This document shows, piece by piece, positions 1-37,692 of a stretch of 37,692 nucleotides of DNA (position 1 is the first letter of the stretch; each line of letters begins with the position of its first letter). Origin of the DNA: Oscillospiraceae bacterium (lineage in GTDB: Bacteria > Bacillota > Clostridia > Oscillospirales > Oscillospiraceae); assembly GCA_024404315.1 (NCBI GenBank), contig JAKSQD010000015.1, positions 1 through 37,692 on the forward strand, written 5' to 3'. Position numbers and translations under genes: made by a program. The notes beneath the pieces are model-generated. The model made no database searches. It was not told the DNA's origin and saw nothing but the letters and a program-made list of their open reading frames with translations.

Positions 1-293
1 ATGACCAAACAAGAACCGCATAATTAACGGGATAGGGAGTAACATACCACATAATTATCAATGCGAATCAAGAGTTGAAATAACGGTTAAAAAGCGCAGC
101 AGCAAAGCGACCAAAGACATGAGTAAAAAGCCCCTTAGTTGAACGAACTTTTGAGGCAACTTGAATATTGGTGTTTGCATTGAGCCAGTTAAAAAAACAT
201 TCATTTTGTGGAATTAATTTCATTTTAAGTTCAGTTCTGATTTTACGTCTGCTGACATAGATTGTCCCAGAAGCAAAATGGGAGGCGGTCAGG
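1..293. other. AT-rich region upstream of spoIIIA
   Basis: This stretch is clearly more AT-rich than the genes that follow and holds no convincing gene. It should contain the spoIIIA promoter, which in Bacillus is sigma-E dependent. The only -10-like candidate I see is CATAGATT at 256-263, six of eight matches to the sigma-E -10, but no good -35 stands at the right distance, so I do not call it as a promoter. A 51-codon minus-strand frame lies at 68-223 and is listed separately. Confidence 0.5.
68..223 (-). CDS. possible 51-aa hypothetical protein
   Basis: Minus-strand frame of 51 codons starting at an ATG at 223, divergent from spoIIIAA. The peptide is rich in Phe, Asn and Ala and basic overall, and contains the stretch THVFGRFAAALFNRYF near its end. 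I do not recognise the family. No clear Shine-Dalgarno precedes the ATG, and the frame stays open upstream into antisense of spoIIIAA. It could be a small real gene, the remnant of a longer one, or chance. Composition differs from spoIIIAA, which argues weakly against it being a mere shadow. Confidence 0.2.
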   Translation of the reverse strand: MKLIPQNECFFNWLNANTNIQVASKVRSTKGLFTHVFGRFAAALFNRYFNS

Positions 294-1184
294 ATGACTC
301 CTTTGGAACAAGCGGCGATTTTTCTTCCGGCCAGACTGCGAAATGCGGTTTTTTCAACCTGCAAAGATGCCGAAGAGCTGCATCTTCGGGTAGGACGTAG
401 CTTCTCTATCACAACCAGAGAGGGCACGGAACGCACGGTCCTTTCTGATGGACAACCCATGACCGTTTCAGCGGACGATCTGCGGAAGGTCGTTGAGCTT
501 GCCACCTGCGCCAGCTATCATGCCGCCGCTCAACGGCTTTGTCAAGGGTTCTTACCTTTAAAGGGCGGCCATCGGTTGGGACTAGCCGGAACCATGTCCG
601 TTCAAAAAGGTGAGATTATCGGCATTCAACATCTTTCCTCCCTCTGTCTCCGCATCGCTCACCCCATTATGGGAATCGGAGAAGCGGTTGGACAATCTGT
701 CTTTGGAGGGGAAATCACCTCCACTCTCCTCCTCTCCCCTCCCGGTTTGGGCAAGACCACCCTTCTGCGAGAGTTGCTTCGGATTGGTTCCCAAACCTAT
801 GGTGTCCGAATTGGCCTGGCGGATGAACGAGGGGAGGTTGCCGCACTTTGGAACGGCGTTCCTCAAATGGACGTTGGTCCAACCACCGATGTTTTGGACG
901 GATGCCCCAAGGCGGAAGGATTGCTTTTGCTGCTTCGAAGCATGTCTCCCCAACTACTGGCGGTGGATGAAATTACCGCTGCGGAGGACATCACAGCTTT
1001 GAGCATGGCGGCAAACTGCGGCGTTCCGCTTCTAGCAACTGCCCACGGAAAAAGCATGGAAGAATTACGTCACCGGCCTCTCTATTGCCGCTTGTTGGAG
1101 GAAAATTTGTTTCGTCAGGTGGTGCTCATCCAGCGCAAGAGCGGACAACGGCACTATTGTGTGGAGGAAATCCATCTTGCGTAA
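294..1184 (+). CDS. spoIIIAA: stage III sporulation protein AA (ATPase)
   Basis: Cytoplasmic ATPase of the SpoIIIA-SpoIIQ channel that connects mother cell and forespore. It is related to the hexameric ATPases of type II and IV secretion systems. The 296-aa protein has a Walker A motif SPPGLGKT at about residues 148-155 and a Walker B LLAVDEI at about 221-227, followed by the conserved LATAHG segment. The ATG at 294 is preceded by GGGAGG at 280-285. It is the first of eight genes in canonical order, and its 3' end overlaps spoIIIAB. In the known pathway the operon is expressed in the mother cell under sigma-E. Confidence 0.95.
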   Translation: MTPLEQAAIFLPARLRNAVFSTCKDAEELHLRVGRSFSITTREGTERTVLSDGQPMTVSADDLRKVVELATCASYHAAAQRLCQGFLPLKGGHRLGLAGTMSVQKGEIIGIQHLSSLCLRIAHPIMGIGEAVGQSVFGGEITSTLLLSPPGLGKTTLLRELLRIGSQTYGVRIGLADERGEVAALWNGVPQMDVGPTTDVLDGCPKAEGLLLLLRSMSPQLLAVDEITAAEDITALSMAANCGVPLLATAHGKSMEELRHRPLYCRLLEENLFRQVVLIQRKSGQRHYCVEEIHLA

Positions 1185-1677
1185 GGTATTGGGCGCTATT
1201 TTGTTGTTGAGCGGCTTTCTGTTTCCCGCTGTGGTTCATATTCGGGAGCGGAAGCGACAGCTCCAATTTCTGGAAGAGGTTGCTCTGTCGCTGGAAGCAC
1301 TTCGCCGACATCTGATGCTCAACGGCTGCACGATGGAGGTGCTGCTGGAGGAAGCAGAAAACGCTTCCAGTGGGGTCTTGCAAGCCTTTTATCACTCCAT
1401 TCAGCTGGACAGGCTGGACGAACAATCCTTCCAAGTTCAATGGAAAAACGCTTGCAAACAACTGCCGTTAGAAGGTGAAACAGAGCGGCTTTTCCTCCAA
1501 TTGGGTCAGATTTTGGGGCAATATGATTTGGAGGAGCAATGCAATAGCCTGCACAGCGTGGCATTGAGATTCCACGACATATCCCAGCGGGAAGGAGAAC
1601 AATTTCCCCAAGAGCAAAAGCTGTGGCTGACCCTCTCCGCTTCCGCCGGAATGCTGGCTGTTATTTTACTTCTCTGA
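1177..1677 (+). CDS. spoIIIAB: stage III sporulation protein AB
   Basis: Small membrane-associated protein of the SpoIIIA complex, resembling GspF-type inner-membrane proteins of type II secretion. It has an N-terminal hydrophobic segment (VLGAILLLSGFLFP) and a C-terminal hydrophobic tail (LAVILLL). I choose the TTG at 1177 because a perfect GGAGG (1163-1167) lies 9 nt before it and the resulting N-terminus MRKVLGAILL matches the family. A GTG at 1159 in the same frame would place this Shine-Dalgarno inside the gene, giving 172 rather than 166 aa. It overlaps the end of spoIIIAA by 8 nt, so translation is probably coupled. Confidence 0.92.
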   Translation: MRKVLGAILLLSGFLFPAVVHIRERKRQLQFLEEVALSLEALRRHLMLNGCTMEVLLEEAENASSGVLQAFYHSIQLDRLDEQSFQVQWKNACKQLPLEGETERLFLQLGQILGQYDLEEQCNSLHSVALRFHDISQREGEQFPQEQKLWLTLSASAGMLAVILLL

Positions 1678-1696
1678 AGCAGGAAGGAAGAAGGAA

Positions 1697-1894
1697 ATGG
1701 ATGTAGATCTGATTTTCAAAATTGCGGCCATTGGCATTCTGGTTTCCGTGTTGAATCAGGTGCTGACCCGCTCAGGCCGAGAGGAACAGGCAACCATGGT
1801 AACGCTGGCGGGTTTGGTGGTGGTGTTGATGGTGGTGGTACAGCAGATCAGCGACCTGTTCGAACTGGTGAAAACCCTGTTCAATCTGGGATGA
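1697..1894 (+). CDS. spoIIIAC: stage III sporulation protein AC
   Basis: A 65-aa, two-helix membrane protein of the SpoIIIA channel. The hydrophobic segments lie around residues 6-23 and 33-50, separated by a short polar loop (LTRSGREEQ). Size and order match the family. A purine-rich Shine-Dalgarno (AGGAAGAAGGAA) precedes the ATG. The stop overlaps the start of spoIIIAD as ATGA, so the two are almost certainly translationally coupled; in the known complex AC and AD resemble each other. Confidence 0.95.
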   Translation: MDVDLIFKIAAIGILVSVLNQVLTRSGREEQATMVTLAGLVVVLMVVVQQISDLFELVKTLFNLG

Positions 1895-2277
1895 GCACCA
1901 TTTTTCAACTGGCGGCCTGTGCCGCAGTGGGGGCGGTTTGTTATGTAACGTTGCGGAAACAAAGCGGGGAAATCGCTGTGCTGCTGGGCATTGCTGTTTG
2001 CATGGTGCTTGTGCTTGGCATTGGAAATGGCCTGAGCACTTTGCTGAACCTGCTGCAAACGCTGGCCAAAACCGCCCAAATGGAAAACGCCCTGTTGGAA
2101 CCGTTATTGAAAACGGTGGGCATTGCGTTGATAACAGGAATTTCCGCCCAAGTGTGCCGAGATGCCGGTGCCGGAAGCATCGGTATGGTGATGGAACTAT
2201 GCGGCAGTTTCTGCGCCCTGTACGCTTCCTTACCTTTGGTGGAAACCGTTCTCTCTCTGATTCAGGAAGTCATATAA
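1891..2277 (+). CDS. spoIIIAD: stage III sporulation protein AD
   Basis: A 128-aa polytopic membrane protein of the SpoIIIA channel, with four hydrophobic stretches and the family's typical length. It begins inside the spoIIIAC stop codon (ATGA overlap) and ends 2 nt before spoIIIAE. It has no soluble domain. A long alternative frame runs across this gene, but that is just the upstream extension of the spoIIIAE frame. Confidence 0.95.
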   Translation: MSTIFQLAACAAVGAVCYVTLRKQSGEIAVLLGIAVCMVLVLGIGNGLSTLLNLLQTLAKTAQMENALLEPLLKTVGIALITGISAQVCRDAGAGSIGMVMELCGSFCALYASLPLVETVLSLIQEVI

Positions 2278-2279
2278 CC

Positions 2280-3410
2280 ATGCGGAGTGTCAAAAATGGA
2301 ACGAAAAAACGGCTGGTAAGGATAGAGCGTCTTCTGATTGGTATTTTTTTGCTGTTGGTCATGGTTTTGCCTTGCTTTGCCTCGGACATCATGGCCGCAC
2401 AATGGGAAAGCATCGACACCAGCGCTTTGGAAGAAGCTGCCAAAGCCTCCGGCATCAAAGAGTCACTGAACGCTTCCTTTGATTTTCACGAGGCGCTGCA
2501 CAACGTTGGGAGCAAGGCAGCCGACACGCTGCAAAACGCAGTACGAAAGTCGGTAGGCAGCGGTGGAGTGTTGCTCCTGGTGGTGCTGTTCAGCGAACTG
2601 GCTGGGACGGTCAGCGAAACCACTGGTGCAACATCAAGCGCCGCAGGCATGATTGGCGTGGTGGCTGTTACTGCGGTATCTGTGGCCGACGTTTCCTCTC
2701 TCATGGGATTGGGACGAGCCGCAGTGGATCAGATTGACAGCTTTTCTACCCTGCTCATTCCGGTAGTAACGGCCTGTAGCGCCGCCAGTGGTTCGGTAAC
2801 GGGAAGCGCCGCCCGTCAGGTGGCTGTGGTGTTTTTCTCGGATTTACTGATTCGTCTGATTGACCGTGTGCTGATTCCCTTTGTCTACCTTTATACCGGT
2901 GCGTGCGTGGCTTCCGCCGCTGTGGAAAATCAAGGGATTGCGGAGTTGGCCAGGCTGCTGAAATGGGCTGTGACCACTGTACTGACCACGTTGCTGCTGG
3001 CTTTTACTGGCTATCTCTCTCTCTCCAGTGCCGCAGCAGCGGGCGCTGACGCTGTGACCATCCGCTTAACCCGAACGGTCATTTCTAACATGGTTCCGGT
3101 GGTGGGCGGCATCCTCTCAGGAGCTACAGAAACGGTGCTGTCCGGCGTGGCCGTTCTGCGAAACATCGTGGGAACCTTTGGTGTGGTGGCGGTGCTTGGC
3201 TTCTGCGTCTCTCCGTTTCTTCGGCTGGGCATCCAATATTTGGTTTATCGGGTGGTGGCGGTTCTGGCTTCGGTTGTCAGCCGGGGAAGCGTGCCGAAGC
3301 TCATCAATGACATTGCCGGAGCCTTTGGACTGGTGCTGGGTATGACAGGAACCGCCGCTCTGCTGGTAATGCTCGCTATCTTTGGCACATTGGCGGTAGC
3401 GGTGGGATAG
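2280..3410 (+). CDS. spoIIIAE: stage III sporulation protein AE
   Basis: Multi-pass membrane protein of the SpoIIIA channel, about 376 aa (Bacillus SpoIIIAE is near 400). An N-terminal hydrophobic segment (about residues 18-36, LLIGIFLLLVMVLP) looks like a signal peptide or anchor. A short extracytoplasmic helix region (about 45-80) follows, then six to eight membrane helices with the small-residue-rich character of the family. The frame is open for another 340 nt upstream through spoIIIAD; I set the start at ATG 2280, 2 nt after the spoIIIAD stop, with AGGAAG about 11 nt upstream, because this N-terminus fits the family. Confidence 0.93.
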   Translation: MRSVKNGTKKRLVRIERLLIGIFLLLVMVLPCFASDIMAAQWESIDTSALEEAAKASGIKESLNASFDFHEALHNVGSKAADTLQNAVRKSVGSGGVLLLVVLFSELAGTVSETTGATSSAAGMIGVVAVTAVSVADVSSLMGLGRAAVDQIDSFSTLLIPVVTACSAASGSVTGSAARQVAVVFFSDLLIRLIDRVLIPFVYLYTGACVASAAVENQGIAELARLLKWAVTTVLTTLLLAFTGYLSLSSAAAAGADAVTIRLTRTVISNMVPVVGGILSGATETVLSGVAVLRNIVGTFGVVAVLGFCVSPFLRLGIQYLVYRVVAVLASVVSRGSVPKLINDIAGAFGLVLGMTGTAALLVMLAIFGTLAVAVG

Positions 3411-3421
3411 GAGGGAATGCA

Positions 3422-3916
3422 ATGGAATCCTTACAGCATTATCTGATATCGTTGACCGCTGTTTCCCTGCTGATTGCCCTCTGTCAAGCTGCCATGCCCA
3501 GCGGGACAGTGAAACGGGTGAGCTGCTTCACCTGTTCCCTGCTCCTGTTTGTGGTAGTGGTGCGTCCGGTGCTGAGAACGGACTTTAACCTCTTGTTCAG
3601 CCGTTGGGAAAGCGCTTATGCGGCGCTGGCTGTCCACGACGAGCGGTTGGAATCCACCAACTATTCCGTCACAGAACAGCTCATAGCCCGGGAAACGGGC
3701 GCATATATTGAGAGCAAAGCGGACAGCGACGGCATCTCCTGTGAAGTAACCATCCATTGCCGAGAGGAAAACGGGCTTCCTTTGCCTGACCGAGCGGATG
3801 TGTCCGGCACGCTGGACAGCGGAGCGCAAAGCATTCTGACGGCTCTGATTCAAAAGGAGCTTGGCATCCCAAGTGAGCGCATCCAATTCACGCAAGAGAA
3901 AGGAGGGAGTCCATGA
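3422..3916 (+). CDS. spoIIIAF: stage III sporulation protein AF
   Basis: Bitopic or two-pass membrane protein of the SpoIIIA complex, 164 aa. Two hydrophobic segments lie at about residues 8-24 and 33-50, followed by a soluble domain ending in the conserved LIQKELGIPSERIQF region. It starts after GGAGGG and overlaps spoIIIAG by ATGA. In known complexes the C-terminal domain resembles ring-building motifs and lies on the intermembrane side. Confidence 0.92.
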   Translation: MESLQHYLISLTAVSLLIALCQAAMPSGTVKRVSCFTCSLLLFVVVVRPVLRTDFNLLFSRWESAYAALAVHDERLESTNYSVTEQLIARETGAYIESKADSDGISCEVTIHCREENGLPLPDRADVSGTLDSGAQSILTALIQKELGIPSERIQFTQEKGGSP

Positions 3917-4431
3917 ATCAGTCCTTTGACGGTCAAAAAGTATGGAATGCCCTGCAAAAATATCGCTATGCTCTGTTGGTGCTGCTGGTTGGTGCGGTTC
4001 TGCTGATGTGGCCCGCCGGAAAAGAGCAAAGGACAGCGCCCATGACCGCTCCTTCTTCGTTGGAGAGCGATTCCTTTGATCTTTCCGAGCTGGAAAAACG
4101 GATGGCGCAAACTCTTTCTTCCATTCAAGGCGTGGGACGGGCCGAGGTGGTACTGACTTTACAGTCAGGAAGCCGCAAGGTTCTGGCGGAAGACACCGAC
4201 GTGCAGCAGGATTCCGCTCGAAACTCCACGCTGATTCTCAGCACCGGTTCTGGAACCGAGAGCACCGTTACCACACAGGTTCTCTATCCTGTGTTTCAAG
4301 GCGCACTGGTGGTCTGCGACGGAGGCGGCAACGCCCGAGTGCGGCTGGAAGTGCTGCGGGCGGTGGAAGCCCTCACCGGCCTGAAGGCGGATCATATTTC
4401 CGTTTCGGAAAGGCAGGGTGACAGCAAGTGA
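3913..4431 (+). CDS. spoIIIAG: stage III sporulation protein AG
   Basis: Bitopic membrane protein whose extracellular ring-building domain forms a large ring in the channel of Bacillus. The 172-aa protein has one membrane segment at about residues 18-35 (ALLVLLVGAVLLMWP), then a linker and a domain containing the family's IQGVGRAEVVLTL and YPVFQGALVVCDG segments. It starts in an ATGA overlap with spoIIIAF. Its C-terminus ends with ISVSERQ, as in relatives. Confidence 0.94.
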   Translation: MNQSFDGQKVWNALQKYRYALLVLLVGAVLLMWPAGKEQRTAPMTAPSSLESDSFDLSELEKRMAQTLSSIQGVGRAEVVLTLQSGSRKVLAEDTDVQQDSARNSTLILSTGSGTESTVTTQVLYPVFQGALVVCDGGGNARVRLEVLRAVEALTGLKADHISVSERQGDSK

Positions 4432-4472
4432 TCGTTGTTTTTATCCCGAAAAAGGCAAAAGGAGGAATCTTG

Positions 4473-5132
4473 ATGAACCTTTGGAAACGAAACGCCGTGG
4501 TAGCCGCAATTGTGCTGTTTGTCTGTGCAGCGGTCTATCTAAACTGGTCTTACAGTCAGAGCGAGTCGGCCAGCAATTTGGCTCTCCCCACTGGAAAAAC
4601 GCTGGGTCAAGCAGAGCTGGTCAGCTCAGACACCAAAATTCTTCTCACCGACACCGCCGACAAGAAAAACGGCGAGGCATCCGATTCTCTGGCGGAGGAT
4701 GCCCTTTCGGAAGAAGAAGCCGGTTTTGCTCAGGACGCATTGGGTGAGGAGGAATTGTCCCAGACCTCCGCTGAGGATGGGTATTTCGCAGCCGCTCGCC
4801 TCAACCGGGAAGAAGCCCGTTGCAGTGCGCTTTCCATCCTACAGGAAACCGTGAACGATCCCGATGCCGCAGCGGAAGCGGTAAGCGCCGCCTCTGACAG
4901 CATCACCGCCATGGCTTCCGCCACGTTGCAGGAATCGGAAATTGAAAGTCTCATCACCGCCAAGGGCTACACCGACTGCGTGGCCTTTGTGGGAGACAAC
5001 AGCGTCAGCGTTGTGGTGGCCTGCTCAGAAGGCGAGCTGCAAGCGGCGGACGTGGCTCGGGTGACGGATATTGTGTGTGGAGAAACCAGCTTTCCCGCCA
5101 GCAGCGTTAAAGTCATCCAGGCAGAAGGATAA
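4473..5132 (+). CDS. spoIIIAH: stage III sporulation protein AH
   Basis: Bitopic mother-cell membrane protein that in Bacillus binds forespore SpoIIQ to form the intercompartment channel; its C-terminal domain resembles the ring-building motif of type III secretion proteins (YscJ/FliF). The 219-aa product has one membrane helix at about residues 7-23, an acidic linker, and the C-terminal domain (CSALSILQETVNDP onward). The start is the ATG at 4473, 6 nt after GGAGGA. The frame extends upstream to 4428 but that extension carries the Shine-Dalgarno. Length matches the Bacillus protein (about 218 aa). Last gene of the operon. Confidence 0.94.
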   Translation: MNLWKRNAVVAAIVLFVCAAVYLNWSYSQSESASNLALPTGKTLGQAELVSSDTKILLTDTADKKNGEASDSLAEDALSEEEAGFAQDALGEEELSQTSAEDGYFAAARLNREEARCSALSILQETVNDPDAAAEAVSAASDSITAMASATLQESEIESLITAKGYTDCVAFVGDNSVSVVVACSEGELQAADVARVTDIVCGETSFPASSVKVIQAEG

Positions 5133-5140
5133 ACAGCAGC

Positions 5141-5180
5141 AAGGAGCAGAACGGGTACTCACTCGCTCTGCTCCTTTTTA
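5141..5180 (+). terminator. spoIIIA operon terminator
   Basis: Perfect 10-bp stem AAGGAGCAGA (5141-5150) with TCTGCTCCTT (5167-5176), loop of 16 nt, then a T-run. It sits 8 nt after the spoIIIAH stop. This is a typical intrinsic terminator and also separates the operon from the convergent LysR gene. Confidence 0.9.
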
Positions 5181-5201
5181 AATTCTATCTGCAAAGAAGG
5201 G

Positions 5202-6083
5202 TCATTTGAGCATCTCGACAAAGGCATGAGCCGCCACGCTCAGAGGTTTTCGAAGGTCTTGCACCAAAACCACGCTCCTCTGCGGAATGGGTTCGGTTAA
5301 AGGAATCTCAAACACCTCTCCTCGATGGAGCGCATCGCAGGCCATCGCATCAGGCACAAAACCCAACCCCAAATCATAGCGAACCAAGGGTAAAATCTGG
5401 TCAACGGTGGCGACTTCGGTATCCGGTTCTAGCATCATACCGTTACTGAGGAAAAATTCATGGTAAAAGCGGTGGGTCATGGTGTCTTTGCTCAACATAA
5501 TAAGGGGAAATGGCTTGAGCTCCGCCAGGTGATGCCGCTGACCGGCCAAAACCTGAAAGCCGCTGCCTCCAATCAGGATTTCCCGAAAGGGCATGAGAAC
5601 CGTTTGCTTCATATGCTTTTCGCAGCGTGTGGGCGTAGTAACCACGGCCAGGTCTACGGTTCCCTGTTCCAAAGCGGCAAGAGCCTGCGGCGTGGAATGG
5701 TTGCTGATGCGCAGGCGAATATCCGGGAACCGCTGATGAAAGGCTCGTAGCTTGTCCAACAGGAAGATATTCAGCGCCGTTTCGCTGGCACCAATGGAAA
5801 TCATGCCACGGGTTAAATTTTTTCGGCTGTCCAGCTCCGCTTCTGCTTCCATGATTTGCTCTTGCGCAATCTTGATGTGAGAAAAGAGCTGTTCTCCCTC
5901 GGGAGTCAGCATCACTCCACGGTTGGAACGAAAAAACAGCTTGCATCCCAGCTCATTTTCGAGGTTGTTCATGGAGCGGGTGATATTGGGCTGACTGTTC
6001 ATCAAGGCCGCCGCCGCTCTGGTAAAGCTGCGGTAGCAAGCCACATAGTAAAAGATACGGTAATAATCATAAGATGGGGACAT
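5202..6083 (-). CDS. LysR-family transcriptional regulator
   Basis: Cytoplasmic DNA-binding regulator of about 293 aa with an N-terminal winged helix-turn-helix (YRIFYYVACYRSFTRAAAAL, then SQPNITRSMNNLE as the recognition helix) and a C-terminal periplasmic-binding-like effector domain starting near residue 90. Length is standard for the family. The chosen ATG at 6083 has GAGG 9 nt upstream; an in-frame GTG at 6089 is only 3 nt from it. It is divergent from the MATE exporter, and an 8-bp inverted repeat lies between them, so it probably regulates that exporter and itself. The effector cannot be read from sequence. Confidence 0.9.
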   Translation of the reverse strand: MSPSYDYYRIFYYVACYRSFTRAAAALMNSQPNITRSMNNLENELGCKLFFRSNRGVMLTPEGEQLFSHIKIAQEQIMEAEAELDSRKNLTRGMISIGASETALNIFLLDKLRAFHQRFPDIRLRISNHSTPQALAALEQGTVDLAVVTTPTRCEKHMKQTVLMPFREILIGGSGFQVLAGQRHHLAELKPFPLIMLSKDTMTHRFYHEFFLSNGMMLEPDTEVATVDQILPLVRYDLGLGFVPDAMACDALHRGEVFEIPLTEPIPQRSVVLVQDLRKPLSVAAHAFVEMLK

Positions 6084-6118
6084 CTTCACACGCCTCTTTT
6101 CCGGTTCTGATATTTGTT

Positions 6119-6141
6119 TTTGATATGGGAGCTATATCAAA
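6119..6141. promoter_or_regulatory. inverted repeat, likely LysR operator
   Basis: Perfect palindrome TTTGATAT (6119-6126) and ATATCAAA (6134-6141) around a 7-nt spacer. LysR-type operators are interrupted dyads containing T-N11-A, which this fits. It ends 7 nt before the -35 of the MATE promoter, a usual activator or repressor position, and lies 36 nt from the LysR start codon. Function is inferred from architecture. Confidence 0.6.
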
Positions 6142-6148
6142 GATACCT

Positions 6149-6176
6149 TTTACAGATTGCTTTTCTGTAGTATAAT
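6149..6176 (+). promoter_or_regulatory. promoter of the MATE exporter gene
   Basis: TTTACA (6149-6154), 16-nt spacer, TATAAT (6171-6176). The -10 is perfect and the -35 close to consensus for the main sigma factor. The start codon lies 50 nt downstream. Confidence 0.65.
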
Positions 6177-6226
6177 ACCTTTTGGCTGAAAAGCCAAGTC
6201 AGAAAAAGCACAAAGGAGGCTTTCTT

Positions 6227-7594
6227 ATGAACAAAGATTTGACCATCGGCAAGCCAGAAACGGTACTATGGCGATTTTGTCTTCCGCTATTTGGCAGCAT
6301 TATTTTTCAGCAGCTGTATAACCTGGCGGATAGCTTGGTTGCAGGCAAATTTGCTGGTGAGAATGCGTTGGCCGCTGTGGGCAACAGTTATGAAATCACG
6401 TTGATTTACATTGCCTTTGCTTTTGGATGTAACATGGGCTGTTCTGTGATTGTGTCGAGCTTCTTCGGAGCTAAGGAATACAGCAAGATGAAAACCGCTG
6501 TTTCCACCACGATGATTGCAAGCGGCATTCTTTGCGGAACGCTGATGGTGTTGGGACTGGCGCTGGGAGAGGTTTTGCTGGCACTGATTCACACTCCAGC
6601 GGCGATCATGAGGGATTCTCTCCAGTATCTGAACATTTATACGCTGGGACTTCCCTTTCTGTTTTTTTATAACGTCTCAACAGGTATTTTCTCCGGTCTG
6701 GGAGATTCCAAGACTCCGTTCGCCTTTCTCGCCTTCTCTTCTACCGCTAACATTGCGGTGGATGTGCTGTTTGTCACTGTGTTTCAAATGGGAGTGGCGG
6801 GCGTAGCATGGGCAACCTTTTTGTGTCAGGGAGTTAGCTGCCTTTTGGCTTTGGCGGTGATTGATCGGCGTTTGAAGGCGGTGCAGACAGAAGAAAAACC
6901 CAAACTTTTCTCCTTCCCCATTCTGGCGCAGATTGCCCGCATCGCCATCCCCAGCATGTTGCAGCAGAGCTTCATTTCGGTGGGCAATATCCTGCTGCAA
7001 AGCGTCATTAACACCTTTGGCCCCAGCGTGATTGCCGGTTATGCGGCCTCCGTAAAGCTGAATAATCTGGTTATCACCTCGTTTACCACCATTGGCAACG
7101 GTATTTCCAACTACACCGCCCAAAACCTGGGTGCTCAGAAGCTAGACCGCATCCCATCGGGATGGAAAGCGGGACTGAAACTGGTGTGGATGCTGAGTGT
7201 GCCGCTGACGCTGATGTATTTCTTCGCCGGGCGCTGGCTGATGATTCCATTCATGGAGCATCCCGACGGCTTGGCGATGGAAACCGGTATTCTCTACCTC
7301 CGCATCCTCTCCCCCTTCTATTGGGTGGTTTCCGCCAAGCTGGTGACGGACGGCATTCTGCGAGGAAGTGGCATGATGAATCAGTTTATGACGGCCACCT
7401 TTACCGATTTGGTGTTGCGTGTCGGATTAGCGGTCTGTTTATCCAGAACGCTGCTGGGCTGCACGGGCATTTGGTGCGCTTGGCCCATCGGCTGGTCCAT
7501 TGCCACCGTCATGAGCGGATGGTTTTATCTGCACGGACCGTGGTTTGACAAAAAAAGTTCCCACCAGATTGAGGTGGGATGGGCTTCAAAGTGA
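6227..7594 (+). CDS. MATE family efflux transporter
   Basis: Integral membrane antiporter of the multidrug and toxin extrusion family, driven by H+ or Na+. The 455-aa protein has about twelve hydrophobic segments and family hallmarks: PLFGSIIFQQLYNLADSLVAGKFAGENALAAVG at the start, and the repeat at mid-protein (IPSMLQQSFISVGNILLQ). The start is ATG 6227 with AAAGGAGG 8 nt upstream; a longer frame from 6182 would place this site inside the gene. Divergent from a LysR regulator. The substrate is unknown. Its last 45 nt contain a hairpin that acts on the other strand (see terminator 7550-7578). Confidence 0.92.
   Translation: MNKDLTIGKPETVLWRFCLPLFGSIIFQQLYNLADSLVAGKFAGENALAAVGNSYEITLIYIAFAFGCNMGCSVIVSSFFGAKEYSKMKTAVSTTMIASGILCGTLMVLGLALGEVLLALIHTPAAIMRDSLQYLNIYTLGLPFLFFYNVSTGIFSGLGDSKTPFAFLAFSSTANIAVDVLFVTVFQMGVAGVAWATFLCQGVSCLLALAVIDRRLKAVQTEEKPKLFSFPILAQIARIAIPSMLQQSFISVGNILLQSVINTFGPSVIAGYAASVKLNNLVITSFTTIGNGISNYTAQNLGAQKLDRIPSGWKAGLKLVWMLSVPLTLMYFFAGRWLMIPFMEHPDGLAMETGILYLRILSPFYWVVSAKLVTDGILRGSGMMNQFMTATFTDLVLRVGLAVCLSRTLLGCTGIWCAWPIGWSIATVMSGWFYLHGPWFDKKSSHQIEVGWASK
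7550..7578 (-). terminator. clpC terminator inside the MATE gene end
   Basis: Read on the minus strand, CCCACC (7578-7573), 7-nt loop, GGTGGG (7565-7560), then AAC and a run of seven T (7556-7550). It begins 25 nt after the clpC stop and lies within the last codons of the convergent MATE gene. The stem is only 6 bp but GC-rich. Confidence 0.55.
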
Positions 7595-7602
7595 TTGTGT
7601 GG

Positions 7603-10038
7603 TTATTGTGTGGTTAAGGTTAATTCCCCATTCTGCTCCGCAATCAAGAGGGTATCCCCGCTTTTCAGGCTTCCATTGAGCAGCAGTTCCGCCGCTGCGT
7701 CCTCTACGTTGGCACGGATAAAGCGCCGCAGTGGACGAACGCCAAAGGCTGGATCGTGTCCTTCTTTTCCGATGCGGTTGAGCACGGATTCTGTATAGGA
7801 AAGCTGAATCTTTTGTTTTTTGAGGCGTTGCCCAAAGCGCTCCAGCATGAGCCGGGCAATTGCCTCAATTTCTTTGTCGTCCAGCTTTTGGAAGCAAACA
7901 ATTTCGTCAATGCGGTTAAGAAACTCTGGCCGAAACTGCCGTTTTAGCGCACTTTGGAGGGCGGTTTGCCGTTCCTGTACGGCTGGTGTACCAAAGCCGA
8001 GCGGGTGCTCCATGGCGGCCAGGGCATCCGCTCCGGCGTTGGTGGTCATCACCAATACTGTGTTGCGGAAATCTGCCTTTTGCCCCTGTGAATCGGTGAG
8101 CATTCCATCCTCCAGAATTTGCAGCAGCAGATTCAATACCTCGGGATGGGCTTTTTCCAGCTCGTCAAAGAGAACGACCCGATAAGGCCGCTTCCGTACT
8201 GCCTCGGTGAGCCGTCCGCCTTCCTCATATCCCACATAGCCGGGAGGGGAACCAATCAGCCGGGAAGCGGATTGTGCTTCCATATATTCTGACATGTCCA
8301 GACGCAGCAAGGCATCCTCCGTTCCGAACAGATTTTCCGCCAAAGCACGACACAGCTCCGTTTTACCCACACCAGAGGGTCCCGCAAACAAAAACGAGCC
8401 TACCGGGCGGTTTTCCTCCTTCAAGCCGGAACGGCTGCGGCGGATGGAACGAGAAACAGCCGAAACCGCTTCCTCCTGTCCCACCAAACGATGGTGAAGG
8501 GCTTCTTCCAGGGACAACAGGCGGCGGCTCTCATCCTCCGTGATGGAGCTGACGGGAATCCCCGTCCAAACGGACAGCACTTTTGCGATGTCCTCCCGGT
8601 GAACCGTGACCGCTTTGCGATTGGGAGAGGAATACCACCGTTCCTGTTCCTCTTCGAGCTGGTGACGGAAGTTTTCTTCCGCATCCCGATAGAGCGCCGC
8701 TTTCTCAAAGTCCTGGCTGCGGATGGCCGCCTCCAAAGCGTTGACCGATTCCATACGGCGGCTTTCCAGCTCATGAAAGCGCTCAGGGGGCAGCTCTGAC
8801 GCAATGCGAGCCTGCGCCGCCGCTTCGTCCATGAGATCAACGGCTTTATCTGGGAGATAGCGGTCGGGAAGATAGCGGACACTCAGTTCCACCGCTCCCT
8901 CTAAGGCCTCGTCGGAAATGGTCAGACCATGATGGGCTTCGTATCGGCTGCGGAGCTGCTGGAGAATGGTGATGGTCTCCGCTGGCGTGGGTGCTTCCAC
9001 CGTGACGGGCTGAAAACGGCGTTCCAGTGCTGCGTCCTTGCGAATATACCGCCGATACTCTTCTTGTGTGGTAGCGCCGAGTACTTGAAGCTCTCCTCGG
9101 GACAGTGCCGGCTTGAGGATGTTGGCCGCATCAATGGAGCCCTCCGCACTGCCAGCCCCCACAATGGTGTGGAGCTCATCCAAAAAAAGAATCACATTGC
9201 CCACACGCTGGACTTCTTTCAAAATACGCTTGACTCGTTCTTCGAATTCGCCCCGGTATTTTGTTCCCGCAACGGTCGCAGACAAATCCACAGAAAGCAG
9301 GCGCTTTCCTCGGAGTGCCTCTGGAACCGCTCCATTGGCCAGACGTTGGGCCAGTCCTTCGGCAATGGCTGTTTTTCCAACGCCTGGTTCTCCCAGCAGA
9401 ACAGGGTTGTTTTTGGTGCGGCGGCAAAGAATTTGCACCACTCGGTCGAGTTCTTCCTCCCGTCCGGTCACGGGATCCAGCTGTCCGTTTTCCGCCATTC
9501 GGGTCATGTCCCGGGCGAATTGATCCAGCAGCTTGGATTCTCGCACAGGATCACTTTCCCGGCTGCGGCGCTCTCGAAAAACCGAGCCGTTCCCCTCCCC
9601 AAGAGACGCAAAAAGAGTGCCAGTCAAACGGTGAAGCTCCATTCCGCTGCTGGAAAGAATGCGGGCGGCGGCTCCATCGCCCTCCTGTAAAATGCCAACC
9701 AAAAGGTGCTCCGTATCTACGGTTTTGCTCTGTAGCCGACAGCTTTCCGCCACCGCTAACTCAATGATGCGATGACAGCGAGGCGTAAGCCCCTGGGTAG
9801 GAACACAGCCGGAAGCGCCAACTCCCACCAGTTTTGCCACGGTTTCTCGGAGGGAATCTATTTGAAACCCGGCAGAGCAAAGGACTTTGGACGCTCTTCC
9901 GTTCTGTTCCCGCAGAAGACCCAGCAGAAGATGCTCACTGCCCACATAGCCGTGACCCAGCGTTCGTGCCTCCTCTTGGGCGTAGCGCAGGGCGTTTTGA
10001 GCGTTGCGGCTCAGGGCGGTACTGGTTCGACTGTTCAT
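7603..10038 (-). CDS. clpC: ATP-dependent Clp protease ATPase subunit ClpC
   Basis: AAA+ unfoldase that feeds substrates to ClpP. The 811-aa length equals Bacillus ClpC (810). Order of domains: two Clp_N repeats (about residues 1-140), first AAA+ module with Walker A GEPGVGKT at about 216-223 and Walker B LFLDELH, a middle coiled coil with a UVR-like segment ([16 protein letters not shown]), second AAA+ module with GPSGVGKT, and the ClpP-docking loop HPLGFG. The start ATG at 10038 follows AAGGAG. Unlike Bacillus it is not preceded by ctsR, mcsA or mcsB, and no CtsR heptad repeat is visible upstream, so control must differ. Confidence 0.95.
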
Positions 10039-10071
10039 AGGTTATCAGCTCCTTGTAAAATGTATCGGTCT

Positions 10072-10077
10072 ATTATA
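10072..10077 (-). promoter_or_regulatory. probable -10 of clpC promoter
   Basis: TATAAT on the minus strand, 34 nt before the clpC start codon. The region 16-17 nt upstream (TTTATT) is a poor -35. No CtsR-type direct heptad or CIRCE element is seen nearby. Confidence 0.4.
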
Positions 10078-10137
10078 TGCGCTGAAGCGGAAAAATAAAC
10101 CAAAGTAGGAACCATTCTTTGGTGGTTTCACTAGCAA

Positions 10138-10176
10138 AACAAAAAGCTGGGTAGCTCGTCACTACTCAGCTTTTTT
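10138..10176. terminator. terminator downstream of queA
   Basis: A stem of about 12-15 bp with one A-C mismatch: AAAAAGCTGGGTAG at 10141 pairs with CTACTCAGCTTTTTT ending at 10176. Flanking A- and T-runs make it usable in both directions. On the minus strand it ends queA transcription 28 nt after the stop and insulates clpC. Confidence 0.85.
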
Positions 10177-10203
10177 GGTTGATTGGATGAGAATGGGGGC
10201 TGG

Positions 10204-11226
10204 TCAATGGATAAACATCGCATCACCAAAGGAGAAAAAGCGGTAATTCTCCTTGACTGCCTCGGCGTAAGCGTTCATGATGTGCTCTTTCCCGGCAAGG
10301 GCAGAAACCAGCATCAGCAGCGTGGACTCGGGCAAATGGAAATTGGTGACAAGCGCATCCAGACACTTGAAGCGATAACCGGGATAGATAAAAATCTTTG
10401 TCCATCCAGCGTGAGCGTCCATGGTTCCGTCTTCGTTGGCAAAGGATTCTATGGTTCGGCAAGAAGTAGTTCCAACGCAGACAACCCGACCGCCATGGTG
10501 TTTGGTCTCGTTGATGAGGTCGGCGGTTTCCTGGGGAACCATGCAGTATTCCGAGTGCATGTCGTGGGTTTCGACGTCCTCCACCTTGACAGGGCGGAAG
10601 GTTCCCAAGCCGACGTGGAGAGTGACATAACCAATCTTCACGCCCATTTGCTCAATCTGTTTCAGCAATTCAGGGGTGAAGTGCAGGCCAGCGGTCGGAG
10701 CGGCGGCACTTCCGGGAACCTTGGAATAAACGGTCTGATAACGCTCCTGATCCTGCAATTCTTCCTTAATATAAGGAGGGAGCGGCATTCGTCCCAGCTC
10801 CTCCAGCACCTCCAGGAAGATGCCTTGATAATAAAATTTGACGTGGCGGTTTCCGTCGGGCAGAACCTCCAGAATTTCCGCCTCCAGCTGGCCGTCTCCA
10901 AACTTTACTCGGGCACCGGGACGGAGCTTTTTTCCGGGACGCACCAGGCATTCCCAAACGTTATCTCCCTTTTCGGTGAGGAGGAGCACCTCAGAAACAC
11001 CGCCGGTTTCCCGATGGCCGATGAGACGAGCGGGCAGAACACGAGAGTTATTCAGAATCAGGCAGTCACCGGGATTCAGATAGGAAGGAAGGTCAAAAAA
11101 ACGCTTATGCTCCCACAGGCCGGTTTCTTTTTCCAGAGCCAGCAGACGAGAGCCGTCACGCTGTTTCAAAGGGGTCTGAGCAATCAGATCAGGGGGAAGC
11201 TCATAATAAAAATCACTGGTTTTCAT
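10204..11226 (-). CDS. queA: tRNA preQ1(34) S-adenosylmethionine ribosyltransferase-isomerase
   Basis: Transfers and isomerises the ribosyl group of SAM onto preQ1 at the wobble position of tRNA to make epoxyqueuosine. The 340-aa protein has the QueA hallmarks: N-terminal [15 protein letters not shown] and [22 protein letters not shown], then [28 protein letters not shown], and [18 protein letters not shown] near the end. Length is normal. AAAGGATGG precedes the ATG. No tgt or queuosine neighbour is in the window; the gene has its own promoter and terminator. Confidence 0.96.
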
Positions 11227-11282
11227 CTATATTCCATCCTTTAATGGTGAAATCTGTTTTTCATGCGTATCGCATCAGCAAG

Positions 11283-11310
11283 AGTATATCACAAAACGTC
11301 ATTCTGTCAA
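11283..11310 (-). promoter_or_regulatory. queA promoter
   Basis: On the minus strand: TTGACA (11310-11305), 16-nt spacer, TATACT (11288-11283). Both boxes are at or near the housekeeping consensus, 57 nt before the queA ATG. The rest of 11311-11422 shows nothing I can identify. Confidence 0.75.
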
Positions 11311-11422
11311 GGAAGGCGCTGATTGTATCACAGAAATCAAGTCAATCTTCCGCAAAAAAGAAGTGATTCCAATAGATAATAACCCACTTTGAGACTAACA
11401 CCTTCTTTGTGTGACCAACTGA

Positions 11423-11707
11423 TTAAAACAGGCCGTGATTGTATTTGATAATACTTCCCAGAGAGAGTGCCAAACCGATGGCAACGAGAAGAATCCCAAA
11501 GACATGGCTGATAAAGGGCAAGGTAAGAATGCCCGCACCAGTCAGCATAACCCCAATACCAGACCACTTGCAAAGAGCCGGCTTATCTTTTTCTTCGACC
11601 CGCTTATAGTGGTAGGAATGGAGCAAGCCAATCATTTGCCGAAATGTCAGCAGCCAGCCCAAAACAATAATCAAAATTCCAACAGCAACGGTGATAAAAG
11701 TATCCAT
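11423..11707 (-). CDS. small membrane protein, DUF3784-like
   Basis: A 94-aa protein with three hydrophobic helices (about residues 5-19, 48-66 and 68-84) and a basic loop between the first two (YHYKRVEEKDKPALCKW). The pattern of an N-terminal helix, a loop with a KEEKAK-like acidic and basic stretch, then two helices resembles DUF3784 proteins of Firmicutes; function is unknown. AAAGGAG precedes the ATG. It follows the EamA-like gene by 14 nt on the same strand, so the two probably share the promoter at 12215-12243. Confidence 0.75.
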   Translation of the reverse strand: MDTFITVAVGILIIVLGWLLTFRQMIGLLHSYHYKRVEEKDKPALCKWSGIGVMLTGAGILTLPFISHVFGILLVAIGLALSLGSIIKYNHGLF

Positions 11708-11721
11708 TTGTTATTCTCCTT

Positions 11722-12147
11722 TTATTGATTCAGAAAAAGCAATCCAATCAGGCAAAAGACAACGCCAATTACCTTATTTCTTGTGATAGGTTCATGATAG
11801 AGCAGCAATCCCACTACTACCAGCATAAGGGCAAGAAAAGCACTTTGCACCACAGAGGCGGTGCTCACCTTCCAGCCCACCTGATAAGCAAAGATGAAGC
11901 CGACTTCCAAGCCCACAATGACCAGTCCCAGAGCGAACGACGCCCAATTGATGTGGGCAAACTCCTTGAATAAGCTGCCGCCTTTTTGAAAGGAAAAATA
12001 CAGCACGGCGGAAGCTGCGGCTCCTACCAGATAGGTTATAACGAGAGAAGCAAAGGGATTGATGGTGGGTGACACTTCTTTGGCGCAAATCTGATAAACG
12101 GTATTGGAAAGCACCACCAACGCAATCGGCCACATATAAGAAAACAT
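11722..12147 (-). CDS. EamA/DMT-type half transporter
   Basis: A 141-aa membrane protein with five hydrophobic segments, matching a single EamA repeat of the drug/metabolite transporter superfamily (PIALVVLSNTVYQICAKEV at the start, ending VVFCLIGLLFL). Such half-size members are thought to work as dimers; the substrate is unknown. I start it at ATG 12147, which has a perfect AGGAGG 9 nt upstream; a start at 12183 would put that site inside the gene. Divergent from pyrG. Confidence 0.82.
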   Translation of the reverse strand: MFSYMWPIALVVLSNTVYQICAKEVSPTINPFASLVITYLVGAAASAVLYFSFQKGGSLFKEFAHINWASFALGLVIVGLEVGFIFAYQVGWKVSTASVVQSAFLALMLVVVGLLLYHEPITRNKVIGVVFCLIGLLFLNQ

Positions 12148-12214
12148 CGATTCTTTCCTCCTGTTCATCTGTTTTCTCCACAATCACACAAAATTTGAGT
12201 ATTCATGTAATTAG

Positions 12215-14068
<1,854 letters not shown>

Positions 14069-14078
14069 CAAAATCAAT

Positions 14079-14171
14079 CAAAAGGAAAAGTTCCGCTCTC
14101 AGAACCACGTCAGCCGTGCGCCGCTCCTTGGCGGATCGGTTCTGAAAAGCGGGGCTCTTCCCTTTGTTTTT
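14079..14171 (+). terminator. pyrG terminator, long branched hairpin
   Basis: The 5' arm 14079-14106 and 3' arm 14138-14166 pair over about 28 nt with few mismatches (perfect CAGAACC/GGTTCTG at the inner end), followed by TTTTT. The loop holds a small hairpin of its own (CGCC/GGCG). Unusually long for a simple terminator. Confidence 0.75.
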
Positions 14172-14259
14172 GAATAAATTAATTCAATGTAATAATTAAC
14201 AAAAAAGACCTTGTCATTTTGGGCATAAAGTACAATCTCTCTTTTTATACGGTTTTGAG

Positions 14260-14288
14260 TTGCAAATGGTAACAAGTTGTGCTATTCT
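14260..14288 (+). promoter_or_regulatory. promoter of the Ldh_2 dehydrogenase gene
   Basis: TTGCAA (14260-14265), 17-nt spacer, TATTCT (14283-14288). A moderate match to the housekeeping consensus, placed just upstream of the structured leader. Confidence 0.55.
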
Positions 14289-14298
14289 AACAGAAGAG

Positions 14299-14431
14299 AG
14301 TCCGTGTGTTTTTGCGGACTGCTTTGAAGAATGCTTGCTCAGTTTCATCCGATTTATTTGCATTCTTCGAAGCACTACCAGGCAAAAGTAAGAATATAGG
14401 GAGCCACCCTGTGTTTTTACTTTTTTGTTTT
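14299..14431 (+). promoter_or_regulatory. structured leader with terminator-like hairpin
   Basis: Three successive hairpins precede the gene. The first is AGTCCG (14299-14304) with CGGACT (14315-14320). The second has 14-nt arms 14321-14334 and 14360-14373, differing only by one G-U wobble. The third has 18-nt arms 14384-14401 and 14407-14424, fully paired if three G-U wobbles are allowed, with loop AGCCA and a T-rich tail to 14431. The last resembles an intrinsic terminator 24 nt before the start codon, suggesting attenuation. I see no T-box or known riboswitch consensus. Confidence 0.65.
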
Positions 14432-14455
14432 GGAATTAATCTGGAGGAATTTACT

Positions 14456-15565
14456 ATGGAAACAAGACCCTATGTTGCTTGGGACCTCATGAACAACTTC
14501 ATGATCGACGTATTTGAAAAATACGGTGTCCCCAGAGAGGATGCCGCAATCTGCGCCGATGTTCTGTTGGAATCTGACCGCCGTGGTATCGAGAGCCATG
14601 GCTGCAACCGCTTTAAACCCATCTACCTCGACCGCATCAAGAACGGCACTCTCCTGCCTGTCACCAAAATTGACATCATCAAAGAGACCCCCACCACCAT
14701 CGTGATGGATGCCAACAACGGCATGGGCATGGTTGCCAGCCACAAGATGATGGAAATGCTGATTGAGAAAGCGAAGGTCTACGGCATGGCCGGTGGTACC
14801 ATCCTGAATTCTACCCATTACGGCATCGCCGGTTACTGGACCACCATGGCCGAAAAAGCTGGCATGATCGGTATTTCTGGCACCAACGCTCGTCCCTCTG
14901 TCGCCCCCACTTTTGGCGTGGAGCCTATGATGGGTACCAACCCCTTCACCTTCACCATGCCCACCGACGAAGCGTTCCCCTTTAACTTCGACTGTGCTAC
15001 CTGCACCATCCAGAACGGCAAGATTGAATATTATGAGCGTTCCGGCAAGCCCACTCCCGCTGGCCTGGTCATCACCAAGGACGGCGGAACTATGACCGAC
15101 TCCGGCGAAATCCTCAAGGAAATGCGTGCTGGCAACTGCGCTCTGCTGCCTGTTGGCGGTATCGGCGAAGAAACCGGCGGCTTCAAGGGCTATGGCTTCA
15201 CCACCATCGTTGAGATTCTCTCCTCTGCGCTGGCTGGCGGCCCCCACATGAAGGCGCTGAATGGCAAGGATGCCAACGGCAACAACCAGATGTACCGTCT
15301 GGGTCACTTCTTCTTTGTCATCAATCCTGAGTTCTTCATGGGTCTGGACACCTTCAAGACCTCTACCGGCGAGATTTGCCGCGAACTGCGTGCTTCCGAG
15401 AAGGCTCCCGGCGCTGAACGCATCTACACCGCCGGTGAGAAGGAATGGCTGGCATGGCAGGATCGCAAGGATAAGGGCGTGCCCGTGGGCGAGTCCATCC
15501 AGAAGGAGTGCATTGCTCTGCGTGACGAGTTCGGTCTGGATTACAAGTTCCCCTTTGAGGACTAA
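14456..15565 (+). CDS. Ldh_2-family malate/L-lactate dehydrogenase
   Basis: NAD(P)-dependent oxidoreductase of the Ldh_2 family (malate, L-lactate, ureidoglycolate and related 2-hydroxyacid dehydrogenases), unrelated to the Rossmann-type Ldh/Mdh. The 369-aa length fits. Family landmarks: VLLESDRRGIESHGCNRF near residues 36-53, GGTILNSTHYGIAGYW, GTNPFTFTMP, and GFKGYGFTTIVEIL. SD GGAGGA stands 8 nt before the ATG at 14456. The neighbouring malic enzyme suggests that malate is the substrate, as does the SHG..RF..Y region, but lactate or another hydroxyacid cannot be excluded. Codons end strongly in C, suggesting high expression. Confidence 0.88.
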   Translation: METRPYVAWDLMNNFMIDVFEKYGVPREDAAICADVLLESDRRGIESHGCNRFKPIYLDRIKNGTLLPVTKIDIIKETPTTIVMDANNGMGMVASHKMMEMLIEKAKVYGMAGGTILNSTHYGIAGYWTTMAEKAGMIGISGTNARPSVAPTFGVEPMMGTNPFTFTMPTDEAFPFNFDCATCTIQNGKIEYYERSGKPTPAGLVITKDGGTMTDSGEILKEMRAGNCALLPVGGIGEETGGFKGYGFTTIVEILSSALAGGPHMKALNGKDANGNNQMYRLGHFFFVINPEFFMGLDTFKTSTGEICRELRASEKAPGAERIYTAGEKEWLAWQDRKDKGVPVGESIQKECIALRDEFGLDYKFPFED

Positions 15566-15804
15566 GAGGCTGTTTCGTAACCCAGACGCACGCCGCTAAC
15601 TTGGCTCTTTTCCGCCATATCACTGCGAAATTTTTTGAAAGCCGTCAGGATTCCTGCAAAATTTCACAGCAGGGAATAGAGGTGCGAGCAAAGCTCGTTT
15701 CTTGCACTCGGTCGGAAATGTGCCACTGGCACCTTTCTGATTCGACCTCACTGACGAAAAATATGCTTCGTTATCGGCATACGCCGGGATACGAAACAGC
15801 CTCT
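15565..15804. mobile_element. 240-bp MITE-like inverted-repeat element
   Basis: Perfect 15-bp terminal inverted repeats AGAGGCTGTTTCGTA (15565-15579) and TACGAAACAGCCTCT (15790-15804) bound a non-coding, hairpin-rich interior (for example CGAGC AAA GCTCG and GTGCCA CTGGCAC). A 7-nt direct repeat CTAAGAG occurs at 15562-15568 and 15803-15809, overlapping the ends. It fills the gap between the dehydrogenase and malic enzyme genes, its left end overlapping the TAA stop. A partial second copy lies at 30590-30640. No transposase is encoded. Confidence 0.75.
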
Positions 15805-15847
15805 AAGAGCCTATCCCAATTCAATGAAGAAACGGAGTTTGAATATT

Positions 15848-17020
15848 ATGGATTACGCAAAAGAGTCTCTGCGCCTCCACGGCGAGTGGAAGGGCAAGAT
15901 TGAGGTTACTTGCACCGTTCCCTGCAACACCAAGGATGATCTGTCCCTGGCTTATACGCCCGGCGTTGCCCAGCCCTGCCTGGAGATTCAGAAGGATATC
16001 AACAAGTCTTATGAGCTGACCCGCCGTCACAATCTGTGCGCCGTCATCACCGACGGTACTGCTGTTCTGGGTCTGGGTGACATCGGCCCCGAGGCTGGTA
16101 TGCCCGTTATGGAAGGCAAGTGCGCTCTGTTTAAGTCCTTTGCTGACGTGGATGCTTTCCCCCTGTGCGTGAAGAGCAAGGACGTGGATGAGTTTGTCAA
16201 CGCTGTTTATCTGATCTCCGGCTCCTTCGGCGGCATCAATCTGGAGGATATTTCCGCTCCCCGCTGCTTTGAGATTGAGCGCAAGCTGAAGGAAAAGTGC
16301 GACATTCCCATCTTCCACGACGACCAGCACGGTACTGCTGTCATCACCTTGGCTGGCCTCCAGAACGCTTTGAAGGTCGTCGGCAAGAAAAAGGAAGAGG
16401 TCAAGATTGTTACCTCCGGTGCAGGTGCTGCCGCTGTTGCTATCGTGAAGCTGCTGCTGAGTGCTGGCTTCCAGAACATCACCATGTGCGACCGTAAGGG
16501 CGCTATTTATGAGGGTCGTGACGGTCTGAACTGGATCAAGGCTGAAATGGCTCAGAAGACTAACCTGGAAAAGAAGGCTGGCAAGCTGGCTGATATGCTG
16601 GTAGGCGCTGATGTGTTTATCGGTGTTTCCGCCCCCGGTCAGGTCACAAAAGAGATGGTGCAGACCATGAATAAGGACGCCATCATCTTTGCTTGCGCCA
16701 ACCCCACTCCCGAAATCTTTCCCGACGAGGCAAAGGCTGGCGGTGCTCGTGTCTGCTCCACCGGTCGTTCTGACTTCCCCAACCAGATTAACAACGTTCT
16801 GGCTTTCCCCGGCATCTTCCGTGGTACCTTCGATGTCCGTGCCTCTGACATCAACGAGGAAATGAAGATGGCCGCTGCTCAAGCTCTGGCTGACCTGATC
16901 TCTGACGACGAGCTGAACGAGGACTACATCATCCCCGCCGCATTCGACCCCAGAGTTGGCCCCGCTGTGGCAAAAGCTGTTGCTGAGGCTGCCATCAAGT
17001 CCGGCGTTGCCCGTATCTGA
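15848..17020 (+). CDS. NAD(P)-dependent malic enzyme
   Basis: Oxidative decarboxylation of malate to pyruvate and CO2. The 390-aa length matches the short bacterial form without a phosphotransacetylase domain. Landmarks: [14 protein letters not shown] at the N-terminus, [13 protein letters not shown], the metal and substrate segment [13 protein letters not shown], and the Rossmann motif [16 protein letters not shown] place the start at ATG 15848 with GGAG 10 nt upstream; an ATG at 15824 in frame would add eight residues. It lies downstream of the Ldh_2 dehydrogenase, separated by the inverted-repeat element, and shares its strong C-ending codon bias. Confidence 0.95.
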
Positions 17021-17040
17021 TTGCTGTCTCTGACCTCTGG

Positions 17041-17081
17041 ACAAAAAAGCTCCCGCTGGCACATCGCTGGCGGGAGTTTTC
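17041..17081. terminator. terminator between malic enzyme and acylphosphatase
   Basis: CTCCCGC (17050-17056) pairs with GCGGGAG (17070-17076), with A-run before and TTTT after, so it can serve both convergent units. The inner loop contains additional pairing (TGGC/GC). Confidence 0.85.
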
Positions 17082-17101
17082 GTCGTCTTGGTGGAACAGA
17101 T

Positions 17102-17428
17102 TCAATAGGTTTCTCGGAAGCTCCGTTCCTTGGGTTCCACGGGAATATCATAGCCATCCACCCAATCAATTTGGATGTAGCGCATATAACGCAGCGCTTT
17201 GATGAGCGCATTGATTTTCTCCGGGGTTCCCTGTGCTTCCATCACCACAGTGCCGTCATATTCGTTCTTCACCCACCCGGTGATGCCAATTTTCCGAGCT
17301 GCATCTACCGCTCGGTAGCGAAACCCAACCCCTTGGACTCTTCCATGGAACACCAGATGACGGCGAATGGTTCCCGCTTCCAATTCACGGGAAGGCACGG
17401 GCGTTTTTTTAGCGTTAAAATGAAACAT
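17102..17428 (-). CDS. acylphosphatase
   Basis: Small cytosolic enzyme that hydrolyses acyl phosphates. The signature GRVQGVGFRYR with the catalytic Arg, and GWVKNEYDGTV with the catalytic Asn, are both intact. At 108 aa it is about 15-20 residues longer than usual because of an N-terminal extension (MFHFNAKKTPVPSREL); the Shine-Dalgarno before the ATG at 17428 is weak, so the true start is not certain. It is the last gene of the minus-strand cluster, 6 nt after the DUF1292 gene. Confidence 0.93.
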   Translation of the reverse strand: MFHFNAKKTPVPSRELEAGTIRRHLVFHGRVQGVGFRYRAVDAARKIGITGWVKNEYDGTVVMEAQGTPEKINALIKALRYMRYIQIDWVDGYDIPVEPKERSFRETY

Positions 17429-17434
17429 GGCAAT

Positions 17435-17734
17435 TTACAACCCAAAGCTTTGAGCGCCGAAATCAAAGGCATCCAGATTTTTAATCTGGAAGAGATCAAA
17501 GACGGCCTGTTCCAAATCCTCATCGCCGACGGGAGCATAGCTCTCTGCCTTCTGGTCGTCCTTGCCCACCAGACGCAGGATGGCAACGTCGCCTTCTTCG
17601 TCCTCTACGGGCAGAAAAACGCCAAAGGCTTCTTTGTTATACTCCACCATGTCCAGGAGTTCAAACTCCTGCACGTTACCATAGAGATCTTCTAACTTCA
17701 AAACAACCTTATTGTTGTTGGTATCCAGCATCAT
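17435..17734 (-). CDS. DUF1292 domain protein (YrzB-like)
   Basis: Acidic 99-aa protein matching DUF1292: a beta-rich start (VVLKLEDLYGNVQEFELLDMVEYN), then FGVFLPVEDEEGDVAILRLV and a terminal helix region. Function unknown. In Bacillus the homologue yrzB directly follows the ruvX homologue (alaS-yrzL-yrrK-yrzB); the same ruvX-DUF1292 adjacency is seen here. AGAGGAAA precedes the tandem ATG ATG start; either could be used. Confidence 0.88.
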   Translation of the reverse strand: MMLDTNNNKVVLKLEDLYGNVQEFELLDMVEYNKEAFGVFLPVEDEEGDVAILRLVGKDDQKAESYAPVGDEDLEQAVFDLFQIKNLDAFDFGAQSFGL

Positions 17735-17767
17735 TGTGTGTTTCCTCTTTTCTTTGGGGTAGGCCGC

Positions 17768-18187
17768 TTACAGGCGATTTTTACGGAAAGAAAGGTAGCC
17801 TTCCAGAATGAGCGTGGCGGCAACAGCGTCCACATTTTTACGGTGCTTAGAGGTTTTTCTGCCATTGTCCCGAAGGATGCGGTGAGCATCCACCGTGGTG
17901 AGGCGTTCGTCCCACAGGGTTAAGGGCAGACCAGAACGTTCTTTCAAAATTTCTGCCAGCTTCTCATTTTTGATTGCTTTTTCGCCACGGGTTGCATCCA
18001 TGTTTTTGGGATGACCCAAAACAAGCTCGTCCACGCCGTGCTCTTGAATGATGTTCAGGATTCGTTCCACCACTTCCTCCTGCCGCCAGCTGCTGATGAC
18101 CTCCGTGTGTCCGGCCAGCATCCCAAAGGGGTCAGAGATGGCAATGCCCGTCCGAGCGTCGCCGTAATCAATGGCCATAATTCTCAT
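17768..18187 (-). CDS. ruvX: Holliday junction resolvase-like RuvX (YqgF)
   Basis: RNase H-fold protein of the YqgF family, implicated in 16S rRNA processing and proposed as a Holliday junction resolvase. The 139-aa sequence has the first catalytic Asp in MAIDYGDARTGIA, the LVLGHPKNMDATRGEKA segment, the Glu in LWDERLTTVDAHRIL, and a final Asp in VDAVAATLILEGYL. GAGGAGGA precedes the ATG at 18187. Confidence 0.94.
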   Translation of the reverse strand: MRIMAIDYGDARTGIAISDPFGMLAGHTEVISSWRQEEVVERILNIIQEHGVDELVLGHPKNMDATRGEKAIKNEKLAEILKERSGLPLTLWDERLTTVDAHRILRDNGRKTSKHRKNVDAVAATLILEGYLSFRKNRL

Positions 18188-18198
18188 TTTGTTCCTCC

Positions 18199-18852
18199 TC
18201 AGCCATGAATGATGGCTTTCAGTTGTTCGTAATCTTCCGCAATGTATTCGGCCTTGGCGGATTCCAACTCCTCCCGGCTGCCATAGCCCCAGAGAACACC
18301 CACACAGGGCAATCCATTTTCGTGTGCCCCAATCACATCGTGTTCCCGATCTCCAATCATCAGGATGTTTCCCTTGGCCGCCAAGCCGCAGGCCTCCACC
18401 GCCTGCCCCACAATCACCGACTTGATACAGCCGCTCTCATCCAACGTTCCGCCGAACACAAAGTCAAAATACTGGGTTAAGTTGTAATAATCCAGCACAC
18501 GTTGAGCCATTGGCAGGGGTTTGGATGTGGCGACCAAAAGAGCGTTTCCCTCTGCTTTTAACTCCGCCAACAACTGATGAATGCCGGGATAAGGCTGATT
18601 TTCAAAAATACCGCCCATTTCGTTGTAATAATGCCGGTAGTGGAGAATGGCTTCCATGGTGTGCGTCCAGGGAATGCCGTAGAGGTTGTGGAAGGTCTGG
18701 TTAAGGGGCGGCCCGACAAAGCGCTTGAGCAAGGCTCGCTCCCCCACCGGAACCCCCATTTTTTCCAGGGCATAGGCGGCGGCGTTCATAATACCGGGGC
18801 CGGAATCGGTCAGGGTTCCATCCAAATCAAAGAGCAAATATTGATAGGCCAA
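18199..18852 (-). CDS. HAD-family phosphatase (phosphoglycolate phosphatase-like)
   Basis: Haloacid dehalogenase superfamily hydrolase with catalytic FDLDGTLTDSG, motif II in VATSKPLP, and motif III/IV in MIGDREHDVIGA. The helical cap after residue 15 resembles PGP/PpaX-type phosphatases; the substrate cannot be told. I choose the TTG at 18852: GGGAGG ends 7 nt before it and the resulting N-terminus MAYQYLLFDLDG is typical. An ATG at 18867 overlaps the preceding stop (TGATG) but has no Shine-Dalgarno and would encode the ribosome site as codons. Confidence 0.88.
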   Translation of the reverse strand: MAYQYLLFDLDGTLTDSGPGIMNAAAYALEKMGVPVGERALLKRFVGPPLNQTFHNLYGIPWTHTMEAILHYRHYYNEMGGIFENQPYPGIHQLLAELKAEGNALLVATSKPLPMAQRVLDYYNLTQYFDFVFGGTLDESGCIKSVIVGQAVEACGLAAKGNILMIGDREHDVIGAHENGLPCVGVLWGYGSREELESAKAEYIAEDYEQLKAIIHG

Positions 18853-18866
18853 AGCGGATCCTCCCA

Positions 18867-19136
18867 TCAGAGCCAGTTATAGTCACCGCCGGTGATGGCC
18901 AAGCTGAGTAACGTATCCATCTTTTCGACTTCTTCCTCACCCTGAATGACCTGGAGCAGTTTGGCTGCCTCTCGGACTTCCGGCATTTCGTCATCGGGGC
19001 CAATCTCCATATCGGGCTCTTCGCCACAGTCAGGGCACACCATACAGGGGCCGATTTGCACGGACAAAAAACGGCTGCCGCAGTCCTGACACTCATAAAA
19101 ACCGCACAGTTTGGTACCTTCGGGAACGTAATACAT
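18867..19136 (-). CDS. zinc-ribbon protein of unknown function
   Basis: An 89-aa acidic protein with two CxxC pairs, CQDC at about residues 16-19 and CPDC at about 34-37, which would form a zinc ribbon near the N-terminus, then an acidic tail with a helical end (AAKLLQVIQGEEEVEKMDTLL). No catalytic motif is visible. It lies within the phosphatase cluster, 16 nt from the upstream HAD gene. Possibly a regulator or RNA-binding protein; I cannot assign a role. Confidence 0.75.
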   Translation of the reverse strand: MYYVPEGTKLCGFYECQDCGSRFLSVQIGPCMVCPDCGEEPDMEIGPDDEMPEVREAAKLLQVIQGEEEVEKMDTLLSLAITGGDYNWL

Positions 19137-19152
19137 GATTATTTACCTCACT

Positions 19153-19806
19153 TTATAGAGTTCCAGCCTGAATCTCGTCCACAACCTCCAAGAGGCTGCC
19201 GCAGACAGCGGCGCAGATGGAGCGGATTTCCTCGTCCGGCTGGGTGATATCGGGAATCATCACGGAAGCAGAGCCAGCCGCCACGCCCGCTCGGATGCCG
19301 TTGATGCTGTCTTCAAAGACATAACAGTCTTTCGGGTCTATACCAATCTTTTCTGCCGCCAGCAGGAAGATATCCGGCGCAGGTTTTCCATGGAGGACTT
19401 CCTCCCCGGAAACCACTGCGTCAAAGTACTCCCGCACGCCAGCACGCACCAGGTTTTTTTCCACCTGGAATTTCGGAGAGCTGCTGGCAACTGCCATTTT
19501 GACTCCGTTTTCTTTGAAAAATCGCAAAATTTCATGGAGTCCGGGCTTTTCGGGCAGATTTTGATTCTGCTTTTCGATACAGATGGTTTTGCAGCGCTGC
19601 CAGAACTCCTCCGGGGTCGGGATGGCGGGGATATAATGCCGAATGATGCTCATCATGCCGGGGCCGCTGCTGCCGCTGACAGCGTGGGTGAACTCCTCCG
19701 GCACGAAAACACCGAACTCCTCCCCTGCTTCGTACCAGCTGAGAGAATAAAGCTTTTCTGTATCAAACATCAAGCCGTCCTGATCGAAAATAGCGCCTTG
19801 TTTCAT
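19153..19806 (-). CDS. HAD-family phosphatase (beta-phosphoglucomutase-like)
   Basis: A 217-aa HAD hydrolase with nucleophile motif FDQDGLMFDTE, motif II VASSSPK, motif III K in HGKPAPDIFLLAAE, and motif IV FEDSINGIRAG. This subgroup (beta-phosphoglucomutase-like, subfamily IA v3) covers sugar-phosphate phosphatases and mutases. The second residue after the nucleophile Asp is Asp as in phosphatases and mutases of this group (DxD). Substrate unknown. AAAGGATAA precedes the ATG and includes the stop of the previous gene. Confidence 0.88.
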   Translation of the reverse strand: MKQGAIFDQDGLMFDTEKLYSLSWYEAGEEFGVFVPEEFTHAVSGSSGPGMMSIIRHYIPAIPTPEEFWQRCKTICIEKQNQNLPEKPGLHEILRFFKENGVKMAVASSSPKFQVEKNLVRAGVREYFDAVVSGEEVLHGKPAPDIFLLAAEKIGIDPKDCYVFEDSINGIRAGVAAGSASVMIPDITQPDEEIRSICAAVCGSLLEVVDEIQAGTL

Positions 19807-19811
19807 GGAAA

Positions 19812-20888
19812 TTATCCTTTCTTATCCAGCGTTTGGGATCCAAAGCCATGCGGAAGCAATTCACGGAGCGGGATGGTAACAAACTCATGGTTGCCATTGG
19901 CACAGAGAACCTCCAAATCAGGAGCGAACTCATACAACATCTGACGACAGGCACCGCAGGGCCAGCAATAATCCTCACTCTCTCCCGCAATGGCAAGCTT
20001 GATAAAGTCGTCCCAGCGGCCTTCGCTGACCGCCTTGACCAGCGCCGTGCGTTCGGCACAGATGGTAGAGCCATAAGCGGCGTTTTCCACGTTGCAGCCG
20101 GTGAACACTTGGCCATCGGCGCAGAGAAGCGCAGCCCCTACCGGAAAACGAGAATAAGGTACATAAGAATATTGGTGCATGGAAAAGGCCAGTTCTACCA
20201 GCTCACGATCTGTCATAATACGCATGATTTTCACGGCTCCACTAGTTGAAGAATTTGAAAAAAGACCTGTCATCGTCAAAATACCCAGACCGCACAGCAT
20301 GATTCCACCAAACTGCTCTGCCATCTTGCCTGCGTCAGAAAGCTCCGCATTCCGATATTGCCAACGGCTGAACAAGAAGTACATTTCTTCAGGAAACCAG
20401 ATGGTGACAACGCCGATGACGTAAAACAGCAGGCCAAGCAGCAAAATATACCACACTGAAATGGTTGTAAATTCTTTTTCCTGCCAATGGATTAAGGTAA
20501 TTGCATGGGCTTGATGGGAAAAGGCCGCCGGTACACCATTGACGGAAACGGTAATTTCGAACGGGAAATCACTGCCGTCGTCCAGGAAAACGCCGTTCCA
20601 GTTGCCTTCTACGGTCTTTCCATCGGAAAAGGCAAAGGAGTAAAAAGAACCGTTTGAAGTCACTTGAACGGATTTTTCTTCCTGTCTGTATCGAATATCG
20701 TAGGAATTCTCTCCTGTTTTCACGATGTAATCCGATGCACTTCGAGCGAGCTTTTCGCTGTTCACTCGGTAATAAAAATCATCTCCCACAAAAATGCCAG
20801 GACGCAAGGTCCAGTACCAGCCTAAAATCAGCGAAACAAGAGCAATGACAGCAGCCAGCGCCTTCCACTTTTGGGGTACGCTTTTCAT
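19812..20888 (-). CDS. cdd: DUF6199-like membrane protein fused to cytidine deaminase
   Basis: One open frame of 358 codons. Residues 1-215: membrane segment at about 10-27, an extracytoplasmic beta-rich region to about 140, a second segment at about 144-164, the FPEEMYFLFSRWQYRNAELSD pattern of DUF6199-type proteins, and a third segment at about 194-210. Residues 225-358: complete cytidine deaminase with CNVENAAYG, zinc ligands in CAER (about 277) and PCGAC (311, 314). No stop separates the parts. An internal ATG at 20225 (or 20216) follows GGAG at 20240-20237, so a stand-alone deaminase of about 134 aa is possible. ATG 20888 has GGGAG 8 nt upstream. The deaminase hydrolyses cytidine to uridine for salvage. 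Confidence 0.88.
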   Translation of the reverse strand: MKSVPQKWKALAAVIALVSLILGWYWTLRPGIFVGDDFYYRVNSEKLARSASDYIVKTGENSYDIRYRQEEKSVQVTSNGSFYSFAFSDGKTVEGNWNGVFLDDGSDFPFEITVSVNGVPAAFSHQAHAITLIHWQEKEFTTISVWYILLLGLLFYVIGVVTIWFPEEMYFLFSRWQYRNAELSDAGKMAEQFGGIMLCGLGILTMTGLFSNSSTSGAVKIMRIMTDRELVELAFSMHQYSYVPYSRFPVGAALLCADGQVFTGCNVENAAYGSTICAERTALVKAVSEGRWDDFIKLAIAGESEDYCWPCGACRQMLYEFAPDLEVLCANGNHEFVTIPLRELLPHGFGSQTLDKKG

Positions 20889-20914
20889 GGCAAACACTCC
20901 CTTTGATTTTGTTG

Positions 20915-22060
20915 TTATTTGTCAAAGTAATAAGCAGTCAGAAGGTCAACGCACTGACCATAGCTCTTCATCCCCTCGCTATGACCAACGCTTTTCAGGT
21001 AGCCCTCATAGATGGTCTCAGAGGCGGTTTTGACGGGAGACTCATACTTGTCCCAAAAGGCGTTGTTTTCGTCTAGGTCGGCTCGAACCTGCTCGTTGAG
21101 GATGTCCCTCACCTCCTGCCACGCCTCCCGGTTAGCAGAGTAGAGCGCATTGCTCAAATGAATGTAACCCAGCAGAGCGGAAGAATACTGGAACACTGAA
21201 TCCTCGCTGTGGAGGCCAGCAAGGATGGCCACAAAGTTGGCGGCATCCTCCTCTGCCACGTTGCACTGATGAGCCAGCTCATGGAGTATGGTAGCGGGGA
21301 TGAGACAATCCGCCTGCTCCACATTGACGAGGCTTTCCGCCGTCATAGGGAAATAGAAGCCCGTAAAGCCCATGGCAGAGATGACAGGTGAGAAAAACAT
21401 GGGTTTTGGGTCATAAACAGGCACATTTAAAGCAGAAAACTCTGTTTGAATATTGCTGTAAAGCTCTTCTGCATTACAGAAAAGCTCATCGTTGTTCAGA
21501 ACGGTGGTTCCCGTCTCCCCCCGAGGCATTTCACCGGAAAGCGCATTGCAGCGTTCTGCAAAGGAAGAGGTCAAGGTGTAAAGCTCTTGTACTGTGCAGC
21601 CTCTGGCGGTCAATCCGCTGCGGGAAGCAAAGCTCTCTGCATAGTAATTGATGCCCCACATGACCGTATAACAGCTGTAGACAATAAGCCCCGCAGAAAT
21701 GAGCGCCAAAATCCGGCGAATCAAACGCTGTCCCCGGTTTTGATAGCGGATGAGCAAATAGACGGTGCGGATGAGGAACACCAGCAGCGCAAACATTGCC
21801 ACAGCCCAAACCACCTCACCCACAGCGAAGGGCAGATGAGCGTTGATTCCCGCCAGAATGTGCTTGATGGGCGTGGTGACTTGGAAGACCATCACGTTCA
21901 TGAGCTTCTGGTTGCTTCTGAGCACAAGGTAAATCAGAAGAAAAAGAGCCGGCAGAATACAGCAAATCAGCGGCACACGGAGCCAGTGTTTTTCTTTGAC
22001 CGTGACTCCGCCCTGGGCGGTTTCACTTTTGATCTGTTCATAGAGATTACGATAACGCAT
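20915..22060 (-). CDS. DUF3810 family membrane metallopeptidase-like protein
   Basis: A 381-aa protein with three N-terminal membrane segments (about residues 28-47, 78-98, 115-135) and a large C-terminal domain carrying the zinc-peptidase motif HELAHQ, followed about 6 residues later by NVAEEDAANFVA whose Glu could be the third ligand. This layout is DUF3810. The domain lies on the outer side if the N-terminus is cytoplasmic. Substrate unknown. A good GGGAGGG stands before the ATG at 22060. First gene of the cluster running down to the acylphosphatase. Confidence 0.85.
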   Translation of the reverse strand: MRYRNLYEQIKSETAQGGVTVKEKHWLRVPLICCILPALFLLIYLVLRSNQKLMNVMVFQVTTPIKHILAGINAHLPFAVGEVVWAVAMFALLVFLIRTVYLLIRYQNRGQRLIRRILALISAGLIVYSCYTVMWGINYYAESFASRSGLTARGCTVQELYTLTSSFAERCNALSGEMPRGETGTTVLNNDELFCNAEELYSNIQTEFSALNVPVYDPKPMFFSPVISAMGFTGFYFPMTAESLVNVEQADCLIPATILHELAHQCNVAEEDAANFVAILAGLHSEDSVFQYSSALLGYIHLSNALYSANREAWQEVRDILNEQVRADLDENNAFWDKYESPVKTASETIYEGYLKSVGHSEGMKSYGQCVDLLTAYYFDK

Positions 22061-22132
22061 GAGAGTCCCTCCCGGTGAGATAACGACATTTTATCACATT
22101 TCCATGTTCTTCACAAGGCAAAAATCTTGCTT

Positions 22133-22166
22133 GGCAAAAAAAGAGACTACCATGAGGCAGTCTCTT
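22133..22166 (-). terminator. terminator of the ygiQ-type gene
   Basis: On the minus strand AAGAGACT (22166-22159), 10-nt loop, AGTCTCTT (22148-22141), then a T-run to 22136. It lies 10 nt after the radical SAM gene stop. Confidence 0.85.
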
Positions 22167-22175
22167 GAGATGAGA

Positions 22176-24212
22176 TTAAACTTTATGCTTGGAACGACGC
22201 TCCCCCGCTTTTGCGGTTTTTGTCCGCTCAAAGCGGTCATTTTTTCTCTTTTGGGGAGGACGAGAGGGCTTTTCGCCGGTCTCTTTTCCCTTTTGAGCCG
22301 CTCTTTTTGTTTTTTCGGCAGGTTTAGAGGATTTTTCGCCACTCTGTCCTCCGTTTCCAAAGGTGCGGCCTCGTTTAGCGGGGCTATCGGCGTGTCTCGG
22401 AGGATAGGGACGAATCAAGCAGCGTTCCTCAAACCCAATCAAATCTTCCCGTCCTGCTTTTTCCAACGCTTCTTTGACCAGCTTCCAATTTTCCGGCATT
22501 CGGTATTGAAGCAGCGCACGCTGGAGGGCTTTTTCGTGCGGATCCCGAGCCACATACACCGGTTTCATGGTTCTGGGGTCAATACCAGTATAATACATAC
22601 AGGTGGAAAGGCAGCCGGGGACGGGATAGAAATCCTGAACCTGCTCCGGCACACGGTGCATTTTGTTTAAATATTCCGCCAAAGCAATGGCATCCTTGAT
22701 GGTACTACCCGGATGAGAAGACATCAGATAAGGAACCAAAAACTGAGATTTTCCCGCATTTTGATTCAAAGTGTTATACTTCTGCTGGAACCGCTCGTAA
22801 ACATCGATATGGCTTTTGCCCATATAATCCAGAACGGTGTCAATGCAATGCTCTGGCGCTACCTTTAACTGGCCGGAAATGTGGTATTTCACCAATTCTC
22901 GGAAGAAATCGTCCTTTTTGTCGCAGAGCATGTAGTCATAGCGAATACCAGAACGGACAAAGACTTTTTTCACGCCTGGAATTTTTCTCAGCTTACGAAG
23001 CATTTCCAGGTAGTCCGATTCATCCGCAATCAGATTGGGACAGGGTTTGGGAGCCAAACACACCCGATTGGGGCACATGCCGTGCTTGAGCTGTTTTTTG
23101 CAGCTTGGAAAGCGCAAATTGGCGGTTGGGCCGCCTACATCGTGGATATATCCCTTGAAGTCTGGATGTTTGGTGAGCAGCGTGACCTCTCGAACCACGC
23201 TTTCATGGCTGCGGCAGGTCATCATGCGTCCCTGATGGAACGCCAAGGCGCAGAAATTACAGCCGCCAATGCAGCCACGGTTATGGGTGACAGAGAACTG
23301 TACCTCCTCAATCGAAGGAACGCCCCCCATTTCCTCATACATGGGGTGATAGGCTCGGACATACGGCAATTCCGCCACTCGGTCTAATTCTTCCATCGAA
23401 AGGGGCATCTGTGGCGGATTGGTGATGAGCCAACGGTTGCCATGCTTTTGCAAAATGGCCTTGCCCCGGATGGGATCGTGCTCCTCATACTCCACCTTGT
23501 TTGCTCGGGCGTATGCCTCTTTATCTGTGGAAACCTCCTCAAAGGAGGGCACCTCTACTTTGGGATAAGGGCAGTCAGAGACATCTCGGGCGGCATAGCT
23601 GGTTCCTCGGATATCCGTCATTTCAGCAATCGGCGTGCCATCCCGGAGGCGAGCCGCAATCTCACGGCTGGCCGCTTCTCCCATGCCATAGACCAGCAAA
23701 TCCGCACGACAGTCAAAGAGCAACGAACGACGAACCTTATCTTCCCAGTAATCGTAATGGGCAAAGCGGCGCAGAGATGCTTCCAAACCGCCAATGACCA
23801 GGGGAACAGATGCACCAAACGCCTCCCGAACCCGGTTGGCGTAAACCAGCGTAGCACGGTCGGGTCGAAGCCCGGCGATGTTTCCCGGAGAATAGGCATC
23901 CTGGCGGCGGCGTTTCTTGGCGGCGGTGTAATGAGCCACCATGGAGTCGAGGTTTCCGGCTGAAATCATCACGCCCAGGCGGGGTTTTCCCATCGCCCGG
24001 AACGCATCGGCGCTGTGCCAATCCGGTTGGGAAAGATATGCCACCCGGAAGCCGTCGGCTTCCAGCACACGGGCAATGACGACACTGCCGAAGCTGGGAT
24101 GGTCTACATAAGCATCACCATTGATGATGAGAAAATCATACCAATCCCATCCTCTGGCCTGCATATCCGCATGAGAGACCGGGAAAAATCTTGTGTCGAA
24201 AATCTCTTTCAT
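22176..24212 (-). CDS. YgiQ family radical SAM protein
   Basis: Radical SAM enzyme of the YgiQ (UPF0313) family, function unknown. The 678-aa protein has an N-terminal cobalamin-binding-like region (FLIINGDAYVDHPSFG), and the iron-sulfur motif CxxxCxxC at residues 314, 318 and 321 (RGCIGGCNFC), followed by conserved segments such as KVAPEHC and FLVPYLMSSHPG. A Lys/Arg/Pro-rich disordered tail fills the last 60 residues, which many members also have. GGAG stands 7 nt before the ATG. It follows the phosphatase-acetyltransferase gene by 72 nt on the same strand. Confidence 0.93.
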   Translation of the reverse strand: MKEIFDTRFFPVSHADMQARGWDWYDFLIINGDAYVDHPSFGSVVIARVLEADGFRVAYLSQPDWHSADAFRAMGKPRLGVMISAGNLDSMVAHYTAAKKRRRQDAYSPGNIAGLRPDRATLVYANRVREAFGASVPLVIGGLEASLRRFAHYDYWEDKVRRSLLFDCRADLLVYGMGEAASREIAARLRDGTPIAEMTDIRGTSYAARDVSDCPYPKVEVPSFEEVSTDKEAYARANKVEYEEHDPIRGKAILQKHGNRWLITNPPQMPLSMEELDRVAELPYVRAYHPMYEEMGGVPSIEEVQFSVTHNRGCIGGCNFCALAFHQGRMMTCRSHESVVREVTLLTKHPDFKGYIHDVGGPTANLRFPSCKKQLKHGMCPNRVCLAPKPCPNLIADESDYLEMLRKLRKIPGVKKVFVRSGIRYDYMLCDKKDDFFRELVKYHISGQLKVAPEHCIDTVLDYMGKSHIDVYERFQQKYNTLNQNAGKSQFLVPYLMSSHPGSTIKDAIALAEYLNKMHRVPEQVQDFYPVPGCLSTCMYYTGIDPRTMKPVYVARDPHEKALQRALLQYRMPENWKLVKEALEKAGREDLIGFEERCLIRPYPPRHADSPAKRGRTFGNGGQSGEKSSKPAEKTKRAAQKGKETGEKPSRPPQKRKNDRFERTKTAKAGERRSKHKV

Positions 24213-24233
24213 AAGAAAGCTCCGTTCAAAATC

Positions 24234-24266
24234 ACAGGAGACAAAGGGAATTCCTCTATCTCCTGT
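24234..24266. other. hairpin between phosphatase and ygiQ-type genes
   Basis: ACAGGAGA (24234-24241) pairs with TCTCCTGT (24259-24266), with an inner GGGAATTCC segment in the loop. There is no T-run on the minus strand, so it may be a weak terminator or a processing structure separating the pyr cluster transcript from the radical SAM gene. Confidence 0.4.
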
Positions 24267-24284
24267 TTGATGTATTTGAGGTTG

Positions 24285-25463
24285 TTACAATCCGAATTGT
24301 TCTTCATAGCCCAAGCCGATGTCTTTTTCCAGCAGTTCCAGAGGAACACGGCTATCCTTTGCCATGCCAACCTTACGGAAGCCATAGCGAGCATAGAAGC
24401 GCTTGGCGATGTAATTGGTAGGAGCGCAGCGCAAACGCAGTTTGCTGCGTCCCAGGGGGCGAGCCACTGCTATGGCCTGTCCCAAGAGCTGAACGCCCAA
24501 TCCCTTATGACGGTACTCTGGGTTCATATAGACAAAGGGGACAAAGCAAACCGCCTCCCCTGCATCTTGATCCAAATCGGTCTGAATCAGACCCACAATT
24601 TCGTGATCCAGATACGCCACCATCACGCTGCGTGGATCCTGCTCACTGGAACGAAGAGCGACCTCATAAAAAGCTTCGCCGTAAAAGGGCTCTTCTCTGC
24701 CGTGGATATCCAGCCAGGCCTCATGACGATAGCTGATATAAAGATCTTTTTCCAGATAGGGCTTCCAAGGCCGGAACCAAAGGTTTTGGTTGCCCATGGC
24801 AAACGCAGAGCGGCGCTGGTTGGGCGCATAGGTTCGAACGATGGTAGAAAGCTCACGGGGCAGATGGGAATTATCCGCCTCGTAGAGAATTTTTACGTTT
24901 TTTCCATCCACCTCGATACAGGCAACCCCGGTATTGTCGCTATGCGGAACCTGAGCAATCTGGGAAAGCGCCCAGCCATGGAAAAAGCACAGGGCACAAC
25001 GAATGACCATTCCATGCGAAAAACAGGCAACGGTTCGATTGGGATTCTCCTCAGCGATGCGGTAAAGGGCGTTCACCATACGCTGCTGCATCTGAGGGAA
25101 GGTCTCGCCGTCCTCAATTTGAAAGGCGGGGTTGGCCTCTCCAAAGAGGTTCAACAGCTCAGGTTCGTGAACCTGGGCATCACCAAAGGGGATATCCTCC
25201 CATCGACCAATCCCCATTTCAATGAGCTCGGGTTCGATGATGAGAGGCAATCCCTTGTGGTGGTAGATGGCCTGAGCGGTATCTTGGCAGCGGCGGAGCG
25301 GACTGCAATAAACTGCGTCAATGTGGATGGGTTCAAACCGTCCCGTCAGGGCAGCAACCTGCCGCTGTCCTTTTTCGGTCAGCAGGGAGTTATACCACCC
25401 GTGCAAGCGGCGGTACAGGTTGCCTTCCGCCTGGGCGTGACGGATCAAATAAATTCTAGTCAT
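24285..25463 (-). CDS. histidine phosphatase-GNAT acetyltransferase fusion
   Basis: A 392-aa two-domain protein. Residues 1-200 are a histidine phosphatase (phosphoglycerate-mutase-like) with LIRHAQAEGN, SPLRRCQDTA, the acidic GRWEDIPFG region and the second His in CFSHGMVIR. Residues about 225-392 form a GNAT N-acetyltransferase with the acetyl-CoA motif RHKGLGVQLLGQA and the terminal ARYGFRKVGM segment. Both active sites look intact. Substrates of both parts are unknown. It sits downstream of pyrD and a small gene, possibly in the same transcript, with GAGAGAG before the ATG. Confidence 0.9.
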   Translation of the reverse strand: MTRIYLIRHAQAEGNLYRRLHGWYNSLLTEKGQRQVAALTGRFEPIHIDAVYCSPLRRCQDTAQAIYHHKGLPLIIEPELIEMGIGRWEDIPFGDAQVHEPELLNLFGEANPAFQIEDGETFPQMQQRMVNALYRIAEENPNRTVACFSHGMVIRCALCFFHGWALSQIAQVPHSDNTGVACIEVDGKNVKILYEADNSHLPRELSTIVRTYAPNQRRSAFAMGNQNLWFRPWKPYLEKDLYISYRHEAWLDIHGREEPFYGEAFYEVALRSSEQDPRSVMVAYLDHEIVGLIQTDLDQDAGEAVCFVPFVYMNPEYRHKGLGVQLLGQAIAVARPLGRSKLRLRCAPTNYIAKRFYARYGFRKVGMAKDSRVPLELLEKDIGLGYEEQFGL

Positions 25464-25497
25464 GTTTTCTCTCTCAAAAAACGGGGAAACGCAGCGT

Positions 25498-25686
25498 TCA
25501 CTTCATAATGTGATGCAAATGCCACTCAAAGTGCTTACAGGCACGGTTCAACCGCCACAGCTTGATTCTCTCAAACGGACCGATAAAACCATTATCCGCC
25601 CGAGCCGCCATTTTGTAATTATGGCGGAATTCCTCCAGTTCATGAAGCATATGGAGGATTTGCTCCTCCATGTATTTGTTTTTCAT
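25498..25686 (-). CDS. 62-aa hypothetical protein
   Basis: Small, helical and histidine- and arginine-rich protein (for example MLHELEEFRHNYK and CKHFEWHLHHIMK). Not recognised. A good GAGGAG lies 8 nt before the ATG at 25686, and it fits tightly between pyrD (15 nt) and the phosphatase-acetyltransferase gene (34 nt), which supports translation. Pattern of regularly spaced hydrophobics suggests a two-helix fold. Confidence 0.7.
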   Translation of the reverse strand: MKNKYMEEQILHMLHELEEFRHNYKMAARADNGFIGPFERIKLWRLNRACKHFEWHLHHIMK

Positions 25687-25701
25687 GAAATTTCTCCTCG
25701 C

Positions 25702-26622
25702 TTACCAGGGCTTCACAGCGCCGGTGAACTGAGAGACCTTCTCCAGGCCCTGAGCGGCGGCAATCTTCTCCAATCCTTCCGCAACCTTGATGGGCGCAAA
25801 GGGATCAGCGAAGCAGGCCGTACCAACCGCAACCGCAGTTGCACCGGCCAGCATCATTTGAGCGGCATCATCCGCCTTTGCAATGCCGCCCATACCCAGG
25901 ACGGGAATCTTCACGGCGTTGGAAACCTCCCACACCATGCGAACGGCCACAGGCAGAACGGCGGGGCCAGAAAGTCCGCCCGTGTTCATGTGCAGAATGG
26001 GTCGATGGGTACGGACATCAATTCTCATACCACGGATGGTATTGATAAGGGAAACAGCATCAGCGCCTGCATCCTCCACCGCACGGGCAATGGCGGTAAT
26101 ATCGGTGACGTTGGGCGATAGCTTAATCATGACGGGAACGTTACCGGCGTTCTTCTTCGCACATTGGGCAACCTCAGCGGTCATGGAGGGAACCGTACCA
26201 TACTGGAGGCCGCCCGCTTTGACATTGGGGCAGGAGACATTGACTTCAATCATGTCAACGCCAGCGTCTGCCAGCTTTGCGCACATAATGCCGTATTCTT
26301 CGGGGGTGTTGCCGGAGATATTGGCAATGACTTTGATGTCACGTTCCCGGAGCCAGGGCAGCTCATGGGCAATGAAGCCATCCACACCGGGATTCTGCAA
26401 ACCAACCGAGTTCAGAATACCGGAGGGAGTCTCCGCAATACGGGGAGCGGGATTGCCCTCCCGGGGATAGAGGGTCAAGCCCTTGCAGCAGATGCCGCCG
26501 ATGCCGCTGATATCATACAGTTCATTGAACTCTCTGCCGAAGCCGTAAGTGCCAGAAGCCACCACGACGGGATTTTTCATCACCATTCCGGCGAGATTCA
26601 CGCTCATATCTACTTTACTCAT
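25702..26622 (-). CDS. pyrD: dihydroorotate dehydrogenase, class 1B catalytic subunit
   Basis: FMN enzyme that oxidises dihydroorotate to orotate, passing electrons through PyrK to NAD+. The 306-aa TIM barrel has the active-site segment NVSCPN at about 128-133 with Cys131, the class 1 base, and FMN-binding ending GMGGIAKADDAAQMMLAGATAVAVGT. A cysteine base and the adjacent pyrK define class 1B. The ATG at 26622 overlaps the pyrK stop (TAATG) with GGAGGT 9 nt upstream, so the two subunits are translationally coupled. Confidence 0.97.
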   Translation of the reverse strand: MSKVDMSVNLAGMVMKNPVVVASGTYGFGREFNELYDISGIGGICCKGLTLYPREGNPAPRIAETPSGILNSVGLQNPGVDGFIAHELPWLRERDIKVIANISGNTPEEYGIMCAKLADAGVDMIEVNVSCPNVKAGGLQYGTVPSMTAEVAQCAKKNAGNVPVMIKLSPNVTDITAIARAVEDAGADAVSLINTIRGMRIDVRTHRPILHMNTGGLSGPAVLPVAVRMVWEVSNAVKIPVLGMGGIAKADDAAQMMLAGATAVAVGTACFADPFAPIKVAEGLEKIAAAQGLEKVSQFTGAVKPW

Positions 26623-27374
26623 TACCAATCGACCTCCTCGGCGTTGAAAACGGGGCCATCCTTGCAGACGTGCTTGTTATGGCCGCCCACAGAGCAAGCG
26701 CAGACCAGGCAGGCACCAATTCCACAGCCCATGCGCTCCTCCATGGAGACAAAGCAGGGCACGCCATAGGCCCGAGCAGCGGCATAGACATTTTTCAGCA
26801 TGGGCTTGGGGCCGCAGGAGAAAACAGCGGAGATATCCTGATCTTCTTCCAGATAATCACGAACCAGCTGATCCACGAAACCGTGATAACCCATGGAACC
26901 GTCATCGCTGGCGACCTTCACGGGAATATTAGCAGCGGAAAAGTCATCCAGCAGGATGGCAGCGGCTGCATTGCGGAAGCCAACCGCAGCAACCGCACCG
27001 TTGGGAGCGGCTTTGGCGGCTTTCAGCATGGGGGGAACGCCGATACCGCCGCCGACCACCAGCACCTTGCCGGTTTCGGGGTAATCATAGCCGTGACCCA
27101 GAGGGCCGAGCACGTCCAGCTCTGCGCCGACGGTCTGCTTGGACAGCCAGGCAGTGCCCTCACCTCTCACCTGAAAGACAATGCGGAGCCGCTCGCCCTC
27201 CGCATCACAGACGGAAATGGGACGGCGGAGCAGGAAGCCCTCACCGCAGGAAACGTTGACAAACTGACCGGCCTTACAAGCCTGACCCAGTTCTCCTGCA
27301 TCCAGCAGGAAGGAATATGTGTCGGCGTTGAGCTGCTTGGCTTCCACCAGCCGACAAATTTTCTGCATGGGCAT
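26622..27374 (-). CDS. pyrK: dihydroorotate dehydrogenase electron-transfer subunit
   Basis: FAD and [2Fe-2S] subunit of class 1B dihydroorotate dehydrogenase. The 250-aa sequence has the FAD motif RRPIS at 50-54, the NAD-binding VVGGGIGVPPM near 107-116, and the cluster cysteines 217, 222, 225 and 237 (CGIGACLVC, then HVC). The start at ATG 27374 has GGAGGG 6 nt upstream; an upstream extension of the frame to 27512 adds 46 residues unlike the family. Overlaps pyrD. Confidence 0.96.
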   Translation of the reverse strand: MPMQKICRLVEAKQLNADTYSFLLDAGELGQACKAGQFVNVSCGEGFLLRRPISVCDAEGERLRIVFQVRGEGTAWLSKQTVGAELDVLGPLGHGYDYPETGKVLVVGGGIGVPPMLKAAKAAPNGAVAAVGFRNAAAAILLDDFSAANIPVKVASDDGSMGYHGFVDQLVRDYLEEDQDISAVFSCGPKPMLKNVYAAARAYGVPCFVSMEERMGCGIGACLVCACSVGGHNKHVCKDGPVFNAEEVDW

Positions 27375-27454
27375 AGATAGCCCTCCTTCTCTTTGGTAAT
27401 TCGGAACGGGAAGATGGAAAGACAGCGCCACCTTTCCCGCCGAAAAGTCGATTT

Positions 27455-27679
27455 TTACAGCGTTTTCTGCTGATAAACAGCAATGACTTTCATGCAGTCC
27501 CAACAGTACCACGCCTCAGCGTCGATGGGAAGAGAGATTCCGCCTTTCTTGATAAGGTGTTTCTCTCTCTGGCTTTCGGGATACCAGTTTACAACCGTTC
27601 CACTGTTGAGCAGACTTCCGGCGGTACGGGACTGTACAAAGCCTTTCTGCATTTCTTGACCGCATTCAGGACATTTCAT
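27455..27679 (-). CDS. zinc-ribbon protein (PF20097-like) inside the pyr operon
   Basis: A 74-aa protein with CPEC at residues 3-6 and CWDC near residue 58, the usual two halves of a zinc ribbon, plus KGFVQS and an AWYCWDC end that resemble the PF20097-type small proteins of Firmicutes. Function unknown. AAGGAG precedes the ATG. It lies between pyrF and pyrK on the same strand with gaps of 96 and 80 nt, so it is probably cotranscribed. Confidence 0.75.
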   Translation of the reverse strand: MKCPECGQEMQKGFVQSRTAGSLLNSGTVVNWYPESQREKHLIKKGGISLPIDAEAWYCWDCMKVIAVYQQKTL

Positions 27680-27775
27680 ACTTTATTTTCTCCTTTATTT
27701 TCTGATAAAAGAGGCATTATGGCCGGTGTAGCAGGTGTTGATGGCCGTGGTTTTTCCCCTCTCAAAAAGGATTGA

Positions 27776-28702
27776 TTATTCCTGAATGGGGGTGATAGCG
27801 GTGATTGCATCACGCATTTTGATGGCTTCGTTACGAGCGGCTTCCTGATAATCAGCGCCGTCCTTGCCGGTCTTTTTCCAAGCGCACATGATACCACGGG
27901 AAGAGTTGACAATAGCGCCGTGACCCTTCTCATCAAAGGCAAACTTGACATCCTGAGCGGTTCCGCCCTGTGCGCCATAGCCAGGAACCAGGAAGAAGGT
28001 ATGAGGCAGAGCGGCACGCATCTCAGCCAGCTGCTCGGGCCAGGTTGCGCCGATAACAGCGCCCACACGGTTATAACCGTACTCATCCTCGAAGCCTTCG
28101 CCCCACTTAGCGACCAAATCACCCATGACCTCATAAATCTTCTGATCGCCAATGGTCAGATCCTGGAGGTCAACAGCGGAGGGGTTAGAGGTGCGAACCA
28201 GTGCAAAGAGGGTCTTGTCCTCTTCGTTGGCAATCTTGAGGAAGGGGTTCACAGCGTCTGCGCCCATATAGCCATTGACGGTGACGCAATCAGCATCGAA
28301 GCAAGGAATCAGAGCGGAGCCAACCTTGCTCTTGCCCAGCCAGCCCTCAGCGTAAGCGGAAGCGGTAGCGCCGATGTCACCACGCTTGATATCAGCGATG
28401 ACATACATGCCCTTTTCCTTTGCGTAGTTGATGGTGCGCTCCATCATCTCCACGCCTTCCCAGCCCAGCAGCTCATAATAAGCGGCCTGGGGCTTGACAG
28501 CGGGGACGATATCGCACAGAGCGTCAATCAGACCGCAGTTGAACTCAAAGATGGCCTCAGCAGCAGCCTTACGGGTTTCACCGTACTGAGCAACGTACTT
28601 ATCAATGATGGGCTGGGGGACGTACTCAATGCGAGCGTCCAAACCGGCGACAGTGGGATTTTTCTTCTCAATGATATTCTTCTGGAGTGCAGCAAAAGAC
28701 AT
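27776..28702 (-). CDS. pyrF: orotidine 5'-phosphate decarboxylase, type 2
   Basis: Last step of UMP synthesis. The 308-aa length and motif AGLDARIEYVP plus the catalytic segment DIKRGDIGATA at about 104-114 (Lys and two Asp) identify the longer type 2 subfamily. The phosphate-binding VPGYGAQGGTAQD segment is intact. AGAGGA precedes the ATG. Second gene of the operon, 41 nt after pyrC. Confidence 0.96.
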   Translation of the reverse strand: MSFAALQKNIIEKKNPTVAGLDARIEYVPQPIIDKYVAQYGETRKAAAEAIFEFNCGLIDALCDIVPAVKPQAAYYELLGWEGVEMMERTINYAKEKGMYVIADIKRGDIGATASAYAEGWLGKSKVGSALIPCFDADCVTVNGYMGADAVNPFLKIANEEDKTLFALVRTSNPSAVDLQDLTIGDQKIYEVMGDLVAKWGEGFEDEYGYNRVGAVIGATWPEQLAEMRAALPHTFFLVPGYGAQGGTAQDVKFAFDEKGHGAIVNSSRGIMCAWKKTGKDGADYQEAARNEAIKMRDAITAITPIQE

Positions 28703-28743
28703 AATTTATTCCTCTTTTCTGTTATTTAAAAAACAATTTTGAA

Positions 28744-30027
28744 TTATTCTTCGACGGAGTAGATAATCTTTCCGCCGACGATGGTATAATGCACCTTACC
28801 ACGAACCTTCATACCGCCAAAGGGCGTGTTGCGACCCTTGGACTTGAACTGCTGGGGATCAATGATCCATTCTTCATAGGGATCAAAGATGGTGATATCC
28901 GCATCGGCGCCAAGACCCAAAGTGCCCTTCTTCAAGTGTAGCAGTTTGGCGGGATTGATGGTCATTTTGCGGATAATCTCCTCCAGGGTCAGCTCACCGG
29001 TGTGATACAGCTGGGTTAAGGTGATGGCCAGGGAGGTTTCCAGACCGACCATGCCGCTGGGAGCAGATTCCAAATCCTTGGCTTTTTCCTCAGCGGAATG
29101 AGGAGCGTGATCTGTCACGATGCAATCAATGGTTCCATCCTTCACGCCCTCCAAAATGCCCTTTACGTCAGCGGTTGGACGGAGCGGGGGATTGACCCTC
29201 GCCATTGTGCCCTGGAGCAGCACCTGCTCATGGGTGATGGTGAAGTACTGGGGGCAGGTCTCGCAGGTGATTTTAACGCCCTTTTTCTTATAACGGCGAA
29301 CGATATCCACGCCCTTTTTGGTGGAGATGTGGCAAATGTGGACGGGCTGACCGGTTTCTTCAGCCAGCATAGCGTCACGCATAATCATAATCTCCTCGGC
29401 AATGGCGGGGCGGCCATGAATGCCCAACTGACGAGAAACCCGACCCTCGTGGACGGCGTAGTTTTTGACCATATCAATGTCCTCTTCATGACAAAGAATG
29501 GTCATATTGCGGCGGCCAGAGCGCATCAAGGCATCCCGCATGATGTTGGCATTCATGATGGGCACGCCGTCGTCAGAAAGGGCAACTGCACCCGCTTCCT
29601 TCAACGCCTTGAAATCCGTCATTTCCTTGCCCTGTTCCCCCACGGTCACAGCGCCAACGGGCCAGACCTGAACGCCGCTTCCCTCTTTTTCCGCCTTTTC
29701 GATGATATATCGAATGGTTTCAGGATTGTCAGCGACCGGCTTGGTGTTGGCCATACAAGCAATCGAGGTAAAACCGCCGTGAGCGGCGGCGGCTGTGCCG
29801 GTGATGATATCTTCTTTATAAGTCAAGCCGGGATCCCGGAGATGGACGTGCATATCAATCAGGCCGGGACAGACAACCAACCCATCCGCATCAATGGTCA
29901 TCGCCATTGGCTCATCCAGATGACTGCCGATGCAGGCAATGCGTCCGTTTTCCACCAGGATATCCAGCTTGCCGCTCAGGCCACCAGCGGGATCAATGAC
30001 CGTTCCCTTTTGAATTAAAAGCTTCAT
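28744..30027 (-). CDS. pyrC: dihydroorotase
   Basis: Zinc amidohydrolase that cyclises carbamoyl-aspartate to dihydroorotate. The 427-aa class I protein has the metal motif DMHVHLRDPG (His60, His62), the substrate segment MANTKPVADNP, and the catalytic Asp in VTDHAPHSAEEK. Length is typical. First gene of the minus-strand operon pyrC-pyrF-zinc ribbon-pyrK-pyrD. AAGGAAG lies 12 nt before the ATG. Confidence 0.97.
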   Translation of the reverse strand: MKLLIQKGTVIDPAGGLSGKLDILVENGRIACIGSHLDEPMAMTIDADGLVVCPGLIDMHVHLRDPGLTYKEDIITGTAAAAHGGFTSIACMANTKPVADNPETIRYIIEKAEKEGSGVQVWPVGAVTVGEQGKEMTDFKALKEAGAVALSDDGVPIMNANIMRDALMRSGRRNMTILCHEEDIDMVKNYAVHEGRVSRQLGIHGRPAIAEEIMIMRDAMLAEETGQPVHICHISTKKGVDIVRRYKKKGVKITCETCPQYFTITHEQVLLQGTMARVNPPLRPTADVKGILEGVKDGTIDCIVTDHAPHSAEEKAKDLESAPSGMVGLETSLAITLTQLYHTGELTLEEIIRKMTINPAKLLHLKKGTLGLGADADITIFDPYEEWIIDPQQFKSKGRNTPFGGMKVRGKVHYTIVGGKIIYSVEE

Positions 30028-30078
30028 AAACGAATCTCACTTCCTTAAAGAGCTATTTCTTCCTGTGTTTCTGCTCTG

Positions 30079-30107
30079 ATTATACATGAATCCCCTCTGA
30101 AATGCAA
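30079..30107 (-). promoter_or_regulatory. pyr operon promoter
   Basis: On the minus strand: TTGCAT (30107-30102), 17-nt spacer, TATAAT (30084-30079). The leader is about 45 nt and contains no terminator hairpin or PyrR-type anti-antiterminator, so the operon head is not obviously attenuated. Confidence 0.7.
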
Positions 30108-30264
30108 GTGCGGCGAAAGAGGTTCACCAAATCGTTACAAATGGCTTGTTCTTTTCCTGAAGAGCGCTCTTTTTTTGTCCAGACTGGATAAAATGGAAAA
30201 ATTACGGGTATTCTTAGGAAAAGAACCCTGAATTGTTTCGATACTCACAAAGGAAGTGCTTTTC

Positions 30265-30591
30265 ATGTCTGTCCCCCTTCGTTTTACCATCTTGCTTTAC
30301 TCTGCCGCTCTTGCCATTAGTTTATCCGTAGCGGCGCTTCTCCCCCATTCCAAGCTGGAAGCGATGTCCCCAGAATCCTTTTCCATCTCAGAAAAGGAGG
30401 AAGCTCCCACCACCTACATTCTGAAAGCGGAAAAGGGAGAAATCTGCATTTTTGAGGGACAGCAACTGATTCAAAAAACCGGGGTTGCTGTCGCCTCCCT
30501 GCCTGCGGAGGATCGTTTTTCTCTGGAAACGGGTATCTCTGCTTCTTCTCAGGAGGCGTTGACGGCTCTTCTGGAGGATCTTTGTTCTTAG
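30265..30591 (+). CDS. small signal-anchored protein of unknown function
   Basis: A 108-aa protein with an N-terminal hydrophobic helix at about residues 6-25 (signal anchor), a Ser/Glu linker, and a compact domain from YILKAEKGEICIFEG through VASLPAEDRFSLETGISASSQEALTALLEDL. This domain pattern (YxL.. G.. VFE.., SLPxxD, terminal LLED) is common among small sporulation-associated and hypothetical proteins of Clostridia. AAGGAAG stands 8 nt before the ATG at 30265. Its stop codon overlaps the repeat fragment at 30590. Confidence 0.7.
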   Translation: MSVPLRFTILLYSAALAISLSVAALLPHSKLEAMSPESFSISEKEEAPTTYILKAEKGEICIFEGQQLIQKTGVAVASLPAEDRFSLETGISASSQEALTALLEDLCS

Positions 30592-30640
30592 AGAGTGTTT
30601 AGTAACCCAGCCGCACGCCGCTTGCTTGGCTCTTAATCCG
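30590..30640. repeat. partial copy of the 240-bp element
   Basis: About 50 bp aligning with the left end of the element at 15565-15614; the shared core GTAACCCAG.CGCACGCCGCT and CTTGGCTCTT is nearly identical. No right inverted repeat follows, so this is a truncated copy. As at the full copy, its left end overlaps the stop codon of the preceding gene (TAG here). Confidence 0.7.
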
Positions 30641-30648
30641 ATTTTTTG

Positions 30649-30677
30649 TTGACAAGTTCTCTCTCTTATACTAAAAT
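30649..30677 (+). promoter_or_regulatory. tcdA promoter
   Basis: TTGACA (30649-30654), 17-nt spacer, TAAAAT (30672-30677), 35 nt before the tcdA ATG. It begins 9 nt after the repeat fragment. Confidence 0.65.
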
Positions 30678-30711
30678 TAGCATAGAATTTCTCACAAACA
30701 GGTGAAAAAAT

Positions 30712-31449
30712 ATGCGAAACGAATTTGCAAGAACTGAGCTCATGCTGGGGCGTGAAGCCATGGAAAAATTGGAAAACGCTCGTGTTGCCGTCTTCGGCGT
30801 GGGCGGTGTCGGCGGCTATGTTGTGGAAGCGCTGGCCAGAAGCGGAGTTGGAACGTTTGATTTGATTGACAACGACACCGTAAACGTCACCAACATCAAC
30901 CGTCAAATCATTGCCACGCAAGAAACCATTGGACAATATAAGGTCGATGCGGCGGAAAACCGAATCCACAGCATCAATCCCCAAGCGGTGGTTCATAAAT
31001 ACAAGGCGTTTTATCTGCCGGATACCGCCGATCAGTTTGATTTTACCCAGTATGACTATGTGGTGGATGCCATCGACACCATGACGGGAAAGCTGGAGCT
31101 GGTATGCCGTACAAAAGAGGTTGGTGTGCCGATTATCTGTTCCATGGGCGCAGGCAACAAGCTGGATCCCACCGCTTTTCGGGTGTCGGATATCTCCAAA
31201 ACCTCGATGGATCCCCTGGCTCGGGTCATGCGCAAGGAACTGCGAAACCGTGGAATCAATCATTGCAAAGTCGTCTATTCTCAGGAACAGCCCCTTCCGG
31301 TCGCTCCCGATGCAGCAGAAGCGTATTTAAAGGAGCAGCCCAATCCCGGGCGGCGAGCACTGCCTGGCAGCATCGCTTTTGTCCCATCTGTAGTGGGGCT
31401 GATTATCGCCGGTGAGGTCATCAAAGACCTGATCGGTTTGAACAACTGA
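30712..31449 (+). CDS. tcdA: tRNA threonylcarbamoyladenosine dehydratase
   Basis: E1-like ATP-dependent enzyme of the ThiF/MoeB superfamily that cyclises the t6A modification of tRNA to ct6A. The 245-aa sequence has RTELMLGREAMEKL, the nucleotide-binding FGVGGVGGYVVEAL, DNDTVNVTNINRQ, and DAIDTMTGKLEL, all typical of TcdA (CsdL). Length is normal, and GSIAFVPSVVGL near the C-terminus is conserved. Own promoter and a strong terminator follow. Confidence 0.93.
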   Translation: MRNEFARTELMLGREAMEKLENARVAVFGVGGVGGYVVEALARSGVGTFDLIDNDTVNVTNINRQIIATQETIGQYKVDAAENRIHSINPQAVVHKYKAFYLPDTADQFDFTQYDYVVDAIDTMTGKLELVCRTKEVGVPIICSMGAGNKLDPTAFRVSDISKTSMDPLARVMRKELRNRGINHCKVVYSQEQPLPVAPDAAEAYLKEQPNPGRRALPGSIAFVPSVVGLIIAGEVIKDLIGLNN

Positions 31450-31456
31450 ACCAAAG

Positions 31457-31500
31457 AACAATGCAGAGGCTCCAAACGGAATCCCTCTGCATTGTTTGTT
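31457..31500. terminator. bidirectional terminator
   Basis: Perfect 13-bp stem AACAATGCAGAGG (31457-31469) with CCTCTGCATTGTT (31484-31496), 14-nt loop, T-rich on the plus side. It separates the convergent tcdA and transporter genes. Confidence 0.9.
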
Positions 31501-31509
31501 TATCGTCTG

Positions 31510-32880
31510 TTATCTGTGGGATTTCACCTGCCGGGCAATCTCCTCCACCTTGGATTCGGTGAGGATGTATTTCTTGGAAAAGAGCATCAGCGCAACGAAC
31601 AGACCAATGACGGGCAGGACAGTCATGGTCATGCGAAGCCCCAGAACGGAAGAGCTTCCCACAGCGGAAGCAACGCCTTCGGATGTGTCACTGCTGAGGT
31701 GGAACAGCGTCAGGCAGAGAGAAGCAATCATAGCTGCCACACCGGAGGCCAGCTTGACCACAAAGGTCTGCATAGAGAAGATGACACTCTCATCTCTGCG
31801 ATGGTTCTTCCACTCGCCATAGTCCACCGTATTGGCCAGAAAAACGGTGGTCAAAACAGTGAGAATGCCGTTGGCAGAGAAGATGAAGAAAGCGGGAACA
31901 AAGAGAAGAAAAACCGTCTTCATGCTGGTAAAGGTCAGACCCAGAAGAACCACATAACCGGCAATGGCCATGACAAAAGCGGTATAAAAAACACGAATGG
32001 TGCTCAGGAACTTTCTCAAGAGCGGGAAAAAGAGCATCATGGACAAAATCTGAATGGCACCGCCAAAGGTGTTAAAAAGCGTGTAGCTGTTATACCAGCC
32101 TTCGCCGCCGAAATCATACTTAAAAAAGTAAATGACCAGATTGGATGTGGTATAAACGGCGCAGTTAATCAAAACAATGGTCAACGCCACCACCATGGCC
32201 TGATCGTTTTGGATGAGCGCTCGGAACATCTGACCAACAGACGGCGCTTCCACGGAGACGTTTGATTTTTCCTTGATGTTGACGCAGGTGATAACGATGG
32301 TTATCACAAAGATAACCGCAATGATGAGGCCGAAACGAGCAAAACCGGTGCGCTCATCTCCCCCGCCCAAGCCCTGAACACAGAGCATGGTGATGATGGT
32401 AACAATGGCGGAGCCAACACCGGCGCAGGAACGTGCCAGCGTGGATAGCCCCTCTCGTTCCTTTCCGCCCTCGGTAAAGGCCGGAATCATGGACCAATAA
32501 GGAATATCCATCATGGTGTAAGTAACGCCCCAGATGATATAGACGGCGGCGGCATACGCAACCAAGCCCGCTCCATTCAGCGCAGGCGGGGCAGCGAACA
32601 GGAAATAAAGTACGACTGCGTTTAAAATGGTTCCGATTAACATCCAAGGGCGAAATTTTCCCCACTTCGTCCGGGTTTTTGCCACCAAAACGCCCATAAT
32701 CGGGTCATTGAAGGCATCAAACACACGAGCGGCTAGCAGGATGATACCCATAGCAAAGGCATTGACCCCCAGAATATCCTGATAATAATAGAGGACATAA
32801 CTGGCGGAAAGCATATATACCATGTCTTTGCCAACTGCGCCAAGGCCATAGGCAGCTTTTTCCCTGATGGAAAGTTTCAT
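31510..32880 (-). CDS. GPH-family sugar:cation symporter (MFS)
   Basis: A 456-aa twelve-helix transporter of the glycoside-pentoside-hexuronide:cation family (MelB-like). Landmarks: REKAAYGLGAVGKDMVYML at the N-terminus, the RVFDAFNDPIMGVL motif (MelB sodium-binding region), and TKWGKFRPWML. Likely imports a sugar or uronide with Na+ or H+; no sugar enzyme is adjacent to name the substrate. GGAGGA precedes the ATG. It is a single-gene unit with its own promoter. Confidence 0.9.
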   Translation of the reverse strand: MKLSIREKAAYGLGAVGKDMVYMLSASYVLYYYQDILGVNAFAMGIILLAARVFDAFNDPIMGVLVAKTRTKWGKFRPWMLIGTILNAVVLYFLFAAPPALNGAGLVAYAAAVYIIWGVTYTMMDIPYWSMIPAFTEGGKEREGLSTLARSCAGVGSAIVTIITMLCVQGLGGGDERTGFARFGLIIAVIFVITIVITCVNIKEKSNVSVEAPSVGQMFRALIQNDQAMVVALTIVLINCAVYTTSNLVIYFFKYDFGGEGWYNSYTLFNTFGGAIQILSMMLFFPLLRKFLSTIRVFYTAFVMAIAGYVVLLGLTFTSMKTVFLLFVPAFFIFSANGILTVLTTVFLANTVDYGEWKNHRRDESVIFSMQTFVVKLASGVAAMIASLCLTLFHLSSDTSEGVASAVGSSSVLGLRMTMTVLPVIGLFVALMLFSKKYILTESKVEEIARQVKSHR

Positions 32881-32906
32881 AGAGATTCCTCCTTTATGAT
32901 ATCCTT

Positions 32907-32935
32907 ATTATAGGAGAAATATCGGCAAAAAGCAA
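32907..32935 (-). promoter_or_regulatory. promoter of the GPH symporter
   Basis: On the minus strand: TTGCTT (32935-32930), 17-nt spacer, TATAAT (32912-32907), 26 nt before the ATG. Confidence 0.6.
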
Positions 32936-33089
32936 CCAATGAATCAACGAAAAAGAGACTCGTTGGTGTCGAGCCATTTCTGGACTTTGTAGTTAGTACT
33001 GCATTTCAAAGAATCATCAACAGGGGATAAAAATACAGAAACGCTTCTCTTGTTGGTTCTGTTTGGAAAAATCCTCCTTTTCCTCTTTC

Positions 33090-33118
33090 TCATATTTTTT
33101 CCTTTCCAGTCAATACTA
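33090..33118 (+). promoter_or_regulatory. possible sigma-G-type spoVT promoter
   Basis: TCATA (33090-33094), 17-nt spacer, AATACTA (33112-33118), close to the sigma-G pattern (a -10 of CATACTA type). spoVT is a sigma-G gene in Bacillus, which makes the weak match more credible. The rest of 32940-33089 shows only an uninformative minus-strand frame. Confidence 0.4.
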
Positions 33119-33168
33119 CCTTTGCACACAGATTTTTTCCCAATTCTCACAGGAAGAGGCAGATAGAT

Positions 33169-33711
33169 ATGAAAGCAACAGGTATTGTCAGGCGTATTGA
33201 TGATTTGGGTCGAGTTGTTATCCCCAAGGAAATCCGTCGCACGATGCGGATTCGAGAAGGTACGCCTCTGGAAATTTTCACCGGCAAGGATGGAGAGGTT
33301 ATTTTTAAAAAATATTCCCTCATGGACAACGTCAACGAGTTTGCGGGGCAGCTCTGTGAGACGTTATACAAAACCACGGGACATCCCGTCTTTATCACTG
33401 ACTTAGACAGTGTTATTGCCGTGGCGGGACTTCCCAAAAAAGACTGGATTGACCAGCGCATTTCTCGTCAACTGGAATCCGTGATAGAAAATCGGCGGCT
33501 TTATCAACACGAAGAGGAAAAGGCTCCCTTCCCTATCCTGGATTCTCAGCAAACTGTGCTGGTTTATATGGCGGCTCCTATTCTGACAGAAGGAGATACC
33601 ATGGGGTGCGTTGTGTTCGGTGGCCGTTCCGACGGTCAGCCCATGGGTGAAGTGGAAGAAAAACTGCTCCAAACCGTCTCGGGATTTCTCGGACGGCACA
33701 TGGAAACGTAA
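33169..33711 (+). CDS. spoVT: stage V sporulation protein T
   Basis: Forespore transcription factor that tunes sigma-G-dependent genes. The 180-aa protein has the AbrB-type swapped-hairpin DNA-binding domain at residues 1-50 (MKATGIVRRIDDLGRVVIPKEIRR) and a C-terminal GAF-like domain from about residue 56 to the end (HPVFITDLDSVIAVAG, MGCVVFGG). Length matches Bacillus SpoVT (178 aa), which distinguishes it from short AbrB. AGAGG precedes the ATG. Confidence 0.95.
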   Translation: MKATGIVRRIDDLGRVVIPKEIRRTMRIREGTPLEIFTGKDGEVIFKKYSLMDNVNEFAGQLCETLYKTTGHPVFITDLDSVIAVAGLPKKDWIDQRISRQLESVIENRRLYQHEEEKAPFPILDSQQTVLVYMAAPILTEGDTMGCVVFGGRSDGQPMGEVEEKLLQTVSGFLGRHMET

Positions 33712-33722
33712 ACGATGGATTT

Positions 33723-33750
33723 GTCTCCCTGTTCGGCTGAATGGGGAGAT
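33723..33750 (+). terminator. weak terminator after spoVT
   Basis: TCTCCC (33724-33729) pairs with GGGAGA (33744-33749), extended by two G-U pairs, 12 nt after the spoVT stop. The following T content is low. A further 10-nt tandem repeat (TCTAACGGCC then TCTAACGCCT, 33811-33830) followed by a T-run lies downstream; its role is unclear. Confidence 0.45.
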
Positions 33751-33852
33751 TTGTTATGATGCCATATGAATTTGGAATGGACGAACCACAATATTTATTT
33801 GCGGATAGGCTCTAACGGCCTCTAACGCCTTTTTTCATTGCCGGATTTTTTC

Positions 33853-33881
33853 TTGACAAAGATGCCAGAAACGCCTATACT
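33853..33881 (+). promoter_or_regulatory. greA-lysS promoter
   Basis: TTGACA (33853-33858), 17-nt spacer, TATACT (33876-33881): nearly perfect housekeeping promoter. The leader is about 110 nt. Confidence 0.8.
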
Positions 33882-33997
33882 GTTAGCATCATGGATTTGC
33901 ATGACCTTTTTTACGCAGTGCGGCGAGATGCAGGGAAAAACACCCCGCATCCGCTTCTTTTCTGCGTCTATTCTGATAGAAGGATTGGTGTTTAATT

Positions 33998-34483
33998 ATG
34001 GCCACTGGAAAGCCCGTCAAACTGACCCCTGCCCGCCTCAAAGAATTGCAGGACGAAATGACATGGATGAAAACCGTCCGTGAAAAAGAAGTTGCTGAGA
34101 TGATTAAAGAAGCTCGCTCCTTCGGCGACCTGTCCGAAAACAGCGAGTATGACGAAGCAAAAGACCAGCAGGGCAAGCTCTTCTCCCGTGAGGCCGAGGT
34201 TCAGGCCATTCTGGATAACTACGTCCTCATTGACGAGACCGTTGCTGATAACGATATCGTTGGCATCGGCGTGACGGTTCGTGTCTATGACAAGACCGAG
34301 GAAGAGGAAGTGGAATACCGCATCGTCGGTTCTCAGGAAGCTGACCCCATGAACGGCAAAATCTCCGAGGAATCTCTCTTCGGCAAGGCCATCCTGGGCA
34401 AGCGTGTGGGCGAGATCGTTAAGGTCGAAACCCTGGACGGCGAAGTGGACGAGTATGAAGTGCTGTCCATTACCGCTGAATAA
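33998..34483 (+). CDS. greA: transcription elongation factor GreA
   Basis: Rescues backtracked RNA polymerase by stimulating transcript cleavage. The 161-aa protein has the N-terminal coiled coil with the acidic tip motif FGDLSENSEYDEAK at about 43-56 and the C-terminal FKBP-like domain (ISEESLFGKAILGKRVGEIV). Length is standard. It is followed after 12 nt by lysS, the common greA-lysS pair. Confidence 0.96.
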   Translation: MATGKPVKLTPARLKELQDEMTWMKTVREKEVAEMIKEARSFGDLSENSEYDEAKDQQGKLFSREAEVQAILDNYVLIDETVADNDIVGIGVTVRVYDKTEEEEVEYRIVGSQEADPMNGKISEESLFGKAILGKRVGEIVKVETLDGEVDEYEVLSITAE

Positions 34484-34495
34484 GGGAGAAACAAC

Positions 34496-35977
34496 ATGGC
34501 AAAAAAGTTTCAGCCTGTGAGTCCCGCCACTGAGCGGGAAACCCGCAGAGAAAAACTGGTGAGCCTCCGTGAAGCGGGTCGTGACCCCTTTATGGAGACC
34601 AAATTCGACTTCGATACGGTTGCAGCCGATATCAACAACAAGTTCGAAGAGCTGGAGGGGCGCACCGTCTCTGTTGCTGGCCGTCTGATGAGCAAGCGTG
34701 GCATGGGCAAGGTTTCCTTCTGCGATTTGCAGGATGACTCCGGCGTGGTGCAGCTGTATGTCCGCCGTGATCTGGTGGGCGAGGAGCCTTACAGCTACTT
34801 TAAGAAATATGACCGTGGTGATATCGTTGGTGTCACCGGCGAGGTGTTCAAGACGGAAAAGGGTCAGATTTCTGTTCGTGCCGAAAAGGTCACTCTGCTG
34901 GCAAAGAGCCTGAATCCCCTGCCCGAGAAGTTCCACGGCTTGACCGACCGTGAGACCCGTTACCGTGAGCGCTATGTGGACTTGATCGTCAATCCCGATG
35001 TCAAGCAAACCTTCATCAAGCGCAGCCTGATTCTGCGAGAGCTTCGCTCCTTCCTGGATGGCCGTGGCTTCCTGGAGGTGGATACCCCTATTCTGACTCC
35101 CTTTGAGATCGGCGCTTCTGCTCGTCCCTTCTACACCCACCACAACACGCTGGATATGGATATGGTGCTCCGCATCGAAACCGAGCTGTATCTGAAACGT
35201 TTGATTGTGGGCGGTATGGATCGTGTTTATGAGGTGGGTCGTATCTTCCGCAACGAGGGTATGGATCCCAAGCACAACCCCGAGTTCACCACCATTGAAC
35301 TGTATCAGGCTTACACCGATTTCCAGGGCATGATGGATCTGGTGGAAGACATGATGAAGACCGTGGCACAGAAGGTTTGCGGTACGCTGGTTGTCCCCTA
35401 TCAGGGTCACGAAATTGACCTGGGTCATTGGGAGCGCCTGACCATGGTGGAAGCAGTGAAAAAGTATTCCGGCGTGGACTTCAACGACTGGCAGACCGAT
35501 GAGGATGCCATCGCCTGCGCCAAGGATCACGAGGTGGAGCTGCCCGAGGTTCCCACGAAGGGGGCAATTCTGGCTGAGTTCTTCGACAAGTATGTGGAAG
35601 AAAAGCTGATTCAGCCCACCTTTATCTATGATTATCCCGTTGAGATTTCTCCTCTGGCAAAGCGCAAGCCCACCGATCCCGCTTTCACGGAGCGCTTTGA
35701 GTACTTCATCAATGCAACAGAGTTTGGCAACGCTTTCTCCGAGCTGAACGACCCCGTAGACCAGCGTGGACGCTTTGAGCGACAGGTTGCAGAACGCAAG
35801 GCGCTGGAGCCCAATACCCGTGCGCAGGTGGATTATGACTTTATCAACGCACTGGAATATGGTATGCCCCCCACGGGTGGCCTGGGCTTCGGCATTGACC
35901 GTCTGGTGATGCTGCTGACCGATTCTGCAAGCATCCGTGATGTTCTGCTGTTCCCCACGATGAAACCGTTGGACTAA
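34496..35977 (+). CDS. lysS: lysyl-tRNA synthetase, class II
   Basis: Charges tRNA-Lys. The 493-aa protein has the N-terminal OB-fold anticodon-binding domain (about residues 58-150), class II motif 2 (FRNEGMDPKHNPEFTTIE) and motif 3 (GLGFGIDRLVMLLT). The C-terminus DVLLFPTMKPLD is complete and conserved. Codon bias is strong (high expression). The last codons ATGAAACCG recur 600 nt downstream, so this 3' end appears to be an integration target and the terminal codons may have been supplied by the element. Confidence 0.97.
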   Translation: MAKKFQPVSPATERETRREKLVSLREAGRDPFMETKFDFDTVAADINNKFEELEGRTVSVAGRLMSKRGMGKVSFCDLQDDSGVVQLYVRRDLVGEEPYSYFKKYDRGDIVGVTGEVFKTEKGQISVRAEKVTLLAKSLNPLPEKFHGLTDRETRYRERYVDLIVNPDVKQTFIKRSLILRELRSFLDGRGFLEVDTPILTPFEIGASARPFYTHHNTLDMDMVLRIETELYLKRLIVGGMDRVYEVGRIFRNEGMDPKHNPEFTTIELYQAYTDFQGMMDLVEDMMKTVAQKVCGTLVVPYQGHEIDLGHWERLTMVEAVKKYSGVDFNDWQTDEDAIACAKDHEVELPEVPTKGAILAEFFDKYVEEKLIQPTFIYDYPVEISPLAKRKPTDPAFTERFEYFINATEFGNAFSELNDPVDQRGRFERQVAERKALEPNTRAQVDYDFINALEYGMPPTGGLGFGIDRLVMLLTDSASIRDVLLFPTMKPLD

Positions 35978-36060
35978 ATCTTCCGAGATTTGGCTAAAAA
36001 GCAAATAATTCAAGAGTTTGGTCTACCAAAAGTTAGAACTGACCAACGAACTGACCAAAG
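35951..36060. repeat. element end copy A at lysS (att-like)
   Basis: The lysS tail TTCCCCACGATGAAACCG (from 35951) is followed 78 nt after ATGAAACCG by a pair of 11-mers, ACTGACCAACG (36038-36048) and ACTGACCAAAG (36050-36060), 12 nt apart. The same arrangement recurs at 36551-36663. These resemble an attachment core with arm-type recombinase sites. Confidence 0.65.
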
Positions 36061-36130
36061 ATTTCAGAAAGTTCATTTGTGGTTAGGCTGATTTAAGCTG
36101 AACTCTATGAAGCACATAACAAAAATCAAG

Positions 36131-36194
36131 CAGGTAATTCGACACGTTTTCGCAACTTTTTGCAAGTGTTGACTTACCTGCTTTGTTTTCTTTT
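36131..36194 (+). terminator. hairpin copy A, likely lysS terminator
   Basis: CAGGTAATTCGACAC (36131-36145) pairs with GTGTTGACTTACCTG (36166-36180), with two imperfect pairs, followed by a T-rich stretch. It is the first terminator-like structure after lysS and is duplicated at 36723-36767. Confidence 0.65.
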
Positions 36195-36550
36195 AATCCC
36201 TGTTTTTTTGACATTTTTGCTGGTGATTCGCAAGTGGCGATTTTGAAGGCTCAGAAAGCCGCTCTTGCAGAGCAATTTTTGACTACCTATTCCCTATCGC
36301 CAGCCACCGAGATGCAGGATGCAGGAGAAAGCAGCTTATTCAGGTAGATACTTTGAATATTTTTGGATGACTAAAATGGCTTCATAACAACGTCAAACAA
36401 AGTGACCAAAACCAACATCAAAACCAAACCTATTGAGAAGATATAAGGAATCTCATGGAGATATATGAGTAACGTATATCTGAAAAGTTCAAAAAGTATC
36501 GAATATTGCCTGTATTTAAAAACAAATTGAACTTCTTTCTCAGCCATACA
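36181..36550. other. non-coding remnant between two element ends
   Basis: AT-rich DNA without a convincing gene. One plus frame, open from about 36138 to 36348 without a start codon, encodes a stretch ending QKAALAEQFLTTYSLSPATE and a short tail; it may be the relic of a gene of a first inserted element or chance. A single further AGTGACCAAA 11-mer stands at 36401-36411. Confidence 0.4.
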
Positions 36551-36663
36551 ATGTTTCCGACAATGAAACCGATTGATTAAAAATCAGGATTTGAGACAGA
36601 AAATCAAATTATAAACGCTATTTATCCTTGAAAAGTTCTAAGTGACCAAAGCACTGACCAACG
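36551..36663. repeat. element end copy B with lysS-like tail
   Basis: The bases 36551-36580 encode MFPTMKPID and a stop, a clear lysS C-terminus that belongs to no local gene. ATGAAACCG (36563-36571) is identical to the lysS end. AGTGACCAAAG (36641-36651) and ACTGACCAACG (36653-36663) follow at the same 78-nt distance and 12-nt spacing as in copy A. Overall the two copies are diverged homologues. Confidence 0.65.
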
Positions 36664-36722
36664 TGCCATTATAATGCTTTGAATTTTTCGAGAGATTTAT
36701 GAAGCCACTTACTAACGCAATA

Positions 36723-36779
36723 CAGGTAATTCGACACTTTTTGACGCAATTAGTGTTGAATTACCTGTTTCTTTTTTAT
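36723..36779 (+). terminator. hairpin copy B before parA
   Basis: CAGGTAATTCGACAC (36723-36737) and GTGTTGAATTACCTG (36753-36767) pair over 15 bp with one G-U wobble, followed by TTTCTTTTTT. It lies 24 nt before the parA-like gene and would block readthrough from lysS into the element. Confidence 0.7.
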
Positions 36780-36803
36780 CCAAATCAAAGGAAGAGTGAT
36801 GGC

Positions 36804-37692
36804 ATGGCAAAAGTAATCATGGTAGGGCTGCCCAAGGGCGGCGTAGCAAAGACCACAGTGACCCGTAACCTCGGCTACGAATTGGCTCAGGCTGGAAAGA
36901 AGGTGCTGATGATCGACTTTGATGGTCAGGCGAATCTCTCCATCTGCTGCGGCATCGACCAGCCGAAGGAGCTTGAAGTCACGGTGGGTAATCTTCTGAA
37001 ATACGAAAAGGACGGTCTTGAGCTTCCGCCTCACAGCGAATACCTGTTGAACGTGGACGGTGTTGACCTCATTCCCGCAAACAAGTATCTCACCGCCGTT
37101 GAAACGGAGATGAAGATGGACTATGGCTGTGACCAGCTCCTCGGCAACATCGTGGAAGCCTACCGTGAGGACTACGATTACATTCTCATTGATACGGGTC
37201 CCAACGAGGGAACGCTGACGGTCAACGCCCTGTGTGCCGCTGATTCCATCCTCATTCCTATGGACTTGCAGATTTTCGCACTTGCCGCCGTGCAGGAGGT
37301 TGTGACCAGCATCATCAAGCTCCGCCGCCGCTTGAAGAAGAAGCTGGACTTTGAGGGGATTGTGTTCAACAGGTACGATGAACGCACCAACCTTGCCAAT
37401 CAGATCATGAGCGAGGTTAAGGAAATATATGGTAATTCCATTCCGATGTTCAAGGCGACCATCCCCCAAACTGTCCGTATCGGTGAAGCTCACTATCCCA
37501 AGGCGGATATTACCGTGGCAGGCTTTGAAACGACCAACCTCCCGTCCTACTATGATGTTGCGGTTGGCAACGTGCCTTTCGGCAATTATCAGGTGGACGA
37601 CCCCACCTATAATTATCTCCGATTCTCCATCCACAACTACTTCGCCGCCAAAATGATCGACCAAGTACGCCCCGGCGGTATTACGGCGTTTG
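36804..37692 (+). CDS. ParA-type ATPase fused in frame to N6-adenine methylase segment (partial)
   Basis: Open to the window end (296 codons). Residues 1-231 are a ParA/MinD-like ATPase with deviant Walker A KGGVAKTT at 11-18, the A' segment LMIDFDGQAN, and DYILIDTGPN as Walker B; such genes open many integrative elements. From about residue 231-235 the sequence switches to the middle of an element-encoded DNA methylase: ITVAGFETTN, then YDVAVGNVPFG with the NxPF catalytic motif at 256-259, and DQVRPGGITAF. The usual ParA C-terminus and the methylase's SAM-binding N-terminus are missing. ATG 36804 has AAGGAAGAG 7 nt upstream. Likely a deletion join or an assembly chimera. Confidence 0.8.
   Translation, partial: MAKVIMVGLPKGGVAKTTVTRNLGYELAQAGKKVLMIDFDGQANLSICCGIDQPKELEVTVGNLLKYEKDGLELPPHSEYLLNVDGVDLIPANKYLTAVETEMKMDYGCDQLLGNIVEAYREDYDYILIDTGPNEGTLTVNALCAADSILIPMDLQIFALAAVQEVVTSIIKLRRRLKKKLDFEGIVFNRYDERTNLANQIMSEVKEIYGNSIPMFKATIPQTVRIGEAHYPKADITVAGFETTNLPSYYDVAVGNVPFGNYQVDDPTYNYLRFSIHNYFAAKMIDQVRPGGITAF

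Follow-up and report, generated by a model that had tools for sequence, protein, structure and literature searches.

Why does the end of lysS, the gene for lysyl-tRNA synthetase, occur twice within 1 kb, and what are the repeats and hairpins that follow each copy? The window, the whole 37,692-nt stretch of DNA that was analysed, is the entire contig C48 of a 2.6-Mb Oscillospiraceae genome in 140 contigs (G000), and in addition to lysS (34496–35977, plus strand; 493 aa, ending in MKPLD-stop; Pfam tRNA-synt_2, 1.5e-87) it contains spoIIIAA and spoVT-like genes, which point to a spore-forming Firmicute. An att-like core within lysS (TTCCCCACGATGAAACC, coding for FPTMKP; 35951–35967, plus strand), identical to the core at the lysS ends of relatives, returns as core B (TTTCCGACAATGAAACC; 36554–36570, plus strand; located by a core search of the genome), from which the frame goes on to MKPID-stop; core starts are 603 bp apart. 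We refer to the DNA between the cores as unit A and to that beyond core B as element B. Our favoured answer, which we regard as very probable, is that the lysS 3′ end is an insertion hot spot for stacking elements, with A reduced to its two ends and B carrying parA.

A first-pass annotation of this DNA had described two diverged copies of one element end, and its description of the parts proved accurate. The paired lysS-like tails are exact to the base, with ATGAAACCG at 35960 and 36563, and copy B does encode MFPTMKPID-stop in frame. The pairs of 11-mers start 78 nt past the ATG of each ATGAAACCG with a period of 12, at 36038/36050 in A and 36641/36653 in B: the left arm pair of unit A (ACTGACCAACG and ACTGACCAAAG; 36038–36060, plus strand) is a 10/10 match (shuffle p 0.005) and that of element B (AGTGACCAAAG and ACTGACCAACG; 36641–36663, plus strand) an 8/10 match (p 0.045). 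The hairpin was likewise found in both copies, with CAGGTAATTCGACAC at 36131 (+171) in A and at 36723 (+160) in B, as terminator-like structures with T-rich tails at 36122–36195 (−27.7 kcal/mol, z −6.8) and 36722–36778 (−26.6 kcal/mol, z −7.4), both on the plus strand and neither equalled by any of 200 shuffles. An exact scan for CAGGTAATTCGACAC in viral contigs gave 30 stretches, taken as chance without individual reading.

The pattern ATGARRCCN{60,85}TGACCAAN{3,7}TGACCAA occurs twice in the window as against never in 100 dinucleotide shuffles, and one of 400 family genomes, namely G000 itself, contains it; on the plus strand of the window there are nine copies of TGACCAA, five of them within 36040–36655. 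Two other identities for the site were rejected: the window holds no tRNA that could be the insertion target, and its five Rfam matches up to E 1 are each far under the gathering score.

What normally follows lysS was read from related genomes. With the lysS end as DNA query, 26 of 32 genus genomes gave a match, G000 among them, and the other six were left out; the loci of 25 relatives were fetched and 24 were readable (the contig of G026 ends before the lysS end), giving 25 readable ends with G000. By labels assigned by the analyst, not blind, 18 of these are element-bearing (G000 included) and 7 empty, lysS of the 24 relatives leading to a host gene or C-terminal domain in 7 and to element ends in 17. 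Among the empty loci, those of G029 and G028 run directly into trmH- and dprA-like genes, those of G002, G027, G024 and G004 continue uninterrupted into a C-terminal extension, and that of G030 is judged empty from its lack of element signs, the gene after lysS there being present in 1 of 32 genus genomes. In the 18 element-bearing genomes lysS terminates inside the core, and unrelated sequence follows. Two checks proposed for the first-pass reading thus came out in its favour: uninterrupted lysS loci exist (7 of 25 readable ends), and the same 830 bp was not seen after lysS in element-free genomes among the 24 relatives read. The contrast between element-bearing and empty relatives bears out the idea that the 3′ end of lysS is the target of a family of elements. 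No conserved host gene was found beyond the far side of a stack, trmH lying apart from lysS in most genomes.

The last residues of LysS vary with the element. At elements of the TTGACAGC type, 5 of 8 tails read PIDQ-stop and the others SIDQ, PID or PLE, and at the lysS of another genus (G073) the same type of element goes with MKPIDQ-stop; this fits an element that would supply the last lysS codons, so that the gene-preserving replacement of terminal codons suggested earlier appears to be right as far as relatives' lysS tails can tell. At 20 of 23 element ends a T run is immediately preceded by a hairpin of −13 kcal/mol or stronger, all within 320 nt (control, a simple letter shuffle, 30 each); the misses are the hairpin of B, which was seen in a separate fold, G005, with a weak one only in 348 nt of DNA, and G001, with none. 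Since a terminator-like hairpin is also found at 2 of 7 empty ends, the terminator is a usual component of the left end and no special mark of it.

Tandem stacks are present in three relatives (G014, G007 and G022), all in the same orientation and with a lysS-tail core at every joint. Allowing up to 3 mismatches, further cores follow the first at +9316 and +17566 in G014, at +7622 in G007 and, with 2 mismatches, at +3531 in G022. A match to the integrases P0001/P0002 ends 172–222 bp before each internal core of the three genomes, that of G022 being partial, with 44% identity; two of the four integrases (those of G014 element I and G007) were checked against Pfam, and both match PF02920 (Integrase_DNA) and PF00589 (Phage_integrase). 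The four complete relatives each have a tyrosine integrase of their own; unit A has none. Between the integrase stop and the core lies a right arm pair, which in G014 I, G014 II and G007 matches the left arms of the same element. The complete scheme of integrase, right arms and core was found in three of seven long contigs, and G003, G015, G001 and G006, with 9.8–33 kb after lysS, yielded neither a second core within 3 mismatches nor, at a threshold of 1e-8, a match to the integrases. With core and integrase at the joints of three relatives, the claimed stacking of elements at lysS holds.

In the first 3.5 kb past lysS of G022 (L084), the left arms are TTGACAGC and the right arms TTACCACC, which do not match; this first element is perhaps a hybrid that arose by deletion between two stacked elements.

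To score arm pairs, the two best-matching 10-mers with a period of 11 or 12 were sought 60–140 nt past the core ATG. By this rule a pair is present at all 23 element ends (18 at lysS, 5 at internal joints), scoring 8–10 of 10, as against none of the 7 empty lysS ends (4–6 of 10); the five joints, each with its pair, had been located from the core sequence alone. Compared with dinucleotide shuffles, 22 of the 23 element-end pairs reach p 0.005–0.045, the left pair of G010 being at 0.124, and the right pair of G007, whose string was entered by hand (the automatic pick scored 7), is not better than shuffles (p 0.239). The classes at lysS in the genus comprise TGACCAA, TTGACAGC, TTGACAGCAA, TAACCC(A), TTACCA with or without C, and others. 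Their occurrence at element ends and not at empty ones supports the proposal that the 11-mers are recombinase arm sites, which would bind the integrase.

Integrative elements with Tn916-type tyrosine integrases would thus have a hot spot at the lysS 3′ end. The left end of such an element would consist of replacement lysS codons with a stop, an arm pair and mostly an intrinsic terminator, and at its right end the integrase gene would be followed by right arms, again a pair, and by a further lysS-tail core; insertion at the core would restore an intact lysS on the left and leave a core on the right, so that elements stack in the same direction. Unit A would be what is left of an element whose two ends persist in 603 bp with no integrase, comparable to a CIME or microCIME, and behind it would come B with its parA. 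The anatomy, the stacking, the integrases in relatives and the clean empty sites are directly visible in the genomes, and relatives support the earlier interpretation in its main lines.

Unit A (35968–36553, plus strand) is flanked on both sides by the direct repeat of the lysS end (35951 and 36554), and with 603 bp between the two core starts its size suits the proposed insertion shrunk to about 600 bp. Behind its left arms and hairpin come about 200 bp that include a 45-codon open frame with a stop (36210–36347, plus strand), a possible gene remnant that ends where full elements have the integrase stop; this frame has no Pfam family, and its peptide was found in 1 of 200 family genomes, G000 alone. 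TGACCAA follows at 36403; core B is then some 150 bp off, and this is the place of the right arm in full elements (0.015 copies are expected in the 209-nt stretch). The candidate right arm covers 36401–36425 on the plus strand and consists of AGTGACCAAAA and, at period 12, a degenerate second site (pair p 0.09). A CIME or microCIME retains both att sites, is devoid of recombination and conjugation genes and stands in tandem with another element; unit A fits this description, with cores on both sides, arm sites, no Pfam-recognised gene and element B behind it. Searches of family genomes, genome contigs, viral contigs, and plasmid and phage collections returned no full-length relative of it, and its DNA matched no record in the plasmid or phage collections.

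Element B is visible from its left core to the end of the contig, which stops at 37692, 1.1 kb past core B. Its first gene, parA (36804–37691, plus strand; AAA_31, 1.5e-42), starts 141 bp past the B repeats; of B's genes the contig shows this one and what lies in the final ~190 bases of the contig, and viral contigs hold no relative of the ParA protein. Because relatives hold tandem stacks with core and integrase at the joints, unit A can most likely be taken as a remnant (or miniature) that lacks an integrase, and B, again most likely, as the left end of a second, parA-carrying element. Element B presumably has an integrase of the TGACCAA type. None of this arm type was found in G000, where there are nine PF00589 matches, none of them by a TGACCAA pair or lysS core in the fetched loci; nor did the available DNA contain a third core for the A/B pair. 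A third core-like match in the genome (C58:9797, one mismatch) has no TGACCAA in its 3-kb locus and no tyrosine-recombinase match on its contig.

In its last ~190 bases parA runs in frame into sequence resembling SNF2/helicase-type genes of plasmids and conjugative elements, a join at the contig end that may reflect a chimeric assembly or a deletion.

How far do other explanations account for the same locus? Unit A may have lost its middle by deletion, and the 45-codon frame looks like gene decay; unit A could instead be a miniature non-autonomous (MITE-like) element that has both ends and is moved in trans by the integrase of an element with the same type of arms. We consider this unlikely, while acknowledging that unit A has a left arm pair, a candidate right arm, cores on both sides and nothing else, that it adjoins lysS, the position expected of a newcomer that had entered the site on the lysS side, and that its left end differs from that of B, from which it was therefore not recently cut out. 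The unit has been seen just once (peptide in 1 of 200 and pattern in 1 of 400 family genomes, with no plasmid or phage record), which speaks against a miniature that moves.

Two similar 3′ ends in a row might come from a tandem duplication of the lysS 3′ end by the host. In the repeat comparison of the window, the similarity between A and B begins at the core and extends over the element ends, and the window's repeat listing has nothing linking the lysS sequence upstream of core A with that upstream of core B; a plain duplication of the lysS end is thereby refuted, and with empty sites of relatives lacking the whole region we give this origin practically no weight. The short distance from the B repeats to parA could make repeats and hairpin part of that gene's partition system, as iterons or as a centromere with a terminator; the repeats are the same in unit A, which has no parA, relatives with other first genes have pairs of other sequence at an equal distance from the core, and pairs also follow integrase stops elsewhere, so a partition site was rejected as highly improbable. 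Equally improbable is an assembly artefact at the junction: the contig end is open to doubt, since parA passes into an SNF2-type gene there, but copies A and B differ and the same architecture recurs in independent assemblies. The stacking of integrative elements remains the preferred reading.

Arrangements of this kind are known. As given in the excerpts of PMC4701971 and PMC7168690, three streptococcal ICEs are inserted in lysS with repeats of 13–17 bp (PMC4701971), and vanG-family ICEs form tandem accretions in the lysS of S. suis (PMC7168690); like the present elements, these (e.g. ICE_SsuGZ1_lysS) combine the same target gene end with a tyrosine integrase and direct repeats of that length, differing in their hosts and in that here several element types of one genus share the site and stack, with a core at each joint. 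CIMEs and gene-less microCIMEs, as presented in an excerpt of PMC7563491, stand in tandem with ICEs and IMEs, and the likeness to unit A lies in shared att sites and a decayed unit without integrase or identified gene; at 603 bp, unit A falls between microCIMEs (130–220 bp) and classical CIMEs (1.2–13 kb). It is the nearest to the target gene, whereas the decayed units of Streptococcus salivarius in that excerpt are always the farthest. Tn916-type integrases resemble those of G014 and G007 in matching PF02920 and PF00589 and in the paired 11–12-nt repeats near both ends; Tn916, to follow the excerpt of PMC4701971, has low target specificity and no flanking repeats, unlike the lysS-specific elements with direct repeats found here, so that these are not filed as Tn916 members, just as carrying a related type of integrase. 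The lysS target, tandem accretion and gene-less microCIMEs are therefore already published for streptococci; a literature search, with most subscription papers outside its scope, turned up no account of stacks at lysS of gut clostridia and none of an arm-site code.

Since the elements have the core in common, their joints offer a natural collection in which to study how a tyrosine integrase locates its own arms. Of 63 integrase loci gathered, 37 were analysed; six of these were set aside as duplicates and L271 had 3 nt only, and L226 and L262 are one and the same contig. In 27 of 30 rows with sufficient DNA (relatives of the integrase in viral contigs), the integrase match is followed, within 90 nt of its end, by a pair of period 11–12; L253, L254 and L266, three of the 30 rows, have none after the integrase stop, and the correlation is calculated without them. 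Arm similarity correlates with identity over 72 N-terminal positions (r 0.72 for 16 integrases, 0.61 for 30 rows), also after redundancy reduction (r 0.54 for 21 at 90% and 0.46 for 19 at 75%, p 0.0005 each, in permutation tests that leave some shared ancestry in these correlations). With the catalytic part, r is −0.09 and −0.13 once redundancy is removed, and weak with redundancy kept (0.30 and 0.21; p 0.002 and 0.004); given the other domain, partial correlations range from 0.46 to 0.71 with the N-terminal part and from −0.06 to −0.20 with the catalytic part. TTTACGACA arms go with the four integrases that read YEFK or YEYK (L224, L227, L233 and L256), and TACACC or TACTAAA arms with those that read YMYR. 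Judged by sequence comparison, arm-repeat sequence covaries with the N-terminal rather than the catalytic domain of the integrase (loci L223–L284).

The N-terminal domain of the Tn916 integrase binds 11-bp direct repeats through a beta-sheet. A bolder proposal, which we put forward tentatively and hold to be possible rather than probable, is that the paired arm repeats serve as an address code: around a common core, each integrase would read its own arms alone through such a beta-sheet, so that neighbours of different code would excise independently and stack safely, same-code neighbours would interfere and one of them would decay, and unit A might even be a miniature movable by another integrase of the TGACCAA type. 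The three different codes in a row in G014 and the two different ones in G007 would fit, and interference would be expected in the window, where both units have one code and one of them has decayed, and in G022, where the left code is the same and the first unit has mismatched arms. The end of a single essential gene serves several element types in one genus (TGACCAA, TTGACAGC, TAACCC and TTACCA(C)), in tandem, and recognition of its own arms decides whether a stacked element moves alone or together with its neighbours; we see the main worth of these stacks in their use as a test bed for arm-site specificity, the covariation of arms with the N-terminal domain being the more interesting by-product.

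Beyond the genus, a search for the TGACCAA pattern returned 50 stretches in genome contigs and one in viral contigs; in none of the 51 does lysS directly precede the pattern, the lysS-like match of L151 standing at a distance of over 2 kb. In L148 (a Lachnospiraceae MAG) and, on the opposite strand, in L159 (Metabacillus halosaccharovorans), an integrase match ends within about 100 nt of a TGACCAA pair, and in L160 the two are 1.7 kb apart; L148 and L159 are leads to the missing integrase type in unrelated hosts.

The C-terminal extension of lysS in G002, G027, G024 and G004 (loci L071, L075, L083 and L086), 145–160 aa long, resembles what we take to be a tRNA-binding OB domain. The idea that an element had cut such a domain off LysS in G000 was rejected: its only match to the domain is a 796-aa frame on another contig, so nothing shows a loss from lysS here. 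In G002 and G027 the extension is the sole match to the OB-like domain in the genome, and most other genomes have it in a frame at another place, possibly that of a methionyl-tRNA synthetase; domain switching between synthetases is possible.
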